From positions 682,001 through 746,000 of the forward strand of contig NZ_CP121194.1 in NCBI RefSeq assembly GCF_039993895.1: a stretch of 64,000 bases of DNA. The letters are read 5' to 3'. This document shows positions 1 through 64,000 of this stretch, piece by piece (within the stretch, counting starts at the first letter, position 1; each line of letters begins with the position of its first letter). Both the position numbers and the translations under genes were made by a program. Below the pieces are notes generated by a model. The model searched no databases, was not told the origin of the DNA, and was given only the letters and a program-made list of their open reading frames with translations. The stretch is from Edaphobacter paludis (GTDB taxonomy: Bacteria > Acidobacteriota > Terriglobia > Terriglobales > Acidobacteriaceae).

Positions 1-1
1 G

Positions 2-130
2 GTCGAGCCGGGAATGCTCGATCCTGACCACATCGTTACGCCGGGAATCTATGTTGACCGCATCGTTGTGGGTGCGGCTTACGTCAAGCCGATTGAGTCA
101 AAGTTCATCCAATCCGGAGGCGCGGCGTGA
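2..130 (+). CDS. scoA: 3-oxoacid CoA-transferase subunit A, C-terminal fragment
   Basis: Only the last 42 codons are in the window; the gene begins upstream. The reading frame from base 2 encodes the typical C-terminal tail of the A subunit (VEPGMLDPDHIVTPGIYVDR and onward) and ends in TGA at 128-130. The stop overlaps the GTG start of the B subunit at 127 in a GTGA arrangement, so the two subunits are probably translationally coupled. The heterodimer moves CoA between succinyl-CoA and a 3-oxo acid such as acetoacetate. The assignment rests partly on the B subunit next door. Confidence 0.85.
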   Translation, partial: VEPGMLDPDHIVTPGIYVDRIVVGAAYVKPIESKFIQSGGAA

Positions 131-795
131 GCGGCAAGGAACGCATTGCGCGAAGGATTGCTCGCGAGATCAAGGATGGCTTTTACGTCAACCTCGGCAT
201 CGGCCTGCCTACGATGATTGCGGCTTATGTTCCTGCTGGAATCAATGTCGTATTTCAGTCGGAGAATGGGATGTTGGGTGTGGGGCCGCCGCCTGCTGAA
301 GAGAATGCCGATCCTGATCTGCTGAATGCAGGGAAGCAGCCAGTGACAGAGTTGCCAGGATGCTCGTTCTTCGGCAGCGAACAGTCGTTTGCCATGATTC
401 GTGGTGGACACATGGACATGAGTGTGTTGGGCGCCATGCAGGTGGATGAGCAAGGCGATCTGGCAAACTGGACTATTCCAGGCAAGATGGTAAAGGGCAT
501 GGGTGGAGCGATGGATTTGGTCGCGGGGGCCCGACGCGTAGTCGTGGCCATGGAACACCAGACCAGGGATGGTGCCCCGAAGATTTTGAAGGCGTGTACA
601 CTGCCGCTGACGGGGAAGCATGTCGTCCACGATATTGTGACCGAGCTGTGCTGGATTCGCGTGACGCCGGAGGGCCTGCTGCTGACCGAGGTGGCTGACG
701 GCTTCGACGCTGCCGCGGTGCAGGCTCGAACCGAGGCGAAATTGATCATCGCTCCCGATCTGCGATTGATGAGTGCCGCCTTGCCGGGACAATAA
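127..795 (+). CDS. scoB: 3-oxoacid CoA-transferase subunit B
   Basis: A 222-residue protein, the usual length of the B subunit of succinyl-CoA:3-ketoacid CoA-transferase. It carries the family SENG motif (SENGMLGVG, about residues 51-59); the glutamate of this motif is the one that forms the enzyme-CoA thioester in the family. The N-terminal NLGIGLPT and the GAMQVDEQGDLANW stretch also fit. The start is GTG at 127, overlapping the subunit A stop by 3 bases. Together the subunits activate acetoacetate or related 3-oxo acids in ketone-body or butyrate-type metabolism. The exact substrate cannot be read from the sequence. Confidence 0.93.
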   Translation: MSGKERIARRIAREIKDGFYVNLGIGLPTMIAAYVPAGINVVFQSENGMLGVGPPPAEENADPDLLNAGKQPVTELPGCSFFGSEQSFAMIRGGHMDMSVLGAMQVDEQGDLANWTIPGKMVKGMGGAMDLVAGARRVVVAMEHQTRDGAPKILKACTLPLTGKHVVHDIVTELCWIRVTPEGLLLTEVADGFDAAAVQARTEAKLIIAPDLRLMSAALPGQ

Positions 796-861
796 GCTCT
801 ATGATTTTCCTCGTGGGTTGTTTGGTTTCCATGCGGTCGCAGATGATGAAAGGATTTGCCG

Positions 862-2493
862 ATGCCAGTTGCACCTAAAGATATGCCAATGAGAGAAGTC
901 ATTCTCGTCACCAGCGGAGATTTGCGGCTCTCGGCGAATAAGGCCTGCTGGCCTGCCCAGGAGGAACTGGAGCGGAAGCTGACCCAATGTTTTGCCAGGG
1001 AAGGTGTCGTGGTGAAGCGGGCCTTTCCCGTCGATACCGGTGCCGGGCACGGCTTCATCTCGAGCCAGCGGATGGGCATGGATATCTTCAGCGGCATCGA
1101 CCCTGATGCGAATCTCGTCTTCGCAACGGCAGCATGGCAGTATAGCCATCATGTGCTGCCTGGCATGCGCAGTCATCGCGGACCGATGCTGACCGTCGCA
1201 AACTGGTCCGGTCAGTGGCCCGGGCTGGTGGGCCTGTTGAACCTTAATGGTTCGCTTATCAAAGCCGGAGTAAAGTTCAATTCGTTGTGGAGCGAAGACT
1301 TCAACGACGAGTTTTTCCTTCACGGGATCAGGGAGTGGATCAGGCTGGGAAGCGTGACGCATGACCTTTCGCATGTCCGCGATCTGGACGTGAATGCGCT
1401 GCCCGCAGATGCCGCGAATACGGGGAAGGAGCTTGCGCAATCTTTGCAGAAACGAAAGGCCATTCTTGGCGTCTTCGATGAAGGCTGCATGGGGATGTAT
1501 AACGCCATCATCGACGACGAATTGCTCAATGCGGCGGGCGTTTTCAAAGAGCGCCTCAGCCAGTCTGCGCTTGTCGCCCGGATGCGCACCGTTTCAGACG
1601 ATGATGCAAAGGGTGTACGGCAATGGCTGAATGCAAAAGGGCTGCGCTTTGCGACTGGCAAGGACGAAAAGACCGAACTTACGGATGCGCAAATTCACGA
1701 GCAGTGCAAGATGTATATCGCAGCGACTCGCATAGCGGACGAATTTGGCTGCGATGCGATTGGCATTCAATATCAGCAGGGACTGAAAGACATGGTTCCG
1801 GCGTCGGACCTCGTTGAGGGGCTACTCAATAATGCAGACCGGCCTCCTGTGCGCGGCGAGCATGGCAAAGAACTCTATGCCGGCGGGCCGCTGCCTCACT
1901 TCAACGAGGTGGACGAGTGCGCGGGGCTGGACGCTCTCGTGACAAACCGCTGCTGGACTGCACTCAAGCTCGATCCCTCGACCACGCTGCATGACCTGCG
2001 TTGGGGCGAGCACTATCAAGGTGACGGCATCGACGATTTCGTCTGGGTCCTCCAGATCTCGGGGGCCGCTCCGGCGAGCCATTTTGTGGATGGCTATCGT
2101 GGGGCATCCAGCGAACGGCAGCCCCCCATGTATTTCCCCCTGGGCGGGGGAACGCTGAAGGGCGTCGGCAAGCCAGGAAAGATCGTCTGGAGCCGCGTGT
2201 TTGTCGAGGACAACGCCCTGCATGTGGACATTGGTCTGGGCTCCGTCGTCCAATTGCCGGAAGAAGAGACGATGCGCCGCTGGCAGCAGACGACGATTCA
2301 ATGGCCCATGGTGAGCGCCATCTTCGATGGCATTTCGCGTGACTCATTTATGGCGAGACACCGGGCAAACCACGTCAGCATTGCGTATGCTTCCGATGCC
2401 AGGACTGCTTCCCAGGCACTTGCAACGAAATCCGCAATGTTTCACGAGTTAGGTGTGCAAGTCCACCTATGCGGTCTAGTCAACTTTGATTAG
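862..2493 (+). CDS. L-fucose/L-arabinose isomerase-like protein
   Basis: A 543-residue cytosolic protein. Its length and C-terminal half (DEFGCDAIGIQYQQG, then ASDLVEGLLNNADRPPV) most resemble the fucose isomerase-like family of aldose-ketose isomerases (COG2407 type). I could not assign the metal ligands with certainty. The start chosen is ATG at 862, preceded by AAGGA at 850-854; a TTG at 856 in frame is less likely. A sugar porter and a secreted glycoside hydrolase follow on the same strand, which supports a role in sugar breakdown. The substrate is unknown, and a divergent or non-isomerase member is possible. Confidence 0.55.
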   Translation: MPVAPKDMPMREVILVTSGDLRLSANKACWPAQEELERKLTQCFAREGVVVKRAFPVDTGAGHGFISSQRMGMDIFSGIDPDANLVFATAAWQYSHHVLPGMRSHRGPMLTVANWSGQWPGLVGLLNLNGSLIKAGVKFNSLWSEDFNDEFFLHGIREWIRLGSVTHDLSHVRDLDVNALPADAANTGKELAQSLQKRKAILGVFDEGCMGMYNAIIDDELLNAAGVFKERLSQSALVARMRTVSDDDAKGVRQWLNAKGLRFATGKDEKTELTDAQIHEQCKMYIAATRIADEFGCDAIGIQYQQGLKDMVPASDLVEGLLNNADRPPVRGEHGKELYAGGPLPHFNEVDECAGLDALVTNRCWTALKLDPSTTLHDLRWGEHYQGDGIDDFVWVLQISGAAPASHFVDGYRGASSERQPPMYFPLGGGTLKGVGKPGKIVWSRVFVEDNALHVDIGLGSVVQLPEEETMRRWQQTTIQWPMVSAIFDGISRDSFMARHRANHVSIAYASDARTASQALATKSAMFHELGVQVHLCGLVNFD

Positions 2494-2526
2494 GACGCGA
2501 ATTTGCGTCTGCTTCTCATCCCAATA

Positions 2527-2565
2527 CCATAGTTTGCCGACGAGCGTGAAACGTCGGTATTATGG
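2527..2565 (+). other. Imperfect inverted repeat upstream of sugar porter
   Basis: CCGACG (2537-2542) and CGTCGG (2552-2557) pair around a 9-base loop. The flanking CCATA (2527-2531) and TATGG (2561-2565) also pair. It lies in the 190-base gap between the isomerase-like gene and the sugar porter. It may be a weak terminator, a leader hairpin or an operator; no T-run follows. Confidence 0.3.
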
Positions 2566-2683
2566 CAAAATTTATTCGCTATCTCGCGACCTTTATTTTC
2601 GCTTGGAATGGCGGACGTCCGGTGCGCATAGGACAGGTCTTGCCTACTTTGCGTAAGATTGCAAGCGGAGCACCGGAGCGTAA

Positions 2684-4012
2684 ATGACAATCAATTCCCA
2701 CGTAATTAAAAGCACCATCGTAGGCGCACTCGGCGGCCTATTGTTTGGATTCGATACCGCTGTTATCTCTGGCACGACGCATGCTTTAACACAGGTCTAC
2801 CACCTCACGCCCTTTACTCTCGGCGTCACCGTCTCCAGCGCCCTGGTGGGTACCGTCATCGGCGCAATGGGAGCGGGCATCCCCGGACAACGCTATGGTC
2901 GTCGGGACAGTCTTCGCGCGATGGCTGTCTGCTACATCATCTCCGCATTGGGATGTGCGTTTGCCTGGAGCTGGCCGGCACTGATCTTCTTTCGCTTCAT
3001 CGGCGGCGTTGGCATCGGCGGCTCGTCCGTCCTTGGCCCCATGTATATCGCCGAGATCGCGCCGACCGAATGGCGGGGGCGTTTGGTCGGCTTCTTCCAG
3101 GTCAATATCGTCGTAGGAATTTTGCTTGCCTATGTCTCTAATTTTTTGATTGGCATGATGCATCTTGGGCCTCTTGAGTGGCGCTCGCAGTTGGGCATCT
3201 CCGGGCTCCCGGCGATTCTGTTTCTGGGTGCCCTGTTTACGATACCGCGCAGCCCGCGATGGCTGACTATGAAACATAAGCTGGAGGAGGCACTTGAGGT
3301 GCTTCGTCTCACCGGGATTCCTAATCCGCAAGAGGACCTCGACGAGATCGTTGCCTCTGTCCATTTTGAGCGGTCTGCATCGGCTGATCCTGTGTTCTCC
3401 AGGAAGTACGGGCTCCCGATTTTCGTAGCGATTACGGTAGGCATGTTTTGCCAGCTTTCGGGCATCAATGCCATCCTCTATTACCTGAACGACATCTTCG
3501 CTCTCGCCGGAGCTTCCAAGGTATCTGGCGATATCCAGGCTGTCGCTGTCGGCGCTGCCAATCTTGTTGCTACGTTGCTTGCGATGTCGGTGATCGACAA
3601 GATCGGACGCAAGAAGCTGCTGTTGTTTGGTACGGGCGGCCTGGCGTTCTGCCTATCCGCCATTTCGTACGTCTTTCTTACCCACAAGCATCTCAACTGG
3701 CTGGTTTGGCTCCTCATGGTCTATATCGCCTTCTTTGCGGTGTCTCAAGGCGCGGTTGTTTGGGTCTACATCAGCGAGATATTCCCGACTCGGGTGCGAT
3801 CAAAGGGCCAGAGCATTGGCAGTTCATCGCATTGGATAACGAACGCTGCCATTTCCTTGATTTTTCCCCTGATGGCGGTCTCTTCCGGCGCGTACCCATT
3901 TATATTCTTCGCGGCGATGATGGTGCTCGACTTCTTCCTGGTCCTGCTCTATTACCCCGAGACCAGCAACGTATCGCTGGAGCATCTGCAAACCAGCCTG
4001 GGTATCGACTAA
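2684..4012 (+). CDS. MFS sugar porter
   Basis: A 442-residue, 12-helix major facilitator of the sugar porter family. Helix 1 has GLLFGFDTAVISGT; the loop between helices 2 and 3 has a GQRYGRRD motif; the PESPR-like signature is present as IPRSPRWL. The C-terminal tail PETSNVSLEHLQ matches the family PETKG/S-type motif. It probably imports a monosaccharide with protons across the inner membrane. GGAG at 2675-2678 supports the ATG at 2684. It sits between a fucose-isomerase-like gene and a secreted glycoside hydrolase, so it likely brings in the sugar released by the latter. The sugar is not identifiable. Confidence 0.88.
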   Translation: MTINSHVIKSTIVGALGGLLFGFDTAVISGTTHALTQVYHLTPFTLGVTVSSALVGTVIGAMGAGIPGQRYGRRDSLRAMAVCYIISALGCAFAWSWPALIFFRFIGGVGIGGSSVLGPMYIAEIAPTEWRGRLVGFFQVNIVVGILLAYVSNFLIGMMHLGPLEWRSQLGISGLPAILFLGALFTIPRSPRWLTMKHKLEEALEVLRLTGIPNPQEDLDEIVASVHFERSASADPVFSRKYGLPIFVAITVGMFCQLSGINAILYYLNDIFALAGASKVSGDIQAVAVGAANLVATLLAMSVIDKIGRKKLLLFGTGGLAFCLSAISYVFLTHKHLNWLVWLLMVYIAFFAVSQGAVVWVYISEIFPTRVRSKGQSIGSSSHWITNAAISLIFPLMAVSSGAYPFIFFAAMMVLDFFLVLLYYPETSNVSLEHLQTSLGID

Positions 4013-4038
4013 CTCTAAGTAAGACTTACGAGGAACTG

Positions 4039-5166
4039 ATGATGCGACTCGCAATTGCTCTTTTACTGTCTGCCAGCTTTGTAGCCGCGGCACACGCCCA
4101 GGCTCCGGGCTGGCAGCCAGATGTTACACAGCAACAGACGTACACCTTGCATCGGGCTTCGAGCGCCGATCCCACGGGAGGCAACGCGGACTTTCGACGC
4201 GTTGCCCCGGGTGCAACCTACACTGTTTTGGATACAGATGGTCCAGGGGTGATCTCGCACATCTGGTTCACCATAAGTGATTCAGAGCCATACCATCTCA
4301 AGCGTATTGTTCTGCGCATCTATTGGGATGGAGAGACTACTCCGAGCGTCGAAGCTCCAATCGGCGACTTCTTTGGCCTTGGATTGGGAACCTATCATAA
4401 CTGGCAGTCTGAGATGTTGTCCGTTGGCAGCGTCAAGGCGCTGAACAGCTATTTCCCCATGCCTTATCGGCATCATGCCCGCATTACAGTGACGAATGAA
4501 GGCAAGCAGCAAATTGGAAGTCTTTACTACAACATTGATTACCGTACGGAGCCACATCCTCTTCCAGAGGGCACTTTGTACTTCCACGCACAATACCGCC
4601 AGGCCCAGCCCAATCATGGCTGGACTGATAAATGGGATAACAACGGAACTCCGCTCGTCAATGACAAGGCCAACCTCGATGGAAAGGATAACTATGTCTG
4701 GCTCGACGCAAAGGGACATGGGCAATATGTAGGCGTAACCATGTCTGTGTTGCAAAACCAGGATTCGTGGTGGGGCGAAGGCGATGACATGTTCTTCATC
4801 GATGGCGCAAAGCTGCCCTCAATCACCGGCACTGGCAGCGAAGACTACTTTCTGGGCGCGTGGGACTTCGGAGGCAAGGAATTTTCCTATCCGCTCTATG
4901 GAGCGCCTGTGCTGGGTGATGAACTGGCAGGTGGGAGATCGAGCGTCTACCGCTTCCATTTCGATGCTCCGATCCCTTTCACCAAATCCATCAAAGCGAC
5001 GATTGAACACGGTCACGCAAACCACCGCTCTGACAACTACTACTCCGTCGCGTACTGGTACCAGGCCGAGCCACACGCCCCATTCCCGGCATTGCCACCC
5101 GTGGACGAGAGGATACCGGTGCTACAGCCGGTTGGCGGTCCCGGCAATGCTGGTGGATCTCACTAA
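4039..5166 (+). CDS. GH172 (DUF2961) family secreted protein
   Basis: A 375-residue exported protein. A signal peptide (MMRLAIALLLSASFVAAAHA) precedes a DUF2961 domain with GPGVISHIWFT, IGDFFGLG and the hallmark TGSEDYFLGAWDF region. DUF2961 is now glycoside hydrolase family 172, whose characterised members act on difructose anhydrides and alpha-D-arabinofuranose or fructofuranose linkages, usually as multimers. The start is ATG at 4039 (or the adjacent ATG at 4042), with AGGA at 4031-4034. It lies 26 bases after the sugar porter and probably shares its transcript. A perfect terminator hairpin follows. The substrate is undetermined. Confidence 0.85.
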   Translation: MMRLAIALLLSASFVAAAHAQAPGWQPDVTQQQTYTLHRASSADPTGGNADFRRVAPGATYTVLDTDGPGVISHIWFTISDSEPYHLKRIVLRIYWDGETTPSVEAPIGDFFGLGLGTYHNWQSEMLSVGSVKALNSYFPMPYRHHARITVTNEGKQQIGSLYYNIDYRTEPHPLPEGTLYFHAQYRQAQPNHGWTDKWDNNGTPLVNDKANLDGKDNYVWLDAKGHGQYVGVTMSVLQNQDSWWGEGDDMFFIDGAKLPSITGTGSEDYFLGAWDFGGKEFSYPLYGAPVLGDELAGGRSSVYRFHFDAPIPFTKSIKATIEHGHANHRSDNYYSVAYWYQAEPHAPFPALPPVDERIPVLQPVGGPGNAGGSH

Positions 5167-5183
5167 AAATAGCCTCAATGCAA

Positions 5184-5222
5184 AAATGCCTTCTTCGATT
5201 GGACTGATCGAAGAAGGCATTT
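5184..5222 (+). terminator. Terminator hairpin after GH172 gene
   Basis: A perfect 16-bp stem (5184-5199 with 5207-5222, arm AAATGCCTTCTTCGAT) closes a 7-base loop 17 bases after the GH172 stop. The T-rich right flank is short (TTTGTATTT). It ends the sugar-use transcript on the plus strand and may also shield it from the minus-strand genes beyond. Confidence 0.75.
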
Positions 5223-5314
5223 GTATTTGAGCAGCTGTTGCTTGAGGCTATTGCTGTATGAAGTAACCCTCGTTGAGCTAGCTTATGCATCGATGGGGCT
5301 ACTAATAATTTTTG

Positions 5315-5390
5315 TGGAGCACCGAATGGGATTTGAACCCATGAATACTGGTTTTGCAGACCAGCGCGTTAGCCACTTCGCCATCGGTGC
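5315..5390 (-). tRNA. tRNA-Cys (GCA)
   Basis: Read on the minus strand, acceptor GCACCGA pairs with TCGGTGC, followed by discriminator T and an encoded CCA (5315-5317). The anticodon stem is CTGGT/ACCAG, with loop CTGCAAA giving anticodon GCA. The T-arm carries GGGTTCAAATCCC. U73 and the GCA anticodon are both hallmarks of cysteine tRNA. Confidence 0.95.
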
Positions 5391-5507
5391 TCATCGTTGC
5401 CAGCTTTGAATCAAGCTCGACATACGTTATCTGGTTTACCTGCTCTTTCAGCAGGATCATCAAAGATGAACTAACCAGGATGCTTCTTTCATCTTACCTA
5501 TTTCTCA

Positions 5508-6170
5508 CTACTTTGCTAAGGGAAGCTCTTTCTTTGCAAGATACCAACTCTGTACATCCAGTCCGCTGTTGCTGCCGCTGGTGCGCTTGGCGGCGTCTTC
5601 CACCGTGGCCGGAGCAGGCACAATCACCGGCTGGCCGGGACGCCAGTTCGCCGGACACGAGACCCCATTTGCATCGGCAGCCTGCAAAGCCTGAAATACC
5701 CGGAACAGTTCGTCGATGTTGCGTCCAAGCTGCATCGGGTAGTAAATCAGCGCCCGGACGTTGCTCTTGGGATCGATGACAAATACCGCGCGAATCGTTG
5801 CTGTTTCCGCAGCAGCCTCATGCACCATGCCATAGGCTGCGGAGACCTTCTGGTCGAGGTCGGCGATTACCGGAAACTTGATCTGTACACCGCCAAGCTG
5901 CTCCAGATCGCGTACCCACGCAATGTGCGAGTACACCGAGTCGATCGAGACCCCGATCAATTGCACATTGATCTTCTCGAAGTCGTCATAGCTCCGGGCA
6001 AATTCAATGAACTCGGTCGAGCAGACTGGCGTAAAGTCTGCAGGATGCGAGAACAGGAGCACCCACTTGCCCCTGGACGTGTAGTCACTCAGGCGGATGA
6101 GGCCCTGTGTGCTCTTCGCCTCGAAGTCCGGCGCCGGCTCCATAATTCGTGGGATGCGTGATTCAGCCAT
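5508..6170 (-). CDS. Peroxiredoxin (Prx6-like, with second cysteine)
   Basis: A 220-residue thioredoxin-fold peroxidase that reduces hydrogen peroxide or organic peroxides. The peroxidatic cysteine is C50 in HPADFTPVCSTE, with the supporting arginine near R127. The Prx6/AhpC-TSA C-terminal dimerisation domain is present (NWRPGQPVIVP). A second cysteine, C172 in GVSCPANW, lies where many 2-Cys archaeal and bacterial Prx6-type enzymes have a resolving residue. It is 76 bases downstream of a paralogous gene and likely co-transcribed with it. The C-terminal tail SGLDVQSWYLAKKELPLAK extends past the family core. Confidence 0.9.
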   Translation of the reverse strand: MAESRIPRIMEPAPDFEAKSTQGLIRLSDYTSRGKWVLLFSHPADFTPVCSTEFIEFARSYDDFEKINVQLIGVSIDSVYSHIAWVRDLEQLGGVQIKFPVIADLDQKVSAAYGMVHEAAAETATIRAVFVIDPKSNVRALIYYPMQLGRNIDELFRVFQALQAADANGVSCPANWRPGQPVIVPAPATVEDAAKRTSGSNSGLDVQSWYLAKKELPLAK

Positions 6171-6197
6171 CGTTGCTCACCTTAACTCTTATTACTT

Positions 6198-6226
6198 GCC
6201 GCCACGCAATTCGATTGCGTGGCGGC
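6198..6226 (-). other. Perfect hairpin between peroxiredoxin genes
   Basis: A 13-bp perfect stem (GCCGCCACGCAAT at 6198-6210, partner 6214-6226) encloses a 3-base loop TCG in the 76-base gap between the two peroxiredoxin genes. No clear T-run follows on either strand. It may be a partial terminator or an mRNA-stability element that sets different levels of the two proteins. Confidence 0.55.
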
Positions 6227-6246
6227 TCTTGCTACTGAATTTCAGC

Positions 6247-6906
6247 TTATTTGGGCTGAGCGACAGTCCGGATGTAGGAGTTGATCTTCTTGAAGCTATC
6301 GGGATACAGCTTCTGTCCTTCTTCGTCCGACACAGTGCCGGCGAGGATCACAGTATCGCCATTCTTCCAATTGGCGGGCGTCGAAACCTTGTGCTTGGTG
6401 GTCAACTGAATCGAATCAAGAACGCGGATGATCTCGTCGAAGTTGCGTCCGGTGCTCATGGGATAAGCGAGCATCAGCTTGATTCTCTTGTCGGGGCCGA
6501 TCACGAACACCGTGCGCACGGCGGCGTTGCCGGCGGGAGTGCGGCCTTCGGATGTGTTGCCGGCGTCGGCAGGAAGCATGTTGTACAGCTTGGCCACCTT
6601 CAACTCGGGGTCGCCGATCATGGGGTAGTTCACCTTATGGCCCTGTGTCTCTTCAATGTCGATTGCCCACTTGGCGTGGCTGCTTGCAGGGTCCACACTG
6701 AGCCCGATGATCTTCGCGCCGCGTTTCTGAAATTCGCCTTCGAGGCCCGCCATGGTGCCCAGCTCTGTGGTGCACACCGGGGTAAAGTCCTTGGGATGCG
6801 AGAACAGGATGGCCCAGCCGTCGCCGATCCACTCATGGAAGTTGATGGTGCCCTGTGTGGTCTCAGCTGTGAAATCGGGAGCTTCATCATTGATACGGAG
6901 TGACAT
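6247..6906 (-). CDS. 1-Cys peroxiredoxin (Prx6 family)
   Basis: A 219-residue peroxidase with peroxidatic cysteine C45 in HPKDFTPVCTTELG. This is the only cysteine in the protein, so it is a true 1-Cys enzyme. The position matching C172 of its neighbour reads STPANWKNGD, with threonine instead of cysteine. The conserved arginine in AAVRTVFVIGPD and the long C-terminal domain ending SFKKINSYIRTVAQPK match Prx6. It is first in a two-gene minus-strand unit with the other peroxiredoxin. An AGAGGAAA ribosome site lies before the ATG at 6906. It likely protects the cytosol from peroxides. Confidence 0.93.
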   Translation of the reverse strand: MSLRINDEAPDFTAETTQGTINFHEWIGDGWAILFSHPKDFTPVCTTELGTMAGLEGEFQKRGAKIIGLSVDPASSHAKWAIDIEETQGHKVNYPMIGDPELKVAKLYNMLPADAGNTSEGRTPAGNAAVRTVFVIGPDKRIKLMLAYPMSTGRNFDEIIRVLDSIQLTTKHKVSTPANWKNGDTVILAGTVSDEEGQKLYPDSFKKINSYIRTVAQPK

Positions 6907-7102
6907 AGTTTATTTCCTCTTTCTTGTTCAGATATTCTTCCCAGAATGTTGGTCCAACGAATGACTGCACAACTTACAACTGTACGAGCGCTCCTGGATG
7001 TGGTTTTTCAGCTCTTTCATCCAGTAAAAAACCCACCCGGCTCGTTGCCTTTGGGTGGGTTCTGTGCTGCTCGAATCTAAAGTTGCCTGCTACGATCCGG
7101 TT
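6907..7102. other. Intergenic region upstream of peroxiredoxin pair
   Basis: It holds the promoter region of the minus-strand peroxiredoxin genes and a hairpin at 7030-7061, which is listed separately. I see no confident promoter boxes. Confidence 0.4.
7030..7061 (-). terminator. Minus-strand terminator-like hairpin
   Basis: AACCCACCC (7030-7038) pairs with GGGTGGGTT (7053-7061) over a 14-base loop. On the minus strand the stem is followed by TTTTTACTGG, a short T-run. No convincing minus-strand gene lies immediately upstream, so it may instead insulate the peroxiredoxin promoter from transcripts arriving from the right. Confidence 0.5.
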
Positions 7103-7207
7103 ATGCGCACACCCACACCCAGCCGACAGCAACAGCAGCCAGGTATGAACTTCGTGTTGGGCATCATCGTCATAGCTAATCTTTTGTACCGCAGCCAGCG
7201 GAGCTAG
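7103..7207 (+). CDS. Possible 34-residue membrane peptide
   Basis: An ATG at 7103 opens 34 codons ending in TAG at 7205-7207. The N-terminal half is hydrophilic and rich in Gln and Pro; it is followed by one hydrophobic segment (MNFVLGIIVIANLLY) and a basic tail RSQRS. This is the layout of a single-pass small membrane protein. No good ribosome site precedes it, and its sole support is this layout and its position just before the PhzF gene. It may be chance. Confidence 0.25.
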   Translation: MRTPTPSRQQQQPGMNFVLGIIVIANLLYRSQRS

Positions 7208-7264
7208 CATGGAGCTGTTGTGCCCATTTGCGGTCTATCAAAAACATACGTCCGAGGAGCTTCG

Positions 7265-8218
7265 ATGTCAAATCAGCCAGTTACGCTGCACCCGCCTTCG
7301 AGTCCATCCGCATCTCCGCGCGTCTTCGACTACGCGCTGGTCGACGTCTTCGCCGAAAGCTCTCTTCAGGGCAACCAACTCGCCATCTTCAGCGATGCTC
7401 GCGGCCTCTCCGACGAAGAGATGCAGGCGCTCGCGCGTGAGATGAAGCTCTCGGAGACCACCTTCATCCTTCCCCGCGCACCCGAGGTCGAACGAGAGCG
7501 CGGAGTCCAGGTCCGCATCTTCACGGTTGCGGAAGAGCTTCAGTTCGCGGGCCATCCCACCCTGGGTACTGCAAGCTGGCTGTACCAGAATCACGCCACG
7601 CTTCCAGACGCAGAGCAGGTCACTCTCGACCTTCGTGTTGGCCCGATTCCTGTACGCTTCAGAGCTCCCACGCCCGCAGAGCAGGGCGTCTTTGGCACCA
7701 TGAAGCAGAACGACCCTACGTTTGGCGATATTCACGATCGTGTAACTCTTGCCGACGCGCTCGGTCTCTCGATCGATGATCTCGATCCGGACCTCCCCGC
7801 GCAGACCGTCTCCACGGGCATGGCCTTTTGCATCGTGCCGCTCAAATCACTCGCTGTCGCCGCACGGCTCGAAATTCCGCAGCAGAAGGCGCGCACCTAT
7901 CTCGAGCGCAGCGACGCGAAGTTCTTTCACTGCATCACCCGTGCGAGTGCAAGCTCTGGCGCGGACTGGCACGCTCGCATGCAGTTCTACAACGGAGAAG
8001 ACCCTGCCACTGGCTCTGCATCCGGCTGCACGATTGCCTACTTGGTGCGCCACGGCCTGGCAGCCAGCGGAAAACCCATCGTTATCGAGCAGGGAATCGA
8101 GATGCTTCGACCGAGCCGCATTCATGTCAGCGCAACAATTGCGGGAGAGACCGTGTCCGAAGTGTTCGTCGGAGGCCGCACCATTCCCGTTGCAATGGGA
8201 CGCCTTTTCCTGCCGTGA
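7265..8218 (+). CDS. PhzF-family isomerase-like protein
   Basis: A 317-residue protein of the PhzF/diaminopimelate-epimerase-like fold. Diagnostic stretches are FAESSLQGNQLAIF near the N-terminus, EELQFAGHPTLGTA, and GEDPATGSASG near the C-terminus. Family members include PhzF, which isomerises a phenazine precursor, and many enzymes of unknown substrate; no phenazine genes are nearby. The start is ATG at 7265, preceded by GAGGAG; in-frame upstream codons from 7220 are less likely to be translated. Its role here is unknown. Confidence 0.88.
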   Translation: MSNQPVTLHPPSSPSASPRVFDYALVDVFAESSLQGNQLAIFSDARGLSDEEMQALAREMKLSETTFILPRAPEVERERGVQVRIFTVAEELQFAGHPTLGTASWLYQNHATLPDAEQVTLDLRVGPIPVRFRAPTPAEQGVFGTMKQNDPTFGDIHDRVTLADALGLSIDDLDPDLPAQTVSTGMAFCIVPLKSLAVAARLEIPQQKARTYLERSDAKFFHCITRASASSGADWHARMQFYNGEDPATGSASGCTIAYLVRHGLAASGKPIVIEQGIEMLRPSRIHVSATIAGETVSEVFVGGRTIPVAMGRLFLP

Positions 8219-8891
8219 TGCACCCGATTTCAACAGGGTCGAAAGGTCAATCTTCAATATCCACGCAGGTTTGGAGAGAACGGTGGATGCGCAACCGCAA
8301 ATACCTTCCGTCTTCGCCTTAATTTCGCCGTTGCGTTGGTCGCCGATCCTTCCTAATCTTGGCAAGCGTTAACGACATCTTCACACGCAATGTGTGGCGA
8401 TCGTTTTAACGAAACGAAATTGCTTTCGCCTGGTTTTCTAACAATTTGAGTTGAGAGAAGGTTTTGACTGCCCCGCAGTCGCGCCTCCCCACGCGCACCA
8501 TCGCTGCCTGCAACGCAGTGAGGTCGACCCAGTTCGTCTGGATTCGACTTCACTGCATCCGCAGCAGACCGATCTCCTGCGCCCGTGGAGTCGCGTGGCA
8601 ACCTGCGCCGCATCGGCCCTCTCTCGCACCCCGCGGTCCGGCACATCGTTTGCCAGACTGGTGGCACTGTTCCTTCGTGGAGCGGACAGGAGAGCTTTGT
8701 CGCTCGTGCCTGTTGCTCTTTTGGAGCAGTCGGCCCCACTACGCTTCGGACCAATGCGCCGGGCGATGCGCCGGACCACGGGGAACGTTTAACACTCCAG
8801 ACCGGAGTGTCTGCAAACCAGCAGGCACCCCGCCTCTGGCCTATCGGCCGCGACCCACCTACCCGTGGCGTCCGGCAGAATGTGAGACCGC
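8219..8891. other. 673-base region without a convincing gene
   Basis: The first 230 bases are moderately AT-rich and contain small inverted repeats, such as CACAC/GTGTG around 8380-8395. The rest is GC-rich. The open frames on both strands give Arg/Ser/Pro-rich shadows without family features. A 7-bp inverted repeat (ACACTCC 8792-8798, GGAGTGT 8804-8810) lies about 80 bases before the receiver gene and could be an operator. The region may be a long leader, a degraded gene or an unrecognised RNA. Confidence 0.5.
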
Positions 8892-9335
8892 ATGCGCCCC
8901 AAGAAGACGATCCTCTGTGTCGACGACAACGAACAAGTACTCGCCGTCCGTACCTTTCTGCTCGAAACCCGTGGCTATCGCGTCATCTCTGTAACCAGCG
9001 CGCAACAGGCGCTCGATATCGTTCACCAGTCGGCTCCCGGCTCACTTGATCTTCTTCTCTGTGATCTTCTTATGCCCCAGATGGACGGCAACGAACTGGT
9101 CCGCCGCGCCAAGCAGCATCACCCCTGCCTGCCTGCCATGATCGTCTCCGGCACCGTCAACGCCTTCGACCGTGCCTGCTCCGCCGACGTCTTCCTGCCC
9201 AAGGGAGCCTGCTCTGCCGCCGAGATGATCGAGCGCATCCGCGTGCTCGTAGCTCGCAAGCGCGGCCCCAAGAAGGCCTACTCTGTAAATCCGCATGCTC
9301 AGCTCTCTGCCTACACCCCGGCCATCGCCAGCTAA
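8892..9335 (+). CDS. Single-domain response regulator receiver
   Basis: A 147-residue CheY-like receiver. The acidic pair D11-D12 (LCVDDNE), the phosphoacceptor D58 in LLLCDLLMPQMDG, the Ser of MIVSG and lysine K104 in VFLPKGA are all present. There is no output domain; a basic tail of about 30 residues follows. It should be phosphorylated by a histidine kinase encoded elsewhere and act by protein-protein contact. It is a single gene with a long upstream gap and its own terminator. The partner kinase is not evident. Confidence 0.9.
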   Translation: MRPKKTILCVDDNEQVLAVRTFLLETRGYRVISVTSAQQALDIVHQSAPGSLDLLLCDLLMPQMDGNELVRRAKQHHPCLPAMIVSGTVNAFDRACSADVFLPKGACSAAEMIERIRVLVARKRGPKKAYSVNPHAQLSAYTPAIAS

Positions 9336-9341
9336 AGTTTG

Positions 9342-9375
9342 GCCGTTAGCTTCACCCGAAAGCTAACGGCTTTTT
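9342..9375 (+). terminator. Intrinsic terminator after receiver gene
   Basis: GCCGTTAGCTT (9342-9352) pairs perfectly with AAGCTAACGGC (9360-9370), and TTTTT follows at 9371-9375. It ends the receiver transcript just before the convergent recG stop. Confidence 0.88.
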
Positions 9376-9377
9376 GC

Positions 9378-11672
9378 TCAGGCTTCCACCAGCCCATATC
9401 GCCGCTGCCACTGCTGCTTCAGCCTCGCCCATACAGCGTCTTTCTCTTCATGCGAAATCGCCGGATCGGGCTGCTCCGCAAACCTCGAAGCCTCCTTCTT
9501 GGCCAGCTCCAGCAAAGCGCGATCGCGTATCAGGTTGGCTACACGAAACTCCGGCAATCCAGCCTGGCGCGTGCCGAAGAACTCTCCCGGCCCGCGCTGC
9601 TGGAGATCGAGCTCAGCCAGCTCAAAACCATTCTGCGTGCGCACCATCGCATCCAGTCTGGCCTCGGCTTGCTCGCTCACCTTTCCGCCGGTCATCAGGA
9701 TGCAGTAGCTCTTCGCCGCTCCGCGACCCACGCGCCCGCGTAACTGATGCATCTGTGCCAAGCCAAATCGCTCCGCATGTTCGATAACCATCACCGAAGC
9801 ATTCGGGACATCTACACCCACTTCAATGACGGTGGTGGCGATCAGCACATCAGTATCGCCCCGTTGAAACCGCCGCATCGCTACCTCTTTGTCGTCAGCA
9901 CTCAAACGCCCATGCAACAGTCCCAGCCGCAGCCCAGCCAATGCGCCTTTGCGTAACTCCTCATACATATCGCTGGCCGCACGAAGCGGCTTCTTAGACT
10001 CAAACAACTTCTCCGTCTTCGCAGCTTTTCCTTTAGAGGTCTTGGCCTTCTTCCCAGCCGCCTTCTCTGATCCCTGTTCTTCCACATCATGCGCAAAATC
10101 CAACTCGGGCTGATCGTCCTTTGCTCCTTCAATCACGGGATAGACGATATAGGCTTGTCGTCCAGCCGCAACCTGCTTCCGTACAAATCCCCAGACATCC
10201 TCTGCCCGTTCCTCCGTCGTCCTCCGCGTAACAATTGGAGTTCGCCCGGGCGGCAGCTCATCGATCACGCTGGCATCCAGATCGCCATACAAAGTCAGCG
10301 CCAGCGTCCGGGGAATCGGAGTGGCCGTCATTACCAGCACGTCCGGGTCGAGCGCAGTGTCCTTCTTCATCAGCCGAAACCGCTGCTGCACGCCGAACCG
10401 GTGCTGCTCGTCCACAATCACAAGGCCCAGATTTTCGAAGTCAACCTTGTCCTCAATCAGCGCATGAGTCCCAATCGCCAGATCGGTCTCTCCGCGAAAT
10501 ATTCTTCCGCGCGCCTCCCGCTTCGTCGCCTCATCGAGCGACCCCGTCAACAGCGTTACGCGATAAGGCTTGCCCGTCCTCGGCGAAAGCACATTCCCCA
10601 GCAGCTTTCGTGCGGACAGATAATGCTGCGTCGCCAGAATCTCCGTCGGAGCCATTAGCGCGGTCTGGTAACCGTTCTCGATCGCCACCAGAGCCGCCTG
10701 CATCGCGACAATCGTCTTGCCCGAACCCACATCGCCCTGCAACAGCCGCCGCATCGGTTGTGGCTTGCGCATGTCGTCGGCAATCTCTCCCAGCACGCGC
10801 TTCTGCGCGGCGGTGGGGTGAAAGGGAAGCACCTGCTTGATCGCTTCGCGGACTTTTACATTCGTCACAAACGCGGTGCCCTCGCGTTCGCGCATTCTGC
10901 GTCGCTTCAGCTCCAGCCCCAGTTCCAGATAAAACAGCTCCTCGAAGATCAACCGCCGATGCCCCGGAGTCGCCGCCGACATCAGCTCCACCATCGGCGT
11001 TCCCGCCTCGGGAAAATGAATCGACCGTAGCGCCTCCATCCTTCCCGGTAGCTTCAGCCGCTTCAGCAGCGCCGCCGGTACAGTCTCCGGAACAGCGCCC
11101 GTCTTCTCTTCCAACTCCTCGAAGATCCCCCAAAGCACTCGCCGCAGCCATCGCGAGGTCAGCTTCGCGCCCCACGCCGTAGTACCGCCGAGAAACTCAT
11201 ACACGGGCACGATTCGTCCCATCTCCAGCCGTACAAACTCAGCCTCAGGCCCATCCTGAGCAGGCAGAATCTCAAACTGAGGCTGGATCATCTTGAATCG
11301 ACCAGCGGTGGACCGCGACGCCTCAACGCGCCCGTATAGCGCCACCATCTGTCCCACGCGAAACTTATCGCGCAAATACTCGCCGTGGAACCACATGCAC
11401 TTCACCGTGCTTAGTCCCTGCCCGACGGTCATCTCAAATAGTGGCATGCTGCGCGTCTTCAGCAGTGCCGTACCGCGCACCTCGCCGATCACACTGGCCA
11501 TCGCCCCGGCCTTCAGTCCGCTGATCGGCAACGGATTCAGCCGGTCTTCATAACGAAAGGGCAGATGATAAAGCAGATCCTCGACGGTCTCCACGCCCCT
11601 CTTGGCCAGGGCTTCGGCGACGCGTTCCCCCACGCGCTTCACATATTTAATTGGAGTCGAGAGTTCCAGCAC
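9378..11672 (-). CDS. recG: ATP-dependent DNA helicase RecG
   Basis: A 764-residue superfamily 2 helicase that remodels stalled replication forks and branched recombination intermediates. An N-terminal wedge/OB domain occupies about residues 55-150. Walker A is GDVGSGKT (313-320), the RecG-type motif II is DEQHRFG (421-427), TATPIPRT is at 449-456, and motifs V and VI lie near 612-650 (HQLRGRVGRG). The C-terminus has QQRGPGEFFGTRQAGLP, typical of RecG. Residues about 518-562 form a lysine/alanine-rich low-complexity insert (KAAGKKAKTSKGKAAKTEK) between helicase motifs, absent from the E. coli protein as I know it. It ends 3 bases from the receiver gene terminator. Confidence 0.97.
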   Translation of the reverse strand: MLELSTPIKYVKRVGERVAEALAKRGVETVEDLLYHLPFRYEDRLNPLPISGLKAGAMASVIGEVRGTALLKTRSMPLFEMTVGQGLSTVKCMWFHGEYLRDKFRVGQMVALYGRVEASRSTAGRFKMIQPQFEILPAQDGPEAEFVRLEMGRIVPVYEFLGGTTAWGAKLTSRWLRRVLWGIFEELEEKTGAVPETVPAALLKRLKLPGRMEALRSIHFPEAGTPMVELMSAATPGHRRLIFEELFYLELGLELKRRRMREREGTAFVTNVKVREAIKQVLPFHPTAAQKRVLGEIADDMRKPQPMRRLLQGDVGSGKTIVAMQAALVAIENGYQTALMAPTEILATQHYLSARKLLGNVLSPRTGKPYRVTLLTGSLDEATKREARGRIFRGETDLAIGTHALIEDKVDFENLGLVIVDEQHRFGVQQRFRLMKKDTALDPDVLVMTATPIPRTLALTLYGDLDASVIDELPPGRTPIVTRRTTEERAEDVWGFVRKQVAAGRQAYIVYPVIEGAKDDQPELDFAHDVEEQGSEKAAGKKAKTSKGKAAKTEKLFESKKPLRAASDMYEELRKGALAGLRLGLLHGRLSADDKEVAMRRFQRGDTDVLIATTVIEVGVDVPNASVMVIEHAERFGLAQMHQLRGRVGRGAAKSYCILMTGGKVSEQAEARLDAMVRTQNGFELAELDLQQRGPGEFFGTRQAGLPEFRVANLIRDRALLELAKKEASRFAEQPDPAISHEEKDAVWARLKQQWQRRYGLVEA

Positions 11673-11741
11673 AGACCGATGCTATCAAGAAGCCAGTGGA
11701 CCATCGGAATCACCCTGCTAAACTTGAACTTAAGAGAACCC

Positions 11742-12659
11742 ATGCACATCGTCGAGCTCCACAAAGTCCGCAAGGTCTACGACACAAAAGTCGCCGTCAA
11801 CGACATCAGCTTCAACATCGAACCCGGCACCATGTTCGGTCTCCTCGGCCCCAATGGCTCCGGAAAAACCTCCACCATCCGCATGATGATCGGCATCACA
11901 GTGCCCGACTCCGGCTCCATCAGTCTCTTCGGACAGCCGTTCACCCGCAAGAATCTCCATCGCGTCGGTTATCTGCCCGAGGAACGTGGCCTCTACAAAA
12001 AGATGAAGGTGATGGACCAGCTCATCTTCCTCGGTCAGCTTCACGGCCTCAGCGCGGCGACTGCCAGCAAGCGAGCGCATGACTGGTGCGAACGCCTCGG
12101 TATCTCCGCATCCATCGGCAAAAAGACCGAAGAGCTCTCCAAGGGAATGCAGCAGAAGATCCAGTTCATCTCGACCTTGCTGCACGAGCCCGAGCTCATC
12201 ATCATGGACGAGCCATTCAGCGGACTCGATCCCGTCAACGCCACGATTTTGCAGGACACCCTCGTCGATCTCCGCAGTCAGGGTCGCACTATTCTCTTCT
12301 CAACCCACCGTATGGACCAGATCGAAAAACTCTGCGACTCCCTCACGCTCATTCACAATGGAAACCTCGTCCTCTCCGGCTCCATGCGCGACATCAAGTC
12401 TCGTTACCCCCGCAACCGCGTCGAGATGCTCTTTGAAGGAGACACCAGTTTCCTTCAGCATCCCTCCATCGAAGAGGCCAGGACCTACAGCGGCCGCGCC
12501 GAGATCAAGCTTCGCACCGTCGATGGTATCCCTCCCGATGCCCAGCCGCTGCTTGCCGATGCCATCCAGCGCGGCACCCGCATCAACCGCTTCGAGGTGA
12601 AGGAACCCACACTCGAAGAGATATTCATAGAGAAAGTTGGAGGCAAGGTCGATGCATAA
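11742..12659 (+). CDS. ABC transporter ATP-binding protein (NatA-like)
   Basis: A 305-residue ABC ATPase. Walker A is GPNGSGKTS (about residues 38-46), the signature is LSKGMQQKI, Walker B is LIIMDEPFSGLDP, and the H-loop is FSTHRMDQ. The C-terminal extension of about 90 residues, with a FEVKEPTLEEIFIEKVGG end, is the DUF4162-like tail typical of NatA/ABC-2 exporters. The start is ATG at 11742. The gene overlaps the following permease gene by 8 bases, so the two form one exporter. The exported substrate (sodium, drug or lipid-like) cannot be inferred. Confidence 0.92.
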   Translation: MHIVELHKVRKVYDTKVAVNDISFNIEPGTMFGLLGPNGSGKTSTIRMMIGITVPDSGSISLFGQPFTRKNLHRVGYLPEERGLYKKMKVMDQLIFLGQLHGLSAATASKRAHDWCERLGISASIGKKTEELSKGMQQKIQFISTLLHEPELIIMDEPFSGLDPVNATILQDTLVDLRSQGRTILFSTHRMDQIEKLCDSLTLIHNGNLVLSGSMRDIKSRYPRNRVEMLFEGDTSFLQHPSIEEARTYSGRAEIKLRTVDGIPPDAQPLLADAIQRGTRINRFEVKEPTLEEIFIEKVGGKVDA

Positions 12660-13890
12660 TGTCTGGCTCATCGCAAAGCGCGAGTACCTCGAGCGCATCC
12701 GCACCAAGGCCTTCCTCTTCTTCACCATCATCTTCCCACTGCTCATGGGCGGCGGAATCATAGTCGACGCCATAACAACTACCCATGCGCGAGCGACCTC
12801 GCACATTGCGGTCGTCTCGCACGATCAGCAGCTTGCGACCGATCTTCAGGCGGAACTTGAGAGCGGCAAAGACAGCACGATGACGGTCGACGTCATCTCC
12901 CCTCCCGGCACGGACACCCGCGCCGTGCTCGACGGCGAACTTGCAGATAAAAACCTCGACGGGTATCTATGGATCACCCCTGCCACTCAGTCGAACGCCC
13001 GCCCGAGCTTCGCCTACACGCCGCGCTCCGCACGCGATGTCTCCACCAGGAACGCCATCAGTTCTGCCCTGCGTGCGGTGCTTCTGCGGGAGCATCTAGC
13101 TCACCAGGGCATGGTCGCCTCTGATGTCAACTCGCTGATGCAGCCGGTTGAGGTCGATTCGACACAGGCCGGCAAGAACGCCGACACCACATCCACGTAC
13201 ATCGCCATCTACGTGCTGTTTTTCCTCATGTACTTCGTCATCATGCTCTATGGCATGAACGTCGCCCGCTCCATCATTGAAGAGAAGACCTCGCGTGTCT
13301 TCGAGGTCCTGCTTGCCACCATCAAACCCGAGGAGATGATGGCCGGCAAGATGATTGGCGTCGGTTCGGTCGGGCTAACTCAGGTCTTCATTTGGCTGAT
13401 TGCCGCAATTCTGTTGACCAGCACCTCGCTGGTCTCGTCGATCGCGGGCGGCAATGTGCACGTCACGCTCAGCGCCATGCAGATCATCTTCTTCGTCGTC
13501 TACTTTGTCCTCGGCTTCATGCTGTATGCCAGCATCGCCGCGGCTCTCGGTGCGATGACGAACTCGGAACAGGAACTGCAGCAGCTCAACATGTTCCTCG
13601 TGATGCCGCTTGCCTGCTGCTTCTTCGCGATGGGCATCATCGTCTCGAACCCCAATTCGGTCCTGTCGACTGTTCTTTCGCTCATCCCCTTCATGACGCC
13701 GCTGATCATGTATCTGCGCATCTCGCTGGCCACGCCGCCAATGTGGCAAATCGCGCTCTCCGTCGCCCTTATGGTGGCCACGATTTACGGAATTCTCTGG
13801 GTAGCGAGCCGCATCTACCGTGTGGGCATCCTCATGTATGGCAAGAAGCCGACGGTCTCGGAGATTCTCCGATGGCTGAAGTACAGCTAG
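12652..13890 (+). CDS. ABC-2 type permease (NatB-like)
   Basis: A 412-residue membrane protein. It has one N-terminal helix (after AKREYLERIRTKAFLFFTIIFP), a large periplasmic region of about 140 residues, then five or six C-terminal helices. IIEEKTSRVFEVLLATIKPEEMMAGKMIG is the core signature of the ABC-2/NatB permease family (20 residues of it suffice: EEKTSRVFEVLLATIKPEEM). The start ATG at 12652 lies inside the ATPase gene; the genes overlap by 8 bases and are likely translationally coupled. Together they form an efflux pump of unknown substrate. Confidence 0.9.
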   Translation: MHNVWLIAKREYLERIRTKAFLFFTIIFPLLMGGGIIVDAITTTHARATSHIAVVSHDQQLATDLQAELESGKDSTMTVDVISPPGTDTRAVLDGELADKNLDGYLWITPATQSNARPSFAYTPRSARDVSTRNAISSALRAVLLREHLAHQGMVASDVNSLMQPVEVDSTQAGKNADTTSTYIAIYVLFFLMYFVIMLYGMNVARSIIEEKTSRVFEVLLATIKPEEMMAGKMIGVGSVGLTQVFIWLIAAILLTSTSLVSSIAGGNVHVTLSAMQIIFFVVYFVLGFMLYASIAAALGAMTNSEQELQQLNMFLVMPLACCFFAMGIIVSNPNSVLSTVLSLIPFMTPLIMYLRISLATPPMWQIALSVALMVATIYGILWVASRIYRVGILMYGKKPTVSEILRWLKYS

Positions 13891-13979
13891 CGACCACAAG
13901 ACTAGCCGCAGCAATCGCTTTTGCTCGTAACCTTTGATCCTGTATGCCGCTCTTGGGGCGGAACAGATAAGATTGCGGC

Positions 13980-15149
13980 ATGAATCTTGCTGCCATTCAG
14001 TCCGCCCTTCGTGACCAGAAATTTGACGGATGGTTGTTCTATGACCACCATTACCGCGACCCGCTGGCGTATCGCATTCTGGGGATGGCCGAGGGGCCGC
14101 TCGTCTCGCGCCGCTGGTTTTATCTGATTCCGGCCGAGGGCGAGCCGAAGAAGCTGGTGCACCGGATCGAGTCAGGAAAACTGGATGCGCTGCCCGGCTC
14201 GAAGGCGGTGTACTCCTCGTGGCAGGAGTTGGACGCCCAGGTAGAGGCGATGTTGGCAGGCCGGACCCGGATTGCCATGCAGTACTCGCCGCGGAACGCC
14301 ATCATGTATATCTCGCTGGTCGATGCCGGAACAATCGAGTTGCTGCGGGGAATGGGCAAGGAGATTGTCAGCTCAGCCGATCTCGTCAGCCAGTTTGAAG
14401 CCGTGCTCTCCGAGCAGCAGATGGCCTCCCATTTTGTGGCGCAACAGAAGATTGACGCCATTCTGGACGCCGGATGGAAGGAGATGGGCAGCCGTGTTCG
14501 GGCCGGGGGGACCGACGAGTTTGCCATGGTGGAGTATTTTTGCGAGGCGATGGGGCGCGAGGGCTTGCTCTGGGACCATGGCCCGAATGTAAGCGTGGGC
14601 GCGAACTCTGCTGATTCGCACTATGAGCCGAGCGCGGCGACTTCCAAACCCATTCGCCGTGGCGATTTTGTTCTGATCGATATCTGGGCGAAGCTGGAGC
14701 GGGCGGGCGCCTGTTTTTATGACATCACCTGGACGGGAGTGGTAGACCGCGAGCCGACGGAGCGCGAGCAGATGATATTCGCGACCGTCCGCGATGCCCG
14801 TGACGCGGCGGTGACGGTAGTGCGCGAGGCGTTCGCGGAAGGCAAGCCAATTGCCGGCTGGGAGGCCGACGACGCCGCGCGTGAGGTGATCCGACAGGCT
14901 GGGTTCGGAGAATGGTTTACCCACCGGACAGGGCACAATATCGGCACCGTTCTCCATGGGAATGGAGCGAATCTCGACAACCTTGAGACGCATGATGAGC
15001 GCCTGATTCTGCCAAATACCTGCTTCTCCGTCGAACCGGGAATTTATTTTCCCGGCGAGTTCGGGGTCCGGAGCGAGATCGACATGATCACCCGGCCAGG
15101 CAAGGCCGAGGTTACTGGCAGGATACAGACCGAATTGGTTCGGGTGTAA
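13980..15149 (+). CDS. M24 family metallopeptidase (Xaa-Pro aminopeptidase-like)
   Basis: A 389-residue cytosolic protein with a creatinase-like N-terminal domain (about 1-160) and a pita-bread M24 domain. The dinuclear metal ligands are visible: D in LIDIWAK, D in YDITWTG, H in THRTGHNIG, E in SVEPGIY and E in VRSEIDM. Such enzymes cleave N-terminal residues before proline or act on prolyl dipeptides. The ATG at 13980 lies 89 bases after the ABC permease gene. Two small membrane-protein genes follow closely. The exact peptide substrate is unknown. Confidence 0.9.
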   Translation: MNLAAIQSALRDQKFDGWLFYDHHYRDPLAYRILGMAEGPLVSRRWFYLIPAEGEPKKLVHRIESGKLDALPGSKAVYSSWQELDAQVEAMLAGRTRIAMQYSPRNAIMYISLVDAGTIELLRGMGKEIVSSADLVSQFEAVLSEQQMASHFVAQQKIDAILDAGWKEMGSRVRAGGTDEFAMVEYFCEAMGREGLLWDHGPNVSVGANSADSHYEPSAATSKPIRRGDFVLIDIWAKLERAGACFYDITWTGVVDREPTEREQMIFATVRDARDAAVTVVREAFAEGKPIAGWEADDAAREVIRQAGFGEWFTHRTGHNIGTVLHGNGANLDNLETHDERLILPNTCFSVEPGIYFPGEFGVRSEIDMITRPGKAEVTGRIQTELVRV

Positions 15150-15154
15150 CTGCT

Positions 15155-15583
15155 ATGATGACAACTGAAATGGCGAACACTGTACAGGTCCCGGCGCGCG
15201 CCGCTGGTAGGTCTTCTTCGATGGCGCTTCTGGTGCTGATTGCCGGATGGCTGGTTCCGGGCGCAGGACACTTTTTGCTGGGCAAATGGGTGCGCGGACT
15301 GCTGCTGTTTGCGACGCTGGTGCTGATGTTCAGCATTGGGATTGCGCTGCATGGCAAGATCTACTCGCCGAATACGGGCGATCTGCTGGATATTCTCAAC
15401 TTTGCGGGTGACCTGGGAACTGGCGTGCTGTACGGCGTGGCCAGAATCTTCGATCTGGGCGCGACGGCGGTGGTAACGGTCTCGGCTGACTACGGGACCA
15501 AGTTCGTTGTTGTGGCTGGGTTGTTGAATGTGATTGCGGCAGTCGACGCGCATTCGCTGGCGACCGGAAGGAAGGCCTCTTGA
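15155..15583 (+). CDS. Small membrane protein, DUF6677-like
   Basis: A 142-residue membrane protein. After a short cytosolic N-terminus, the stretch LIAGWLVPGAGHFLLGKWVR is followed by a helix (GLLLFATLVLMFSIGIAL) and, at the C-terminus, another (FVVVAGLLNVIAAVDAHSLATG). This resembles the DUF6677/TM2-like proteins that are frequent in Acidobacteria; the family call is from memory. It starts 5 bases after the M24 peptidase stop, and its TGA overlaps the TTG start of the next small gene. Its function is unknown. Confidence 0.7.
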   Translation: MMTTEMANTVQVPARAAGRSSSMALLVLIAGWLVPGAGHFLLGKWVRGLLLFATLVLMFSIGIALHGKIYSPNTGDLLDILNFAGDLGTGVLYGVARIFDLGATAVVTVSADYGTKFVVVAGLLNVIAAVDAHSLATGRKAS

Positions 15584-15756
15584 CGATTACGCATTTTGAC
15601 GCGGTACTCTTGTTCTCTCTGTTCACTTCGATTGTGTTCGGCATCACCCAACGGGCCGAGCCGCGAATGATGATCCGTTTCGGCGCATTCTGCTTCGGTC
15701 TGTTTGTGCTGGGAACGGTGGCGGCAAGCTGGCTGATGTGGCTGATTAAGCATTAG
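15580..15756 (+). CDS. 58-residue two-helix membrane protein
   Basis: A short frame starting at TTG (15580) overlaps the preceding stop as TTGA and ends at TAG 15754-15756. The product has two hydrophobic segments (AVLLFSLFTSIVFGI and FGAFCFGLFVLGTVAASWLM) joined by a short loop TQRAEPRMM. The overlap, the two clean helices and the continuous layout with its neighbour argue for a real gene translationally coupled to the DUF6677-like protein. Its 3' end overlaps the convergent EAL-PAS gene by 11 bases. Its function is unknown. Confidence 0.7.
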   Translation: MTITHFDAVLLFSLFTSIVFGITQRAEPRMMIRFGAFCFGLFVLGTVAASWLMWLIKH

Positions 15757-17785
15757 TCTTTGCCGCTTTTAATTGACGCTCCAACTCTGCTATGCGGTCC
15801 AGGAGTCTTTGTTTTTCCTGCACTGCATTGTCGATGTCCTGAATAGAGAGCGCAGCCCCCGCAATGCCGCCGCTTTTTCCGCGAACAGGAGCGGCGGTGA
15901 CCCTGATCCAGGCTTTGCTGCCATCACTGCGGCGATAGAGGAGATCTTCAGGTTCTGTGGTTTTGCCACTCCGGATAGCGCATTCCATGGGGTATTCGCC
16001 GGACTCCAGGTCAAGTCCATCGGCATGGGAGAGGATTAATTGACGATAGGTGTCGAGGTTGGCGCCGGGGGGGAGCAAGCGCTGAAAGATCTCTTCTGCG
16101 CGACGATTGCACATGATAATGCGGTTGCCGGGGAACTCCGAGATGATGAGACCCACTGAGACGGCCTCAAAAACCGCCCGCAGCAGAGCCTCACTTTCGC
16201 GGAGCGCGCGCTCTGCCTTTTTGCGATCGTCGATATCTTCGACGGTGCCATACCAGCGGATAATTTTTCCCGTCTCGTCGCGCCGTGGGGCTGCGCGGGA
16301 ACGCATCCAGCGCCACACTCCGTCGCCGCGGCCGATGCGAAATTCGACATCGATGGGTTTGCCGCTTCGCAAATGTTGCGCCCATTTGCGCAAGGTTGGT
16401 ATGACATCGGCCGGGTGCAGGGCCTTCACCCAACCCTGATCGAGCGCCTGCTCCCTCGTCCATCCTGTGGAATTCTCCCAATGAGGGCCTGCTTCAAGAA
16501 CCCTTCCTTCGGCATCGCTGGTCCATGGAATCTGAGGATTTAATTCGACGGAATTGCGGTAGTGGTCTTCACTTTCGCGAAGCGCTTCTTCGGTGAGCTT
16601 GCGACTGGTGATATCGACCACAGCAACAGAAACACCAACGATCTCCTCGGCTTCATCGCGAACGGGCTGATAGGTAACGATCAAGGTAAGATTGCCCCCT
16701 TCGGCATTCTTACGGGGACTGGTTATTTCGAGATCGTTGATAGTCTCGCCCTGAAGTGCCCGGCGGAGATACGGCTCAATTCTGAAGAAGACTTCGGGAA
16801 TGACCTCGGCGACGCTTCTTCCAAGATGTTCGGCGATGGGCACGCCGTTCATCTCGGCGAGCCTCCTGTTGATGCTGACATAGCGCAGATTGCAGTCGAG
16901 AAAGCAGAGGCCGACGGGAGCGCTCTCGTAGATGGCCTGCAATTGCGCGAGCCGCTGTGCGGGATGGGCCTCCAGGTTCGGTAGCCTGTTGCTCGAAGGA
17001 AAGCTGCTGATAGCGTGGATGGGGGACAGTGAACGTCTCGAAAGGAAGTCAGAGAGATCATCCGGAGGAACGGGAGGGCCATAAAGCCAGCCCTGGCCTA
17101 TGTCGCAGCCCAGACGGACCAGCATGTCTGCCTTGTCCTTTGTCTCAATGCCTTCGGCGACCGTGGTGAGGCCCAGGCTATGTCCGAGTCCAATAATGGC
17201 GGCGACGATTTTTCTGCTCTCTCTCGTGTCCGATATCTCGCGGACGAAGCTGGCATCGACTTTAAGCTCGTCGAAAGGCAGCGACTGGAGATGACGAAGG
17301 CTCGAGTAACCGGTGCCGAAGTCGTCGAGTGCAAGGGAGATGCCGTGCGCCTTCCAATCCTGAGCAATGGACTGCGCCTGGTCGATATTGTCGATGAGCG
17401 CGCTTTCCGTGATCTCGAGGATGAGACGCTTCAGCGAAAACCCTGCTAATTGAGCAGCTGAATCTATCTGCCGCGAAAGTGATGGGTCCCGAAACTGGAG
17501 CGGAGAGATGTTGAATGAGATGCAAAGCTCTTGGGGGAGGGAGGCAGCAACGCTGAAGACCCGGCGTAATAGATTTCCGGTAAGCGTGCCGATGAGCCCA
17601 TGCTCTTCAGCGAGAGGAATGAATATCTCCGGTGAGATGGGGCCGTGAACCGGATGCCGCCAGCGCGCGAGAGCCTCAAAACCTGTGAGAACACCGGTAC
17701 GTAGTTCAACAATAGGCTGAAAGTAAGGAACGATTTCATCCGCATCGAGAGCTCTGCTTAAATCGATTTGGCGAGTGGCTACCAT
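15746..17785 (-). CDS. EAL domain protein with C-terminal PAS domains
   Basis: A 679-residue protein with an N-terminal EAL cyclic-di-GMP phosphodiesterase domain (about residues 12-245). Catalytic motifs are intact: EALAR (37-41), the NIS substrate loop, ITESA, DDFGTGYSS and AEGIET. At least three PAS/PAC sensor domains follow (about 275-400, 405-530 and 535-660). There is no GGDEF domain. The order, with the output domain first and the sensors last, is the reverse of most such proteins. No membrane helix is seen, so the PAS domains likely sense a cytosolic ligand or redox signal to control c-di-GMP breakdown. It is divergent from the cupin gene. Confidence 0.9.
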   Translation of the reverse strand: MVATRQIDLSRALDADEIVPYFQPIVELRTGVLTGFEALARWRHPVHGPISPEIFIPLAEEHGLIGTLTGNLLRRVFSVAASLPQELCISFNISPLQFRDPSLSRQIDSAAQLAGFSLKRLILEITESALIDNIDQAQSIAQDWKAHGISLALDDFGTGYSSLRHLQSLPFDELKVDASFVREISDTRESRKIVAAIIGLGHSLGLTTVAEGIETKDKADMLVRLGCDIGQGWLYGPPVPPDDLSDFLSRRSLSPIHAISSFPSSNRLPNLEAHPAQRLAQLQAIYESAPVGLCFLDCNLRYVSINRRLAEMNGVPIAEHLGRSVAEVIPEVFFRIEPYLRRALQGETINDLEITSPRKNAEGGNLTLIVTYQPVRDEAEEIVGVSVAVVDITSRKLTEEALRESEDHYRNSVELNPQIPWTSDAEGRVLEAGPHWENSTGWTREQALDQGWVKALHPADVIPTLRKWAQHLRSGKPIDVEFRIGRGDGVWRWMRSRAAPRRDETGKIIRWYGTVEDIDDRKKAERALRESEALLRAVFEAVSVGLIISEFPGNRIIMCNRRAEEIFQRLLPPGANLDTYRQLILSHADGLDLESGEYPMECAIRSGKTTEPEDLLYRRSDGSKAWIRVTAAPVRGKSGGIAGAALSIQDIDNAVQEKQRLLDRIAELERQLKAAKTNA

Positions 17786-17847
17786 GGCTGCGCAGAAGGA
17801 TACACTGTCTCCGGTTGTGATGCACTTTTTTGAAGGGTCGGCTTGAA

Positions 17848-18183
17848 ATGAGTTCAGTTAAATCACAGGATGCACGAAGCTTCACCCCAGAGCCGGGAAT
17901 GACGCGGCAGGTGCTGGCCCATAGCGATGAGTTGATGCTGGTGCGGCACTATTTTGAGCCCGGTTGGTCGGGAGCGCGGCATAGCCACCCGCATCATCAA
18001 CTGGTGTACGTCATCCGCGGTGCGCTGCGTGTGGACCTGGGGGGCGAGACGTTCGATGTGTTCGCCGGGGACAGCTTCGTCGTCAATGGAGGCGTGGAAC
18101 ATCAGGCCTGGGCACTGGACGCCTCAGAGGTGCTGGATGTGTTTACGCCGGTGCGAGAGGACTATCGGGAGTTGCTGAGGTAA
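17848..18183 (+). CDS. Cupin domain protein
   Basis: A 111-residue single cupin. The first cupin motif is visible as GARHSHPHHQLVYVIRGALR (metal-binding His cluster) and the second as AGDSFVVNGGVEHQAWAL. Small cupins of this type bind a metal and act as sugar or amino-acid binding enzymes or sensors; the substrate is unknown. The start chosen is ATG at 17848; a TTG at 17830 would add six residues. It stands between the divergent EAL-PAS gene and the convergent IclR regulator gene. Confidence 0.85.
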   Translation: MSSVKSQDARSFTPEPGMTRQVLAHSDELMLVRHYFEPGWSGARHSHPHHQLVYVIRGALRVDLGGETFDVFAGDSFVVNGGVEHQAWALDASEVLDVFTPVREDYRELLR

Positions 18184-18234
18184 GGCAAATCTCTCTTGTT
18201 CCAGTGATGAAGGTCTTCGGTTCTGCTCATCGGC

Positions 18235-19080
18235 CTATTCTGGCAGGGCTTTTGGGGGGCGCTTTGTCGCTCGCTTCGGCGCCTTCTGCTCTTCCTCTTC
18301 GACTGGCGACAAAGCGCCGATCGCCTCCGATATCTGTCGGCTGGCTTTGCGCAGCGTAACGATGATCTCTGGGATGCCAATGTTGTCCTCAATACGTTTT
18401 ACGTAAGGGACAGTGAGGCCGGCCACGGCGTTTCCCTGCGCGTTAAGGATGGGGAAGCTGATGTTGACTACGCCTGTGACCTCGTAGCTGGCGCGCCGTT
18501 CGTATCCACGAACGCGAATCTTCGCAAGATGCTCGTCTAGATCGGCGGGTTTCTTCTTCTTCGTCTCAAGCTCCCATTCTTCAATCGCACGCTGGCAGGA
18601 GTCTTCGTCCTGATGCGCGAGGATCACGTGACCAGTGGCAGCGTGCATCAGGTCAACCTTGGATCCAACTTTGACGAAGAAGCCGGTTGATTCTGGTGAA
18701 TCGACCTGGGCGAGAATGACGACGTGTCCTCCATCGAGTACGCCAAGATGACAGGACTGGCGAAGTTCGTGGGCCACCCAATGCATGGTGGGCAAAGCTT
18801 CGGTGATGAGGCGCTTGGTGGGAGGATGCTCCTGTCCCAGCCGAAAAAGGCGAAGCGTGAGCTGATACCGTTCTTTGTTCGCCGATTGAGCGAGGTATCC
18901 ACGTTGTTCCAGGCAGAGCAACATACGGAAGATCTCGGACACTGTACGGTTCAATCTTCTTGCGACTTCGCTCACCGTAAGGCCGGCTGGCGTGCTCGCG
19001 AAGAGCTCCAGAATATCCAGACCTTTTTCCAGGGCAGGGGTTGGGTAGTATCGCTTTCCTGCGGATTTATCTTTAGCCAT
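18235..19080 (-). CDS. IclR-family transcriptional regulator
   Basis: A 281-residue regulator. It has an N-terminal winged helix-turn-helix (about residues 13-75; ALEKGLDILELF, then LTVSEVARRLNRTVSEIFRM) and a C-terminal IclR effector domain (about 85-255; MHAATGHVILAH, ISFPILNAQGNAVAGLTVPY). The C-terminus is a charged tail of about 25 residues (EEEEQKAPKRATKRPPKA). The ATG at 19080 was chosen; a GTG at 19119 would add 13 residues. Family members repress or activate genes for aromatic or sugar catabolism in response to small molecules. The target genes are not obvious from neighbours. Confidence 0.9.
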   Translation of the reverse strand: MAKDKSAGKRYYPTPALEKGLDILELFASTPAGLTVSEVARRLNRTVSEIFRMLLCLEQRGYLAQSANKERYQLTLRLFRLGQEHPPTKRLITEALPTMHWVAHELRQSCHLGVLDGGHVVILAQVDSPESTGFFVKVGSKVDLMHAATGHVILAHQDEDSCQRAIEEWELETKKKKPADLDEHLAKIRVRGYERRASYEVTGVVNISFPILNAQGNAVAGLTVPYVKRIEDNIGIPEIIVTLRKASRQISEAIGALSPVEEEEQKAPKRATKRPPKALPE

Positions 19081-19192
19081 GAATGTGCTCGGGAGTGGGT
19101 AGATTAAGCATCCCCCCACGGTAACAAATGTTCTATCAGGTGTGTCGAATATTCACGGAAGAATGATCGTCAACTCGCGTAGTGAGCAAAAT

Positions 19193-19714
19193 TTATGCGC
19201 CCGGCGTGTAGGAAAGCGTGAAGCGGCCAATCTGAATCATCGAATGGTCCGAAGGTGGCCAGATGCGAAAGGATTCAACACGCGACCCTGTAGGCAGGCG
19301 ATGTGCGGTAGCGGTGCCGCGCTCTTCGCCGGTCGCGGCATCATAGAACTTGACGATGAGGCTCTCTCCGCTGCGCTGCCAACCGAGAACGTAATTGCCC
19401 GCCGGGAGAGCGATATCGCCGATAGTGATCGGCGCCTGCACCAGGAAATAATGGGAATATTTACCGTCGGCGGAGTACCCTGCGGTGATAAGGACGACGC
19501 CGGCAATGATCTTGCCCTGTCCGTTGATGATGCCAGAGGCGGTGCGCATCTCGGTTTCGATACGCTCTTTTTCAACCTGGGCACGGGCGGGCAAAGCATT
19601 TTGCAGCTCTGCCGATGTCGCTGAACGCCAGGAGGATTTTGGCTGCGCAATCAGAGGCGTCAGCGTAGTGAGAAGCAGGGCAAGGGCAAGGAATTTCATG
19701 GAGGACCGTTTCAT
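19193..19714 (-). CDS. Exported protein of unknown function
   Basis: A 173-residue protein with a signal peptide (MKFLALALLLTTLTPLIAQ), followed by a mainly beta-strand domain (GDIALPAGNYVLGWQRSGES, KFYDAATGEERGTA). I recognise no catalytic motif; the pattern recalls small periplasmic carbohydrate-binding-like proteins found in Acidobacteria. Its ATG at 19714 overlaps the stop of the preceding response-regulator gene as ATGA, so it is the last gene of that operon and translationally coupled. This suggests a role in the signalling unit. Confidence 0.75.
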   Translation of the reverse strand: MKRSSMKFLALALLLTTLTPLIAQPKSSWRSATSAELQNALPARAQVEKERIETEMRTASGIINGQGKIIAGVVLITAGYSADGKYSHYFLVQAPITIGDIALPAGNYVLGWQRSGESLIVKFYDAATGEERGTATAHRLPTGSRVESFRIWPPSDHSMIQIGRFTLSYTPGA

Positions 19715-20337
19715 TTGAGATGTACTATACCGCGCTGCAGTGCGACGGTCGCAGCGTGCGTACGATCGCTGACACCCAACTTGCTCAGCAGGTTATTGAT
19801 GTGCGATTTGACCGTCGCTTCGCTGATGTCGAGATCCGCAGCGATTTCTTTATTGGCGCGGCCGGCGACGATGCGCTCCAGAACGCCCAGTTCGCGTGCA
19901 GTGAGGGCGTGGCTGCTCATTCTTTCGGCAAGCTTCTCTGCAATGGCGGGCGAGATGCGGGTCTTGCCGCTGTGCACAGCTTGAATGGTCGAGAGCAGTT
20001 CTTCGATGGTCATGCCTTTAAGCAGATAGGCCTTAGCCCCCGCCTGGAGTGCGCGGAAGATATCCTCGTCTCCGTCGAAGGTGGTCAGGACGACGAAACG
20101 TGCAGCAGGGTCATCGGCGCGAATTCTTTGGATGGCCTCGACGCCCCCCAGTTTCGGGAGTTGCAGGTCCATTAGGGTGATGTCCGGCCGCAGGCTGCGA
20201 TAAAGTTCGATTGCCTGCAATCCATCACTGGCTTCGCCCACCACTTTGATCGCAGGCATGATGTTGAGCAGCGCCACGAGGCCTTGCCGGACGACGTGGT
20301 GGTCATCGACTACAAGGATGCGAATCGGTTCAGCCAT
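19711..20337 (-). CDS. NarL/FixJ-type response regulator
   Basis: A 208-residue two-component regulator. The receiver domain (about residues 4-120) has the acidic pair DD (11-12), phosphoacceptor D57 in ITLMDLQLPK, and the lysine in AYLLKG. The C-terminal LuxR helix-turn-helix (about 143-205) has LTARELGVLERIVAG and SEATVKSHINNLLSKLGV. The ATG at 20337 lies inside the 3' end of the sensor kinase gene (8-base overlap), so the pair is cognate and coupled. The downstream exported-protein gene overlaps by 4 bases. It is expected to bind DNA when phosphorylated by the propeller kinase. Confidence 0.94.
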   Translation of the reverse strand: MAEPIRILVVDDHHVVRQGLVALLNIMPAIKVVGEASDGLQAIELYRSLRPDITLMDLQLPKLGGVEAIQRIRADDPAARFVVLTTFDGDEDIFRALQAGAKAYLLKGMTIEELLSTIQAVHSGKTRISPAIAEKLAERMSSHALTARELGVLERIVAGRANKEIAADLDISEATVKSHINNLLSKLGVSDRTHAATVALQRGIVHLK

Positions 20338-23275
20338 TGGATGTAGCGCCTTTCTGTGTGGCGATTGGAGCTTCCAGCTTAACAGTAGTGCCCCGTCCGG
20401 GCGAACTCTCAATGCTGAGTCGAGCGTGAATCTGTGCCGCCCGTTCGCGCATCCCCTGTACGCCGAAGTGGCCCTTGGCTGGAAGTGAATCGTCTGCTGC
20501 CTCGAAGCCTCGGCCATCGTCGGTGATGGTTAATGTCAGCCGGCTTGAATGATAACGCAGATCGATGGAGACATGGGTGGCGTTGGCATGGCGAGACACA
20601 TTGCTGAGCGCCTCCTGTGCGATGCGGAGAATCTCGTCTTCAAACACCGGAGCAAGAGCGCGATAAGTGCCTCCGATGTCGATCTTGATGGGGAGACTCT
20701 CCGTGCTCGATTGCTCCGCCAGCCGCGTGAGGCGCGTTGGCAGCGTGTGCTGGGCTGTGATGGCACGAAGGTCCCAGATGCTGCGGCGAGCCTCGGCTAA
20801 GCCCTCGCGCACATATTCGCGAGTGCGGTCGATCTGCTGACCGGCTGCGGCGACCTGGGATTGAGCGAGAAGCTGCGCGGTAAGTTCGAGCTGCACGGAG
20901 ACGCCGACAAAACTCTGCGCCAGCGTGTCGTGAATCTCACGGGCCACTCGGTTACGTTCGGCTAGCACTGCCTGAAATTGCGAGTGAAGACGGCGCAGGC
21001 GCAGGCGATAGAGAAGGATGGCGATTGCGCCGACGAGAAGCACAGCCAGCAAAAGGAACCAGGGCTTGCGGTAAAACGGAGGCCGCACATAGAAAGCCAG
21101 AGATGCTCCGGCTTCATTCCATACGCCATCATTGTTTGCAGCCTGCACGCGAAACCGATAGTGGCGCGGCGGCAGGTTGGTGTAATAAGCGATGCGCCGT
21201 GAACCGGCCTGCGTCCATTGCTTATCGAAGCCTTCGAGGATATAGCGGTAGCGAACTTTAGACGGCGCTGCGTAACTGAGCCCGGCGTATTGAAACGCGA
21301 AGCTGTTGTGGCCGGGAGGAATGTTTTGTTCGGCGGTTGCGAGCGGAAGCTCTATGTCGTCGAGCGTAAAGCGTTCGATAACAACAGGCGCAGGAACGCG
21401 GTTCTCGGATAGGTGATCAGGATCGGCGGTGGCAACGCCCTTACGTGTTGCAAACCAGAGCTTTCCCTGCGCAGTCTTCCACGCCGCCGGGTGGCCGATT
21501 GCGGAAGCCTCTTCGGTAGGCATCCCGTCGGAGCGCCCATAGGAGATGGGACGTGGGTTGCAATCAGGGGATACACCGCAGGCGATCAGGCTGGATGCTG
21601 AGACGCGCGTAATGCCGTGGGTTGAGCTTAACCAGAGATTGCCGTGATCGTCCTTCAGAATGGAATCCACCGTCAGCGGGAGGTCGTGCCGCTGGAGAGA
21701 GGTCAAGACGCCGTTGGAATAGATGCTGAGGCCATCGCCGTTGGTTCCGATCCAAAGCGTGCCGTGTTGGCCTTCGGCGAGCGAGGTGATGACGTCTCCG
21801 GAGAGGCCGTCTTTCGTGGTGTAGGTCGATATCTTGCCGTCGTGAAGCCGTGAGAGACCATTGAGTGTGCCGATCCATAGATCTTGGTGAGAATCGGAAG
21901 TATGAGGCTGGAGAAGAGCTCCGATGAGGTTGCTCTTCAGTCCATTGGTTTGCGTGAAGATGGTGAAGCGGTTGTTCTGCCAGTGCGCGAGGCCGCGGCG
22001 CGTGCCGATCCAGAGAGAGCCGTCGCTGTCGACGAGCAGCGAGCGGATGAGGTCGTCGGGCAAGCCATCGGCCGAAGTGTAAGACGTGACTTTGCCGGCT
22101 TCGATGTGGTTCAGTCCGTCGGCAGTGCCGACCCAGACACTGCCGTTGGCTCCGGGAGCAAGGGCGAGGATGATCTCGCTCAGCAGGCCGTCGCGGATTG
22201 CGTAATGCCGCAGCTTTCCTGACTGCCAGCGGTCGAGACCGTCGCCGTTGGTGCCGACCCACATCGCTCCGTCCGAGGTTTGTACGATGGCGGTGATGAC
22301 GTGATCGGAAAGTTCAGGAATCGTGCGGAAGTTCTGCTGCCGGAGGATGTCGAGGCCGCTGGTTTCGGTGCCGATCCAGAGATTGCCCTCGCGGTCTTCG
22401 AAGGTGGAGAGAATGCTGCTGGAGCCAAGTGCCAGTTGGCGTTGCGGCTGGCTGCTGCTTTTGTCCAGCATGAAGAGGCCTTGATTGGTTCCGATCCATA
22501 GGTCTCCGCGCGAGTCGGACAGCGCGGACTGGATGCGCGCGGCGGGTAGATCGCGGCCTGCCTGCAGAGTGCGTTGATGGCCGTTCTGAATGAGGGTAAG
22601 GCTGTTCGTGCTGCGTATCCAGATGCCGTTGGCGGGAAGTGCTCCGATGCCTTCGATGTTCGTCAGGTTGGGAGCGAGAGATGCTGGCCGAAGCTGATCG
22701 TGCTGGTATTGAAAGATTCCGGCGGTCGAGGCGATCCAGAGGCTTCCGTCGGCTGCTTTGGCGATTGCGGTTGGCGTGGCGCCGGAGGGAAGCGGCAGCG
22801 GCGTGAAACCGTTTCCGTCGAAGCGGAGGACGCTGCTGTTGGTGAGGACGACGAGAGTGCCGTTGTCTGTTGTCGAGAGCGAGACGATGTGCTCGGCGAT
22901 GGGAAGATGGCGGAACGTGCCCGATGCGAATTGGACAAGACCGTCGGAGGTTCCGATCCAGAGAGAGTTGTTTGAATCCTGCACGATGCAGCAGGTATCG
23001 CTGCTGGTAAAGGCGGCGGTGTTTTCGTGGTTGAAGATTTTGAAGTCGATGCCGTCGAAGCGGGCGATGCCGTCTTCGGTGGCGATCCAGATATAGCCGT
23101 CGCTTGACTGGAAGACCTGATGGACGCTGTTTTGCGGAAGTCCGTTTTCAGTCGACCAGGATTGATGGCCGAGACTATTGACGCTCTGCGCGCTGGCGGA
23201 GAGGGCGATAGTTCCGCAGAGTGTCCAGAAGAAGAGGCAGCGCAGGACGGCATGGAGATTGGGAATTGGTTTCAT
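20330..23275 (-). CDS. Sensor histidine kinase with periplasmic beta-propeller
   Basis: A 981-residue membrane sensor kinase. A signal peptide (about 1-29) is followed by about ten two-component-propeller repeats (DGYIWIATEDGIARFDG type) to residue 660, then a Y_Y_Y domain (about 665-725). One transmembrane helix lies at about 738-757, followed by a HisKA_3 dimerisation domain with phosphorylated H782 in REIHDTLAQS. The HATPase domain has an N-box near 892 and DDGRG at 919-923. The family senses extracellular ligands, often polysaccharides, and here phosphorylates the overlapping NarL-type regulator. An FG-GAP protein gene lies 18 bases upstream, probably in the same operon. Confidence 0.94.
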   Translation of the reverse strand: MKPIPNLHAVLRCLFFWTLCGTIALSASAQSVNSLGHQSWSTENGLPQNSVHQVFQSSDGYIWIATEDGIARFDGIDFKIFNHENTAAFTSSDTCCIVQDSNNSLWIGTSDGLVQFASGTFRHLPIAEHIVSLSTTDNGTLVVLTNSSVLRFDGNGFTPLPLPSGATPTAIAKAADGSLWIASTAGIFQYQHDQLRPASLAPNLTNIEGIGALPANGIWIRSTNSLTLIQNGHQRTLQAGRDLPAARIQSALSDSRGDLWIGTNQGLFMLDKSSSQPQRQLALGSSSILSTFEDREGNLWIGTETSGLDILRQQNFRTIPELSDHVITAIVQTSDGAMWVGTNGDGLDRWQSGKLRHYAIRDGLLSEIILALAPGANGSVWVGTADGLNHIEAGKVTSYTSADGLPDDLIRSLLVDSDGSLWIGTRRGLAHWQNNRFTIFTQTNGLKSNLIGALLQPHTSDSHQDLWIGTLNGLSRLHDGKISTYTTKDGLSGDVITSLAEGQHGTLWIGTNGDGLSIYSNGVLTSLQRHDLPLTVDSILKDDHGNLWLSSTHGITRVSASSLIACGVSPDCNPRPISYGRSDGMPTEEASAIGHPAAWKTAQGKLWFATRKGVATADPDHLSENRVPAPVVIERFTLDDIELPLATAEQNIPPGHNSFAFQYAGLSYAAPSKVRYRYILEGFDKQWTQAGSRRIAYYTNLPPRHYRFRVQAANNDGVWNEAGASLAFYVRPPFYRKPWFLLLAVLLVGAIAILLYRLRLRRLHSQFQAVLAERNRVAREIHDTLAQSFVGVSVQLELTAQLLAQSQVAAAGQQIDRTREYVREGLAEARRSIWDLRAITAQHTLPTRLTRLAEQSSTESLPIKIDIGGTYRALAPVFEDEILRIAQEALSNVSRHANATHVSIDLRYHSSRLTLTITDDGRGFEAADDSLPAKGHFGVQGMRERAAQIHARLSIESSPGRGTTVKLEAPIATQKGATSNG

Positions 23276-23293
23276 GCGGATTGCAACGGCTGA

Positions 23294-25120
23294 TTACATC
23301 CTGTTTCCTTTGCCTTCTGTGAGAGTAACGATCTGATCGACCTTTGCGATAGAGAATTTTTCTTTCGCTCCGCTGGGCCAGTGCACTTCTACGGAATCGA
23401 CTTTGGTGGAGTCGCCGAGGCCGAAGTGGACGCGTGGGTCGTGGGTGGAAGCAAAGCTGCCGCCTGAGAAGATATCGTCGCGCTGGCGCATTCCGTTTGC
23501 CGTCACGAATACCTTAGCGCCCATGGCGTCGCGCGGGCTCCTGGGGCCGCCTATGAGCTTGAACTCGATCCAGTGATGATGGTCGGAAGACACGTTACGC
23601 AGAAGCGCGGGATGACCGTCGAGGACGTTGATGACGACGTCCTGTTTGCCATCGTTGAAGAGGTCGCCGACGGCCAGGCCACGGCCAACGTAGAGTGAGG
23701 CCAGGGCGGTGCCTTCCACGGCTGGTTCCACTTCGAACTTTTTGCCTTCCAGATTGTGAAAGAGCAGTGGGCGCTGCTTCCAGGTGGTGCCCCAGGTGGT
23801 GTGATCAACCTGCGGATAGACGTGACCGTTGGCGATGATGATGTCTTTCCAGCCGTCGTTATCGAAGTCAAGAAAAGCGTCCCCCCAGCCGAGGAAGGGA
23901 ATGGTCGGTTCGGCCATGCCCATCTGGTAGCTGACATCGGTGAAGTTGGCGTCGCCGTCGTTGCGGTAGAGCGGGTTGTAGTCGTCGGAGAAGGTGGTGT
24001 TGTAGAGGTCGAGCAGACCGTTGTTGCGGTAGTCGCCGATGGCGATGCCCATGGAAGCTGTCTCGCGGCCATTCTCGTTCAGCGCGTAGCCGGAGGCGTA
24101 GCTGTCATCCTCGAAGGTTCCGTCGCCCTTATTGATGTAGAGGTAGTTTGGAGTGGAGTCATCTGCAACGATCAGGTCGGGCTTGCCGTCGTCATTCACA
24201 TCAACAAAAGCAGACGCGAGGCCGTAGTAGCCGTTTTTATCCGAGACTCCGGCTTTTTCGCTGACATCGGTGAAGGTGCCGTCGCCGTTGTTATGGAAGA
24301 GGTGGTCGGGTTCGCCTTTGAGGCCGCGAGGGCCGCACATCACCTTTTCGCCGCGGAACTGGCAGCCATAAGCAGGCTGGTTGGCCATGTCGTAGTGGAC
24401 GTAGCCGGGAACGAAGAGGTCGAGTTTGCCGTCGCCGTCGTAGTCGCCCCAGGTCGCTCCGGTGGACCAGTTGCCCAAGGTAACCCCTGCTTTTTCTGCC
24501 ACATCGGTGAAGGTTCCGTCGTGGTTGTTGTGGTAGAGGCGGTTCTCGCCGAAGTTCGAGACGTAGATGTCGGGCCAGCCGTCGTTGTCGTAGTCGGCGA
24601 TGGCGACACCGACGCCCCAGCGGTCGTTGGTGACTCCGGCTTTGGCGGCTACGTCGGTGAAGGTTCCGTCGTGGTTGTTGTGGAAGAGTGCGGCGTGCGG
24701 CGGGGTGGTCTTTCCGGAGAGCGCATCGTAGGTCGAGCCGTTGAGGAGATAGATGTCTAGCCAGCCGTCGTTGTCATAGTCGAAGAGGCCCACGCCGGAG
24801 CCGTTGGTCTCGATGATGAAGTTCTTTTCGGGTGTGCCCATGGTGTGGGTCCAGGTGGTGAGCCCGGCTTTTTGCGCGATGTCCTGAAACAGGATGGGAC
24901 CGGTTTTGACGAAGCCGCCAGCGGTGATGGGTCGGTGCTCGCTATCGAGGACAGCTTCGTGAGCGGCTCCGGTATTGACGCTCATGCCTGCTGGGGGGCT
25001 TTGTTGCGCCGGCGCGGGTGATTGCGCGAGCAATGCTCCTATGGCTCCAGCGCCGAGGAAGATGCAGAGAGCGAAGATAGATAAAGCGGAGCCGGATTGC
25101 GAGCGGTGGAGATGGGGCAT
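23294..25120 (-). CDS. CRTAC1-type FG-GAP/ASPIC-UnbV repeat protein
   Basis: A 608-residue exported protein. A signal peptide or anchor (about residues 12-35) is followed by about seven FG-GAP-like repeats with calcium-binding DxDxDG motifs (DYDNDGWLDIYLLNGS, DYDGDGKLDLFV, DFDNDGWKDIIIANGH). A C-terminal ASPIC/UnbV domain has the WPSGAKEKF signature. Proteins of this type form a propeller on the outer surface and are common in Acidobacteria; their role is poorly known. It is the first gene of the operon that encodes the propeller kinase and its regulator, which suggests ligand capture or surface display for that pathway. Confidence 0.9.
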   Translation of the reverse strand: MPHLHRSQSGSALSIFALCIFLGAGAIGALLAQSPAPAQQSPPAGMSVNTGAAHEAVLDSEHRPITAGGFVKTGPILFQDIAQKAGLTTWTHTMGTPEKNFIIETNGSGVGLFDYDNDGWLDIYLLNGSTYDALSGKTTPPHAALFHNNHDGTFTDVAAKAGVTNDRWGVGVAIADYDNDGWPDIYVSNFGENRLYHNNHDGTFTDVAEKAGVTLGNWSTGATWGDYDGDGKLDLFVPGYVHYDMANQPAYGCQFRGEKVMCGPRGLKGEPDHLFHNNGDGTFTDVSEKAGVSDKNGYYGLASAFVDVNDDGKPDLIVADDSTPNYLYINKGDGTFEDDSYASGYALNENGRETASMGIAIGDYRNNGLLDLYNTTFSDDYNPLYRNDGDANFTDVSYQMGMAEPTIPFLGWGDAFLDFDNDGWKDIIIANGHVYPQVDHTTWGTTWKQRPLLFHNLEGKKFEVEPAVEGTALASLYVGRGLAVGDLFNDGKQDVVINVLDGHPALLRNVSSDHHHWIEFKLIGGPRSPRDAMGAKVFVTANGMRQRDDIFSGGSFASTHDPRVHFGLGDSTKVDSVEVHWPSGAKEKFSIAKVDQIVTLTEGKGNRM

Positions 25121-25621
25121 TGGGGCGAATTCCTGACGCGGTATCTATTGGGTGGGTTGCGGTTCTGTTTACGAATCCGCCAAAAGGGCCAAATCGTTCC
25201 GGCATCAGGTTTATCACAGTGCAGGAGCTACTTTTTCGAGGTACCCCCCTCTGGGTACTTTTGATGTAAAGTCTTCATTATACAGTAGTTAATTTTCAAA
25301 GTATTGATTCTAAAGGTGTTACTTGGTTTGGGCTGAAACTTCTGTTATTTCTGAGCCTTCTTTTATTTTAGCGAGTGGAGGGGAACTGATTTGCAGTTGG
25401 GGGGAGATTTATTTCACAGAATTAAACTGCTTATTTTGTGTAACTTATCAGGTTGTGAGCAGCGAAGTTGATGACTTTGGGGCTTGACAGAGTTTCGCGA
25501 GGGATAGGGGTGGAGTAGAACAAGCAACGGCAAAACCGAAATGCAGGGGTCTCTCCACTCCGGCGGCAAAGGCGCTGCCTCCGGTCGAGATGACGTGAGT
25601 TGTAGTGGGGTTTCGGGCGTT
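25121..25621. other. 501-base intergenic region with AT-rich core
   Basis: No gene is supported. Bases about 25225-25450 are clearly more AT-rich than the flanks. They begin with an inverted repeat (GTACCC 25241-25246, GGGTAC 25253-25258) followed by T-rich sequence. I associate this layout with intergenic elements common in Terriglobia, from memory only. The right part carries a copy of dispersed repeat A (25541-25610). Promoters for the minus-strand CRTAC1-kinase operon must lie here. Confidence 0.5.
25541..25610 (+). repeat. Dispersed intergenic repeat family A, copy 1
   Basis: The core GGTCTCTCCACT...CCGGTCGAGATGACG recurs at 46351 and 57462. In this copy the two blocks are split by GCGGCAAAGGCGCTGCCT, which contains an internal palindrome. 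All copies lie between genes. Confidence 0.65.
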
Positions 25622-27007
25622 TCAGGCGGGGATGAAAACGGTTTGTGAATCTTCGTCGCGGGGTTGCTGATTGGCTTTGAGGGCGGGACGGTTGAACCTC
25701 TTTAAGGAGAGGATGCCGGTGCTGACCAAGGCGATAATCTCGGGTTCGATGGGCTGACGGTAGTCCGGTGAAGCGTGGGTGAAGAAATAGGTGAAGGGAA
25801 AGAGTGCCATCAGGATGACATAGGGGAGCGCCGCGGTCTTGTCCCTGAGCCATAGTTTGCGTGCACCGACGAGCATGAAGATCGTGAGGCCGATGGAGAA
25901 GAACATGTCGGGGATCTGGGTCGGCTGGTCTGCGAGGTAAGCTCGGCTGAAGCTCCAGTAGGCGGTCCAGAAGCAGAGGGCGCGGCGGAAGGAGTTTTTA
26001 AGGAAGACGACCGGATGCTGGCGGATGAAGGTGACGGCCAGGGTGTGTTTTTCGGCCAGATAGCGGGCCTCGCCAAGAGACTCGAAGCGCTGCATCTCGG
26101 TGGGGTTGCTGGCTGGATGGGCCCAGCGGTCGTTGGACTCGAAGGTGCTGCCGTCGTTGCCCGCCCAACACTCGAGCCAGAAGTTGTCGCGGACCGGGGT
26201 GAGCATGTGCAGGGCGCGATAGTTGCGGACGGTCCAAGGAGTAAGGACGGCGAGGACACCGAGGGTGGCGACGAGGCTGTGCGCCAGCCACTTTTCTTTG
26301 CGGCGATGGAGGACGACGGCGGTGAGGATGAGGAAGACCGGAAACATCGAGAGAACGGATGGGTTGGAGAGTCCGGCGATACCGTAAAAGACGCCGAAGC
26401 CCAGCCACGCGAGGACTCGGCGTTGGCGGTGAAGGCGTTGCGCGAGGCAGAAGCAGGTGGTGAAGAGGAGGCCGGTAAGGGCGTAGTCCCACACACGGGC
26501 GGCGGAGAAGTAGATGGCAAAGGGATAAAAGACCCAGGCCCAGGCAGCGAGGGTGGCTGCGCGATCTCCAATGGCATAGCGGGTGCTGAAATAGAGCGGA
26601 ATGCAGGTGAGGGCGGAGAAGAGACTATTGATGGAGAGGATGGCGATGGCCGAGGCAGCCGTGTATACGCCGAAGATGCGAAAGATGGTTGCAACAAAGT
26701 AGGGAAAGATGGGTGGGACAAGGGCGGTGGGTCCCGTGGAGGGCCAGAAGGGTGAGCTGAAACCGTGGCCCTGGGCGATGGAACGGGCGACCCAGCCCAT
26801 CTCCCAGCCGAACTCATCGAAGTGATCGGTGGGGTCGACGGTCTGACGGAAGATGCAGGCGACGAGGATCAGCCGGAGGGTAAGGGCGGCGAGGACGATG
26901 ATGGAGAGTTGGGTGCTCGTCGATTTCTGGCGGAATGATCGGACGAGAGGGTTGTTCAGCAAACAGGGTTCTCCATCTTGGGCATCGGTAAAGTGCGAAC
27001 CGACCAC
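25622..27007 (-). CDS. GT-C family glycosyltransferase (PMT/ArnT-like)
   Basis: A 461-residue integral membrane protein with about 10-12 hydrophobic segments and the GT-C layout of polyprenol-phosphate-sugar transferases. The first periplasmic loop has the acidic DHFDEFGWEMG motif (GT39/PMT_2 type acidic cluster). A soluble C-terminal domain is short. It probably transfers a sugar from a lipid carrier to a protein, lipid A or polysaccharide on the periplasmic face. Start uncertain: the first codon is GTG at 27007, with no strong ribosome site. Surface-polysaccharide genes follow (rmlC, sugar transferase). Confidence 0.8.
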   Translation of the reverse strand: MVGSHFTDAQDGEPCLLNNPLVRSFRQKSTSTQLSIIVLAALTLRLILVACIFRQTVDPTDHFDEFGWEMGWVARSIAQGHGFSSPFWPSTGPTALVPPIFPYFVATIFRIFGVYTAASAIAILSINSLFSALTCIPLYFSTRYAIGDRAATLAAWAWVFYPFAIYFSAARVWDYALTGLLFTTCFCLAQRLHRQRRVLAWLGFGVFYGIAGLSNPSVLSMFPVFLILTAVVLHRRKEKWLAHSLVATLGVLAVLTPWTVRNYRALHMLTPVRDNFWLECWAGNDGSTFESNDRWAHPASNPTEMQRFESLGEARYLAEKHTLAVTFIRQHPVVFLKNSFRRALCFWTAYWSFSRAYLADQPTQIPDMFFSIGLTIFMLVGARKLWLRDKTAALPYVILMALFPFTYFFTHASPDYRQPIEPEIIALVSTGILSLKRFNRPALKANQQPRDEDSQTVFIPA

Positions 27008-27094
27008 GGATGATTGGGGGATTAAGACTGATAGATACGGCTCTCTATCATCTTAGAGTGTTTCCCATGGGATGACCCGGAAACGATGACCGTA

Positions 27095-27122
27095 TCCTCC
27101 GCCTGAGGCAAAGGATGACAAT
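27095..27122 (+). repeat. Dispersed intergenic repeat family B, copy 1
   Basis: Core TCCTCCGCCTGAGGC then AAAGGATGACAAT. Copies 2 and 3 are at 50021 and 57511. The centre CCGCCTGAGG is weakly palindromic. Confidence 0.65.
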
Positions 27123-27147
27123 ATTCGGTGCTGGATTGCCTGGACGA

Positions 27148-27717
27148 CTATACGGGGGGCAGATCGGCTTCTAGGAAAGCTTTGCCTTGGGCGTCTTTGG
27201 GACTGACGGAGGGGGCGACGCCGTTGAGGGCGTCGAGCGGCCAGGCGATGTTGAGGGTGGGGTCATTCCAGAGAATCGAACGCTCGCCCTGGGGATAGTA
27301 GAGGTTAGTGGTCTTATAGAGGACTTCGGCGGTCTCGGAGAGGACGAGGAAGCCGTGGGCGAAGCCTTCAGGGATCCAGAGGGAGTGGATTTCGCCTTCA
27401 TCGGTGAGCGGCTTGAGGTGGAAGCCGGCCCATTTGCCGAAGTCGGGGGAGTTGCGGCGGAGGTCAACGGCTACATCCCAGATATGGCCGGAGAGGACGC
27501 GGACGAGCTTTCCCTGCGGCTGGCCAAGCTGGTAGTGGAGACCTCGGAGGACGCCTCGGGTGGAGAAGGACTGGTTGTCCTGAACAAATTGGGCCGGGAG
27601 GTGGGCGTCGCGGAAGGAATTTTGGTTGAAAACTTCAGTGAACCATCCACGATTGTCGCCAAAGCGTTTGGGTTGAATCAGTTTGACATCAGCAAGCGCG
27701 GTGTTGAGAATGAGCAT
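27148..27717 (-). CDS. rfbC: dTDP-4-dehydrorhamnose 3,5-epimerase
   Basis: A 189-residue RmlC-type epimerase, third step of dTDP-L-rhamnose synthesis. It is a cupin with the catalytic histidine in VLRGLHYQ (about H62) and the conserved tyrosine in YKTTNLYYP. GDNRGWFTE near residue 20 and IWIPEGFAHGFLVLSE-like text are typical (here HSLWIPEGFAHGFLVLSETA). The other rhamnose genes (rmlA, rmlB, rmlD) are not in the window. It likely feeds surface polysaccharide or lipopolysaccharide made by neighbouring transferase genes. Confidence 0.95.
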   Translation of the reverse strand: MLILNTALADVKLIQPKRFGDNRGWFTEVFNQNSFRDAHLPAQFVQDNQSFSTRGVLRGLHYQLGQPQGKLVRVLSGHIWDVAVDLRRNSPDFGKWAGFHLKPLTDEGEIHSLWIPEGFAHGFLVLSETAEVLYKTTNLYYPQGERSILWNDPTLNIAWPLDALNGVAPSVSPKDAQGKAFLEADLPPV

Positions 27718-28098
27718 CCAAGTAGTTTACCGGGGCGGGGTGGGAGATGGAAGTCGTTGAACCTGCTACCGAAATGGAACGAAGAAAAATGGTCCGGCTA
27801 CGAAATTGGTTCGCATCGGGGCATCGTCCTAGTAAACTGGCTGAACTGAAATAAAGCGACTGCATTTCCTTTTCCGGGTTGAGGATAGAGACGGCCGACT
27901 GGTTCCACCAAGAAACCAGCGCGAACAATGCAGTAACGAATGAGAAGGCATAACGGATTTGTGGACGTTTGCGGGCTGGTTCGGCTGCAAACGCGGGCGG
28001 CAGACAGCACGCCGCAAAACTTGGATGAACGAGTAACCGTACAAATTGCATAACGCAGAGGACGGCGTGGCCGCAGTTTGTTCAGACACAGGATTGCA
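27718..28098. other. 381-base intergenic region
   Basis: No family-like gene is present. The short frames on either strand lack motifs, including a 35-codon plus-strand frame at 27747-27854. It is the divergent promoter region for rfbC and the sugar transferase operon. I see no clear repeat or hairpin. Confidence 0.4.
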
Positions 28099-28833
28099 AT
28101 GCAGGCTGAATCTACCGAATCGCCGGTTGCGGTAATAGAAGATTCATACTCGTACGCGGAACTGGCGGGTTCTTCCCTTTGGAGAACGCCATGGACGGCG
28201 GAATCGCCGACCCAATATTTCCGCTATCGAGTCATCAAGCGCGGGCTTGACCTGCTGCTGGTGGCGGTTTCGATACCGGTGACGCTGCTGGTGTTGGGAA
28301 TCGTGGCAACGATGGTCGCTGTGAGCTCTCCGGGTCCGATCTTCTATTCGCATCGGCGTATTCGCAAACACGGAGCGTTTTTTTCGATGTGGAAGTTCCG
28401 TACGATGTGCGTGAACTCGGCTGAGGTGCTGGAGAAGTACCTGGCAGAACATCCCGAGGCGAAGGCGGAGTGGAGCAAGACGCATAAGCTGCGGAATGAT
28501 CCACGGATTACGAGGGTTGGGTCGTTTTTGCGGAGATACAGCCTGGATGAGCTGCCGCAGATGTGGAATGTTGTCACCGGCCAGATGAGCCTGGTGGGGC
28601 CGAGGCCGATTGTGGCGGCGGAAGTAGAGAAGTACGGTGACTGTTTTAGTTGTTATTGCAAGGTGAAGCCGGGGTTGACCGGTCTCTGGCAGGTCTCGGG
28701 GCGCAGTTCGTTGACCTACGACGAACGGGTGGCTTTGGATTGCGAGTATGTGGGGAACTGGTCGCTGGCCAAGGACGCCGTGATCCTGTTGAAGACGTTC
28801 TCGACGGTGGTGAACCAGGATGGCGCATTCTGA
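28099..28833 (+). CDS. Undecaprenyl-phosphate sugar transferase (initiating)
   Basis: A 244-residue bacterial sugar transferase of the WbaP/WcaJ C-terminal type, which puts the first sugar phosphate onto undecaprenyl phosphate. A membrane segment (LDLLLVAVSIPVTLLVLGI) precedes the catalytic domain. The latter has MWKFRTM, RRYSLDELPQ, SLVGPRPI and KPGLTGLWQVSGRS. The start is ATG at 28099 with AGGA just before. It lacks the large N-terminal membrane domain of WbaP. It heads a plus-strand operon and overlaps the next glycosyltransferase gene by 14 bases. Confidence 0.93.
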   Translation: MQAESTESPVAVIEDSYSYAELAGSSLWRTPWTAESPTQYFRYRVIKRGLDLLLVAVSIPVTLLVLGIVATMVAVSSPGPIFYSHRRIRKHGAFFSMWKFRTMCVNSAEVLEKYLAEHPEAKAEWSKTHKLRNDPRITRVGSFLRRYSLDELPQMWNVVTGQMSLVGPRPIVAAEVEKYGDCFSCYCKVKPGLTGLWQVSGRSSLTYDERVALDCEYVGNWSLAKDAVILLKTFSTVVNQDGAF

Positions 28834-30031
28834 AGGCGAGCGCCGCGGGGAGTTGGGGCGGGGGGAATTGGGACGACGGGTGCGGGTCGCTATAGTTCAT
28901 CATTGGTTTGTGACGCGGGGTGGCGGCGAACGCGTGGCAGAGTGCATCGCGTCGTTGTTTCCTGAGGCGGAGATTTTTACGCTGGTGGCGGACGCTCCGG
29001 GAATTCCTGACGGGTTGCGCGGACGGCGGCTGCATACATCGTTTTTGCAGCGGATTCCGCTGGCGAAGAACTATCATCGGCACATGATGCCGCTTTATCC
29101 GATGGCTACGGAAGGGCTGGACTTAAGGGGGTTCGACCTGGTGATCTCGTCGGACTCGGGGCCGGTGAAGGGCGTGCGCGTGGACGCGGGAGCGGTGCAT
29201 ATTTGCTATTGCCACTCGCCGATGCGATATCTGCATGACGGCTATGAGGCTTACCGAGCGCAGATGGGAGCGGTGACCCGAATGGTGTTTTCGGCCACGG
29301 CGGGGTGGGTGCGGGCGTGGGATGTTCGGGCGGCCCAGAGGGTGTCTTACTTTATTGCAAACTCGAAGTATGTGGCCGATCGGATTCGACGGTGCTATGG
29401 GCGGGAGAGCGTGGTGATTCATCCTCCAATTGATCTGGACCGGGCACGGATGGCGGTGCCGGGAGAGCATTATCTTTGTGCTGGACGGCTGGTGGGGTAT
29501 AAGCGCACCGAGTTGATGGTTGAAGCTTGTTCGCGGTTGGGGCGGAGACTGAGGATTGCGGGGACGGGCCCCGAGGAGGCTCGGCTGAAGCGGCTGGCTG
29601 GGGGAGCGGACGTCAGGTTTCTGGGCGAGATGACGACCGAGGCGCTTTGGCAGGAGTATGCGGCGTGCCGTGCACTTTTGTTTGCTGCGGACGAGGATTT
29701 TGGCATGGTTCCGTTGGAGGCGCAGGCCTGCGGTCGGCCAGTGATTGCTTATGGGGCGGGCGGTTCGCTGGAGACGGTGCGGGGGCTCGGCGTGGCTGCG
29801 GATGGTGCTACCGGGATATATTTTGCGGAGCAGACGGTGGAGTCGGTGATGGACGGGATTCTGCGGTTTGAGGCTGCGGAGGCCGCAGGGATGTTCGATG
29901 CGGCGGTCGCCCGGCGATGGGCGGAGGGGTTCGCTACGCCGGTGTTTTTGCGGAAGCTGAGAGAGTTCGTGCTGGAGAAGATGCCGGAGGCGGCGGGTGC
30001 GATGGTGCCGGTTGCCGCGGAGACAACATAA
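28820..30031 (+). CDS. Glycosyltransferase family 4 (GT-B)
   Basis: A 403-residue GT-B glycosyltransferase. The N-terminal half starts VAIVHHWFVTRGGGERVAEC (glycine-rich acceptor loop). The C-terminal half has YLCAGRLVGYKRTELMVEAC and the donor-binding EDFGMVPLEAQACGRPVIAY motif, with the paired glutamates of the EX7E type. It probably adds the second or later sugar to the lipid-linked chain begun by the overlapping sugar transferase. Its stop TAA shares a base with the ATG of the next gene (TAATG). The sugar donor is unknown. Confidence 0.92.
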   Translation: MAHSEGERRGELGRGELGRRVRVAIVHHWFVTRGGGERVAECIASLFPEAEIFTLVADAPGIPDGLRGRRLHTSFLQRIPLAKNYHRHMMPLYPMATEGLDLRGFDLVISSDSGPVKGVRVDAGAVHICYCHSPMRYLHDGYEAYRAQMGAVTRMVFSATAGWVRAWDVRAAQRVSYFIANSKYVADRIRRCYGRESVVIHPPIDLDRARMAVPGEHYLCAGRLVGYKRTELMVEACSRLGRRLRIAGTGPEEARLKRLAGGADVRFLGEMTTEALWQEYAACRALLFAADEDFGMVPLEAQACGRPVIAYGAGGSLETVRGLGVAADGATGIYFAEQTVESVMDGILRFEAAEAAGMFDAAVARRWAEGFATPVFLRKLREFVLEKMPEAAGAMVPVAAETT

Positions 30032-30327
30032 TGGCGATGGAAGGAATGCGGGATTTGTTGCGCGGGTCGCTGGGGCGGAGCCTGAAGGCGATGCGGCCGG
30101 AAGATAAGCTGGCTGCGGCGTGGCCGGTGGCCTGTGGCAAGGCGCTGGCGGAACGGGGAGAGGTGGTGGGCTATGTCGATGGAGAGGTCTGGATTGAAGT
30201 GCAGGACGGTACCTGGCTGCGGCAGATGATGAGTATGCAGGGTCAGTTGGCGGGCCAGATGGCGCGGATCGCAGGGGTGAAGGTGGGCAGGATACACTTT
30301 AAAGTGAAGAGGAATGACGGGCGATGA
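30031..30327 (+). CDS. dciA: DUF721/DciA-like protein
   Basis: A 98-residue protein with the DUF721 domain (LAAAWPVACGKALAERGEVV, then YVDGEVWIEVQDGTWLRQM). DciA is the ancestral loader of replicative helicase DnaB in many bacteria, and this protein is a short version made of the DUF721 domain alone. It could also be an uncharacterised DUF721 relative. It starts at ATG 30031 (TAATG overlap with the glycosyltransferase stop) and its TGA overlaps gatC as ATGA. It is therefore translationally linked to both a polysaccharide gene and a tRNA-amidation gene. Confidence 0.78.
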   Translation: MAMEGMRDLLRGSLGRSLKAMRPEDKLAAAWPVACGKALAERGEVVGYVDGEVWIEVQDGTWLRQMMSMQGQLAGQMARIAGVKVGRIHFKVKRNDGR

Positions 30328-30650
30328 GTGAGCAGACGAGCGTAACGATTGAGGATGTTCGACGGGTGGCGGAGCTGGCCAATCTGGAGCTGACGGCGGA
30401 GGAAGAGCCGCGCATGCAGCGGGATTTGAATGCGATCCTGGGGCATATTGCTCAATTGAATGAGCTGGATACGAAGGACGTTGTTCCCATGGCGCAAGTG
30501 GGCGAGATGCTGGGTGGGGCGGGGCATGACTGGGGCGAGACGCTGCGGGAGGACGTGGTGCGGCCTTCGCTGGACAGGGCTGTGGTGATGGCGACGGCTC
30601 CAGAGACAGATGGCCGGTTCTTCAAGGTTCCAAAGGTGATTGAGCGTTGA
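30324..30650 (+). CDS. gatC: Asp/Glu-tRNA amidotransferase subunit C
   Basis: A 108-residue GatC. The family pattern is clear: VTIEDVRRVAELANLELTAE, a short linker, then LNAILGHIAQLNELDT, and a C-terminal LREDVVRPS. It stabilises GatA in the GatCAB complex that converts misacylated Asp-tRNA(Asn) or Glu-tRNA(Gln) to Asn- or Gln-tRNA. It overlaps the DciA-like gene by 4 bases, and gatA follows 41 bases after its stop. No gatB is in the window. Confidence 0.95.
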   Translation: MSEQTSVTIEDVRRVAELANLELTAEEEPRMQRDLNAILGHIAQLNELDTKDVVPMAQVGEMLGGAGHDWGETLREDVVRPSLDRAVVMATAPETDGRFFKVPKVIER

Positions 30651-30691
30651 TAAAAAATATTTCCGAGAGCTCAAAAGGGATAGGCACTGAG

Positions 30692-32131
30692 ATGGATTTT
30701 ACGATTGATGGGGTGCGGGCTGGTGTAGCGGACGGGTCGGCCACTGCTACGGCTTTGGCGGAGCTGCACTACTCGCGAATTGCTGCGGATGACGGGAACG
30801 AAGGCAAGGCAATCAATAGCTTTCTGGCTTTGAGCAAAGATCGGGCGCTTGCCCAGGCGGCGAAGATCGACGCGCTGGCGGCAAAGGGTAAGGAGCTGCC
30901 TGCGCTGGCCGGGGTTCCGGTGGGGATCAAGGACGTGCTGACGATGCAGGGTGCTCCGGCTACGGCTGGATCGCTGATTCTAAAGGGATATTTGCCTCCT
31001 TATGACGCTACCGCGGTGACGAAGCTGGAGGCTGCCGGGGCGGTTTTGCTGGGGAAGTTGAACTGCGACGAGTTTGCGATGGGATCGTCGAATGAAAACT
31101 CGGCTTATGGGCCGGTGCTGAATCCGCGGGCTCTGGATCGGGTTCCGGGTGGGTCGAGCGGTGGTAGTGCGGCGGCGGTGGCGGCGGGATTTGCCGTGGC
31201 TACGCTGGGGACAGATACGGGCGGCTCGATTCGCCAGCCTGCGGCTTTTTGTGGCGTTGTGGGTGTGCTGCCGACTTACGGGCGGGTTTCGCGGTATGGG
31301 CTGATTGCGTTTGCTTCGTCCCTGGACCGGGTGGGGCCGTTTACCAATAATGTGAAGGATGCCGCCACTGTTTTGCAGGTGCTTGCCGGGCGGGACGTTA
31401 TGGACGAGACTTCGTCTGATCGTCCGGTTGGAGATTATATTGGAGCTCTGCAGAAGCCAGTGGAAGGGCTGCGGATCGGGGTGCCGAAGGAGTATTTCGG
31501 AGAAGGTTTGGACCCCGAGATCCGGGCTGCAATCGAGCGGGTTCTGGACGGACTTAAGGAAGAGAAATGCGTGATCAAGCCGATCAGCTTGCCGCACACA
31601 AAGTACGCGATTCCGACCTATTACGTGCTCGCGACGGCGGAGGCTTCGTCGAACCTGTCACGGTTCGATGGAGTGAGGTTCGGTTTGCGAGACGCCGAGG
31701 CGAAGACGCTTTCGGCGATGTATCGCAAGACGCGGGATGCCGGGTTTGGGCCGGAGGTGAAGCGGCGGATTCTGCTGGGGACGTATGGGCTTTCGGCTGG
31801 ATATTACGACGCTTACTACAAGAAGGCGCAGCAGGTTCGGGCATTGCTGACGAGGGACTTTCTGACGGCGTTCAACGAGGTCGATGTGATTGTAGGGCCG
31901 ATGACTCCTACTCCCGCGTTCAAACTGGGGGAGAAGACGGACGATCCGGTGGCGATGTATCTGGCCGACATCTACTCAGTTGCGGCCAGCCTGGCGGGAA
32001 TCTGTGGAGTGAGTGTGCCTTGCGGGGAAACCAAGGACGGTTTGCCGATTGGGGTGCAGGTGATGGGACGGCACTTCGACGAGGGGACTATGTTGCGGGT
32101 TGGGTTGGCGGTTGAGGAGATGCAGGGCTGA
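30692..32131 (+). CDS. gatA: Asp/Glu-tRNA amidotransferase subunit A
   Basis: A 479-residue amidase-signature protein, the usual length of GatA. The catalytic triad is visible: Lys in VPVGIKDVL, cis-Ser in DTGGSIRQPAAFCG and nucleophile Ser in the GGSSGGSAAAVAAG block. It hydrolyses glutamine and passes ammonia to GatB. The start is ATG at 30692; an in-frame TTG at 30647 overlapping the gatC stop would add 15 residues and is less likely. With gatC it forms a two-gene part of the operon downstream of the polysaccharide genes. Confidence 0.95.
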   Translation: MDFTIDGVRAGVADGSATATALAELHYSRIAADDGNEGKAINSFLALSKDRALAQAAKIDALAAKGKELPALAGVPVGIKDVLTMQGAPATAGSLILKGYLPPYDATAVTKLEAAGAVLLGKLNCDEFAMGSSNENSAYGPVLNPRALDRVPGGSSGGSAAAVAAGFAVATLGTDTGGSIRQPAAFCGVVGVLPTYGRVSRYGLIAFASSLDRVGPFTNNVKDAATVLQVLAGRDVMDETSSDRPVGDYIGALQKPVEGLRIGVPKEYFGEGLDPEIRAAIERVLDGLKEEKCVIKPISLPHTKYAIPTYYVLATAEASSNLSRFDGVRFGLRDAEAKTLSAMYRKTRDAGFGPEVKRRILLGTYGLSAGYYDAYYKKAQQVRALLTRDFLTAFNEVDVIVGPMTPTPAFKLGEKTDDPVAMYLADIYSVAASLAGICGVSVPCGETKDGLPIGVQVMGRHFDEGTMLRVGLAVEEMQG

Positions 32132-32161
32132 GGTCTGCGGTGATTGCTCTCCAGAACGTGA

Positions 32162-32785
32162 CTATACGGTGGATGGGGCGCTCGGCTTCCGCTCCCAGAG
32201 GGGATAGTCGAGGCCAGCGATGCGGTTGATGGCCCAGGCTTGCGCGGTCAGCAGGATGACGGCGATCTCGATGATGACGAGATACTCGGGCTTGGTGAGG
32301 ATGCCGAGGGAGACGATCAGCGTGGTCGCGCCTGCAGGGGGATGGCTGACGCGGAGGAGTACCATGATGGCTCCGGTAGCAGCGAGAGAGAGTGCGGCGG
32401 CCATCGCTTCATGCCAAGTGACCTCTGAGAGGGCCGCGGTGATAAAGCCGTGACTGCCCATCACGATATAGGCGGCGTATCCGCAGATGAGGCCGATGGC
32501 GTGGCCGAGAATCGCATGGCGCGGGCTGGAGGATCTGCCGAGAGGCGCAAAAAAGAAGAGATAGGCGGTAGGGCCGAGCGAGGGGAAGACGAAGGGGCTG
32601 CCGGTGATCGTTGCCAGCAGGGAGAGAAGCATGATGGTGAGGAAGCTGTTGAAGAAGACGTAGGCCGCCCAAACGATACGCGGGGGCAGGTGTTTCAACA
32701 GCCAGTGCAGGCGGATGCGGTGTAGCAGTTCGACGACCTGCCGTGCTGCCTCGTGTTCTTCTTCGGCGAACCAGGAACGACGCAT
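32162..32785 (-). CDS. HPP family membrane protein
   Basis: A 207-residue integral membrane protein. Four helices follow a charged N-terminus. The family motifs FPSLGPTAYLFF and LLRVSHPPAGATTLIVSLG are intact; the latter contains the HPP motif for which the family is named. HPP-family proteins in cyanobacteria and plants have been linked to nitrite transport, but most bacterial members are unassigned. It lies 26 bases downstream of the molybdoenzyme fusion gene on the same strand, so the two may be co-transcribed. Confidence 0.88.
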   Translation of the reverse strand: MRRSWFAEEEHEAARQVVELLHRIRLHWLLKHLPPRIVWAAYVFFNSFLTIMLLSLLATITGSPFVFPSLGPTAYLFFFAPLGRSSSPRHAILGHAIGLICGYAAYIVMGSHGFITAALSEVTWHEAMAAALSLAATGAIMVLLRVSHPPAGATTLIVSLGILTKPEYLVIIEIAVILLTAQAWAINRIAGLDYPLWERKPSAPSTV

Positions 32786-32811
32786 TCTTTACCTCGGCAG
32801 ATCGTGTCCGG

Positions 32812-34479
32812 TTAGATGTTGGGGAGGAGGTCGAAGTATTCGTCGTCTTCGTTCGATCCGCCTTCGCCTTTGCCTACGGTTTCGATGGATTCGATGAACT
32901 CGATTCGTTCGATCCATTTGACCATCTTGTAGCCGAGCTGGTTTTCGACGCGCAGGCGCAAGGGGGCGCCGTAGACTCCGGTGAGTGGCGCGCTATTCAT
33001 GTCGAAGGCGAGCATGGCTTGCGGCTTCATGGCGTTGTAGATGCTTTGCGTGTCATAGTAGGCGTCGCCGTAGAGTGAGTCGCCGAAGGAGTAGAACGCC
33101 AGCACATGAGCTCCGGGGCGGGGCTTGACGTGCTCGATGAGCTTTTGCAGCGAGAGGCCGCGCCACTCCGCGATGCCCGACCAGCCCTGAATGCAGTGGT
33201 GCATAGTGATGGTGTCTTCTGCCTGCATCGCGCGCATGTCGTCGAGCGATAGCTCAACGGGGTTTTCGACCATGCCGCCGACTTTGAGGCGAAAGTCTTT
33301 GAAGCCGTCAGCTTCCATTTGTTTCCAGTCTTCGCGTGTGGGCATCTTGCCGTTGGGCCAGAAGCGCGGGGAGATCTGCTCGCGGGTATAGGTCTGCTGC
33401 GGGATGAGGCGGTCGAGCGTCACCAGCCGGACCGGCTCGGTGACGGCGCGCTGGGCGTGTTGCAGGCCGCGGGGAAAGTACCACGAGATGTAATGCGCGG
33501 CGATCCACGAGAGCACGACGACGGCGATGCCTATGAGGCCGAGCACAAGCCCTGTCCACTGCATGTTATCGACACCGAGGACGATGTGGTTCATGTTGCG
33601 GCGCAGGCCGGTCAGCGCGATCAGCGTTACATGCACGACGACGAAACCGGCGAAGCCCACCAGCATGAGGAAGTGGATGGAGCGGGCGCACTGGCGGCCT
33701 CCGAAGAGCTTGGCGTAGCGCGGCCAGCGGTTGACCAGCGCGGGGGACATCGCCATTCCGGTCAGGATCGAGAGCGGCGCCATGACGAAGACGGTGGCGA
33801 AGTAGGCGAGTTGCTGGAGGGCGTTGTATCCGTAGAAGCCGTTGGGCTCGGGCGGGAAATGGAAGTTCGCGTAGTGGACGAAGGTGTTCCATGCATCGAC
33901 GAAGACGGCGGTCGAAGTCGGTACGAGGCGCTGCCATTGCTCACTGGTGAGTAGTCCGCAGACGAAGAAGATTCCGGTGAGGACGAATCCATAGACGGTG
34001 ATGAAGTGCCAGGCGCGAGCGATGCCTATGGTGTGGCGATAGCCGGGCGTGGACACCATGGGCGAGATGTAACGGGCGTCGTCTTTCGCGGTCCACACGC
34101 GGTCTGAGGGCACCTTCAAGGGGGTGAAGCGGAGCCACTCGGTGCCGGGGGTACAGTGGTCGTTGAGATAGAGGCGCGGGTGGTCCATCAGGATCGAGAG
34201 GCCGCTGCGCATGAGCATAAAGAGGAAGAACATGTTGAAGAAGTGCGTCCAGCGTATCCAGACGGGGAAGCCATGCGGTCCGCTCATCGCGCCCTCGATG
34301 GAGGCGGAGGAGGATGCGATGTAGGGCATCCCAAAGATCGCTACCTCAAGCCATGCCAGCATCAATGGCACGGCTACAAGCAGGATCAGGATTGTCAGGA
34401 CAGAGGGGCGAATCCAGATGCGGAAACGCCGGTCGGGTGGGTAGTGCACGGCACGGTGCGCATTATCGAACGGGATCAT
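32812..34479 (-). CDS. Cytochrome b / sulfite-oxidase-type molybdopterin oxidoreductase fusion
   Basis: A 555-residue protein. Residues 1-335 hold about six transmembrane helices (near 27-47, 75-97, 155-178, 220-243, 266-290 and 308-332) with histidines H79, H158, H269 and H283 suited to heme ligation, like the hydrogenase/FDH-type cytochrome b561. Residues 345-540 form a sulfite-oxidase-type molybdopterin domain with the molybdenum-coordinating cysteine C429 in MHHCIQGWSGIAEW. In the MsrP/MsrQ or SorAB systems these parts are separate proteins; here they are fused. No twin-arginine signal is seen. The substrate is unknown (sulfoxide or another S/N-oxide is possible). Confidence 0.85.
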   Translation of the reverse strand: MIPFDNAHRAVHYPPDRRFRIWIRPSVLTILILLVAVPLMLAWLEVAIFGMPYIASSSASIEGAMSGPHGFPVWIRWTHFFNMFFLFMLMRSGLSILMDHPRLYLNDHCTPGTEWLRFTPLKVPSDRVWTAKDDARYISPMVSTPGYRHTIGIARAWHFITVYGFVLTGIFFVCGLLTSEQWQRLVPTSTAVFVDAWNTFVHYANFHFPPEPNGFYGYNALQQLAYFATVFVMAPLSILTGMAMSPALVNRWPRYAKLFGGRQCARSIHFLMLVGFAGFVVVHVTLIALTGLRRNMNHIVLGVDNMQWTGLVLGLIGIAVVVLSWIAAHYISWYFPRGLQHAQRAVTEPVRLVTLDRLIPQQTYTREQISPRFWPNGKMPTREDWKQMEADGFKDFRLKVGGMVENPVELSLDDMRAMQAEDTITMHHCIQGWSGIAEWRGLSLQKLIEHVKPRPGAHVLAFYSFGDSLYGDAYYDTQSIYNAMKPQAMLAFDMNSAPLTGVYGAPLRLRVENQLGYKMVKWIERIEFIESIETVGKGEGGSNEDDEYFDLLPNI

Positions 34480-34556
34480 ACGGTACCTCGGTCAGCGACC
34501 CCATCCTATAGTGCTGCGCGGGTAATAGTGTGAAAGAGGGGCTTAATACCGATTTG

Positions 34557-34583
34557 CACCGATGAAATCCGATTTTATCGGTG
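34557..34583 (-). other. Hairpin downstream of exported-protein gene
   Basis: CACCGATGAAAT (34557-34568) pairs with ATTTTATCGGTG (34572-34583) through 12 bp including one G-T pair and a 3-base loop. It sits 5 bases after the stop of the minus-strand gene at 34588 and likely ends its transcript, but the T-run is poor. Confidence 0.5.
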
Positions 34584-34587
34584 GGTT

Positions 34588-35331
34588 CTAGAAGCCCTGG
34601 TCGGCGCGGAAGGCGGTGACCTTGTTGTTAACGAAGGTGACAGCCATGGGGTGGCCCGTGTTGGCGAAGACGACCATGCGGTTGCCGTAGTCCTGACTGA
34701 CGCTCTTGCTTACCTGGCCGAGCGCGAGTTCGACCTGGCGCTCGTTCATGCCGAGGATGACCTGGTGGGAATCGACGGCTTTCCAGATCTCAGGGCCCCA
34801 GTGTTTGTAGAGGACGTGCGGGTCGTCGTAGAAGAAGATTTCGTCGTTGTAGAAGGTATATTGGCCATCCTGCCGGTAGCCTACGGGCGTGGCATATTCC
34901 TTGGCAGGATCAGACGACTTGGGCAATGTGAAGACGAGCGATACCTGACGGTCGCCGCCGGGGATGCGGAAGGTGGCGCTCTTGGGGGCGACCTGTTCGA
35001 CTGCACCTTTGATGAGCAGAGGCTCGGCACCGAGAAGTGTTCCTGCACTCTTGGCGTAGACGACCTTGTGGCCGACGTAGGGGTAATAGTCCAATTGGCC
35101 ACCGGCCGAGATCCATACGGTGGTCCCGAAGAGCGTCTTGATGTCGGCCATGGAATCGGGGCGCTCTTTCTTCAGGAAGACGAGATCGTCATCGGAGAGC
35201 TTTGCGGTCGCCGCAGCGGGCGGAAGTTTTATAGGGGCGTTGCGCTCGTGGTAGATCATGCCGATGCGTCCGCCGACTGCCGCCAGCAAGATGATGGTTC
35301 CTGCGATTGCTGCTTTTGCGCCGTTCTGCAT
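34588..35331 (-). CDS. Membrane-anchored or exported protein of unknown function
   Basis: A 247-residue protein with an N-terminal hydrophobic segment (AAIAGTIILLAAVGGRIGMIY) that is either a signal anchor or an uncleaved signal peptide. The rest is soluble and likely periplasmic, with KTLFGTTVWISAGGQLDYYP and a C-terminal VILGMNERQVELALGQVSKS stretch resembling a small SmpA/OmlA-like module (the GMNxxQV pattern). I assign no family. It lies between the molybdoenzyme fusion and an MFS exporter, all on the minus strand. Confidence 0.75.
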   Translation of the reverse strand: MQNGAKAAIAGTIILLAAVGGRIGMIYHERNAPIKLPPAAATAKLSDDDLVFLKKERPDSMADIKTLFGTTVWISAGGQLDYYPYVGHKVVYAKSAGTLLGAEPLLIKGAVEQVAPKSATFRIPGGDRQVSLVFTLPKSSDPAKEYATPVGYRQDGQYTFYNDEIFFYDDPHVLYKHWGPEIWKAVDSHQVILGMNERQVELALGQVSKSVSQDYGNRMVVFANTGHPMAVTFVNNKVTAFRADQGF

Positions 35332-35376
35332 CCAGTGCCTCCCTCGAGCTGTTGGAACTATTCACTACTTTCTCAT

Positions 35377-36714
35377 TCAATCGACACGTTCGGCCAGACT
35401 CAATTCTCTTTCCGGCCCCATCAACGACTCTGCTGTCAGGGCGTCGGCGCGGCGAAGGGCGGGGAAGAGCGCTGCTCCCGCGCTCATGACGACGAGTGTG
35501 CCGATGCCTCCAACGACGACGGCGCGGACTGCTCCCCACCAATGGGCGGTAAGGCCGCTTTCGAACTCGCCAAATTCGTTGGATGCGCCGATGAAGAGCC
35601 AGTTGACGGCGCTGACGCGGCCACGCATCTCGGGGGGCGTGGCCAACTGCAAGACGCTGCCCCGGATGACGACGCTGACCATGTCGCTGCCGCCGACGAT
35701 GACGAGCGCGATGAGGCTGATCCAGATATTTTTTGAAAGTCCGAAGACGATAGTGGCTGCACCGAAGATTCCGACGCAGCTGAGCATGAGCCATCCGGCG
35801 TTACGCTGGATGGGCTTGACGACCATCAGCAGGGAGACGGCGAGAGCCCCTAGAGCGGGCATGGCGCGGAGCAGGCCGAGACCTCGCGGGCCGGCGTGAA
35901 GAATGTCTGTCGCGAAGATGGGCAAGAGCGCTACCGCCCCGCCCAGAAGTACGGCGAAGAGATCGAGCGAGATGGAACCGAGCAGCAACTTTGTCTTCCA
36001 GACATATTCGAGCCCTGCCAGCATGCTCTTTGCGTTGAACTGCGTCTTCGTGGCGCGATCCATCTTGGTTCGGATCATCCCTGCCAGAATGAGGAAGCCG
36101 AGCAGCGTGAAGAGCGTGAAGGCATAGACGATGGCCGCGCCGTTCCAGGGTGTCATCATGCCGACCAATGGCAGAGTGAAGAGCAGGCCGCCTACGGTAG
36201 GGCCGACCATGTTCGCGGCCTGATAGATGGTCGCTCCCCAGGTGACGGCGTTGACGAAGTGGCCTTTGGGGACGAGGCTGGGCAGCATCGCGCTTGAGGC
36301 CGGGCCGCTGAACGCCCTGCCCACTCCGATGCCGAGCAGCACGGCGTAGATGGGCCAGACGCGGCCGTTGGAGATGTGGGTTTTGGTCAGCGAGAGCCAG
36401 AGCAACGCCATGGTACAAAGCGCCTGTAGACCGTAACAGGCGAGGATGATCTTTCGGCGATCGAACCGGTCGGCGATATGGCCGGCGGGCAACACCATGA
36501 ACAGACCCGGAAGGAAGAGGGCCAACCCCGTGAGGCCCAGATCGAGTGCGGAGTGGGTGATCGCGTAAACCTGCCAGGCTACGGCAACTGACTGCGCCTC
36601 GGCGCCGACGATGACCATGAGACGCGCTGACTGATAGAGACGAAAATCCCGCGAGTGGAAGGCACTTCCCGCCTTCGCTTCCGTTACCGCTGCCTTACTG
36701 CCACCCTCAGACAT
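35377..36714 (-). CDS. MFS exporter (EntS-like, MFS_3)
   Basis: A 445-residue, 12-helix major facilitator of the EntS/MFS_3 drug or siderophore exporter type. AVAWQVYAITHSALDLGLTG, then LPAGHIADRFDRRKI, and LGIGVGRAFSGPASSAMLPS are family-typical. The start is uncertain: ATG at 36714 is used, while GTG at 36729 would add five residues. TolC-type outer-membrane protein is encoded next on the same strand, which may complete an efflux route, although no periplasmic adaptor is present. The substrate is unknown. Confidence 0.88.
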   Translation of the reverse strand: MSEGGSKAAVTEAKAGSAFHSRDFRLYQSARLMVIVGAEAQSVAVAWQVYAITHSALDLGLTGLALFLPGLFMVLPAGHIADRFDRRKIILACYGLQALCTMALLWLSLTKTHISNGRVWPIYAVLLGIGVGRAFSGPASSAMLPSLVPKGHFVNAVTWGATIYQAANMVGPTVGGLLFTLPLVGMMTPWNGAAIVYAFTLFTLLGFLILAGMIRTKMDRATKTQFNAKSMLAGLEYVWKTKLLLGSISLDLFAVLLGGAVALLPIFATDILHAGPRGLGLLRAMPALGALAVSLLMVVKPIQRNAGWLMLSCVGIFGAATIVFGLSKNIWISLIALVIVGGSDMVSVVIRGSVLQLATPPEMRGRVSAVNWLFIGASNEFGEFESGLTAHWWGAVRAVVVGGIGTLVVMSAGAALFPALRRADALTAESLMGPERELSLAERVD

Positions 36715-36804
36715 ACCGTATGTTTTCACATTTCAGGGAGAAAGGGCGCGAAGCCAATGGTTTATCCGGGCAAATGCAATGTTGCTTTTTGAGTATAGGT
36801 ACGC

Positions 36805-38262
36805 TTAGCGGCCCAGATAAACTTGGTACTGAGTTTCGACTACGCCGGTGTTGCGGGCGAGGGTCAACTTCGACTGGTTGTATTGATAGAGCGTCTGCAC
36901 CAGCTTGGTCTGCGAATCAGCCAGCATGGCCTGGGCCTCCACCACGGGAAGATTGTCCGAGACGCCGGCCTGAAAGCGGTCGATGGACTGCTGCAGCTCC
37001 TGCGTGGACAGATCGACATTGCTGCGGGCTACCTTGACGAGTTGAGCGGAGGACTGGACATCGAGCATGGCGGAGCGAATCTGCTGCTCGATGGTGACTC
37101 GCAGCGATGTAATCTGCTGGTGAAGTGCGTTGACCTGCGCATCGGCGACCTCGCGCTCTCCGCGCAGCTGGGCTTCCTGGAAGATGGGAATCTTTACGCT
37201 GCCCGTGGCCGCAAATACACCGTGGTACAGTCCGTGAGTTTCGCCGAGAACTCCATAGTGGCCGCCGAACGAGAGTGTCGGCAGGCGCTCGTACTTCACT
37301 GCTTTCTCCGCACGTTCAGCTACCTCCATCTGCGCCTGCAGGCTGAGCAGGTCCTTGCGCCGCTTATAGGCAAGCGACTTGGCATCTTCGAGAGGAAGCT
37401 CGGCGAACTCCGAGTAGGGAGTCTTGTCCGTCAGCGTCAGCTCCTGGTCCGCCGGCAGGCCGATCAGACGGCTGAGCGCAATCTTGTCCTTTGCAAAGGT
37501 GTTTTCGGAGTTGATGACGGTCTGCTGCTGCGCCTGGAGCTGCACGCGGGCGCGGAGCACGTCGAGGTTTGTGCCTACGCCAGCGTCGTGCGATGCGATG
37601 GCCTGGTGAAGTACTAGTTCATCGGCCTTTTCGAGTGCCTGCGCGTTTTCGATCTGCGAGGCGTCGGCCAGCGCTCGCAGATATTGTGTGCCTACCTGGA
37701 GGACCACCGTGCCCTCAGCATTGAGGGTCGTCATCGAAGCGACGGTATCGGCCTTTTGCGCGGAACGGTAGAGGTAATATGCCGGGACATTGAAGAGCTG
37801 CTGGTCGAGATTCAATTGCGCGCCCGTCGTGTCCAACTTGACGATTGTTGAAAAGCTACCGGGAGCGACCCCGAATTGATGCAGCAGAGCGGCAAGCGAC
37901 TGGGGCTTGAAGCCCAGCGCGGCGAGGTTAATCATCTGTGTCTGGGTGAACGCCTCCGCGGTGACCGACGGCAGAAGGTTATTGGCCACTGTCAAAACCT
38001 GGCCATGAACCATACGCTGGTTCTGGCGGGCGAGCTCCATCTGCAGGCTGTGCTGAACACCCCAGACGATGGCCTCGTCAAGGCTAAGCGGCAGCGCAGA
38101 GGGTGTCGCCCGGTTGATGGTCACGCCGCCGGGAAGCGTTGGGGTCAGGACGTGAGGAGCGGGAGCAGAGGGCAGATCCTGACCTGAACTCGGCGCGGAA
38201 GACTGTGCAAACGCAGGCACGCTCAGGCTGGCGCAGATTGCCAGCAGCAGACACACCTTCAT
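36805..38262 (-). CDS. TolC family outer-membrane efflux protein
   Basis: A 485-residue exported protein. A signal peptide (MKVCLLLAICASLSVPAFAQ) is followed by two outer-membrane-efflux-protein repeats. Each has long coiled-coil alpha-helical stretches, such as LHQAIASHDAGVGTNLDVLR, and a C-terminal TQELQQSIDRFQAGVSDNLP. It forms the trimeric outer-membrane channel of a tripartite efflux pump or type I secretion system. The ATG at 38262 is chosen over an in-frame TTG at 38295. No membrane fusion protein is adjacent; the nearest transporter gene is the MFS exporter downstream. Confidence 0.92.
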   Translation of the reverse strand: MKVCLLLAICASLSVPAFAQSSAPSSGQDLPSAPAPHVLTPTLPGGVTINRATPSALPLSLDEAIVWGVQHSLQMELARQNQRMVHGQVLTVANNLLPSVTAEAFTQTQMINLAALGFKPQSLAALLHQFGVAPGSFSTIVKLDTTGAQLNLDQQLFNVPAYYLYRSAQKADTVASMTTLNAEGTVVLQVGTQYLRALADASQIENAQALEKADELVLHQAIASHDAGVGTNLDVLRARVQLQAQQQTVINSENTFAKDKIALSRLIGLPADQELTLTDKTPYSEFAELPLEDAKSLAYKRRKDLLSLQAQMEVAERAEKAVKYERLPTLSFGGHYGVLGETHGLYHGVFAATGSVKIPIFQEAQLRGEREVADAQVNALHQQITSLRVTIEQQIRSAMLDVQSSAQLVKVARSNVDLSTQELQQSIDRFQAGVSDNLPVVEAQAMLADSQTKLVQTLYQYNQSKLTLARNTGVVETQYQVYLGR

Positions 38263-38408
38263 ATTGGTAGCAAAATAACGCAGAGATCCTCTCAAGCTTA
38301 CTTCGTTAGATTACTTAGACTGCCTTCCGGTTGCGAAATCTAAAGCGCAAATTAAAGGCAGGTTCAGAAGGGCAATCGCTTTTCGTCTAAAATACTTAAC
38401 ACAATCCT

Positions 38409-39098
38409 ATGCGTCTTACATCCATGAATCGCATTGCCCTCGTCGCTGCCAGCCTGTGTGTTTCCCTTTCGCTCTCCGCGCCCGTGTTTGCGCAATATTC
38501 TGCGCCACCAAACACCGGGACGCCCTTCAAAGATACTTCGATGCTTAAGCCGCCTGCCGGAGCGCGGGTCGCGATTATCGAGTTCGAAGACCTGGAGTGC
38601 CCCGCCTGTTCCCACGCGTTCCCAATCACGCGCGGTGCCGCCGAGCACTACAAGATTCCGCTGGTACACCATGATTTTCCGCTGAAGATGCATATCTGGA
38701 GCCTGGATGCGGCGATCACAGCGCGCTATATGCAGGACAAGATCTCTCCGCAGGCGGCTGAGGATTATCGCCGGGCAGTCTTCGCGAATCAGAATTCGAT
38801 CGCCTCGAAGGAAGACCTGGAGAACTTTACACGGCACTACTTCCAGACGCATGGCCGCGAGATGCCCTTCGTGGTCGATCCGACAGGCCAATTCGCCCGT
38901 GAGGTCCATGCGGATTACGAGCTTGGCGAGCGTGTCGGCCTGACGCAGACGCCTACGATCTTCGTGGTCACGCCCAAGCATTGGACGCAGGTCACTGATG
39001 TCAATCAGCTTTATCAGACCATCGATACGGCTTTGGCTGAGACTCCCGCAACGACGGTACGCAGCAACCTGCGTCACGCGTCGAAACCACAGCGATAG
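38409..39098 (+). CDS. DsbA-like thioredoxin-fold protein
   Basis: A 229-residue exported protein. A signal peptide (about residues 6-28, ending PVFA) precedes a DsbA-like domain with the active-site CPAC in FEDLECPACSHAF. The cis-proline loop is QTPTIFV. A helical insertion (about 95-150) matches the DsbA/BdbD family. It should form or shuffle disulfides or reduce substrates in the periplasm. It is divergent from the TolC gene and ends in a strong bidirectional terminator. Confidence 0.9.
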   Translation: MRLTSMNRIALVAASLCVSLSLSAPVFAQYSAPPNTGTPFKDTSMLKPPAGARVAIIEFEDLECPACSHAFPITRGAAEHYKIPLVHHDFPLKMHIWSLDAAITARYMQDKISPQAAEDYRRAVFANQNSIASKEDLENFTRHYFQTHGREMPFVVDPTGQFAREVHADYELGERVGLTQTPTIFVVTPKHWTQVTDVNQLYQTIDTALAETPATTVRSNLRHASKPQR

Positions 39099-39123
39099 AG
39101 CGATTTTTTAATAGGATGGATCT

Positions 39124-39165
39124 CAAAAACAAATCCTCCGCCAAAGGGCGGAGGATTTGTTTTTG
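39124..39165. terminator. Bidirectional terminator between DsbA-like and radical SAM genes
   Basis: A perfect 19-bp stem (CAAAAACAAATCCTCCGCC at 39124-39142 with 39147-39165) and a 4-base loop. A- and T-runs are part of the stem base, so it works in both directions. It separates the convergent DsbA-like and radical SAM genes. Confidence 0.9.
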
Positions 39166-39190
39166 AAGTATAGCTTCTTTGCTGGCCGCT

Positions 39191-40249
39191 TTAGCGGATC
39201 TGGACAAGCTCCGGATCGGCTTTGTGTCCTGCACCGCCAGGAGTGATGGTGGTTTTCTGCGGGGCGCGCCAGTGGTCGATGTAGCTGACCTGATGCACGC
39301 AACTGATGGTGCAGTTAGGGGAGCAGCTCTTCTCGGTGAGAAACTCGCGCTTGACGTCGGCGGTCTGGTAACCAGCTAACGGGACACCCGGGTAGCCGCG
39401 CTGCTGGCTGCAATAGTGCACCAGGCCGAACTCGCAGATATACAGGTAGCGGCTTCCGGCACGGCAACGCCAGTCATTCGTTTTGCCGTTGGCGATTGCC
39501 TCCTGAAAGTGGTTGAAACGCGAGTAGCTGCGGCGGGTAAGTTTACGAACCTTGTCCCAGACGGTGCGTTCGGCTTCGCCCAGCGGCTTCAACTGCCCGC
39601 TGCCATCGTGGATGATGCCGATGGTGGAACTGAATCCCAGCCCCAGCGCCCGTTCGCTTACGGTCAGCGCATCGTTCGGGTTGGCGATGCCGCCGCCGAC
39701 GACGGAGTTGATGTTGACGTGAAAGTCGGCGTGCTCGGCGAGCATCTGGAGCTTCTTGTCGAGCACCTTCAGGCTCTTTTTGGAGACGGCATCCGGCATC
39801 ACATTGTCGATGGAGATCTGCATGTGGTCGAGGCCGGCCTTGTTCAGGCGCTCGATGCGGTCGGGCATCAGCAGATAGCCGTTGGTGATCATTCCGGCGA
39901 TGGCGCCGGTCTTACGGATGCGCGCGATGATCTGGTCGAGCTCGGGGTGCAGCAGCGGCTCTCCGCCGGAGATGGTGATGACGGAGGTGCCCAACCGGCC
40001 AAGGTGGTCGATGCGGCGCAGCATCTCGTCGAGCGGCACGGGGTCGGAGACATCATCGAACTCGTTGCAGTAGGTGCAGGCCAGATTGCAGCGGCGCATC
40101 GGCACGATATGCGCCATGTACGGGTGTCCGGTCGAAGCCAGTGCCGAGCCGATTGAGCCCAGCTCACGCATCTTGCGCGTGATGGCCTTCCATCGCCGCT
40201 TTGCAGTCATGGGACGGCGGCCAGTTCCTGAGGTAGAGGGAGATTCCAT
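39191..40249 (-). CDS. Radical SAM protein with C-terminal cysteine cluster
   Basis: A 352-residue radical SAM enzyme. The [4Fe-4S]-binding CNLACTYC lies near residues 54-61, and the SAM-binding glycine motif is ISGGEPLL. The C-terminal third has further cysteines (WRCRAG, YICEF, YCSQQRG, CSPNCTISCVH) spaced like a SPASM-type extra iron-sulfur cluster. Such enzymes modify peptides or build cofactors or hopanoid-like lipids. No precursor peptide gene is apparent nearby. It has its own terminator downstream, and the PDZ gene lies 45 bases upstream on the same strand. The substrate is unknown. Confidence 0.88.
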   Translation of the reverse strand: MESPSTSGTGRRPMTAKRRWKAITRKMRELGSIGSALASTGHPYMAHIVPMRRCNLACTYCNEFDDVSDPVPLDEMLRRIDHLGRLGTSVITISGGEPLLHPELDQIIARIRKTGAIAGMITNGYLLMPDRIERLNKAGLDHMQISIDNVMPDAVSKKSLKVLDKKLQMLAEHADFHVNINSVVGGGIANPNDALTVSERALGLGFSSTIGIIHDGSGQLKPLGEAERTVWDKVRKLTRRSYSRFNHFQEAIANGKTNDWRCRAGSRYLYICEFGLVHYCSQQRGYPGVPLAGYQTADVKREFLTEKSCSPNCTISCVHQVSYIDHWRAPQKTTITPGGAGHKADPELVQIR

Positions 40250-40294
40250 ACTTACTTCTAAGTATATAGAAACAGTCTTGATGCTGAATGGGCG

Positions 40295-41284
40295 CTACAG
40301 CTCTGCGACCTGATTGTGGTCTGCGCAAGCAAACGGCCACACTACGCTGGAGCGTTTCTTGCTGTCCGGAGTGAGAGTCATGGTCTGCTCGTGGCGGTCG
40401 CGCAACACCAGTAAGACCACCGGCTTGCCCCGGTTTTGGTGCATGGTCTTTGACCACTCGTTTCCGGTCGTCACTGGCACCTGGTTTACCTGCATGACGA
40501 CGTCGCCGGCGCGCAGGCCCGCATCCTCTGCCGGACTATTGGCCTCAACGCTTCTCACCAGTAACCCGGCATTACCTTCCACACCGAAGAACTCCGCCAG
40601 CTGCGGGCCCATGACCTCAAGCTGCGCTCCGGTGAATGAGGCGTTCAGGACCGTCGTTGCGCCGAGAAAATCCCGATGCGCTTTCGCTCCCTTGCCGACG
40701 GAAGTATCGGAGTGGAAAAAGCCGTTCCCCACCGGGGGTACAGGCCCATTATCAGGACCGGGGTCGGGCACCACGAGGTGCTGCTCCCATGCCCGGCGCT
40801 CGACCTCCTGCCGGTCGGCGAGCTGTGTCGTCAGCGTATGCTGCTGACCGTCCCGGATGATCACAAAGGTGACCGATCGGCCCGCGGGAGTCTCGCGAAG
40901 TAACTGGCGGAGGTGCTCTCGCCCCTGAATTTGTACACCGTTCATCTGCAGGATTACGTCGTGCTTCTGGAGCCCCATCTTCCCCGCCGGACCGTCATGG
41001 TCTACATGGATCACCTCGGCGCCGTTGGTGTCGTTCAACTTCAGGGGACCCACCTGGTCCTGGGTGACATTGCGAATATCGACGCCAAGATATCCCTGGG
41101 TCATGTGGGGTGCTGTGCCGGAACGGGCGGCTCCGTGAATCTTTGCGGAGAGAGGGAGGGCAACGGTCATGGCAACGGCGGGGCGGCAGAGGCCTATCGC
41201 CGCCAAGCCTAGCGGCAGCACCAGTGGAAGTACCAGCGCAGCGGCTTGCGGTAGTGCATAGTGCTTCATCTTCATGGGTCTCAT
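40295..41284 (-). CDS. Double-PDZ exported protein
   Basis: A 329-residue protein with an N-terminal signal or anchor segment (about 14-38) and two PDZ domains: about 63-160 (QGYLGVDIRN, HVDHDGPAGKMGLQKHDVIL) and about 215-310 (LEVMGPQLAEFFGVEGNAGLLV, SPAEDAGLRAGDVV). No protease triad is present, unlike DegP/DegS. It starts 3 bases after the stop of the anti-sigma/HEAT gene and is the third gene of the sigma-factor operon. It may bind misfolded outer-membrane proteins or recruit a protease to the anti-sigma factor, by analogy with DegS/RseP systems. Confidence 0.88.
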   Translation of the reverse strand: MRPMKMKHYALPQAAALVLPLVLPLGLAAIGLCRPAVAMTVALPLSAKIHGAARSGTAPHMTQGYLGVDIRNVTQDQVGPLKLNDTNGAEVIHVDHDGPAGKMGLQKHDVILQMNGVQIQGREHLRQLLRETPAGRSVTFVIIRDGQQHTLTTQLADRQEVERRAWEQHLVVPDPGPDNGPVPPVGNGFFHSDTSVGKGAKAHRDFLGATTVLNASFTGAQLEVMGPQLAEFFGVEGNAGLLVRSVEANSPAEDAGLRAGDVVMQVNQVPVTTGNEWSKTMHQNRGKPVVLLVLRDRHEQTMTLTPDSKKRSSVVWPFACADHNQVAEL

Positions 41285-41287
41285 TGC

Positions 41288-42250
41288 CTACTGAATGTCC
41301 GCGGCATCCTGCAAGGCCTGATAGGAAGCAGTTCGGATGTAGGGATTCTCATCCTGGGTCGAGACCGTCCGCAGCACCTCGCGTACGCTCGAGTCCGCCT
41401 GTACCGGCTCCAACATGCCAATTGCCGTCGTCCGTATCTTGGCATCGGAGTCATGCATCAGAGCCTCCAGCACGCCATCGCGGACCCGCTGATCTTGTCC
41501 AATGTAGTGTTGCAGTCCTTCCAGCGCCTTCATCCGAACACTGGCATTCTTGTCGTAGCGCAGTGAGACCAGCAGCGCACTGCGAATGTCCTGGCCATCG
41601 TTTTCGCCCGTGCAGGCGTGGCCTGCCTTGCACTCATGCGCGAGCAGGGAGACGGAGTCGGCGCGAACCCCGTTGGTTGCCGCCGCATTCGTGCCTGCCA
41701 GCAGCAGCTGGCGAATCTCCGGCGAGTCCAGCGAACCTTCCATCGTCTCGGGAACCAGCTTGTTGTATCTGACCTGCACCAGCTCCGAGTTCGGCGTTTG
41801 GACGATCCCCGTCACGTTCGCAATCGTGGCCTGCGTGGGGTTGCTCAGGGTCACCGTGCTTTTGGGCTTGGGCGCGTGCGCCACTTCATAGCGATAGGTA
41901 AAGTTCCCTGCGAGAAAACCTACACCCAATAGCAGAGTCGCCAGCGCGGGTGCGCTTTGAAGATGGCCCATCCATGCAATCAGGCCGCGGCGAAACTGGG
42001 TGAAGATGCCATGCGGAGGGATCGCGTCCAGCTCTTCGTCCAGCCTGACTCTCGCCTGTGCCAGCAGGTTGGGAGAAGGCTCGACTACAGGGAGCAGCGC
42101 GAGATGCTCATCCAATTCACTAATTGCGTCCAGTTCGCTGCGACAGTCCTCGCATCCGTCGAGATGCTGCTCCAGCGGGATCGCGTATTCATCCGGCAAC
42201 TCGCCATAACTTGCTAGAAGGATGTTCTCTTTTGCGGTTTCGCACTTCAT
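41288..42250 (-). CDS. Zinc-finger anti-sigma factor with HEAT repeats
   Basis: A 320-residue protein. The N-terminal ZAS-type zinc finger has Cys3 and the HLDGCEDC motif (HxxxCxxC, about residues 29-36), the mark of zf-HC2 anti-sigma factors. A single membrane helix follows (about 98-118, LATLLLGVGFLAGNFTYRYE). The periplasmic part ends with HEAT-like repeats (about 220-318; DIRSALLVSLRYDKNASVRM, RVRDGVLEALMHDSDAKIRT). It should hold the sigma factor encoded 82 bases upstream at the membrane. The HEAT domain may receive the signal, perhaps by contact with the downstream PDZ protein. Confidence 0.85.
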   Translation of the reverse strand: MKCETAKENILLASYGELPDEYAIPLEQHLDGCEDCRSELDAISELDEHLALLPVVEPSPNLLAQARVRLDEELDAIPPHGIFTQFRRGLIAWMGHLQSAPALATLLLGVGFLAGNFTYRYEVAHAPKPKSTVTLSNPTQATIANVTGIVQTPNSELVQVRYNKLVPETMEGSLDSPEIRQLLLAGTNAAATNGVRADSVSLLAHECKAGHACTGENDGQDIRSALLVSLRYDKNASVRMKALEGLQHYIGQDQRVRDGVLEALMHDSDAKIRTTAIGMLEPVQADSSVREVLRTVSTQDENPYIRTASYQALQDAADIQ

Positions 42251-42331
42251 CGCCCTACCTCAACCAGCCTCAGAAATTTATTACTGCCAGCGGGTCTGTC
42301 ATGTCTGCCCGTCTTTTTATTCATTTGCTGT

Positions 42332-43087
42332 CTACCGCACACCGGCGAGGTTCGCGCGAAGCTTGCGAGTGGCCCGGAACAGCGTGTTCTTTGCCGTCTC
42401 TTCGGTGGTGCTCAACATCTCGCCAATCGTCCGTAGCTTCAGTCCCTGGTAGTGCTTCAGCTCAAATACAGTGCGTTCGCGGGGCGTCAGCTTATCCAGC
42501 GCCTCGCTGATCCTCAGGCTCATCACCTTCCGGTCAAGCTCCCGTGCGGGGTTCGCCATGGAACGGTCGTCAGTGATGTTCGCCATCAGGTCCATCTCGC
42601 CGCCGCTCGAATCGAGCACGGTTGCCGGATCTTCCCGGCGGCTCTTTCGCCTGCGTAACTGATCCAGGCAAAGGTTCGTGACAATACGGTAAAGCCACGT
42701 ATAGAACGAGCACTCGAATCGGAAGTTTCCCAGGTGGCGGTATGCCTTGATAAAGGCCTCCTGGTGAACATCCTGCGCATCCTGCTCATTGCCAAGCATA
42801 TGCAGCGCCAGCCGAAGCACAGACTGGTCATAGCGGCGTACCAGCGCGTCGAAGGCGGTCCGCTGACCTCGCTGGGCCTCACGGATCAACTCGTCGTCTT
42901 CAATGCGCTGCTGAGCGCGAGCCTCGATCTGCGCCTGCGTCAGCTTGCCACCATTTCTGGTGCCGGATTGTGTGACCGCTTTTGCCATGCCTGGCAATGA
43001 TTCTACCGCTGCGGCATCACGCAATCCCAAGGCGAACGGACTTGGCCGCCGCCCAACTGGATTTACCCCAATTGCTTCAACGCTCAT
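42332..43087 (-). CDS. ECF-type RNA polymerase sigma factor
   Basis: A 251-residue sigma-70 family protein of the ECF/RpoE-like group. Region 2 (about 78-155) has FDALVRRYDQSVLRLALHML, DAQDVHQEAFIKAYRHLGNF and WLYRIVTNLCLDQLRRR. Region 4 (about 195-248) has LDKLTPRERTVFELKHYQGL and STTEETAKNTLFRATRKLR. An unusual N-terminal extension of about 65 residues precedes region 2. It heads an operon with the zinc-finger/HEAT anti-sigma gene and the double-PDZ gene, which suggests an envelope-stress response. Confidence 0.94.
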   Translation of the reverse strand: MSVEAIGVNPVGRRPSPFALGLRDAAAVESLPGMAKAVTQSGTRNGGKLTQAQIEARAQQRIEDDELIREAQRGQRTAFDALVRRYDQSVLRLALHMLGNEQDAQDVHQEAFIKAYRHLGNFRFECSFYTWLYRIVTNLCLDQLRRRKSRREDPATVLDSSGGEMDLMANITDDRSMANPARELDRKVMSLRISEALDKLTPRERTVFELKHYQGLKLRTIGEMLSTTEETAKNTLFRATRKLRANLAGVR

Positions 43088-43233
43088 TTGTCTGACTCCG
43101 GAGTCAGGAAATCGAATTCACTTCAATAGACCGGTTGCCGAACCAAAAGGTAAGCAGGGCACAATTTTAAATAGAAAAATATCCATCTGAAGGGCATCGA
43201 CCGACGTACCGGCCCATCCAGTAAACTCACAAA

Positions 43234-43914
43234 ATGTCCTCAAGCAGCCTTTTTCCCCGACAAGACCAAAAGACCGACTGGATCTCTGCCCACTGCGATG
43301 GCGGAGCCCGCGGCAACCCCGGCCCCGCCGGTTACGGTGCAATGATCCAGGACGCCAACGGCATGGTCATCGCCGAACTGAGCGAATTTTTGGGCATCCG
43401 GACTAACAACTTTGCCGAATATTCCGGGCTGCTCGGCTGCCTTCAGTTTGCCCTCGACAACCACTACTCCCGGCTCCGCGTGGTTTCGGACTCGGAGCTG
43501 ATGGTCAAGCAGATTCAGGGGAAATATCAGGTAAAAAGCCCCGATCTGAAGCCTCTGTATGAAGAGGCAAAGCGCCGCATCGCCAGACTCGAAAAGTTCG
43601 AGATAAGCCATGCCCTTCGCCATAAGAACAAAGATGCTGACCGCCTTGCCAACGAAGCGATGGACCGTGGCATGAACCGCTCTCCCGCTAAAATTCCGGT
43701 GGCCACAAAACCGGGTGCCCCTCGTCCGGCCATTGCGAACATAGGCGAAGCGCCGCTCAGAGCCACGCCCTACCCACAGAAGGCCGAAGCCCCACCCAAT
43801 CCTTACGCCAAAGCTGACGCCATGCTGCGTGGCTTCACCAAAGATGGAGTCATCCATGTGCTCGGTGGCGCGACTTTGCCGGATGGGATCTTCGTCAAGA
43901 TCATTCGCGAATAG
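43234..43914 (+). CDS. rnhA: RNase HI-type ribonuclease with C-terminal extension
   Basis: A 226-residue protein. Residues 15-150 form an RNase HI domain with catalytic D22 (CDGGARGNPGPAG), E62 (NNFAEYSGLL), D86 (VVSDSELMV) and D136 (KDADRLANEA). It degrades RNA in RNA-DNA hybrids. Residues about 151-226 are a Pro/Ala-rich linker and a small C-terminal segment (LRGFTKDGVIHVLGGATLPD) not part of the standard enzyme. It is divergent from the sigma factor gene, and its 3' end overlaps the convergent MarR gene by 14 bases. Confidence 0.9.
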   Translation: MSSSSLFPRQDQKTDWISAHCDGGARGNPGPAGYGAMIQDANGMVIAELSEFLGIRTNNFAEYSGLLGCLQFALDNHYSRLRVVSDSELMVKQIQGKYQVKSPDLKPLYEEAKRRIARLEKFEISHALRHKNKDADRLANEAMDRGMNRSPAKIPVATKPGAPRPAIANIGEAPLRATPYPQKAEAPPNPYAKADAMLRGFTKDGVIHVLGGATLPDGIFVKIIRE

Positions 43915-44410
43915 AGGGGGCCTCGGTGTTGATCTCAGGCCGTTTGTCAGCCTCGTCAGCCGACCGCGCCAGTCCTGAGCAAAGGGACTCCACGGCAAAC
44001 ATCCGCGCCAGCATCGATTCCAGCCCCGATGTCCCGACGATTTGCTCGAACTGGCCTTGCATCAGATGAAGAATTCCTACCACACGGGTGGCCCGCTTCT
44101 TTCCGGCAGGTTGCAGCGTCAGTTGGAATGCCCGCGCGTCCTCTGGATCGACCCGCCGCCTCACCAGCCCTTTGGCCTCGAGCGACGAGATGCAGTGGCT
44201 CACATTGCCCCGCGTCGTGTGAAACGTCTTCGCCAGCTCCGACGGCTTGATGCCGCGCTTCTTCTCGAAGAAGATCGCTGCCAGCACCAGCGCCTCAAAG
44301 AATGTCACTCCCTCCCGGCGAAGAATTCGGGTAAGCATCGCGTCCAGACGGCGAGCGCTCACGCCGATCTGAAAAACCGGACTTTGTCTCAGAAACGATT
44401 CGATTCTCAT
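43901..44410 (-). CDS. MarR-family transcriptional regulator
   Basis: A 169-residue winged-helix regulator. The DNA-binding core reads IKPSELAKTFHTTRGNVSHC and then ISSLEAKGLVRRRVDPEDAR, with the wing D/R residues typical of MarR. It is divergent from a TonB-dependent receptor gene, and the shared 118-base region has several repeats of ATAGTTGA/AACTAT, a likely operator. It probably represses itself and the receptor. The ligand is unknown; a metal, cofactor or phenolic compound is possible. Confidence 0.9.
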   Translation of the reverse strand: MRIESFLRQSPVFQIGVSARRLDAMLTRILRREGVTFFEALVLAAIFFEKKRGIKPSELAKTFHTTRGNVSHCISSLEAKGLVRRRVDPEDARAFQLTLQPAGKKRATRVVGILHLMQGQFEQIVGTSGLESMLARMFAVESLCSGLARSADEADKRPEINTEAPSIRE

Positions 44411-44428
44411 AGAAGGTCTGGAGCCAAT

Positions 44429-44485
44429 ATAGTTGAGATACGAAATAGTTGAATCACTAAACTATTTAGGATTGAACAAAACTAT
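44429..44485. promoter_or_regulatory. Candidate MarR operator between divergent genes
   Basis: ATAGTTGA occurs at 44429-44436 and again at 44445-44452, 16 bases apart. The reversed half AACTAT follows at 44460-44465 and 44480-44485. AAATAGTT (44443-44450) and AACTATTT (44460-44467) form an inverted repeat with a 9-base spacer. The four half-sites occupy most of the MarR-TonB intergenic region. Confidence 0.6.
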
Positions 44486-44528
44486 CTCCCCAACTCCGAT
44501 CTTTCGATAGATCATCGAAAAACAAACC

Positions 44529-46340
44529 ATGTTGAAGATCGCAAAATTCCTTCCCGTCTGCCTTCTCTGCCTCGCTGCCACCGCGCAACAAACGCCTGCT
44601 CCCGTCGCCCAGTCCGTCACGGTCACGACCACCGTCCAGCCAATTCCGTTGTCCGAGAGCGACCGTTCCGTGCAGACGCTCGACACCCGCCAGTACCCGC
44701 TCCTCTTCAATAGTGTCGTCGATTACCTCAGCCTCGACTCCTCGCTTAATCTGCAGTCCCGCGCGCCTTCCGGTGTGCAATCGGATCTCTCCATTCGAGG
44801 CACCACTTTCGAACAGTCCCTTATTTTGCTCAACGGCCTCCGCATCGATGATCCGGAAACCGGCCACCTGAACCTCGACATTCCGGTTCCGCTTGATGCT
44901 GTCTCCCGCATCGAGATCCTGCACGGCTCCGGCTCTACCTTTTATGGCTCCGACGCTATCGGCGGCGCTGTCAATCTGATCACTACGGAGCCTACTGCAC
45001 CGCTCACGGGAGGCCCCTTCTCGCTTACCGTCAAGGCAGGGGGCGGCAACTACTCCTCGGCAGAGCAGTCTTTTCGGGCCGACTACGCCACCAAGCCTTT
45101 CTCGGCGGAACTGAGCGGCAGCCGCGACAGCTCCGGCGGCTTCATCGCCGACCGCAACTATGCCAGTAACGCCATCTCCGCCGAAACCTGGCTCAATCTC
45201 AAGCCTGGCACGACCGACATCCTCGTCGCGGCCAGCGATCGTCCCTACGGAGCCAACCAGTTTTATGGCCCCTATCCCTCGTGGGAGCGCACCAAGGGCT
45301 GGTTTGCCTCCATCCAGCAGCAGCTTGGCCAGAGTACCGCTGCCAACTTCGCCTATCGTCGCCATACCGACATCTTCGTCCTCTTTGTCGACGATCCCAG
45401 CATCTACGAAAACAACCACATCGATACCGCTTGGCAGTCCGCGCTGCGCCGCGTGGACAAGCTTGCCACCAACGCGACTCTCTCTTACGGCCTCGAAGCT
45501 AACGGAGATGCTATTCAAAGCACGAATCTCGGCCGCCACGCCCGCAACCAGGGCGCAGGATACGCCAACCTCTCACTGCCCTCGCTGGGCCGTTTCTCGC
45601 TCTCGCTCGGGGCTCGCGAAGAGATCTTCTCCGGCGGCGACGCTATCTTCTCTCCTAACGCTGCCGCCGCCTTCTCGCTCACCCACACCGTTCGCCTGCG
45701 CGCCTCGGCTGGACACGGCTTCCGCCTGCCGACGTACCTCGACCTCTACTACTCCGACCCCGTCAACATCGGCAATCCCAATCTCAAGCCGGAGTCTTCC
45801 TGGAGCTATGAGGGCGGCGTTGATTGGACTCCTGCGAGTGGCCGCCTCACGCTTACTGCTACGGGCTTCAGCCTTCATCAGAAGGACGGCATTGACTACT
45901 CGAAATACTCGCTTTCCGCTCCATGGCAGGCCACTAACGTTGGCAACTTTAATTACAACGGGGCAGAGACCCAACTTCGCCTACGCCTTCCCGGTTCAGA
46001 GCATCTCGACCTGAGCTATACCGCTGTGCGGGCTACGTCGCCGCCGAAGGGGCTTATCTCCGAGTACGCCTTCAACTATGCTGCGCAGAACGCCATCTTT
46101 GCCTGGACGGGAGATTTTCACCAGCTCACGGCGCATACGCAGGTAGGCGTCATCCAGAAGACAACTCGAACTGCCTATCCACTATGGGATATTTCGTTGG
46201 CTCGCAACAGTGGCAGGCTGCGCCCATACGTCCGTCTTTTGAACCTGAGCAACACCGGCTATCAGGACATTCCCGGCGTTCCGCTGCAGGGCCGCACTAT
46301 TATGGCGGGCACGGCCTTTACCTGGCCGCGCAAGCAGTGA
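44529..46340 (+). CDS. TonB-dependent receptor
   Basis: A 603-residue outer-membrane protein. A signal peptide (MLKIAKFLPVCLLCLAATA) is followed by a plug domain (about 45-150; VQSDLSIRGTTFEQSLILLN, then RIEILHGSGSTFYGSDAIGG) and a 22-strand barrel of reduced size with GFRLPTYLDLYYSDP and NLKPESSWSYEGGVD. It is at the small end of the family and resembles BtuB-type cobalamin or siderophore receptors. It imports a scarce ligand by TonB energy. It is divergent from a MarR gene whose operator-like repeats lie between them. The ligand is unknown. Confidence 0.92.
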   Translation: MLKIAKFLPVCLLCLAATAQQTPAPVAQSVTVTTTVQPIPLSESDRSVQTLDTRQYPLLFNSVVDYLSLDSSLNLQSRAPSGVQSDLSIRGTTFEQSLILLNGLRIDDPETGHLNLDIPVPLDAVSRIEILHGSGSTFYGSDAIGGAVNLITTEPTAPLTGGPFSLTVKAGGGNYSSAEQSFRADYATKPFSAELSGSRDSSGGFIADRNYASNAISAETWLNLKPGTTDILVAASDRPYGANQFYGPYPSWERTKGWFASIQQQLGQSTAANFAYRRHTDIFVLFVDDPSIYENNHIDTAWQSALRRVDKLATNATLSYGLEANGDAIQSTNLGRHARNQGAGYANLSLPSLGRFSLSLGAREEIFSGGDAIFSPNAAAAFSLTHTVRLRASAGHGFRLPTYLDLYYSDPVNIGNPNLKPESSWSYEGGVDWTPASGRLTLTATGFSLHQKDGIDYSKYSLSAPWQATNVGNFNYNGAETQLRLRLPGSEHLDLSYTAVRATSPPKGLISEYAFNYAAQNAIFAWTGDFHQLTAHTQVGVIQKTTRTAYPLWDISLARNSGRLRPYVRLLNLSNTGYQDIPGVPLQGRTIMAGTAFTWPRKQ

Positions 46341-46350
46341 GTGCAACTGC

Positions 46351-46405
46351 AAATACAGGGTCTCTCCACTACGCTGCGCTCCGGTCGAGATGACGTAGCT
46401 TTAGG
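46351..46405 (+). repeat. Dispersed intergenic repeat family A, copy 2
   Basis: Contains GGGTCTCTCCACTACGCTGC then GCTCCGGTCGAGATGACGTA, 40 bases in all matching copies 1 and 3 at both ends. It lies 10 bases after the TonB receptor stop. Confidence 0.7.
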
Positions 46406-46450
46406 CAACTGAGCGCGCAGACAGCTTTTTACTTCTTTTCTTCTTTCTTC

Positions 46451-46918
46451 TTACTTCGCCAACTCTGCCTTTACGATCTCGCTTACCAGCTTGCCGTCGG
46501 CTCGCACTCCGCTGGCCTGCAGTCGCTGTTGAACCACACGCATCGCCGTTCCCAGATCCTTGGGGCCGAGCTTGCTTCCATCGTGCGTAAGGTGTGAGAT
46601 GGCGCCTTGAACAACTGCGCGGATGTCATCTTCGCTGGCGGCCTTGGGCAGGTAGCCTTCGATCATAGCGATTTCAAGCTGCTCTTTTTCGGCCAGTTGA
46701 GGGCGGTTGCCCTTGGTGAACTGCTCCACCGACTCTCTCCGCTGCTTGATCAGCGTGGTCAGAATCTGGGTCTCTTCGGCATCGGTCAGGGGCTCACGCT
46801 TGTCGATTTCCTTGTTTTTCAGGGCGCTTTTTACCATCCGCAGTGTGGTCAGGCGATGCTCATCGCGTGCCTTCATCGCCGTCACTATGTCCGTCTGAAT
46901 CTTTTCGCCAATACTCAT
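46451..46918 (-). CDS. yqeY: GatB/YqeY domain protein
   Basis: A 155-residue protein of the YqeY family. The hallmark is MKARDEHRLTTLRMVKSALK near the N-terminus (20 residues) and the C-terminal LGTAMRVVQQRLQASGVRAD then GKLVSEIVKAEL. It is related to the tRNA-binding tail of GatB, and its role is uncertain. The ATG at 46918 follows GGAG; upstream codons from 46951 are possible. It is divergent from the class V aminotransferase gene. Confidence 0.93.
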   Translation of the reverse strand: MSIGEKIQTDIVTAMKARDEHRLTTLRMVKSALKNKEIDKREPLTDAEETQILTTLIKQRRESVEQFTKGNRPQLAEKEQLEIAMIEGYLPKAASEDDIRAVVQGAISHLTHDGSKLGPKDLGTAMRVVQQRLQASGVRADGKLVSEIVKAELAK

Positions 46919-46995
46919 CGCAAACATCTCCTCAGTCGCTAAACACTTCATTATAGAAAACCCGCAACCGGGCTGGCCGCCGCTACAATAAAAGC

Positions 46996-48183
46996 ATGAT
47001 CCGCAAAACTCGCCTTTTCACTCCTGGACCGACCCCTCTTCTTCCCGCCGCCCAGTTTGCCATGGCCGCCGCAGACATCCATCACCGCACTGCTGAGTTC
47101 CGCGCTCTTTTCACCCGCGTCCTCTCCCAGCTCAAGGATTTCGTCGGTACCACCAACGATGTTCTTATCCTTGCCAGCTCCGGCTCGGGAGCGATGGAAG
47201 CCTCTGTTTCGAACCTGACTTCGCCGGGAGATCGTGTTCTCGTGCTGACCGCCGGAAAGTTCGGCGAGCGCTGGACCGGCATCACCAAGGCATTTGGCTG
47301 CCACGTCGATGTCGTTGAAGCTCCCTATGGCAGCACCTTTACGCTCGACCAGATCAAGGCCGCTCTCAAGCTTGAAACCCGCGTTGTGTTCGTGCAGGCT
47401 ACTGAGTCCTCCACTGGCGTCAGCCACGATATCGAAGCCATCGGTAAGCTGCTCAAGGATGAAAAGTCGGAGGCGCTCTTCGTTGTCGACGGCATCACCG
47501 GCCTCGGCACCACCCACCTCGACATGGACGCCTGGGGCATCGACGTTCTGATCGGCGGCTCGCAGAAGGCCCTTATGATTCCTCCCGGCCTCTCCTATCT
47601 CGCGGTTAGCCCGCGCGCCTGGGACCGTATGGAGTCGACCTACAACCCGCGCTACTACTTCGACCTTCGCAAGGAGCGCAAGAACGCAGCCAAGGGTGAG
47701 TCTGCCTACACGCCTTCCGTCGCTCTCATCGCGGCCATGGGCGCAGCGCTTGACTACATCGCTGGGCAGGCTGAAGGCAACCTCGTCGAGGGCCGCAAAA
47801 AGCTCGTCGACAACGCTCAGACCTGCGCTGCCATGACCCGCGCCGCTGCTACTGCGATGGGCTTCAGGCTCTTCGCACCCAAGGGCCGTGAGGCTGGCGC
47901 TGCTACTGCAATCATGGCGCCCGAAGGTACGGACTCCGGCACCATCGTCAAGGGGCTCCGCTCCAAGTTCGCCATCATCGTCACCGACGGTCAGGGCGAG
48001 ATGAAGGGTTCGCTCTTCCGCATCGCTCACATCGGCTTCTTCGACTACATGGACACGATCGCCATCATCGGCGCGCTCGAACAGGTAGCTATTGCAGCCA
48101 AGCTTCCGCTTCCCAATCTCACCTTCGGCACCGGCCTCATCGCCGCGCAGAAGACCTTCGCAGAAGACCCTACAGTTAAGTAA
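46996..48183 (+). CDS. Class V aminotransferase (serine/alanine-glyoxylate type)
   Basis: A 395-residue PLP enzyme of the SPT/AGXT branch. It starts with TPGPTPLLP and has the PLP-binding lysine in IGGSQKALMIPPG and DGITGLG with the PLP-ring aspartate. The substrate-binding arginine near the C-terminus is in GSLFRIAHIGFFDY. It lies 120 bases upstream of serA. In several bacteria and archaea such an enzyme replaces phosphoserine aminotransferase or converts serine and glyoxylate, so here it likely acts in serine synthesis with SerA. The exact amino donor is not known. Confidence 0.88.
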   Translation: MIRKTRLFTPGPTPLLPAAQFAMAAADIHHRTAEFRALFTRVLSQLKDFVGTTNDVLILASSGSGAMEASVSNLTSPGDRVLVLTAGKFGERWTGITKAFGCHVDVVEAPYGSTFTLDQIKAALKLETRVVFVQATESSTGVSHDIEAIGKLLKDEKSEALFVVDGITGLGTTHLDMDAWGIDVLIGGSQKALMIPPGLSYLAVSPRAWDRMESTYNPRYYFDLRKERKNAAKGESAYTPSVALIAAMGAALDYIAGQAEGNLVEGRKKLVDNAQTCAAMTRAAATAMGFRLFAPKGREAGAATAIMAPEGTDSGTIVKGLRSKFAIIVTDGQGEMKGSLFRIAHIGFFDYMDTIAIIGALEQVAIAAKLPLPNLTFGTGLIAAQKTFAEDPTVK

Positions 48184-48207
48184 GAGATCGTTGCTTCGCC
48201 ATCGTTA

Positions 48208-48237
48208 GCGGATGCCCTTTCATCGAAGGGCATCCGC
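48208..48237 (+). other. Hairpin in aminotransferase-serA gap
   Basis: GCGGATGCCCTT (48208-48219) pairs perfectly with AAGGGCATCCGC (48226-48237) over a 6-base loop. There is no T-run afterwards, so it is more likely a partial terminator or leader structure than a full stop. It lies 66 bases before the serA start. Confidence 0.55.
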
Positions 48238-48303
48238 AACTAACCCACCAGCAGTACCGAACCGTCTGTACCGTTTCCCGCACTCATGAGGAGTCGCCGC
48301 AAC

Positions 48304-49920
48304 ATGAAGATCGTTCTCGCCGAAAAAGTCTCGCCTGCCACCCTTGCCGTCTTCCAGCAGGAGCCAGGCTGGAACGTTGTCACGCCCGATCAGATTAAGA
48401 ACGGCCTCGCCGCCGAACTGGCCGACGCAGACGCTCTCGTCGTCCGCTCTGCCGTTCAGGTGGACGCCAAGCTGCTTGAGTCCGCGCCGAAGCTGCGCGT
48501 CATCGGCCGCGCTGGTGTAGGCGTCGACAACATCGACACCCCCGCTGCCACGCATCGCGGCATCGTGGTGATGAACACTCCGGGCGCCAACGCCGTCGCC
48601 GTCGCGGAGCTTACGCTTGGCCTGATGGTCTCCATGGCTCGCTCGGTTCCCCGCGCCAACGCCACCATGCACAGCGGCAAGTGGGAGAAGAAGTCGCTGC
48701 AGGGCCAGGAACTCCGCGGCAAGACACTCGGCATCATTGGCCTGGGCCGCGTCGGCCTTGAGGTTGCCCGTCGTGCCAAGGCCTTCGGCATGAACCTTAT
48801 CGGCTACGATCCCTTCATCGCGCCGGTCATCGCGCGCGAGAACGACGTCACGCTCGTTCCTATCGACGAGATCTTCAAAGAGGCCGACTATCTCACCCTG
48901 CACGTCGGACTGACCACGCAGACGGAGGGCCTCATCAATGCTACCTCGCTCGCGATCATGAAGAAGGGCGTCCGCATCGTCAACTGCGCACGCGGCGAAC
49001 TGATTGTCGAACAGGCGCTCGTCGATGCGATCAAGTCAGGCCACGTCGCCGGTGCCGCACTGGACGTGTTCCATCAGGAGCCGCTCAAGGACTCCGCTTT
49101 CTTCAACCTCGACAACGTCATTCTCTCTCCGCACATCGCCGGCTCGACCGATGAGGCGCAGGAAGCTATTGGCATCCAGCTAGCGATGCAGGTGCGCGAC
49201 TACCTCAAGCTTGGTGTGGTGCAGAATGCCGTCAACCTGCCCAGCCTGTCGCACGAGGAGTACATCGAGGTGGCGCCGTACATCGAGATGGCGGAGCGCC
49301 TTGGCCACTTCCTCTCGCACGCCACGCCGGGTAATCTCGAGAACATTCAGATCACTTATACCGGACGCATCGCGCAGGGTAAGACCGACCTGATCCGCAA
49401 TGCGGCTATCGCTGGTGTCTTTGCCGAAGAAGAGTCTGTCAACCGCATCAATGCCGCAGCGATTGTGGCTGAGCGCGGAATTCGTATTCAGGAAGACAAG
49501 AAGGAGTTCACGACAGGCGGCGCAGGCAGTGTGCTCAAGCTCGTGCTGCACTCCTCGGATGGCGAGGCCAGCGCTTCGGCGACGGTGCTCCACGGAACAT
49601 CGCCACGGCTGCTTACCTACGATGGCATCGACATTGAGGCTCCGCTGAACGGAACCCTCGTCGCCATCCGCAACCACGATGTTCCCGGCGTTGTTGGGCG
49701 CATCGGGACGATCCTCGGGGAGCACCAGATCAACATCGCCAACTTTGCGCTGGGCCGCTCCAATGGACCTAGCCGCTCGAAGCGCGTTCCGCAGGGCCAG
49801 GCACTTGCCGTGGTGCAGATCGACGTTCCGAGCGCGGCTTCGGCGAATGCTGCTGTCGAAGCGCTGCGCAAGGTGGAAGCGATCGCCAGCGTGCGGCTGG
49901 TGGAGCTTGGCAAGATCTAG
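48304..49920 (+). CDS. serA: D-3-phosphoglycerate dehydrogenase
   Basis: A 538-residue protein of the long SerA type. The N-terminal half has the NAD-binding GIIGLGRVGLEVARRA, the catalytic Arg in NCARGELIVEQA and the Glu/His pair (FHQEPLKD; SPHIAGSTDEAQ). An intervening ASB domain (about 320-450) and a C-terminal ACT domain (about 460-538; VAIRNHDVPGVVGRIGTILG) follow, so serine feedback inhibition is expected. It oxidises 3-phosphoglycerate to 3-phosphohydroxypyruvate. AGGAG at 48289-48293 supports the ATG at 48304. It follows a class V aminotransferase gene and ends in a terminator. Confidence 0.96.
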   Translation: MKIVLAEKVSPATLAVFQQEPGWNVVTPDQIKNGLAAELADADALVVRSAVQVDAKLLESAPKLRVIGRAGVGVDNIDTPAATHRGIVVMNTPGANAVAVAELTLGLMVSMARSVPRANATMHSGKWEKKSLQGQELRGKTLGIIGLGRVGLEVARRAKAFGMNLIGYDPFIAPVIARENDVTLVPIDEIFKEADYLTLHVGLTTQTEGLINATSLAIMKKGVRIVNCARGELIVEQALVDAIKSGHVAGAALDVFHQEPLKDSAFFNLDNVILSPHIAGSTDEAQEAIGIQLAMQVRDYLKLGVVQNAVNLPSLSHEEYIEVAPYIEMAERLGHFLSHATPGNLENIQITYTGRIAQGKTDLIRNAAIAGVFAEEESVNRINAAAIVAERGIRIQEDKKEFTTGGAGSVLKLVLHSSDGEASASATVLHGTSPRLLTYDGIDIEAPLNGTLVAIRNHDVPGVVGRIGTILGEHQINIANFALGRSNGPSRSKRVPQGQALAVVQIDVPSAASANAAVEALRKVEAIASVRLVELGKI

Positions 49921-49944
49921 TTGCTGATGGCACTACTAACTTTC

Positions 49945-49975
49945 AAAGCCGTGAACCGACAAGGTTCACGGCTTT
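49945..49975 (+). terminator. Terminator after serA
   Basis: AAAGCCGTGAACC (49945-49957) pairs with GGTTCACGGCTTT (49963-49975) in a perfect 13-bp stem with a 5-base loop. Only GTTATT follows. It ends the serine-synthesis transcript 24 bases after the serA stop. Confidence 0.8.
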
Positions 49976-50020
49976 GTTATTGGGGATGGCTACCAGCTCA
50001 GGCATGATGTGCCCGGAGAT

Positions 50021-50064
50021 AAAGCAGGTCCTCCGCCTGCGGCGAAGGATGACAATGTTTGGGG
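50021..50064 (+). repeat. Dispersed intergenic repeat family B, copy 2
   Basis: AAAGCAGGTCCTCCGCCTGC then GGCGAAGGATGACAATG, the fullest copy of family B. It lies between the serA terminator and the small membrane-protein gene. Confidence 0.7.
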
Positions 50065-50085
50065 TATAGCTTCTCTGAAACTGCG

Positions 50086-50346
50086 TTAGTGGGGCTTTAT
50101 GAGGCCGGAGAGAAGATAAATTCCGGCGGTTACAACGGCGGCAGTTGCTCCAACTCCGATGCCGACGAGAACGCCCGAGGTGAGCGCGCTCAGAAGGTTC
50201 TGGGTGTCGGCGGGGAACTGGGCGGAATAGTGCCTGTAAAAGAAGAAGCTCGATACGGCGATGGTGAGGATGCCGATGGAGAGGCCAGCCAGAACGGAGA
50301 TGGCAAGACATTTCGCCCATCGCGCCGTCTTCGCAGGTGTTTGCAT
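50086..50346 (-). CDS. Small two-helix membrane protein
   Basis: An 86-residue protein with two hydrophobic segments (LAISVLAGLSIGILTIAVSS and LVGIGVGATAAVVTAGIYLL), joined by a polar loop of about 20 residues. I recognise no family. Its ATG at 50346 is 2 bases from the stop of dusB, so it is probably translated from the same transcript. It may be a membrane accessory of unknown role. Confidence 0.7.
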   Translation of the reverse strand: MQTPAKTARWAKCLAISVLAGLSIGILTIAVSSFFFYRHYSAQFPADTQNLLSALTSGVLVGIGVGATAAVVTAGIYLLSGLIKPH

Positions 50347-50348
50347 CC

Positions 50349-51596
50349 TTAGGCGAGTATAGCTTCTGCGTTTGCTTCTTCGACCGCTTGCTTCGTTTCG
50401 AAGAAGTGCTCAACCGCACCCAGCACCGCCGCACCATTTTTAGAATCGAAGATCTGTTTGCGCAGTGCAGAGCCGCCAGGAACTCCGTGGGTGAACCAGC
50501 TGGCGAACTGCTTCATCTTGCCTACACAGTCGCGGTGCCTCTGGTCGCGTGCGATCTGGCCGGAGGCGGTGATCGCAGCAGCACGGGCGGCTTCGGCCTG
50601 CTCTTCGATGGCTAACTCGTCGACCATCATTTGAAAGTAGGTGCGGATCATGCGGTAGCGATCATCGTTGGTCGGGTGGTCGTAGGTGCCGACGCCGGTG
50701 GCTTCCTTCGATGCGGTGTACTGCGCGATCTGGCGGAAGATCCAGGGATTTGATGGCGCGGTGCGGCCGATCATCACGGCATCGCAGCCGGTGGCGTCGA
50801 CCATGGCGGCGGCGTCCTCGGGGGTGCGGATGTCGCCGTTGCCGATGACGGGAATCTTCACGGCATCTTTGACGGCGGCGATGTACTCCCAGCGTGCCTG
50901 GCCGGTGTAGCCGTCCTCGCGGGTGCGGGCGTGGAGGGCAGCGGCGTTGAGGCCGCAGTCTTCGGCGAGCTTCGCCAGTTCGACGCAGACGATGTTGGCA
51001 TCGTTCCAGCCGATGCGGAATTTCACGGTGAAGGGAATCGTCACGGCGGCGCGGACGGCCTTGAAGATGGTCTCGATCAGCGGCAGGTCGCGCAGCAGGC
51101 CGGAGCCGCCGTTGCAGGCGACGACGCGCTTGGCAGGGCAGCCGAGGTTGAGGTCTACGAGGTCGAAGCCCGCGTCCTGAACGATGCGCGCGGAATCGGC
51201 GAGCGTCTCGGGGTTGGAGCCGAAGAGCTGGGCGGAGATGGGATGCTCGTCGTCGTAGTAGGTGAGGTAGCGCTTGCGCTTGGTCTCCCTCATGCGCGAG
51301 AGGCCGTCAGCCGAGGTGAACTCGGTCATGATGAGGCCGCAGCCGGACTGCTGGTTCGAGGTTGCTGCCTCCACGTTGGCGGCATTGGAATCGGCGTCAG
51401 CGGAGAACTGGCTGGCGTTTTTGATGAAGCGGCGAAAGACTGTGTCGGTGACTCCGGCCATGGGAGCGAGGACGGTCGCGGGAGCGATCTTCACGTTGCC
51501 GATGGTGAGGGTCGCGGGGACGCGGGCGTGCTCGGGCATGGGGTGGTCGGCTGGGTTGTCCCAGTGCTTCTGCTCGAGGGTGTAGCGTTTCTTCAT
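50349..51596 (-). CDS. dusB: tRNA-dihydrouridine synthase (DusB-like)
   Basis: A 415-residue FMN enzyme that reduces uridines in the D-loop of tRNA. PATVLAPMAGVTDTVFRRF, the catalytic cysteine in LNLGCPAKRVV and the FMN-binding IGNGDIRTPEDA and VMIGRTAPSNPWIF are intact. It is longer than E. coli DusB (321 residues); the extra residues are an insert of about 35 residues after the first strand (ASQFSADADSNAANVEAATS) and a C-terminal addition of about 60. It sits between a small membrane-protein gene and rpmE. Confidence 0.93.
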   Translation of the reverse strand: MKKRYTLEQKHWDNPADHPMPEHARVPATLTIGNVKIAPATVLAPMAGVTDTVFRRFIKNASQFSADADSNAANVEAATSNQQSGCGLIMTEFTSADGLSRMRETKRKRYLTYYDDEHPISAQLFGSNPETLADSARIVQDAGFDLVDLNLGCPAKRVVACNGGSGLLRDLPLIETIFKAVRAAVTIPFTVKFRIGWNDANIVCVELAKLAEDCGLNAAALHARTREDGYTGQARWEYIAAVKDAVKIPVIGNGDIRTPEDAAAMVDATGCDAVMIGRTAPSNPWIFRQIAQYTASKEATGVGTYDHPTNDDRYRMIRTYFQMMVDELAIEEQAEAARAAAITASGQIARDQRHRDCVGKMKQFASWFTHGVPGGSALRKQIFDSKNGAAVLGAVEHFFETKQAVEEANAEAILA

Positions 51597-51623
51597 AAGG
51601 TCAAAACAGGCTTTAGAAAACGA

Positions 51624-51649
51624 AAGGCCTCCGACAAAGCGGAGGCCTT
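51624..51649 (-). terminator. Terminator after rpmE
   Basis: AAGGCCTCCG (51624-51633) pairs with CGGAGGCCTT (51640-51649), loop ACAAAG. On the minus strand the stem is followed by TCGTTTTCT, a fair T-run. It lies 19 bases after the rpmE stop. Confidence 0.8.
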
Positions 51650-51667
51650 CGGGTAATGGGTCTCCGC

Positions 51668-51904
51668 TTACTTGGCGGCGGTTTCTGCTTTGCCGGCGTC
51701 GGACTTGGCGAACTTGCGGCGGAAGCGCTCGACACGGCCTGCGGTGTCGATCAGCTTCTGCTTGCCGGTAAAGAACGGGTGGCAGGCGGAGCAGATTTCG
51801 AGGACGATGTCGCCCTTGTGCGTGGAGCGGGTCTCAAAGTGGTTTCCGCAGGCGCACTTGACGGTGATGGTGTCGTACTTGGGGTGAATACCTTCTTTTG
51901 GCAT
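51668..51904 (-). CDS. rpmE: 50S ribosomal protein L31
   Basis: A 78-residue L31. It opens [10 protein letters not shown] and carries the zinc-binding cysteines of the C+ form ([11 protein letters not shown], then [13 protein letters not shown]), so it is the zinc-containing paralogue. The C-terminal RVERFRRKF is family-typical. It is probably a single gene with its own terminator, 71 bases upstream of dusB. Confidence 0.96.
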
Positions 51905-52134
51905 GAATCGATTATCCTTTGGCTGATTTTGGTGCTGATTAGCGCTTGCCGGGTCGCGGTTCGCTTGCGAACGGTATGGTCACGTCACATCGAATGCCTG
52001 TCGCGATGCCGGGCAGACTCGGTTTGGGAGGCTGCGGGCGCTTCTATTATTTTATCCTACTTACTTTGAATACATATATTCAGATTCGCACAGGGGGCAA
52101 ATCGATTCAGGTGCTGCCATACTAGGGTACGGCG

Positions 52135-52890
52135 ATGATTGAAATTTGTCCGATATGCGAGGGGTCCGGGCTGGAAGTGGTCCGGGAAGAGGGACGGCAG
52201 TTTGTGCGCGACTGCACCTGCCGGGTGCAACGGCGGGCGGCGCGGATGCTGGAGCGCACGCGCATTCCAAAGCGCTACGAGAACTGCCTGCTGGAAAACT
52301 ACGATACGCACTTTCCCTCGTCGCACCGCACGCTGGCCGCGGCGCATCTTCGAGCACGCAAATTCGTGGAGGGCTATCCGGTCGAGACGGCGGGGACAGG
52401 GCTTCTGTTGACCGGTTCGATTGGCGTAGGAAAGACCCATCTTGCTGTCGGAATTCTGCAGGCGCTGGTGACGGAGCGCGGGGCGACGGGGCTGTTTTTC
52501 GACTATCGCGACCTGCTGAAGCAGGTGCAGAACAGCTATAACCGGCAGGTGTCGGCGACGGAGTTGGAGATTCTGGCTCCGGTGTTCGAGGCCGAGGTGC
52601 TCGTGCTCGACGAACTTGGCGCATCGAAGCCTACGGACTGGGTTTGGGACACGGTGGCTCACATCCTGAATACCCGCTACAACGATCGCCGCACTACGAT
52701 CATTACAACGAACTATGCGAACGTCGGGCCGCTCGGGGTCGAGGCCGGTGTGCGGGTTTCGGCACGTGAGGAGACGCTGGGCGATCGCATCGGCGAACGT
52801 ATGCGCTCGCGGTTGCAGGAGATGTGCGTTGTCGTTGAGATGCAGGGTGAAGACTTCAGACAAAAGGTGAAACGGGCGAGCTTCGGGTAA
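52135..52890 (+). CDS. DnaC/DnaI-like helicase loader ATPase
   Basis: A 251-residue AAA+ ATPase of the DnaC/DnaI/IstB family. The N-terminus has a zinc-finger-like CPIC...CTC pattern (C5, C8, C27, C29). Walker A is TGSIGVGKTHL (about 93-103), Walker B is VLVLDELG, and sensor 1 is TTIITTNY. A C-terminal GDRIGERMRSRLQEMC carries the arginine finger region. It may load the replicative helicase or help restart replication. No transposase is adjacent, so it is not an IstB of an insertion sequence. Its 3' end overlaps the convergent DUF72 gene by 35 bases. Confidence 0.87.
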   Translation: MIEICPICEGSGLEVVREEGRQFVRDCTCRVQRRAARMLERTRIPKRYENCLLENYDTHFPSSHRTLAAAHLRARKFVEGYPVETAGTGLLLTGSIGVGKTHLAVGILQALVTERGATGLFFDYRDLLKQVQNSYNRQVSATELEILAPVFEAEVLVLDELGASKPTDWVWDTVAHILNTRYNDRRTTIITTNYANVGPLGVEAGVRVSAREETLGDRIGERMRSRLQEMCVVVEMQGEDFRQKVKRASFG

Positions 52891-53854
52891 AGCTTGTGCC
52901 CAACAGCTTGTCTACACGGTCGCGTAGTCCTTGCGCGTCAAAGGGCGCCCGTACCTTGATGTCGTTGTCGAAGTAGACGTAGACGTCCCTGGGGCACACG
53001 TCTGCTCCAACGGCGCTGGCTCTGCGGCCTTCCGGCTGTCCGCCGCTGGCCCAGGTAGCGATACGCTGCGCCCATACATCCAGCGCAGCATCGCCATATC
53101 CGCTGGCATAGAGTTCTTCTGACCCATGCAGACGGCAATACACAAAATCCGCGGTCACATCCATCAGCAAGGGCCACTCCACTGTGTCGGCGACTACCAG
53201 GCCGATGTCGTACTCGCGCAGCAGATCGACAAAGTCCGGGACTACGAAACTTTCGTGCCGAATCTCGACGCAGTGCCGCAGCGGAAGATCTTGAAGATCC
53301 TTTTGCACTCGAATGGCCGCGGGATCTTTCATGCGATCAGCGTGGCGACGAGCGAGCGCAGCCGCCTGCTTCAGCGACCGGGGCAATAGCTGGAAGAAGG
53401 CAGCAAACCGATCGCGTTCATATTTCATTTGTGGGGGAAACTGCCAGAGTACAGGGCCGAACTTCTTTCCCAGCGCAAGCATTCCGCTGCCGAAATAGTT
53501 GGCCAAGGGCACCTGGCAGTTGCGCAGCTTCAGCATGTGCGTGATGTAGCGCGAGCCCTTCAGGGAGAACACCATATCCTCGGGGGTCTCGCTCGCCCAT
53601 GCGGCAAAGCTCTGCGGCCTTTGCAGCGAATAAAAGGTGCCGTTGATCTCAACGGTATCGAACGCGTTGGCGGCAAACTCAAGCTCGCGCCGCTGCACCA
53701 GTCCCTTCGGGTAGAAGACGCCGCGCCAGCCGGCATATCGCCAGCCGGAGATGCCAATTCTCACGCGGCCAGTTGCGCCGCATGCTGCCGTTGTATCGCG
53801 GTCCATCTCCGGTTGGATGCAGCAACGCAAATGGGGATCGACGCAAGTTGGCAT
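52856..53854 (-). CDS. DUF72 (YecE-like) protein
   Basis: A 332-residue protein with the DUF72 TIM-barrel-like core (RIGISGWRYAGWRGVFYPKG, then FDTVEINGTFYSLQRPQSFA; WQFPPQM; EIRHESF; VYCRLHGSEELY). The function is unknown in all bacteria, though the fold suggests an enzyme. The GTFY and RLHG motifs are intact. The extra 30 N-terminal residues (MPTCVDPHLRCC) may be untranslated; ATG at 53806 is an alternative. It is divergent from the molybdoenzyme gene. Confidence 0.88.
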   Translation of the reverse strand: MPTCVDPHLRCCIQPEMDRDTTAACGATGRVRIGISGWRYAGWRGVFYPKGLVQRRELEFAANAFDTVEINGTFYSLQRPQSFAAWASETPEDMVFSLKGSRYITHMLKLRNCQVPLANYFGSGMLALGKKFGPVLWQFPPQMKYERDRFAAFFQLLPRSLKQAAALARRHADRMKDPAAIRVQKDLQDLPLRHCVEIRHESFVVPDFVDLLREYDIGLVVADTVEWPLLMDVTADFVYCRLHGSEELYASGYGDAALDVWAQRIATWASGGQPEGRRASAVGADVCPRDVYVYFDNDIKVRAPFDAQGLRDRVDKLLGTSFTRSSPVSPFV

Positions 53855-53909
53855 GCTTTCGGGAAAACGCCTACCATGCTCCCACGCATCTTAAGCTACA
53901 GGGGACTTG

Positions 53910-56900
53910 ATGAAACCACTGCTTAACACTCCTGCCGACCATAGTCCGAACACGCAGCTCAGCATCGATGGCCAGCATGTTCCGATTCGATCGGGTGAAC
54001 TGCTCATCGATGTCATCAATCTCTACGCGATGACTCATGACCGAAAGCCCGTTCCGCAGGTCTGCTACCTGTCGCAGATGGGACCGATCGAGACCTGCGA
54101 CACCTGCATGGTCAAGGTCAATGGAGAGCTTGTCCGCGCCTGCGGCACGCGTGCCGTCGCGGGGATGGTCGTCGAGACGATGGGGGAGGCAGTCGATGTC
54201 GCGCAGCGCGAGGCCTTCGACCGTATCCTGCAAAACCACATGCTCTACTGCACGGTCTGCGACAACAACAACCAGAATTGCACCATCCATAACACCACCG
54301 CCGACCTTGACGTGAAACACCAGTCGCGCCCCTACACGCCCAAACCTTACCCGCAGGACCACTCCAATCCCTTCTACCGTTACGATCCCGACCAGTGCAT
54401 TCTCTGTGGCCGTTGCGTCGAAGCCTGCCAGAACGTGCAGGTGAATGAGACGCTCACGATTGACTGGGAGAGTGATCATCCGCGCGTGCTTTGGGATGGC
54501 GGAGAAAAGATTGAAGGCTCCAGTTGCGTCTCCTGCGGTCACTGCGTGACGGTCTGCCCTTGCAATGCGCTCATGGAAAAATCCATGATTGGACATGCGG
54601 GGTATCTGACGAATCTTCCTACGCAGGTGCTCGACGACATGATCGATGTGGTCAAAGCCATCGAGCCTCCCATCGGCTACGGTCCCATTCTAGCGCTCTC
54701 TGAGGTGGAGTCGGAGATGCGCAATGCGCGGGTCAAGCGGACGAAGACCGTCTGCACCTACTGCGGTGTAGGTTGCAGCTTTGATGTGTGGACACGCGAC
54801 CGCCACATCCTCAAGATCGAGCCGATGCATGGCCCTGCGAACGGCATCTCTACGTGCATCAAGGGGAAGTTTGCGTGGGATTTCACTAACTCCGATGATC
54901 GCCTAACTAAGCCGCTGCTGCGTCAGGGCGACACTTTTGTAGAGATCACCTGGGACGAAGCGCTCGACGTTATCGAGAAGAAGTTTACGCAGGTCAAAAA
55001 GGACCATGGCCCCGATGCGCTCGGCTTTATCGCCTCCTCCAAATGCACGAACGAGGAGAGCTATCTTATGCAGAAGCTCGCCCGTCAGGTCGTAGGGACA
55101 AACAACATCGACAACTGCTCGCGCTATTGCCAGACCCCCGCATCGAAGGGCCTGCAACGCACCGTCGGCTATGGTGCAGATTCGGGTTCTATCGCCGATA
55201 TCGAGCAGGCTGCGCTTGTGGTCATTGTTGGCTCCAATACTTCGGAGAGCCACCCGGTCCTCGCCACTCGCATCAAGCGCTCGCACAAGCATCGCGGGCA
55301 GCGGCTCATCGTCGCCGATCTGCGCAAGCATGAGATGGCGGAGCGCGCCGATATCTTCATCCGCCCCAATCCTTCGACCGACGAGGTGTGGCTGTCTGCT
55401 GTTGCAAAATACATCCTCGACCATAATCTTCACGCCAAAGAATTCATCTCGCAGTGGGTGAACCACTTCGATGAGTACGCCAAATCTCTTGAGCCGTTTA
55501 CTCTCGAATTCGCGGAGAAGACCACTGGGATTCCCCAGGCCACGCTCATCACGGTCGCCAACGAGATTGCCGCTGCGAAATCCGTTTGCATTCTGTGGGC
55601 CATGGGCGTGACGCAGCACTGCGGCGGCTCCGATACATCAACCTGCATCGCCAATTTGCTTCTGCTGACGGGTAACTTCATGCGCACCGGAACGGGAGCC
55701 TACCCGCTGCGCGGCCACAACAATGTGCAGGGTGCCAGTGATTTTGGCTCGATGCCGAACGTCTTCTCCGGCTACCAGCATGTGGACGATCCAAATGTCC
55801 GCGCCAAGTTCGAGGCCGACTGGGGCTGCACTCTTCCGACCACCAAGGGGCTCGATAACCACGAAATGATCGAGGCGATTCATCAGGGCAAGCTGCGTGT
55901 GCTCTACATCAAGGGAGAGGACACGATCACCTCGGACGCCAACGCCAATGATGTCGGCGAGGCCTTCCGCCAGCTTGAGTTCTTCGTCGTGCAGGACATC
56001 AACTTCTCCGAGACCTGCCGCTATGCCGACCTCGTCCTGCCAGCTAGCCCCTCGCTCGAAAAGGAGGGCACCTACGTCAGCACCGAGCGCCGCATTCAGC
56101 GTCTGTACAAGGCGCTCGAACCGCTGGGCGAATCCAAACCCGACTGGGAGATCATTCAGCTTATTGCCAATAAGCTCGGCGGCAACTGGAAGTACAAGCA
56201 TCCCTCCGACGTTATGGACGAGGTGGCGCGGCTTACGCCATCGCTTGCCGGCGTCACCTACGAACGCCTCGAAGGCTACAAGTCGCTGCAGTGGCCGGTG
56301 GCCGCTGATGGCAGGGACACGCCGCTCTGCTACACCGAGAAATTTCCATTTCCCGATGGCAAGGCGCGGTTTTTTCCACTCGAATACCTCCCGCCTTCGG
56401 AAGAGGTCAATGCGACCTATGACCTGCATCTGAACAATGGTCGCCTGCTCGAACACTTCGAGCAGGGAAGCATGACCTACCGGTCCGCTGGAATCAAGGA
56501 GATCACGCCCCGTACGTTCGTCGAGGTTTCACCAGAACTGGCCGCCGAACGCGGCATTACCAGCGGCCGCCATGTTCAGCTCACGTCGCCCTATGGCAGA
56601 GTCCGCGTGCAGGTGCTGGTCACGGATCGTGTCGAGGGCAAGCAGCTCTACATGCCGATGAATTCGATCGAAGAGCCGGTCAATCTCCTCACCAGCAGCC
56701 ATACGGATCGTGCGACTCACACGCCTGCCTTCAAGGAGACCTCGGTCAGCATGACGGTGCTTCCTGAACAGGGCGACAATCCGCTGCCGCGCAAGAACTT
56801 TCGCTACGGTACCCGCACTCCGCAGAGTGGGGTCGAGGTCGAGCGCAAGTGGGCTCGCGCTGACTACCGCATTCCAGGAAGCTCCCCCAGCGATAAGCTG

Positions 56901-56927
56901 GTCCAGATCAAATCAACAACGGTATAA
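53910..56927 (+). CDS. Formate dehydrogenase-like molybdoenzyme, ForC/YrhE type
   Basis: A 1005-residue NuoG/FdhF-like molybdoenzyme. An N-terminal [2Fe-2S] (C52, C63, C66, C78) is followed by a His-Cys cluster (H110, C114, C117, C124). Two [4Fe-4S] clusters follow (C163-C173 and C206-C216), then the Mo-bis-MGD domain with its own [4Fe-4S] (C282, C285, C289, C316). The molybdenum ligand is C407 in NCSRYCQTPA, with Gln408 where E. coli FdhF has His141. This RYCQ(T/S)PA form is seen in B. subtilis YrhE/YjgC, which with a DUF1641 partner make a menaquinone-linked formate dehydrogenase (ForCE). The DUF1641 gene follows. Confidence 0.9.
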   Translation: MKPLLNTPADHSPNTQLSIDGQHVPIRSGELLIDVINLYAMTHDRKPVPQVCYLSQMGPIETCDTCMVKVNGELVRACGTRAVAGMVVETMGEAVDVAQREAFDRILQNHMLYCTVCDNNNQNCTIHNTTADLDVKHQSRPYTPKPYPQDHSNPFYRYDPDQCILCGRCVEACQNVQVNETLTIDWESDHPRVLWDGGEKIEGSSCVSCGHCVTVCPCNALMEKSMIGHAGYLTNLPTQVLDDMIDVVKAIEPPIGYGPILALSEVESEMRNARVKRTKTVCTYCGVGCSFDVWTRDRHILKIEPMHGPANGISTCIKGKFAWDFTNSDDRLTKPLLRQGDTFVEITWDEALDVIEKKFTQVKKDHGPDALGFIASSKCTNEESYLMQKLARQVVGTNNIDNCSRYCQTPASKGLQRTVGYGADSGSIADIEQAALVVIVGSNTSESHPVLATRIKRSHKHRGQRLIVADLRKHEMAERADIFIRPNPSTDEVWLSAVAKYILDHNLHAKEFISQWVNHFDEYAKSLEPFTLEFAEKTTGIPQATLITVANEIAAAKSVCILWAMGVTQHCGGSDTSTCIANLLLLTGNFMRTGTGAYPLRGHNNVQGASDFGSMPNVFSGYQHVDDPNVRAKFEADWGCTLPTTKGLDNHEMIEAIHQGKLRVLYIKGEDTITSDANANDVGEAFRQLEFFVVQDINFSETCRYADLVLPASPSLEKEGTYVSTERRIQRLYKALEPLGESKPDWEIIQLIANKLGGNWKYKHPSDVMDEVARLTPSLAGVTYERLEGYKSLQWPVAADGRDTPLCYTEKFPFPDGKARFFPLEYLPPSEEVNATYDLHLNNGRLLEHFEQGSMTYRSAGIKEITPRTFVEVSPELAAERGITSGRHVQLTSPYGRVRVQVLVTDRVEGKQLYMPMNSIEEPVNLLTSSHTDRATHTPAFKETSVSMTVLPEQGDNPLPRKNFRYGTRTPQSGVEVERKWARADYRIPGSSPSDKLVQIKSTTV

Positions 56928-56949
56928 AGCGGCTGCAGAGGAGTTCCTT

Positions 56950-57411
56950 ATGTCCAATCCTATCGCCTTCAAACCCAAACCAGTCGATCCGCACCTCGAG
57001 CTGGAGCGCCGCCTCCATGCTGCTCCTCGCGAACATGCGGAGGCGCTGCTGGTCGTTTATGACATTCTTCAGGCCGCCCATGACAACGGCCTGCTCGACA
57101 CCGCTCATGGTCTGATCAGCGCGCGCGACACCATCCTTGGCAAGCTTGCCGAGTACGCCAAAACCCCGGAGGGCGAGACTGGCATCCGTAACATTCTTGC
57201 CGCAGCTAAAGTTTTGGGTGCTCTCGATCCTGAGGTTCTCGACCGGTTGTCACGATCGATCGTCACGGCTTCGCATGAGCACGGAGAGGAGCAGAAGCCG
57301 CCGAGCCTTTGGCAGCTCTTCAAACGCACGAACTCTGAAGATAGCCGCCGCGGCCTCTCGTTCCTGACGCTTATGCTCGCGGGCTTGGGCAAATCGCTCA
57401 AGAGGCGATGA
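56950..57411 (+). CDS. DUF1641 protein, ForE/YrhD-like partner subunit
   Basis: A 153-residue protein with the DUF1641 domain (VYDILQAAHDNGLLDTAHGL, then LSRSIVTASHEHGEEQKPPS). It starts at ATG 56950 with GAGGAG upstream, 22 bases after the molybdoenzyme stop. In Bacillus the DUF1641 protein is the partner of YrhE/YjgC and links the complex to menaquinone. No strong transmembrane helix is visible here; the C-terminal LSFLTLMLAGLGKSLKRR may be amphipathic and membrane-associated. It likely forms a complex with the preceding protein. Confidence 0.85.
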   Translation: MSNPIAFKPKPVDPHLELERRLHAAPREHAEALLVVYDILQAAHDNGLLDTAHGLISARDTILGKLAEYAKTPEGETGIRNILAAAKVLGALDPEVLDRLSRSIVTASHEHGEEQKPPSLWQLFKRTNSEDSRRGLSFLTLMLAGLGKSLKRR

Positions 57412-57461
57412 CAATCCTGTATCAGGAGGGTCAAATTGTGCAGGAGGCGAAGATAGATAGA

Positions 57462-57503
57462 GTGGTATCTCCACTGCGCTTCGATCGAGATGACGTGGCT
57501 TGG
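57462..57503 (+). repeat. Dispersed intergenic repeat family A, copy 3
   Basis: GTGGTATCTCCACTGCGCTT then CGATCGAGATGACGTGGC. It diverges slightly from copies 1 and 2 and lies between the DUF1641 gene and xdhC, just before a copy of family B. Confidence 0.65.
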
Positions 57504-57510
57504 CGAAACC

Positions 57511-57550
57511 AAAAGCAGGCCCTCCGCTTCGCGAAGGATGACAACTTTTT
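57511..57550 (+). repeat. Dispersed intergenic repeat family B, copy 3
   Basis: AAAAGCAGGCCCTCCGCTTC then GCGAAGGATGACAAC. Its centre CTCCGCTTCGCGAAGG contains a CTTCGCGAAG palindrome. It follows repeat A copy 3 by 7 bases, so both families occur side by side here. Confidence 0.65.
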
Positions 57551-57634
57551 GATGGCTTCGGTCGTGATGGCGTGTTTTCTTCGCATGTGTGGACCGATGA
57601 AGATGGTTTCGCGGGAAAGGACTAAGCTTTTTAC

Positions 57635-58747
57635 ATGAGGGAGCGACGGCAGATCGTGGGGCTTTGGCGGCAGGGCGGGAGCGCTGTGCTGGTAACGCTG
57701 GTACGGGTTGCGGGGTCAAGCTATCGGCGGCCTGGAGCGCGATTGTTGATCGGTGCGGGTGGGGAGTACGCGGGGACGATCAGCGGGGGGTGTCTCGAAG
57801 CCGAGGTGACGCGCAAGGCGGCCTGGATGGTGCGCAATGGCGCGGTGGTGGAACAGTATTCGACGATGTTCGACGATACGGCAGAGATTCCGTTTGGACT
57901 GGGGTGCGGCGGGGTGGTCGATCTGCTGGTTGAGCCTGCGGATACTCCCGAATGCGTTGCGCTGCTGGAGGCAATGGAGCGGTCTCTGATTGGCCGGGAG
58001 GCAAAGGTGGTGACGTGGCTGCCGGGGGAGGGAAAGGGGCTGCGACGGGTGGTGCTAGGTGAGGATGGGGCGGTGAGGTTCGCGAGCGATGGGCTGAGCG
58101 GCGGGAAGGTCGATTGCGCGAAGGAGTTGCTGGAGGGTGGTGAATATGAAGGGCGATTCGTGGAGGAGTTGCGTTCTCCCCAGCGTCTGTTTGTGCTGGG
58201 CGCCGGAGACGATGCGAAGCCGTTGGTGAGTATGGCTGCGCTGCTGGGATGGAACGTGACGGTGGCGGATGGGCGGGGACAGTTGGCACACGCAGCGCGG
58301 TTTCCTGAGGCCGAGCGTGTGGTGGTGGTGGGGCAGGACGGCGCCGCAGGGTTGGGGATCAGGCGGAATGATGCTGCGGTGTTGATGACACATAGTTATG
58401 AACAGGACCGGGCGATTCTGGCTTCGCTGCTGCCGGCTGCTCCCGGCTATATGGGATTGCTGGGGGCGCGGCACCGTAGCAGTCTGCTGGTGAGCGAGGC
58501 GGCGGCGATGATTGGCTGGACGGTGGCTGAGTGCTGCGAGTTGATTCATGCTCCCGTGGGGCTGGACCTGGGCGGGGATGGAGCGGAGGCGATTGCGCTG
58601 GCGGTGATCGCCGAGGTACAGGCTTTCTGCCAGGGGAAGATCGGGGTTTCGCGGAGACTGACGGCGGAGAGTGTGGCAGAGCAGATTGCGCGGGGTGGCG
58701 CTTCACAGTACCTGCAGGTGCAGTGCTCGCTGGCTGAGTCGCGGTGA
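57635..58747 (+). CDS. xdhC: XdhC/CoxI-family molybdoenzyme maturation protein
   Basis: A 370-residue protein of the XdhC family. The N-terminal XdhC/CoxI domain (about 10-95) has VRVAGSSYRRPGARLLI and TISGGCLEAEV; a C-terminal Rossmann-like domain (about 185-320) has RLFVLGAGDDAKPLVSMA and YMGLLGARHR. These proteins insert a sulfur into molybdenum cofactor for xanthine-dehydrogenase-type enzymes, and the overlapping MocA-like gene supports this. The true client is not adjacent: no xanthine-oxidase family subunits lie in the window, and the formate dehydrogenase-like enzyme is bis-MGD type. Confidence 0.88.
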   Translation: MRERRQIVGLWRQGGSAVLVTLVRVAGSSYRRPGARLLIGAGGEYAGTISGGCLEAEVTRKAAWMVRNGAVVEQYSTMFDDTAEIPFGLGCGGVVDLLVEPADTPECVALLEAMERSLIGREAKVVTWLPGEGKGLRRVVLGEDGAVRFASDGLSGGKVDCAKELLEGGEYEGRFVEELRSPQRLFVLGAGDDAKPLVSMAALLGWNVTVADGRGQLAHAARFPEAERVVVVGQDGAAGLGIRRNDAAVLMTHSYEQDRAILASLLPAAPGYMGLLGARHRSSLLVSEAAAMIGWTVAECCELIHAPVGLDLGGDGAEAIALAVIAEVQAFCQGKIGVSRRLTAESVAEQIARGGASQYLQVQCSLAESR

Positions 58748-59298
58748 GCGTTGCGGCGGTGGTGCTGGCGGCGGGGGCTTCACGGCGGCTGGGTTCACCG
58801 AAGCAACTTGCGATGCTGTCGGATGAGACGCTGCTGGGGCGAGCAGTGCGAGTGGCGCGGGAGGCGGGCTGCTCTCCGGTGATCGTGGTGCTGGGGGCGG
58901 AGGCTGAATTGGTGTCGCGGGGTCTGCCTGAGGATGTCCTGCCGGTCATGAATGAACAGTGGAGGGAAGGCATGGGGGCCTCCATTCGGGCGGGGGTGGG
59001 GGCTTGCGAAGGCGCTGCTGAAGGGGTGTTGGTGATGACTTGCGACCAGCCGGCAGTGACGATTGGGCATCTGCGATTGCTGATGGCGGGGAGGGAGATC
59101 AAGGCTTCGCGGTATGCAGCGAGGAAAGGAGTTCCGGCGTTTTTTCCGCAGAGGTATTTTGAGGAATTAATGACGCTAAAAGGAGATGTGGGTGCGCGGG
59201 AGTTGCTTGCTTCTGCGGAGTTCGTGGATCTGGAAAGTGGGGAGCTGGATGTGGATACGGTGGAGGATTTGGCGCGGGCCCGGGAGATGTTTAGGTAG
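58744..59298 (+). CDS. mocA: MocA-like molybdenum cofactor nucleotidyltransferase
   Basis: A 184-residue NTP transferase of the MobA/MocA type. The N-terminal LAAGASRRLGSPKQL is the nucleotide-binding loop, and VMTCDQPAVT has the metal-binding Asp. MocA attaches CMP to molybdopterin to give the MCD cofactor used by xanthine-oxidase-family enzymes. The GTG at 58744 overlaps the xdhC stop as GTGA, so the two are translationally coupled. MobA-like activity (GMP, for bis-MGD) cannot be ruled out by sequence alone. A strong terminator follows. Confidence 0.88.
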   Translation: MSVAAVVLAAGASRRLGSPKQLAMLSDETLLGRAVRVAREAGCSPVIVVLGAEAELVSRGLPEDVLPVMNEQWREGMGASIRAGVGACEGAAEGVLVMTCDQPAVTIGHLRLLMAGREIKASRYAARKGVPAFFPQRYFEELMTLKGDVGARELLASAEFVDLESGELDVDTVEDLARAREMFR

Positions 59299-59333
59299 CC
59301 CGTCTTTGCTGCAGAGTGAGGATCAAAAAAATG

Positions 59334-59366
59334 CAGCCCGCCGAAATTATCCCGGCGGGCTGTTTT
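59334..59366. terminator. Bidirectional terminator after mocA
   Basis: CAGCCCGCCG (59334-59343) pairs with CGGCGGGCTG (59353-59362); TTTT follows on the plus strand, and TTTTTTT follows the stem on the minus strand. It ends both the xdhC-mocA transcript and the convergent lipoprotein transcript. Confidence 0.9.
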
Positions 59367-59384
59367 GTGGCTGCTAGTGCGAAC

Positions 59385-61748
59385 TTAGGATGTGCTCGCT
59401 CTTGGGCGCTGTACCAGCAGATTGGGTACGGCTACGCCACCGTTTATGCCGGGTAGCTTCGGAGCAATCGTCTTGGTGGGCTGATCTGTCAGAGTGGTGC
59501 GATCGATGAGATGGACGTCGTTGTCGCCGGAAGTTCCGACAAAGAAGGTGGAGTTATCAGCGCTTACGACTCCTGCTACTGGGGCAATGGCAGAGCCGGA
59601 GAGCTGGATGTTGGCGAGGGTCCCAGTTCCGGGTGCGTAGTAGGGTACGACGCTGCCGGTGCCGGTGTAGGTGACGAAGGCGATGCTTGAGTCCGAGGTG
59701 GGATCAATGCCCGTGATTGCGGTTGTGGTGACGCCTGGGAGAACAAGGGGAGCGCCGGGGGTCGGATTGAACTTCGTCCCTGCAGGATCGCAGGGGCCGG
59801 TTGGAACCCCGGGTGGTGAAAATACGAAATCGGTCAGGCTGTTAGTTGCGACGGTAGCGCCGAGAATATGCAGGCCGTCGTTTGTTGCCGCAAGACGATC
59901 AGTGGCCGGGCCGCCGGAGTAGGCCTGAGGATAGAAGACGTTCGAGGTCGTCGGCAGGCCATTGACGGTGGTGGTGGTAGTGATGGGGCATTGACCGCGT
60001 GCAGTGGTCGTGGAACCGGCAAGGAAGGCACCCGCGCTGGGCACGGTGATCGCTACGTCGTTTGCCGGATTCGTCAGGGGAACGCTTGTCCAACCAGTCA
60101 GCGTTGAATGAACCAGTAGTTGATTGGTAGTGGTGGTGATGTAAACAGTCTGGCTATCGGGAGAGAACTCGGCGTGGGTTCCGACACCGCCATACTGTGT
60201 CTGAATGCCTGACGCTGTAGCCGTGGGGCCAGTGGAAGTGTAGAGATAGACCAACTGCCGCGTGGGATCGGTGACTACCAGTGTGGTGTTATCGGGCGAT
60301 ACTGCAAGTACCTGCCCCATAACGGTGGCGTCCTGACCGGAAAGGCTGTTGGTCAAAGCGTTGAATGTCATGAGCTCGTTGGAACTGCCCATGTAGATGG
60401 ACGAGCCATCGTTGCTGATGACCATTGAATTGGGAACGTAAGGCAGGCGTATTGGGTTGCCAATGACATTGGTGGTGAAGTCCACGGGGACAATGTATTG
60501 CGAGCTGGTGCTTCCGATGTAGAGCGCGGTGCTGTTTTTGCCGGGCGCGGTGACCTTGAGTTCGTTGGAGAGGACCGGGGTTCCGTTGCCAAACAGGCCA
60601 ATCTGGTTGAATGGCGAGGGATTGCACGAAGGCGGCTGGCAGATGGCAGTGATGCCGGCGGCGCCGGGGAAGGGCGGTGTGATGGTCGAAGCGCCGGGAA
60701 TCGTCGTCGGTGTTGTGGACACGTACTCCAGGGTAAGGCCTGTGAGGACGGTGCCATTCTTGTCCTTCACGATGGTATTGAGCGGGAGTTGATTGTTGGG
60801 GGTAACCGTTGCGTCGCCACTAAAGCCGGGGGCTGAAAGCGCGATCGAGACCGGCGGGCAGGTAGAGAAGAAGCCGGCCGAGCTGCCGGCGTTGGCGAGG
60901 TTCGAGGTGATGATGGTCGATCCCGGGGCCTGCGCGGTGGCGACGCCGTTCTGATCGATGGTCACAATGGATGCGGTCTCTGGCGTAAAGGTGGGGTGTC
61001 CAACCTGGCAGCTGATGTTTTTCTGCGACGCACCTGTTCCGGCATAGACACGAGCCGCGAGCTGGCCTGTGCTTCCCTGCGAGAGGCAGGCATTGGCTAC
61101 ATAAGACGTGCTGGTTGCCAAGGGCGTGGTGCAGCATCCGTTGGCGGGGTTGATGGTGCAGCTTGTCGCGGACGTGGAGTAAGCCGCAGGACTGCAGTTG
61201 GTTGCCGGATCAGGACCGTTACAGTTATTGGGATCGGTCGGATCGGACGACGAGGGAGGGCCGAGGACGACGTTGGTGACGGTGGGATGCACGTACACAG
61301 GTAGCGGATTGCTGTTGGTGCCGCCGCCGCTGGCGATGATCGAGAACGTCCCGCTCGTGGTCGCTGGAATGCAATAGGTGAAGTCCGCGACGCCGGCGCC
61401 GGAGTTTCGGTTCCAATGACCCGCGCAGATGCGGCCCGTCGTGGGCTGCACATCGACGATCGAGAGGCTCTTGTCGGTGGTGCCGTAGGTGTAGGAAGGG
61501 ACGCTGACCGTATTGCCTTTGCAGTCCGTCGCCGCGGGTGGGCTGATCTGTCCGATCGAGCCGTAATTAAGCGAAACGCCATAGACCTTCGGCGACAGCG
61601 TAATCGTCGTGACCTGACCAACAACGGGGCCGGAATCTCCTCCATTGCAAAACTGCACTGCTGCAGCTTTCTTTGCGCAGCCTGAGATCGAGATACCAAA
61701 AGGGATCGTAAAAAGAAGAAGAATTACTAAGCCAACGAACCTACGCAT
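59385..61748 (-). CDS. Lipoprotein with Ig-like and beta-propeller regions
   Basis: A 787-residue protein with a lipoprotein signal (GISISGCAKK, cleavage before C24). The N-terminal half is Ser/Thr/Pro-rich with Ig-like features (TASIVTIDQNGVATAQAPGS resembles a bacterial Ig-like domain). The C-terminal half (about 410-770) is a YncE/WD40-like propeller (SMVISNDGSSIYMGSSNELM, AEFSPDSQTVYITTTTNQLL). Its many cysteines, over 15, suggest disulfide bonds on the cell surface. It may bind a polymer or ligand outside the cell. I recognise no enzyme motif. No other gene on its strand lies close. Confidence 0.85.
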   Translation of the reverse strand: MRRFVGLVILLLFTIPFGISISGCAKKAAAVQFCNGGDSGPVVGQVTTITLSPKVYGVSLNYGSIGQISPPAATDCKGNTVSVPSYTYGTTDKSLSIVDVQPTTGRICAGHWNRNSGAGVADFTYCIPATTSGTFSIIASGGGTNSNPLPVYVHPTVTNVVLGPPSSSDPTDPNNCNGPDPATNCSPAAYSTSATSCTINPANGCCTTPLATSTSYVANACLSQGSTGQLAARVYAGTGASQKNISCQVGHPTFTPETASIVTIDQNGVATAQAPGSTIITSNLANAGSSAGFFSTCPPVSIALSAPGFSGDATVTPNNQLPLNTIVKDKNGTVLTGLTLEYVSTTPTTIPGASTITPPFPGAAGITAICQPPSCNPSPFNQIGLFGNGTPVLSNELKVTAPGKNSTALYIGSTSSQYIVPVDFTTNVIGNPIRLPYVPNSMVISNDGSSIYMGSSNELMTFNALTNSLSGQDATVMGQVLAVSPDNTTLVVTDPTRQLVYLYTSTGPTATASGIQTQYGGVGTHAEFSPDSQTVYITTTTNQLLVHSTLTGWTSVPLTNPANDVAITVPSAGAFLAGSTTTARGQCPITTTTTVNGLPTTSNVFYPQAYSGGPATDRLAATNDGLHILGATVATNSLTDFVFSPPGVPTGPCDPAGTKFNPTPGAPLVLPGVTTTAITGIDPTSDSSIAFVTYTGTGSVVPYYAPGTGTLANIQLSGSAIAPVAGVVSADNSTFFVGTSGDNDVHLIDRTTLTDQPTKTIAPKLPGINGGVAVPNLLVQRPRASTS

Positions 61749-61867
61749 TGAACCTCCCCGTCCAACCGGAACCTCAGTTGAACGGTCTCACCGCACTCTG
61801 AATTACCGAAGCACCAGTGTAAAAGGTGGGGAGATGGGAAGCAAATGCGAAGAGCAGGGATGAGGAC

Positions 61868-63931
61868 TCAGGGCATTTCGGTTTCGAACCAGTTGAGGGC
61901 GCGTTCGAGTACGTCGCGGCGGTGATCGGCGTTGACGAAGTGATGGCCTTCATCGGGGTAGACGACGAGTTGCGTCTTGACGCCTTCGGCGCGGAGGGCG
62001 TGCCAGAACTCGAAGCTCTGGGGAGCGGGACATTCGCCGTCGCGATCGCCGACTACGAGCAAAGTTGGGGTCTTTACGTTTTGGATGTAATTAATGGCGG
62101 AGCTTTTTGCGTAGATGGTTGGGTCGTCATAGACAGATTTGCCGAAGAAGGGAATCATCCACTGATCAATGGAGTTTTCGCCGTAATAGCTCTTCCAGTC
62201 GCTGATGCCTGCTCCGGCTACGGCTGCTTTGAAGCGGGTGGTCTGGGTGACGCTGAACATGGTCATGAAGCCGCCGTAGCTCCAGCCGGTGATGCCTTCG
62301 CGGGACTTGTCGATGGGGAAGCGCCTTTCGAGGAGGTCCATTCCGCTAAGGGTGTCGCGCAGGTCACCGTAGCCGAAGTCCTTGACGTTGGCCTGGGTGA
62401 ACCTTTCGCCCTGGCCGAAGCTGCCGCGCGGGTTGGGCATGAAGACGAAGTAGCCGAGGGCGGAGAAGGGGACGCCACCGTAGCCTACTTCCGGCCAGCG
62501 GGGGGTGACCGCGGCGGAGGGGCCTCCGTGGACATAGACGAGGAGAGGATACTTCTTCGCGGGGTCGTAGTCTGCGGGGTAGAGGAGCCAGCCCTGCACT
62601 TTGAGGCCCTCATTGGTCCAGTCGATGTTCTCGGACTTGCCCCAGAGAAGTTTCAGGTCGTCGTTGAGATGCGTGATCTGCTTGAGATCGTTGATGGGAC
62701 CGGCCCAGACCTCGGGAGCTTTTTCAAAGGAGCTTCGGACGAGAGCGACGTTGCGGTTGCGGGACGTGGAGATGCTCATGACCAGCTCGCTTGCCCAGAT
62801 GGTCTCGGGAAAGGTGATGTCGACTGCTTTGATGTCATTGCCTGTCTTCACGTTGATGGACGCGATGTGGGTGCTTCCACCTGCATGCTCAGCGAGGTCT
62901 ATGACCTCCGGAGAGAGCCAGTGGATGAATGCTACGGAGGTGGGTCTTCCGGGGGTAAGGTCTTGCGGCTCGCCACCTGTAGGCGGGATTAGATAGATGT
63001 CGCCGCCGGTTGAGCCCTGGTCGCTCATCAGGCCGCCGATGAAGGCGATCTGCTTGCCATCCGGCGACCAGCGAGGGACAGCGATTTGAAGGTTGTGCAA
63101 CGAGCCGGAGATTTCGGAGGGGTTGAGGATCGGTTGCGGAGTTGCTGACTTGTCTGCCGTTTGCACATAAAGCTGGGCGACCCACCAATTGTTTTCGCCG
63201 GGAGGATTGGCGGCGATATAGGCAAGGCGCTTTGAATCGGGTGACCAGTCGAACTCGTAGACGTGCAGGTTTGCCGGAGAGATCTGTGAGACGGTACTGG
63301 TGGCAATGTCTACTGCGGCTATTCGCTGGACTTCGACGCCGTCCTCGCCGATGACGCCGCTCCACGGCTTCATCGCGGCGAGCGCGCCGGCGTTGCGTGT
63401 GGCGTTTTCGACGAAGAGAAAGCCGATCGAGTGACCATCGGGCGACCATGCGGGCATATCGATTTCGCCGGTAACCCGGGTGAGTTGTTTGCACTGGCTG
63501 GTCTTTTTGGACCAGATGAAGATTTGCTCCTGATCCGGCTTGTCTCCTTTGGCGGCACAGGTTGATTCGAAGGCCAGCCATTGGCCGTCGGGCGACCAGA
63601 TGGGATTTTCGTTGGAGCAGTCGGTTGCTTCAGCTTCTGTTCGAAGGATGGTGTCCTTTGCGGGGTTCGCTATGTCGGTAAGGTGAATCTCGGTTCCGTC
63701 TGACGTTTCCACTGACCATGCCACGATCTTTCCATCGGGAGAGATGGCAGCTTCGCTTGGATTCCGGGTCTTGCCGATCATCTCGATCAATGAGCCGATG
63801 CGCGCGTCTTGCGGATGCGCTGCGCCCGTCTCCTGCGCGCAGAGCGGCTTGGCGACGGCGAGGAACAGAATGAACGTGGAGACAGTCAGGAAAGTGGCCG
63901 AAACGCGCAGTCGGATGCGAGCGAAATTCAT
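61868..63931 (-). CDS. S9 family peptidase (prolyl oligopeptidase-like)
   Basis: A 687-residue exported serine peptidase. A signal peptide (about 1-30, FILFLAVAKPLCA) precedes a TolB-like WD40/PD40 propeller (about 40-400; SPDGKIVAWSVE, WSPDGKQIAFIGG) and an alpha/beta-hydrolase domain (about 430-687). The catalytic triad is S551 in GWSYGGFM, D631 in VVGDRDGEC and H663 in DEGHHF. It likely cleaves short peptides or acyl-amino acids in the periplasm. It starts at ATG 63931 and is separated from the lipoprotein gene by about 120 bases. Confidence 0.94.
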   Translation of the reverse strand: MNFARIRLRVSATFLTVSTFILFLAVAKPLCAQETGAAHPQDARIGSLIEMIGKTRNPSEAAISPDGKIVAWSVETSDGTEIHLTDIANPAKDTILRTEAEATDCSNENPIWSPDGQWLAFESTCAAKGDKPDQEQIFIWSKKTSQCKQLTRVTGEIDMPAWSPDGHSIGFLFVENATRNAGALAAMKPWSGVIGEDGVEVQRIAAVDIATSTVSQISPANLHVYEFDWSPDSKRLAYIAANPPGENNWWVAQLYVQTADKSATPQPILNPSEISGSLHNLQIAVPRWSPDGKQIAFIGGLMSDQGSTGGDIYLIPPTGGEPQDLTPGRPTSVAFIHWLSPEVIDLAEHAGGSTHIASINVKTGNDIKAVDITFPETIWASELVMSISTSRNRNVALVRSSFEKAPEVWAGPINDLKQITHLNDDLKLLWGKSENIDWTNEGLKVQGWLLYPADYDPAKKYPLLVYVHGGPSAAVTPRWPEVGYGGVPFSALGYFVFMPNPRGSFGQGERFTQANVKDFGYGDLRDTLSGMDLLERRFPIDKSREGITGWSYGGFMTMFSVTQTTRFKAAVAGAGISDWKSYYGENSIDQWMIPFFGKSVYDDPTIYAKSSAINYIQNVKTPTLLVVGDRDGECPAPQSFEFWHALRAEGVKTQLVVYPDEGHHFVNADHRRDVLERALNWFETEMP

Positions 63932-64000
63932 GCGAAAAGGCTAGCACGGACGCATGCAGTGCCTCTTCCGACAGGATGAATTTGACGTCAAGCTCCCGGG

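Follow-up and report, generated by a model that had tools for sequence, protein, structure and literature searches.

Several described systems resemble the locus that we analyze here. The RpoE-RseA-RseB system of E. coli, with DegS and RseP, has an ECF sigma factor, a single-pass anti-sigma factor with a cytosolic helical domain and a periplasmic arm, and a further gene in an autoregulated operon (described in part in PMC8103513); our locus appears to share this plan. Zinc-binding membrane anti-sigma factors of class I (ASDI), such as RsiW, have an Hx3Cx2C motif within N-terminal helices and one membrane helix, and ours is predicted to have both. In the available main-text parts of PMC7406223, the word "heat", where found, does not mean HEAT repeats, and "Acidobacteri" has no matches. 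In the Lia/PSP envelope-stress neighborhoods, a toastrack (DUF4097) gene adjoins a regulator, as in relatives of our locus, and in one context there is an operonically linked sigma factor; the toastrack contexts given are DUF2089, LiaI-LiaF, and PspC, and the toastrack is argued to be intracellular (PMC11237479, in part). In the available main text of that paper, "anti-sigma" and "acidobacteri" have no matches. The tandem PDZ domains of our locus are closest in sequence to the DegP-type PDZ domains of the HtrA/DegP proteases. In the part of the literature that we covered, we found no paper on a HEAT-repeat anti-sigma factor.

Genes of the operon

Acidobacteria are abundant soil bacteria, and to our knowledge their signaling is little studied. 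The window is the whole 64,000-nucleotide stretch of Edaphobacter paludis DNA that we analyzed. The three genes, their parts, and their promoter all lie on its minus strand. The gene for the ECF sigma factor (42332..43087, 251 amino acids) has a start codon that is backed by a ribosome-binding site, a palindrome, and a promoter at similar distances in relatives. The protein matches Sigma70_r2 at residues 82-149 (8.3e-20), Sigma70_r4_2 at residues 191-243 (4.3e-12), and TIGR02937 (119.9 bits; cut-off 42.9). Our Pfam and NCBIfam search of this protein gave no match to sigma region 3; regions 2 and 4 without region 3 are what defines an ECF sigma factor. The original prediction included an extra N-terminal segment of about 65 residues. 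The segment is present but slightly shorter, at 57-62 residues when compared to RpoE-type models and the conserved core (about 60 residues, 42908..43087, placed by model comparison and by eye). By eye, most of it varies, but about 35 residues adjoining region 2 (around V[EQ]S...MAK) are conserved.

The anti-sigma gene (41288..42250, 320 amino acids) was identified from domains, an alignment, and a structure model. At its N-terminus is a zinc-finger part, C3...H29-x3-C33-x2-C36 (42140..42250), which matches zf-HC2 at residues 3-37 (7.4e-5, 23.2 bits; cut-off 22.2). These four residues are invariant in all 23 aligned anti-sigma sequences, including the window's, and C...Hx3Cx2C is found in 57/57 rows of the clade described below. 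The structure model has N-terminal helices at residues 3-14, 20-32, 34-51, and 60-75, so the protein has the N-terminal helices with Hx3Cx2C that mark class I (ASDI). The membrane helix (residues 101-124, 41879..41950) falls where model confidence is very low (pLDDT about 36-40), and hydropathy supports it, with a hydrophobic window in 56 of the 57 clade rows. The HEAT-repeat arm (residues 177-314, 41309..41722), which is probably periplasmic, rests on a HEAT_2 match at residues 226-314 (3.1e-11) and on the model. The model as a whole is moderate (mean pLDDT 63, with 82-88 at 221-310 and 58-75 at 177-220). A Foldseek search with it returned generic HEAT/ARM-type proteins only, none at E ≤ 0.001, and neither this protein nor its partner has a Pfam or NCBIfam match to RseA or RseB domains up to E = 1. 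A HxxxCxxC finger, one helix, and HEAT repeats are thus joined in one anti-sigma protein, as predicted from the sequence, with the helix in a very low-confidence region of the model.

The anti-sigma stop and the start of the PDZ gene are separated by 3 bases (41285-41287), the spacing originally noted. The PDZ gene (40295..41284, 329 amino acids) encodes two PDZ domains: domain 1 (40820..41095), which has a YLGV loop, and the core of domain 2 (40400..40558), both from Pfam and an alignment. The N-terminus looks signal-like by eye. A Pfam search detected no protease domain, and NCBIfam models of HtrA/DegS align with the PDZ part only, so this gene does encode the exported-looking, protease-less double-PDZ protein that had been proposed. 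A structure prediction from the single sequence was too poor for use (mean pLDDT 35). The loop of the second PDZ domain departs from the LG type of the outgroups, and it does so not only in the window's clade but also in family members that have toastrack.

Gene order and the toastrack gene

We retained 103 neighborhoods, one of which is cut by a contig end. Before building the tree and counting rows, cysteines, and tails, we dropped L001, L002, L028, L044 (a run of N within the gene), L047-L054, L117 and L118 (from the genomes of L016 and L018), and loci whose anti-sigma score was below 80 bits. The order sigma, anti-sigma, PDZ is found in 58 of the 103, and in 19 others a DUF4097 "toastrack" gene is inserted between the anti-sigma and PDZ genes, so a chance arrangement is excluded. 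In another 25 neighborhoods a toastrack gene is present and no PDZ gene was seen (some are near contig ends); 23 of these have the order sigma, anti-sigma, toastrack, and in the other two the order is blurred by overlapping ORFs. Domain matches and conserved order together bear out the gene set, and a sigma/anti-sigma pair with a predicted HEAT arm is well supported by both. The expectation that the trio would be conserved in Acidobacteria held in part: the trio recurs in those 58 rows, but these all belong to a sub-clade of the window's family or to one species of another family (L085). In other relatives, the same sigma factor and HEAT anti-sigma factor accompany a toastrack protein, with or without PDZ.

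The 57 family rows without a toastrack gene, including the window's, group in a single clade (SH-aLRT 100), next to rows of the family that do have toastrack. It appears that the window's trio is a reduced form, which has lost a fourth gene that its relatives kept. Of six toastrack proteins tested against Pfam DUF4097, two scored above the cut-off, two scored below it, and two had no match; a profile built from four Pfam-recognized members retrieves the other 48 at E ≤ 1.2e-11, which identifies the extra gene as toastrack. All four toastrack proteins inspected by eye (L032, L034, L036, and L037) have signal-like N-termini, and each adjoins a HEAT anti-sigma gene.

Two features of the anti-sigma factor go with the clade. 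One is a loop with a cysteine pair, C207-x5-C213 (E-C-K-A-G-H-A-C, 41612..41635), which is found in 56/57 clade rows, with a histidine in 49 of these 56. The pair is absent from the seven four-gene rows of the family and from the 13 PDZ-bearing rows of other families, and it occurs in one of the 26 rows without PDZ. The other feature is a tail of fixed length that ends in Ile-Gln (41291..41296): leucine is at position -8 in 57/57 rows and glutamine at -1 in 56/57, with five variable positions between them. The final residue is aspartate in 7/7 four-gene family members, and it varies in the 13 PDZ-bearing rows of other families (R in six, Y in three, Q in three, and H in one). Rows without PDZ have no comparable ending (26 rows; 3.0 bits at -1). 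The fixed length and the two conserved residues suggest selection on a free C-terminus. These clade changes share one branch, and their association may be a coincidence; the second loss of toastrack (L085) occurred without a cysteine pair.

Probable autoregulation and the proposed switch

An ECF-type operon promoter, GCTTAC-N17-GGTCTA (43127..43155), is predicted from conservation upstream of the sigma gene. Our first pattern, centered on ACCTTT, proved largely genus-specific and was replaced; the wider core across relatives is GCT[TC]AC, then GTC[TC]A. Among loci with enough upstream sequence (37 of 42 at the genus level and 9 of 10 others of the class), this pattern was found in 31/37 genus-level loci, 8/17 other toastrack-less loci of the family, 7/7 toastrack-bearing loci of the family, 7/8 loci of family f27, and 3/9 other loci of the class; none of 18 loci from other classes has it. 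The reversed pattern was not found in any group. Some misses are mis-cut regions, and the promoter of L057 is visible by inspection. A bipartite promoter upstream of its own operon, which is typical of an ECF sigma factor, is thus likely, and given this conservation autoregulation of the operon is very likely.

A perfect 16-bp palindrome, CTGACTCCGGAGTCAG (43092..43107), overlaps the ribosome-binding site of sigma, and 49 of 58 loci reach 6 of its 8 pairs. We excluded L021, L066, L069, and L070, which have a different element, leaving 45 loci; 44 entered the alignment, as L062 is nearly identical to L060 and L061. In this alignment 97.7% of cells pair, and sliding the partner abolishes pairing. 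Nevertheless, we set aside an RNA hairpin, as both pairing (67/500 shuffles as high) and covariation (57/500) are within the range of shuffles, and a double change occurs in one sequence. Folding stability is unremarkable (z +1.08), an Rfam search gave no match, and the palindrome may equally be a DNA operator.

The locus might be a sigma-E-like general envelope-stress system whose regulon includes htrA, hsp20-clpB, and exbB-exbD, which we consider unlikely. Its own genome has five matches to ACYTTT-N11-14-SGTCTAW (versus two for the reversed pattern), at the sigma operon, htrA, hsp20, exbB, and a usp-like gene, where the match overlaps the start codon. A similar motif lies upstream of htrA in 22 of the 29 usable genus loci out of 30 (16 in the strict form; reversed, 0/29; background 0.0027 per region). 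This strong first impression of htrA as a target was weakened by a paired comparison and by the site in its own genome, whose -35 element lacks GCT. A matrix trained on the sigma promoters (a stricter regular expression found 26/36) gives the htrA sites weak scores. Also, five genomes (G307, G262, G177, G299, and G083) have CGTCCA at the sigma operon but still GCGTCTAA at htrA, so a different ECF sigma factor may control htrA. We rejected hsp20 and exbB as targets: the motif is found at hsp20 in 2 of 19 usable loci out of 20 (its own gene and a 41%-identical homolog in G012) and at exbB in 2/30 (its own gene and the one in G001, the closest relative). A whole-genome scan with TNACCTTN{12,15}GTCTA gave 4 matches versus 16 for the reversed pattern, and a promoter scan over 1.26 Mb gave 6 versus 8. 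These six are the operon's own promoter, a site at 3893690 that is about 63 nt before the possible start of an exported protein, and four with no credible downstream gene by eye. With so few other copies of the promoter, a general envelope-stress regulon is not supported.

We propose, with a probability of about 70%, that the locus is an autoregulated switch of an ECF sigma factor and a membrane anti-sigma factor. As its domains suggest, the anti-sigma factor would keep sigma at the membrane through a cytosolic zinc-finger domain, and the HEAT arm outside the membrane would be a sensing or docking surface. In relatives, the operon partner of this arm would be the exported toastrack protein, joined in one part of the tree by the double-PDZ protein. 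The window's clade no longer has a toastrack gene, and its arm carries the cysteine pair and the fixed tail. An envelope change might then alter partner binding and inactivate the anti-sigma factor, with RseA-like stepwise proteolysis as the simplest route; this is the least certain step. Free sigma would transcribe its own operon from GCT[TC]AC / GTC[TC]A, as promoter conservation supports, giving more sigma, anti-sigma, and PDZ protein. If sigma drives its own operon, then the switch makes the PDZ protein and may also have it as a partner. We infer the contact between PDZ and HEAT, the release by proteolysis, and the signal itself.

Because the operon would be autoregulated, the PDZ protein is as likely to be an output or feedback part as an envelope reader. 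There is a substantial chance, somewhat short of even, that it is an output only, serving as an envelope chaperone or scaffold once sigma is free, while the HEAT arm responds to a different cue and Ile-Gln caps the last HEAT helix. Its gene lies downstream of the autoregulatory promoter, a quarter of the neighborhoods (25/103) pair sigma and the HEAT anti-sigma factor with toastrack and no PDZ that we saw, and the altered PDZ2 loop and the variable last residue in other families fit this as well. Terminal glutamine is not a usual PDZ ligand. The clade's fixed-length tail, which has no counterpart in rows without PDZ, argues the other way. Quite doubtful, and the least probable of these readings, is that the cysteine pair is a periplasmic thiol/disulfide sensor that replaced the toastrack input. 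The near-perfect restriction of the pair to the clade and a thioredoxin-fold protein encoded nearby (38409-39098) favor this, but the change is on one branch only, and the pair may simply form a structural disulfide within an inserted loop or, given the frequent histidine, bind a metal. Rather unlikely, too, is the fuller history in which the HEAT anti-sigma factor originally docked an exported toastrack protein and, after toastrack was lost in one clade of the family, its arm acquired a disulfide loop and a C-terminal tail of fixed length and was rewired to PDZ, leaving a PDZ/HEAT pair to read the envelope from an operon that has no dedicated protease.

Comparison with known systems

If a HEAT-armed anti-sigma factor is indeed tied to toastrack and PDZ partners, then these bacteria would have a distinct mode of envelope sensing. 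The natural series of sigma-anti-toastrack, sigma-anti-toastrack-PDZ, and sigma-anti-PDZ operons would also allow partner change of a stress sensor in evolution to be tested. Relative to RpoE-RseA-RseB, as described in the available parts of that literature, the switch that we propose has a HEAT-repeat arm, a zinc finger in the anti-sigma factor, and PDZ and/or toastrack in RseB's stead; unlike the system with DegS and RseP, it has no protease gene among its three or four genes. The long HEAT arm, which we place outside the membrane, sets it apart from class I (ASDI) anti-sigma factors. Compared to the toastrack contexts in the available parts of PMC11237479, the toastrack proteins here have signal-like N-termini (in the four inspected by eye) and a HEAT anti-sigma factor as neighbor. 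And where HtrA/DegP proteases join their PDZ domains to a protease domain, the protein here has the tandem PDZ without it.

Three genes and a variable fourth

All three minus-strand genes of the original prediction are present: an ECF sigma factor (42332-43087), an anti-sigma factor with HEAT repeats (41288-42250), and a double-PDZ protein (40295-41284), with the last two genes separated by 3 bases as claimed. The sigma factor (251 amino acids) has regions 2 and 4 and the expected additional N-terminal segment, which is about 60 residues long instead of about 65. In the anti-sigma factor (320 amino acids), a zf-HC2 finger (C3, H29, C33, C36) is combined with a hydrophobic helix and with HEAT repeats. 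The third protein (329 amino acids) contains two PDZ domains and, by eye, a signal-like N-terminus; domain searches detected no protease domain in it. Downstream of the PDZ gene, after a gap of 45 bases, lies a gene for a radical-SAM protein (39191-40249, minus strand). The sequence retrieved for each locus contains it at 22 of 35 loci of the same genus, where many of the stretches end near that point, and at 0 of the 9 loci L032-L040 from other families.

Of 61 genomes, counting the window's own (a single contig of 4.04 Mb), 49 had a match to the anti-sigma protein, including 36 of the 37 genomes of the genus; the exception (G034) is an 84% complete genome. Among the relatives that carry this protein are an Edaphobacter, a Granulicella, Terriglobus roseus, and further Acidobacteriaceae (7 loci), and we assign the window to that family on this basis. 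Across the phylum, an anti-sigma profile (A1) matched 228 of 396 genomes at 1e-8 (at most five candidates were scored per genome), with many matches covering the zinc-finger half only. Matches of at least 79.9 bits were found in 73 of the 396 genomes (counted by hand from the listing), and most of these span the finger and the HEAT arm.

We fetched the gene neighbourhoods and scored their ORFs with profiles for the sigma factor, the anti-sigma factor, the PDZ protein, and a "toastrack" (DUF4097) protein. Of 103 loci kept, 58 have the order sigma-anti-PDZ, 19 have the toastrack gene inserted (sigma-anti-toastrack-PDZ), and one (L033) is truncated by a contig end. In the other 25, toastrack is present and no PDZ gene was seen, which can be an effect of contig ends: L078 has 124 bases between its toastrack ORF and such an end. 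Among the matches listed, this middle gene first came to light in other families, where its product looks like a beta-helix protein. Pfam's DUF4097 model scored two of six middle-gene proteins over its cut-off and two under it, and did not recognise two; a profile built from four Pfam-recognised DUF4097 proteins matches the other 48 at E ≤ 1.2e-11. Four toastrack proteins (L032, L034, L036, and L037) have signal-like N-termini, by eye. Two DUF4097 genes are kept elsewhere in the window's genome. A separate toastrack gene (L053, C1:665953-666897, minus strand), roughly 15 kb ahead of the window, adjoins the gene for another membrane protein; the L053 product itself is a membrane protein with several helices and a DUF4097 domain at its C-terminus.

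Probable loss of the toastrack gene

We built a quick tree from the sigma core and the anti-sigma factor, with a midpoint root; it has several long branches. The 57 toastrack-less loci of the window's family form one clade (SH-aLRT 100), whose sister is a single toastrack-bearing locus of the family (L074; SH-aLRT 87), with six more adjoining. A second, separate loss is L085, which is sister to the four-gene L034 (SH-aLRT 100). The 77 PDZ-bearing loci all lie within one set of 79 (SH-aLRT 93). On the simplest reading, sigma-anti-toastrack would be ancestral, PDZ would have been gained once, and toastrack would have been lost at least twice.

In the 57-member clade, the C-terminal tail of the anti-sigma factor has a constant length, with Leu at -8 (57/57), five variable positions, Ile at -2 (49/57), and Gln at -1 (56/57, with Glu in one). 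The last residue is Asp in all seven toastrack-bearing family members, and R (6), Y (3), Q (3), or H (1) in 13 PDZ-bearing loci from other families. Where a loop joins two HEAT helices, 56 of the 57 clade members have a pair of cysteines (C-x5-C); the pair is found in 0 of the 7 toastrack-bearing family members, 0 of the 13 PDZ-bearing loci from other families, and 1 of 26 loci without PDZ. A His lies four residues past the first Cys in only 49 of the 56, so the cysteines are the more constant feature. L085 lost toastrack and did not gain the pair. These counts are of sequences and not of independent events, and the tail and cysteine changes are on one branch, so they coincide with the loss and are not a statistical association. 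The PDZ2 loop, which is LG-type in the outgroups, is already altered in toastrack-bearing family members and so is no marker of the loss; in PDZ1, the family members shown retain YLG, with one exception (FLG). A thioredoxin-fold protein (Thioredoxin_4/DSBA) with a signal-like N-terminus, encoded near the operon (38409-39098, plus strand), is of interest because of the cysteine pair.

Promoter and candidate regulon

Upstream of the sigma factor are GCT[TC]AC-like and GTC[TC]A elements, 14-19 bases apart. Using GCTnAC as the -35 pattern (counts with a looser -35 are in parentheses), we found them in 31 of 37 genus-level loci scored (35), 8 of 17 other toastrack-less family loci (9), all 7 toastrack-bearing family loci, 7 of 8 loci from family f27, 3 of 9 other class loci (4), and 0 of 18 loci from other classes. 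The reversed pattern was found in no group. This conservation argues for autoregulation of the operon in the families that have the promoter. A palindrome, CTGACTCCGGAGTCAG (43092-43107), overlaps the Shine-Dalgarno sequence of the sigma gene, and could be either an RNA hairpin or an operator. Across the window's genome, the perfect sequence occurs once, and four further sites differ from it by two mismatches. The same element is present in 45 of 58 clade loci, in most cases centred 30-35 bases from where GTCTA starts.

Searching 1.26 Mb of the window's genome for GCT[TC]AC and GTC[TC]A separated by 15-18 bases gave 6 matches, versus 8 for the reversed pattern; of the 6, only the operon's own site is clear, and another precedes a possible exported protein. 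At C1:2584437 (plus strand), a TAACCTTC-N-GTCTA site lies 35 nt before the start of a protein with a signal-like N-terminus. A related motif, AC.TT-N-GTC[TC]A, that looks like an ECF-type promoter precedes htrA (Do protease) in 22 of 29 loci of the genus (16 in the strict form; the background is 0.0027 per region); in the window's genome it is at C1:1373920-1373946 (minus strand). However, GCT is missing from the -35 element of the window's own htrA site, and htrA retains GCGTCTAA in five genomes that have CGTCCA at the sigma operon; we regard the motif as weak evidence that htrA belongs to the regulon. Several other genera of the family likewise have a GCGTCTAA box ahead of htrA. Perhaps another ECF sigma factor reads the htrA motif. 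Two similar minus-strand sites are barely conserved: one lies 51 nt ahead of an hsp20 gene that is followed by a clpB-like gene (C1:3904286; 2/19 homologues), the other 91 nt ahead of an exbB-like gene that is followed by an exbD-like gene (C1:3953140; 2/30 homologues).

Proposed mechanism and comparison with RpoE-RseA

Gene order, architecture, and promoter conservation are read from the sequences; we infer the rest of the mechanism. The finger domain would sequester the sigma factor, as is established for this class of zinc-finger anti-sigma factors. The HEAT arm would lie outside the membrane and sense by binding a partner, and proteolysis would release the sigma factor. That the PDZ protein is a sensor or partner, rather than an output, seems to us slightly less than an even bet (about 0.45).

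The literature that we searched does not describe a sigma/anti-sigma pair combined with HEAT, toastrack, and PDZ, and the combination may appear in the ECF re-classification, which lay outside that search. Domain searches found no RseA or RseB domain in this system. In outline, it is like RpoE-RseA, and by the sequence features that we tested it is a system of the ECF / zinc-finger anti-sigma kind.
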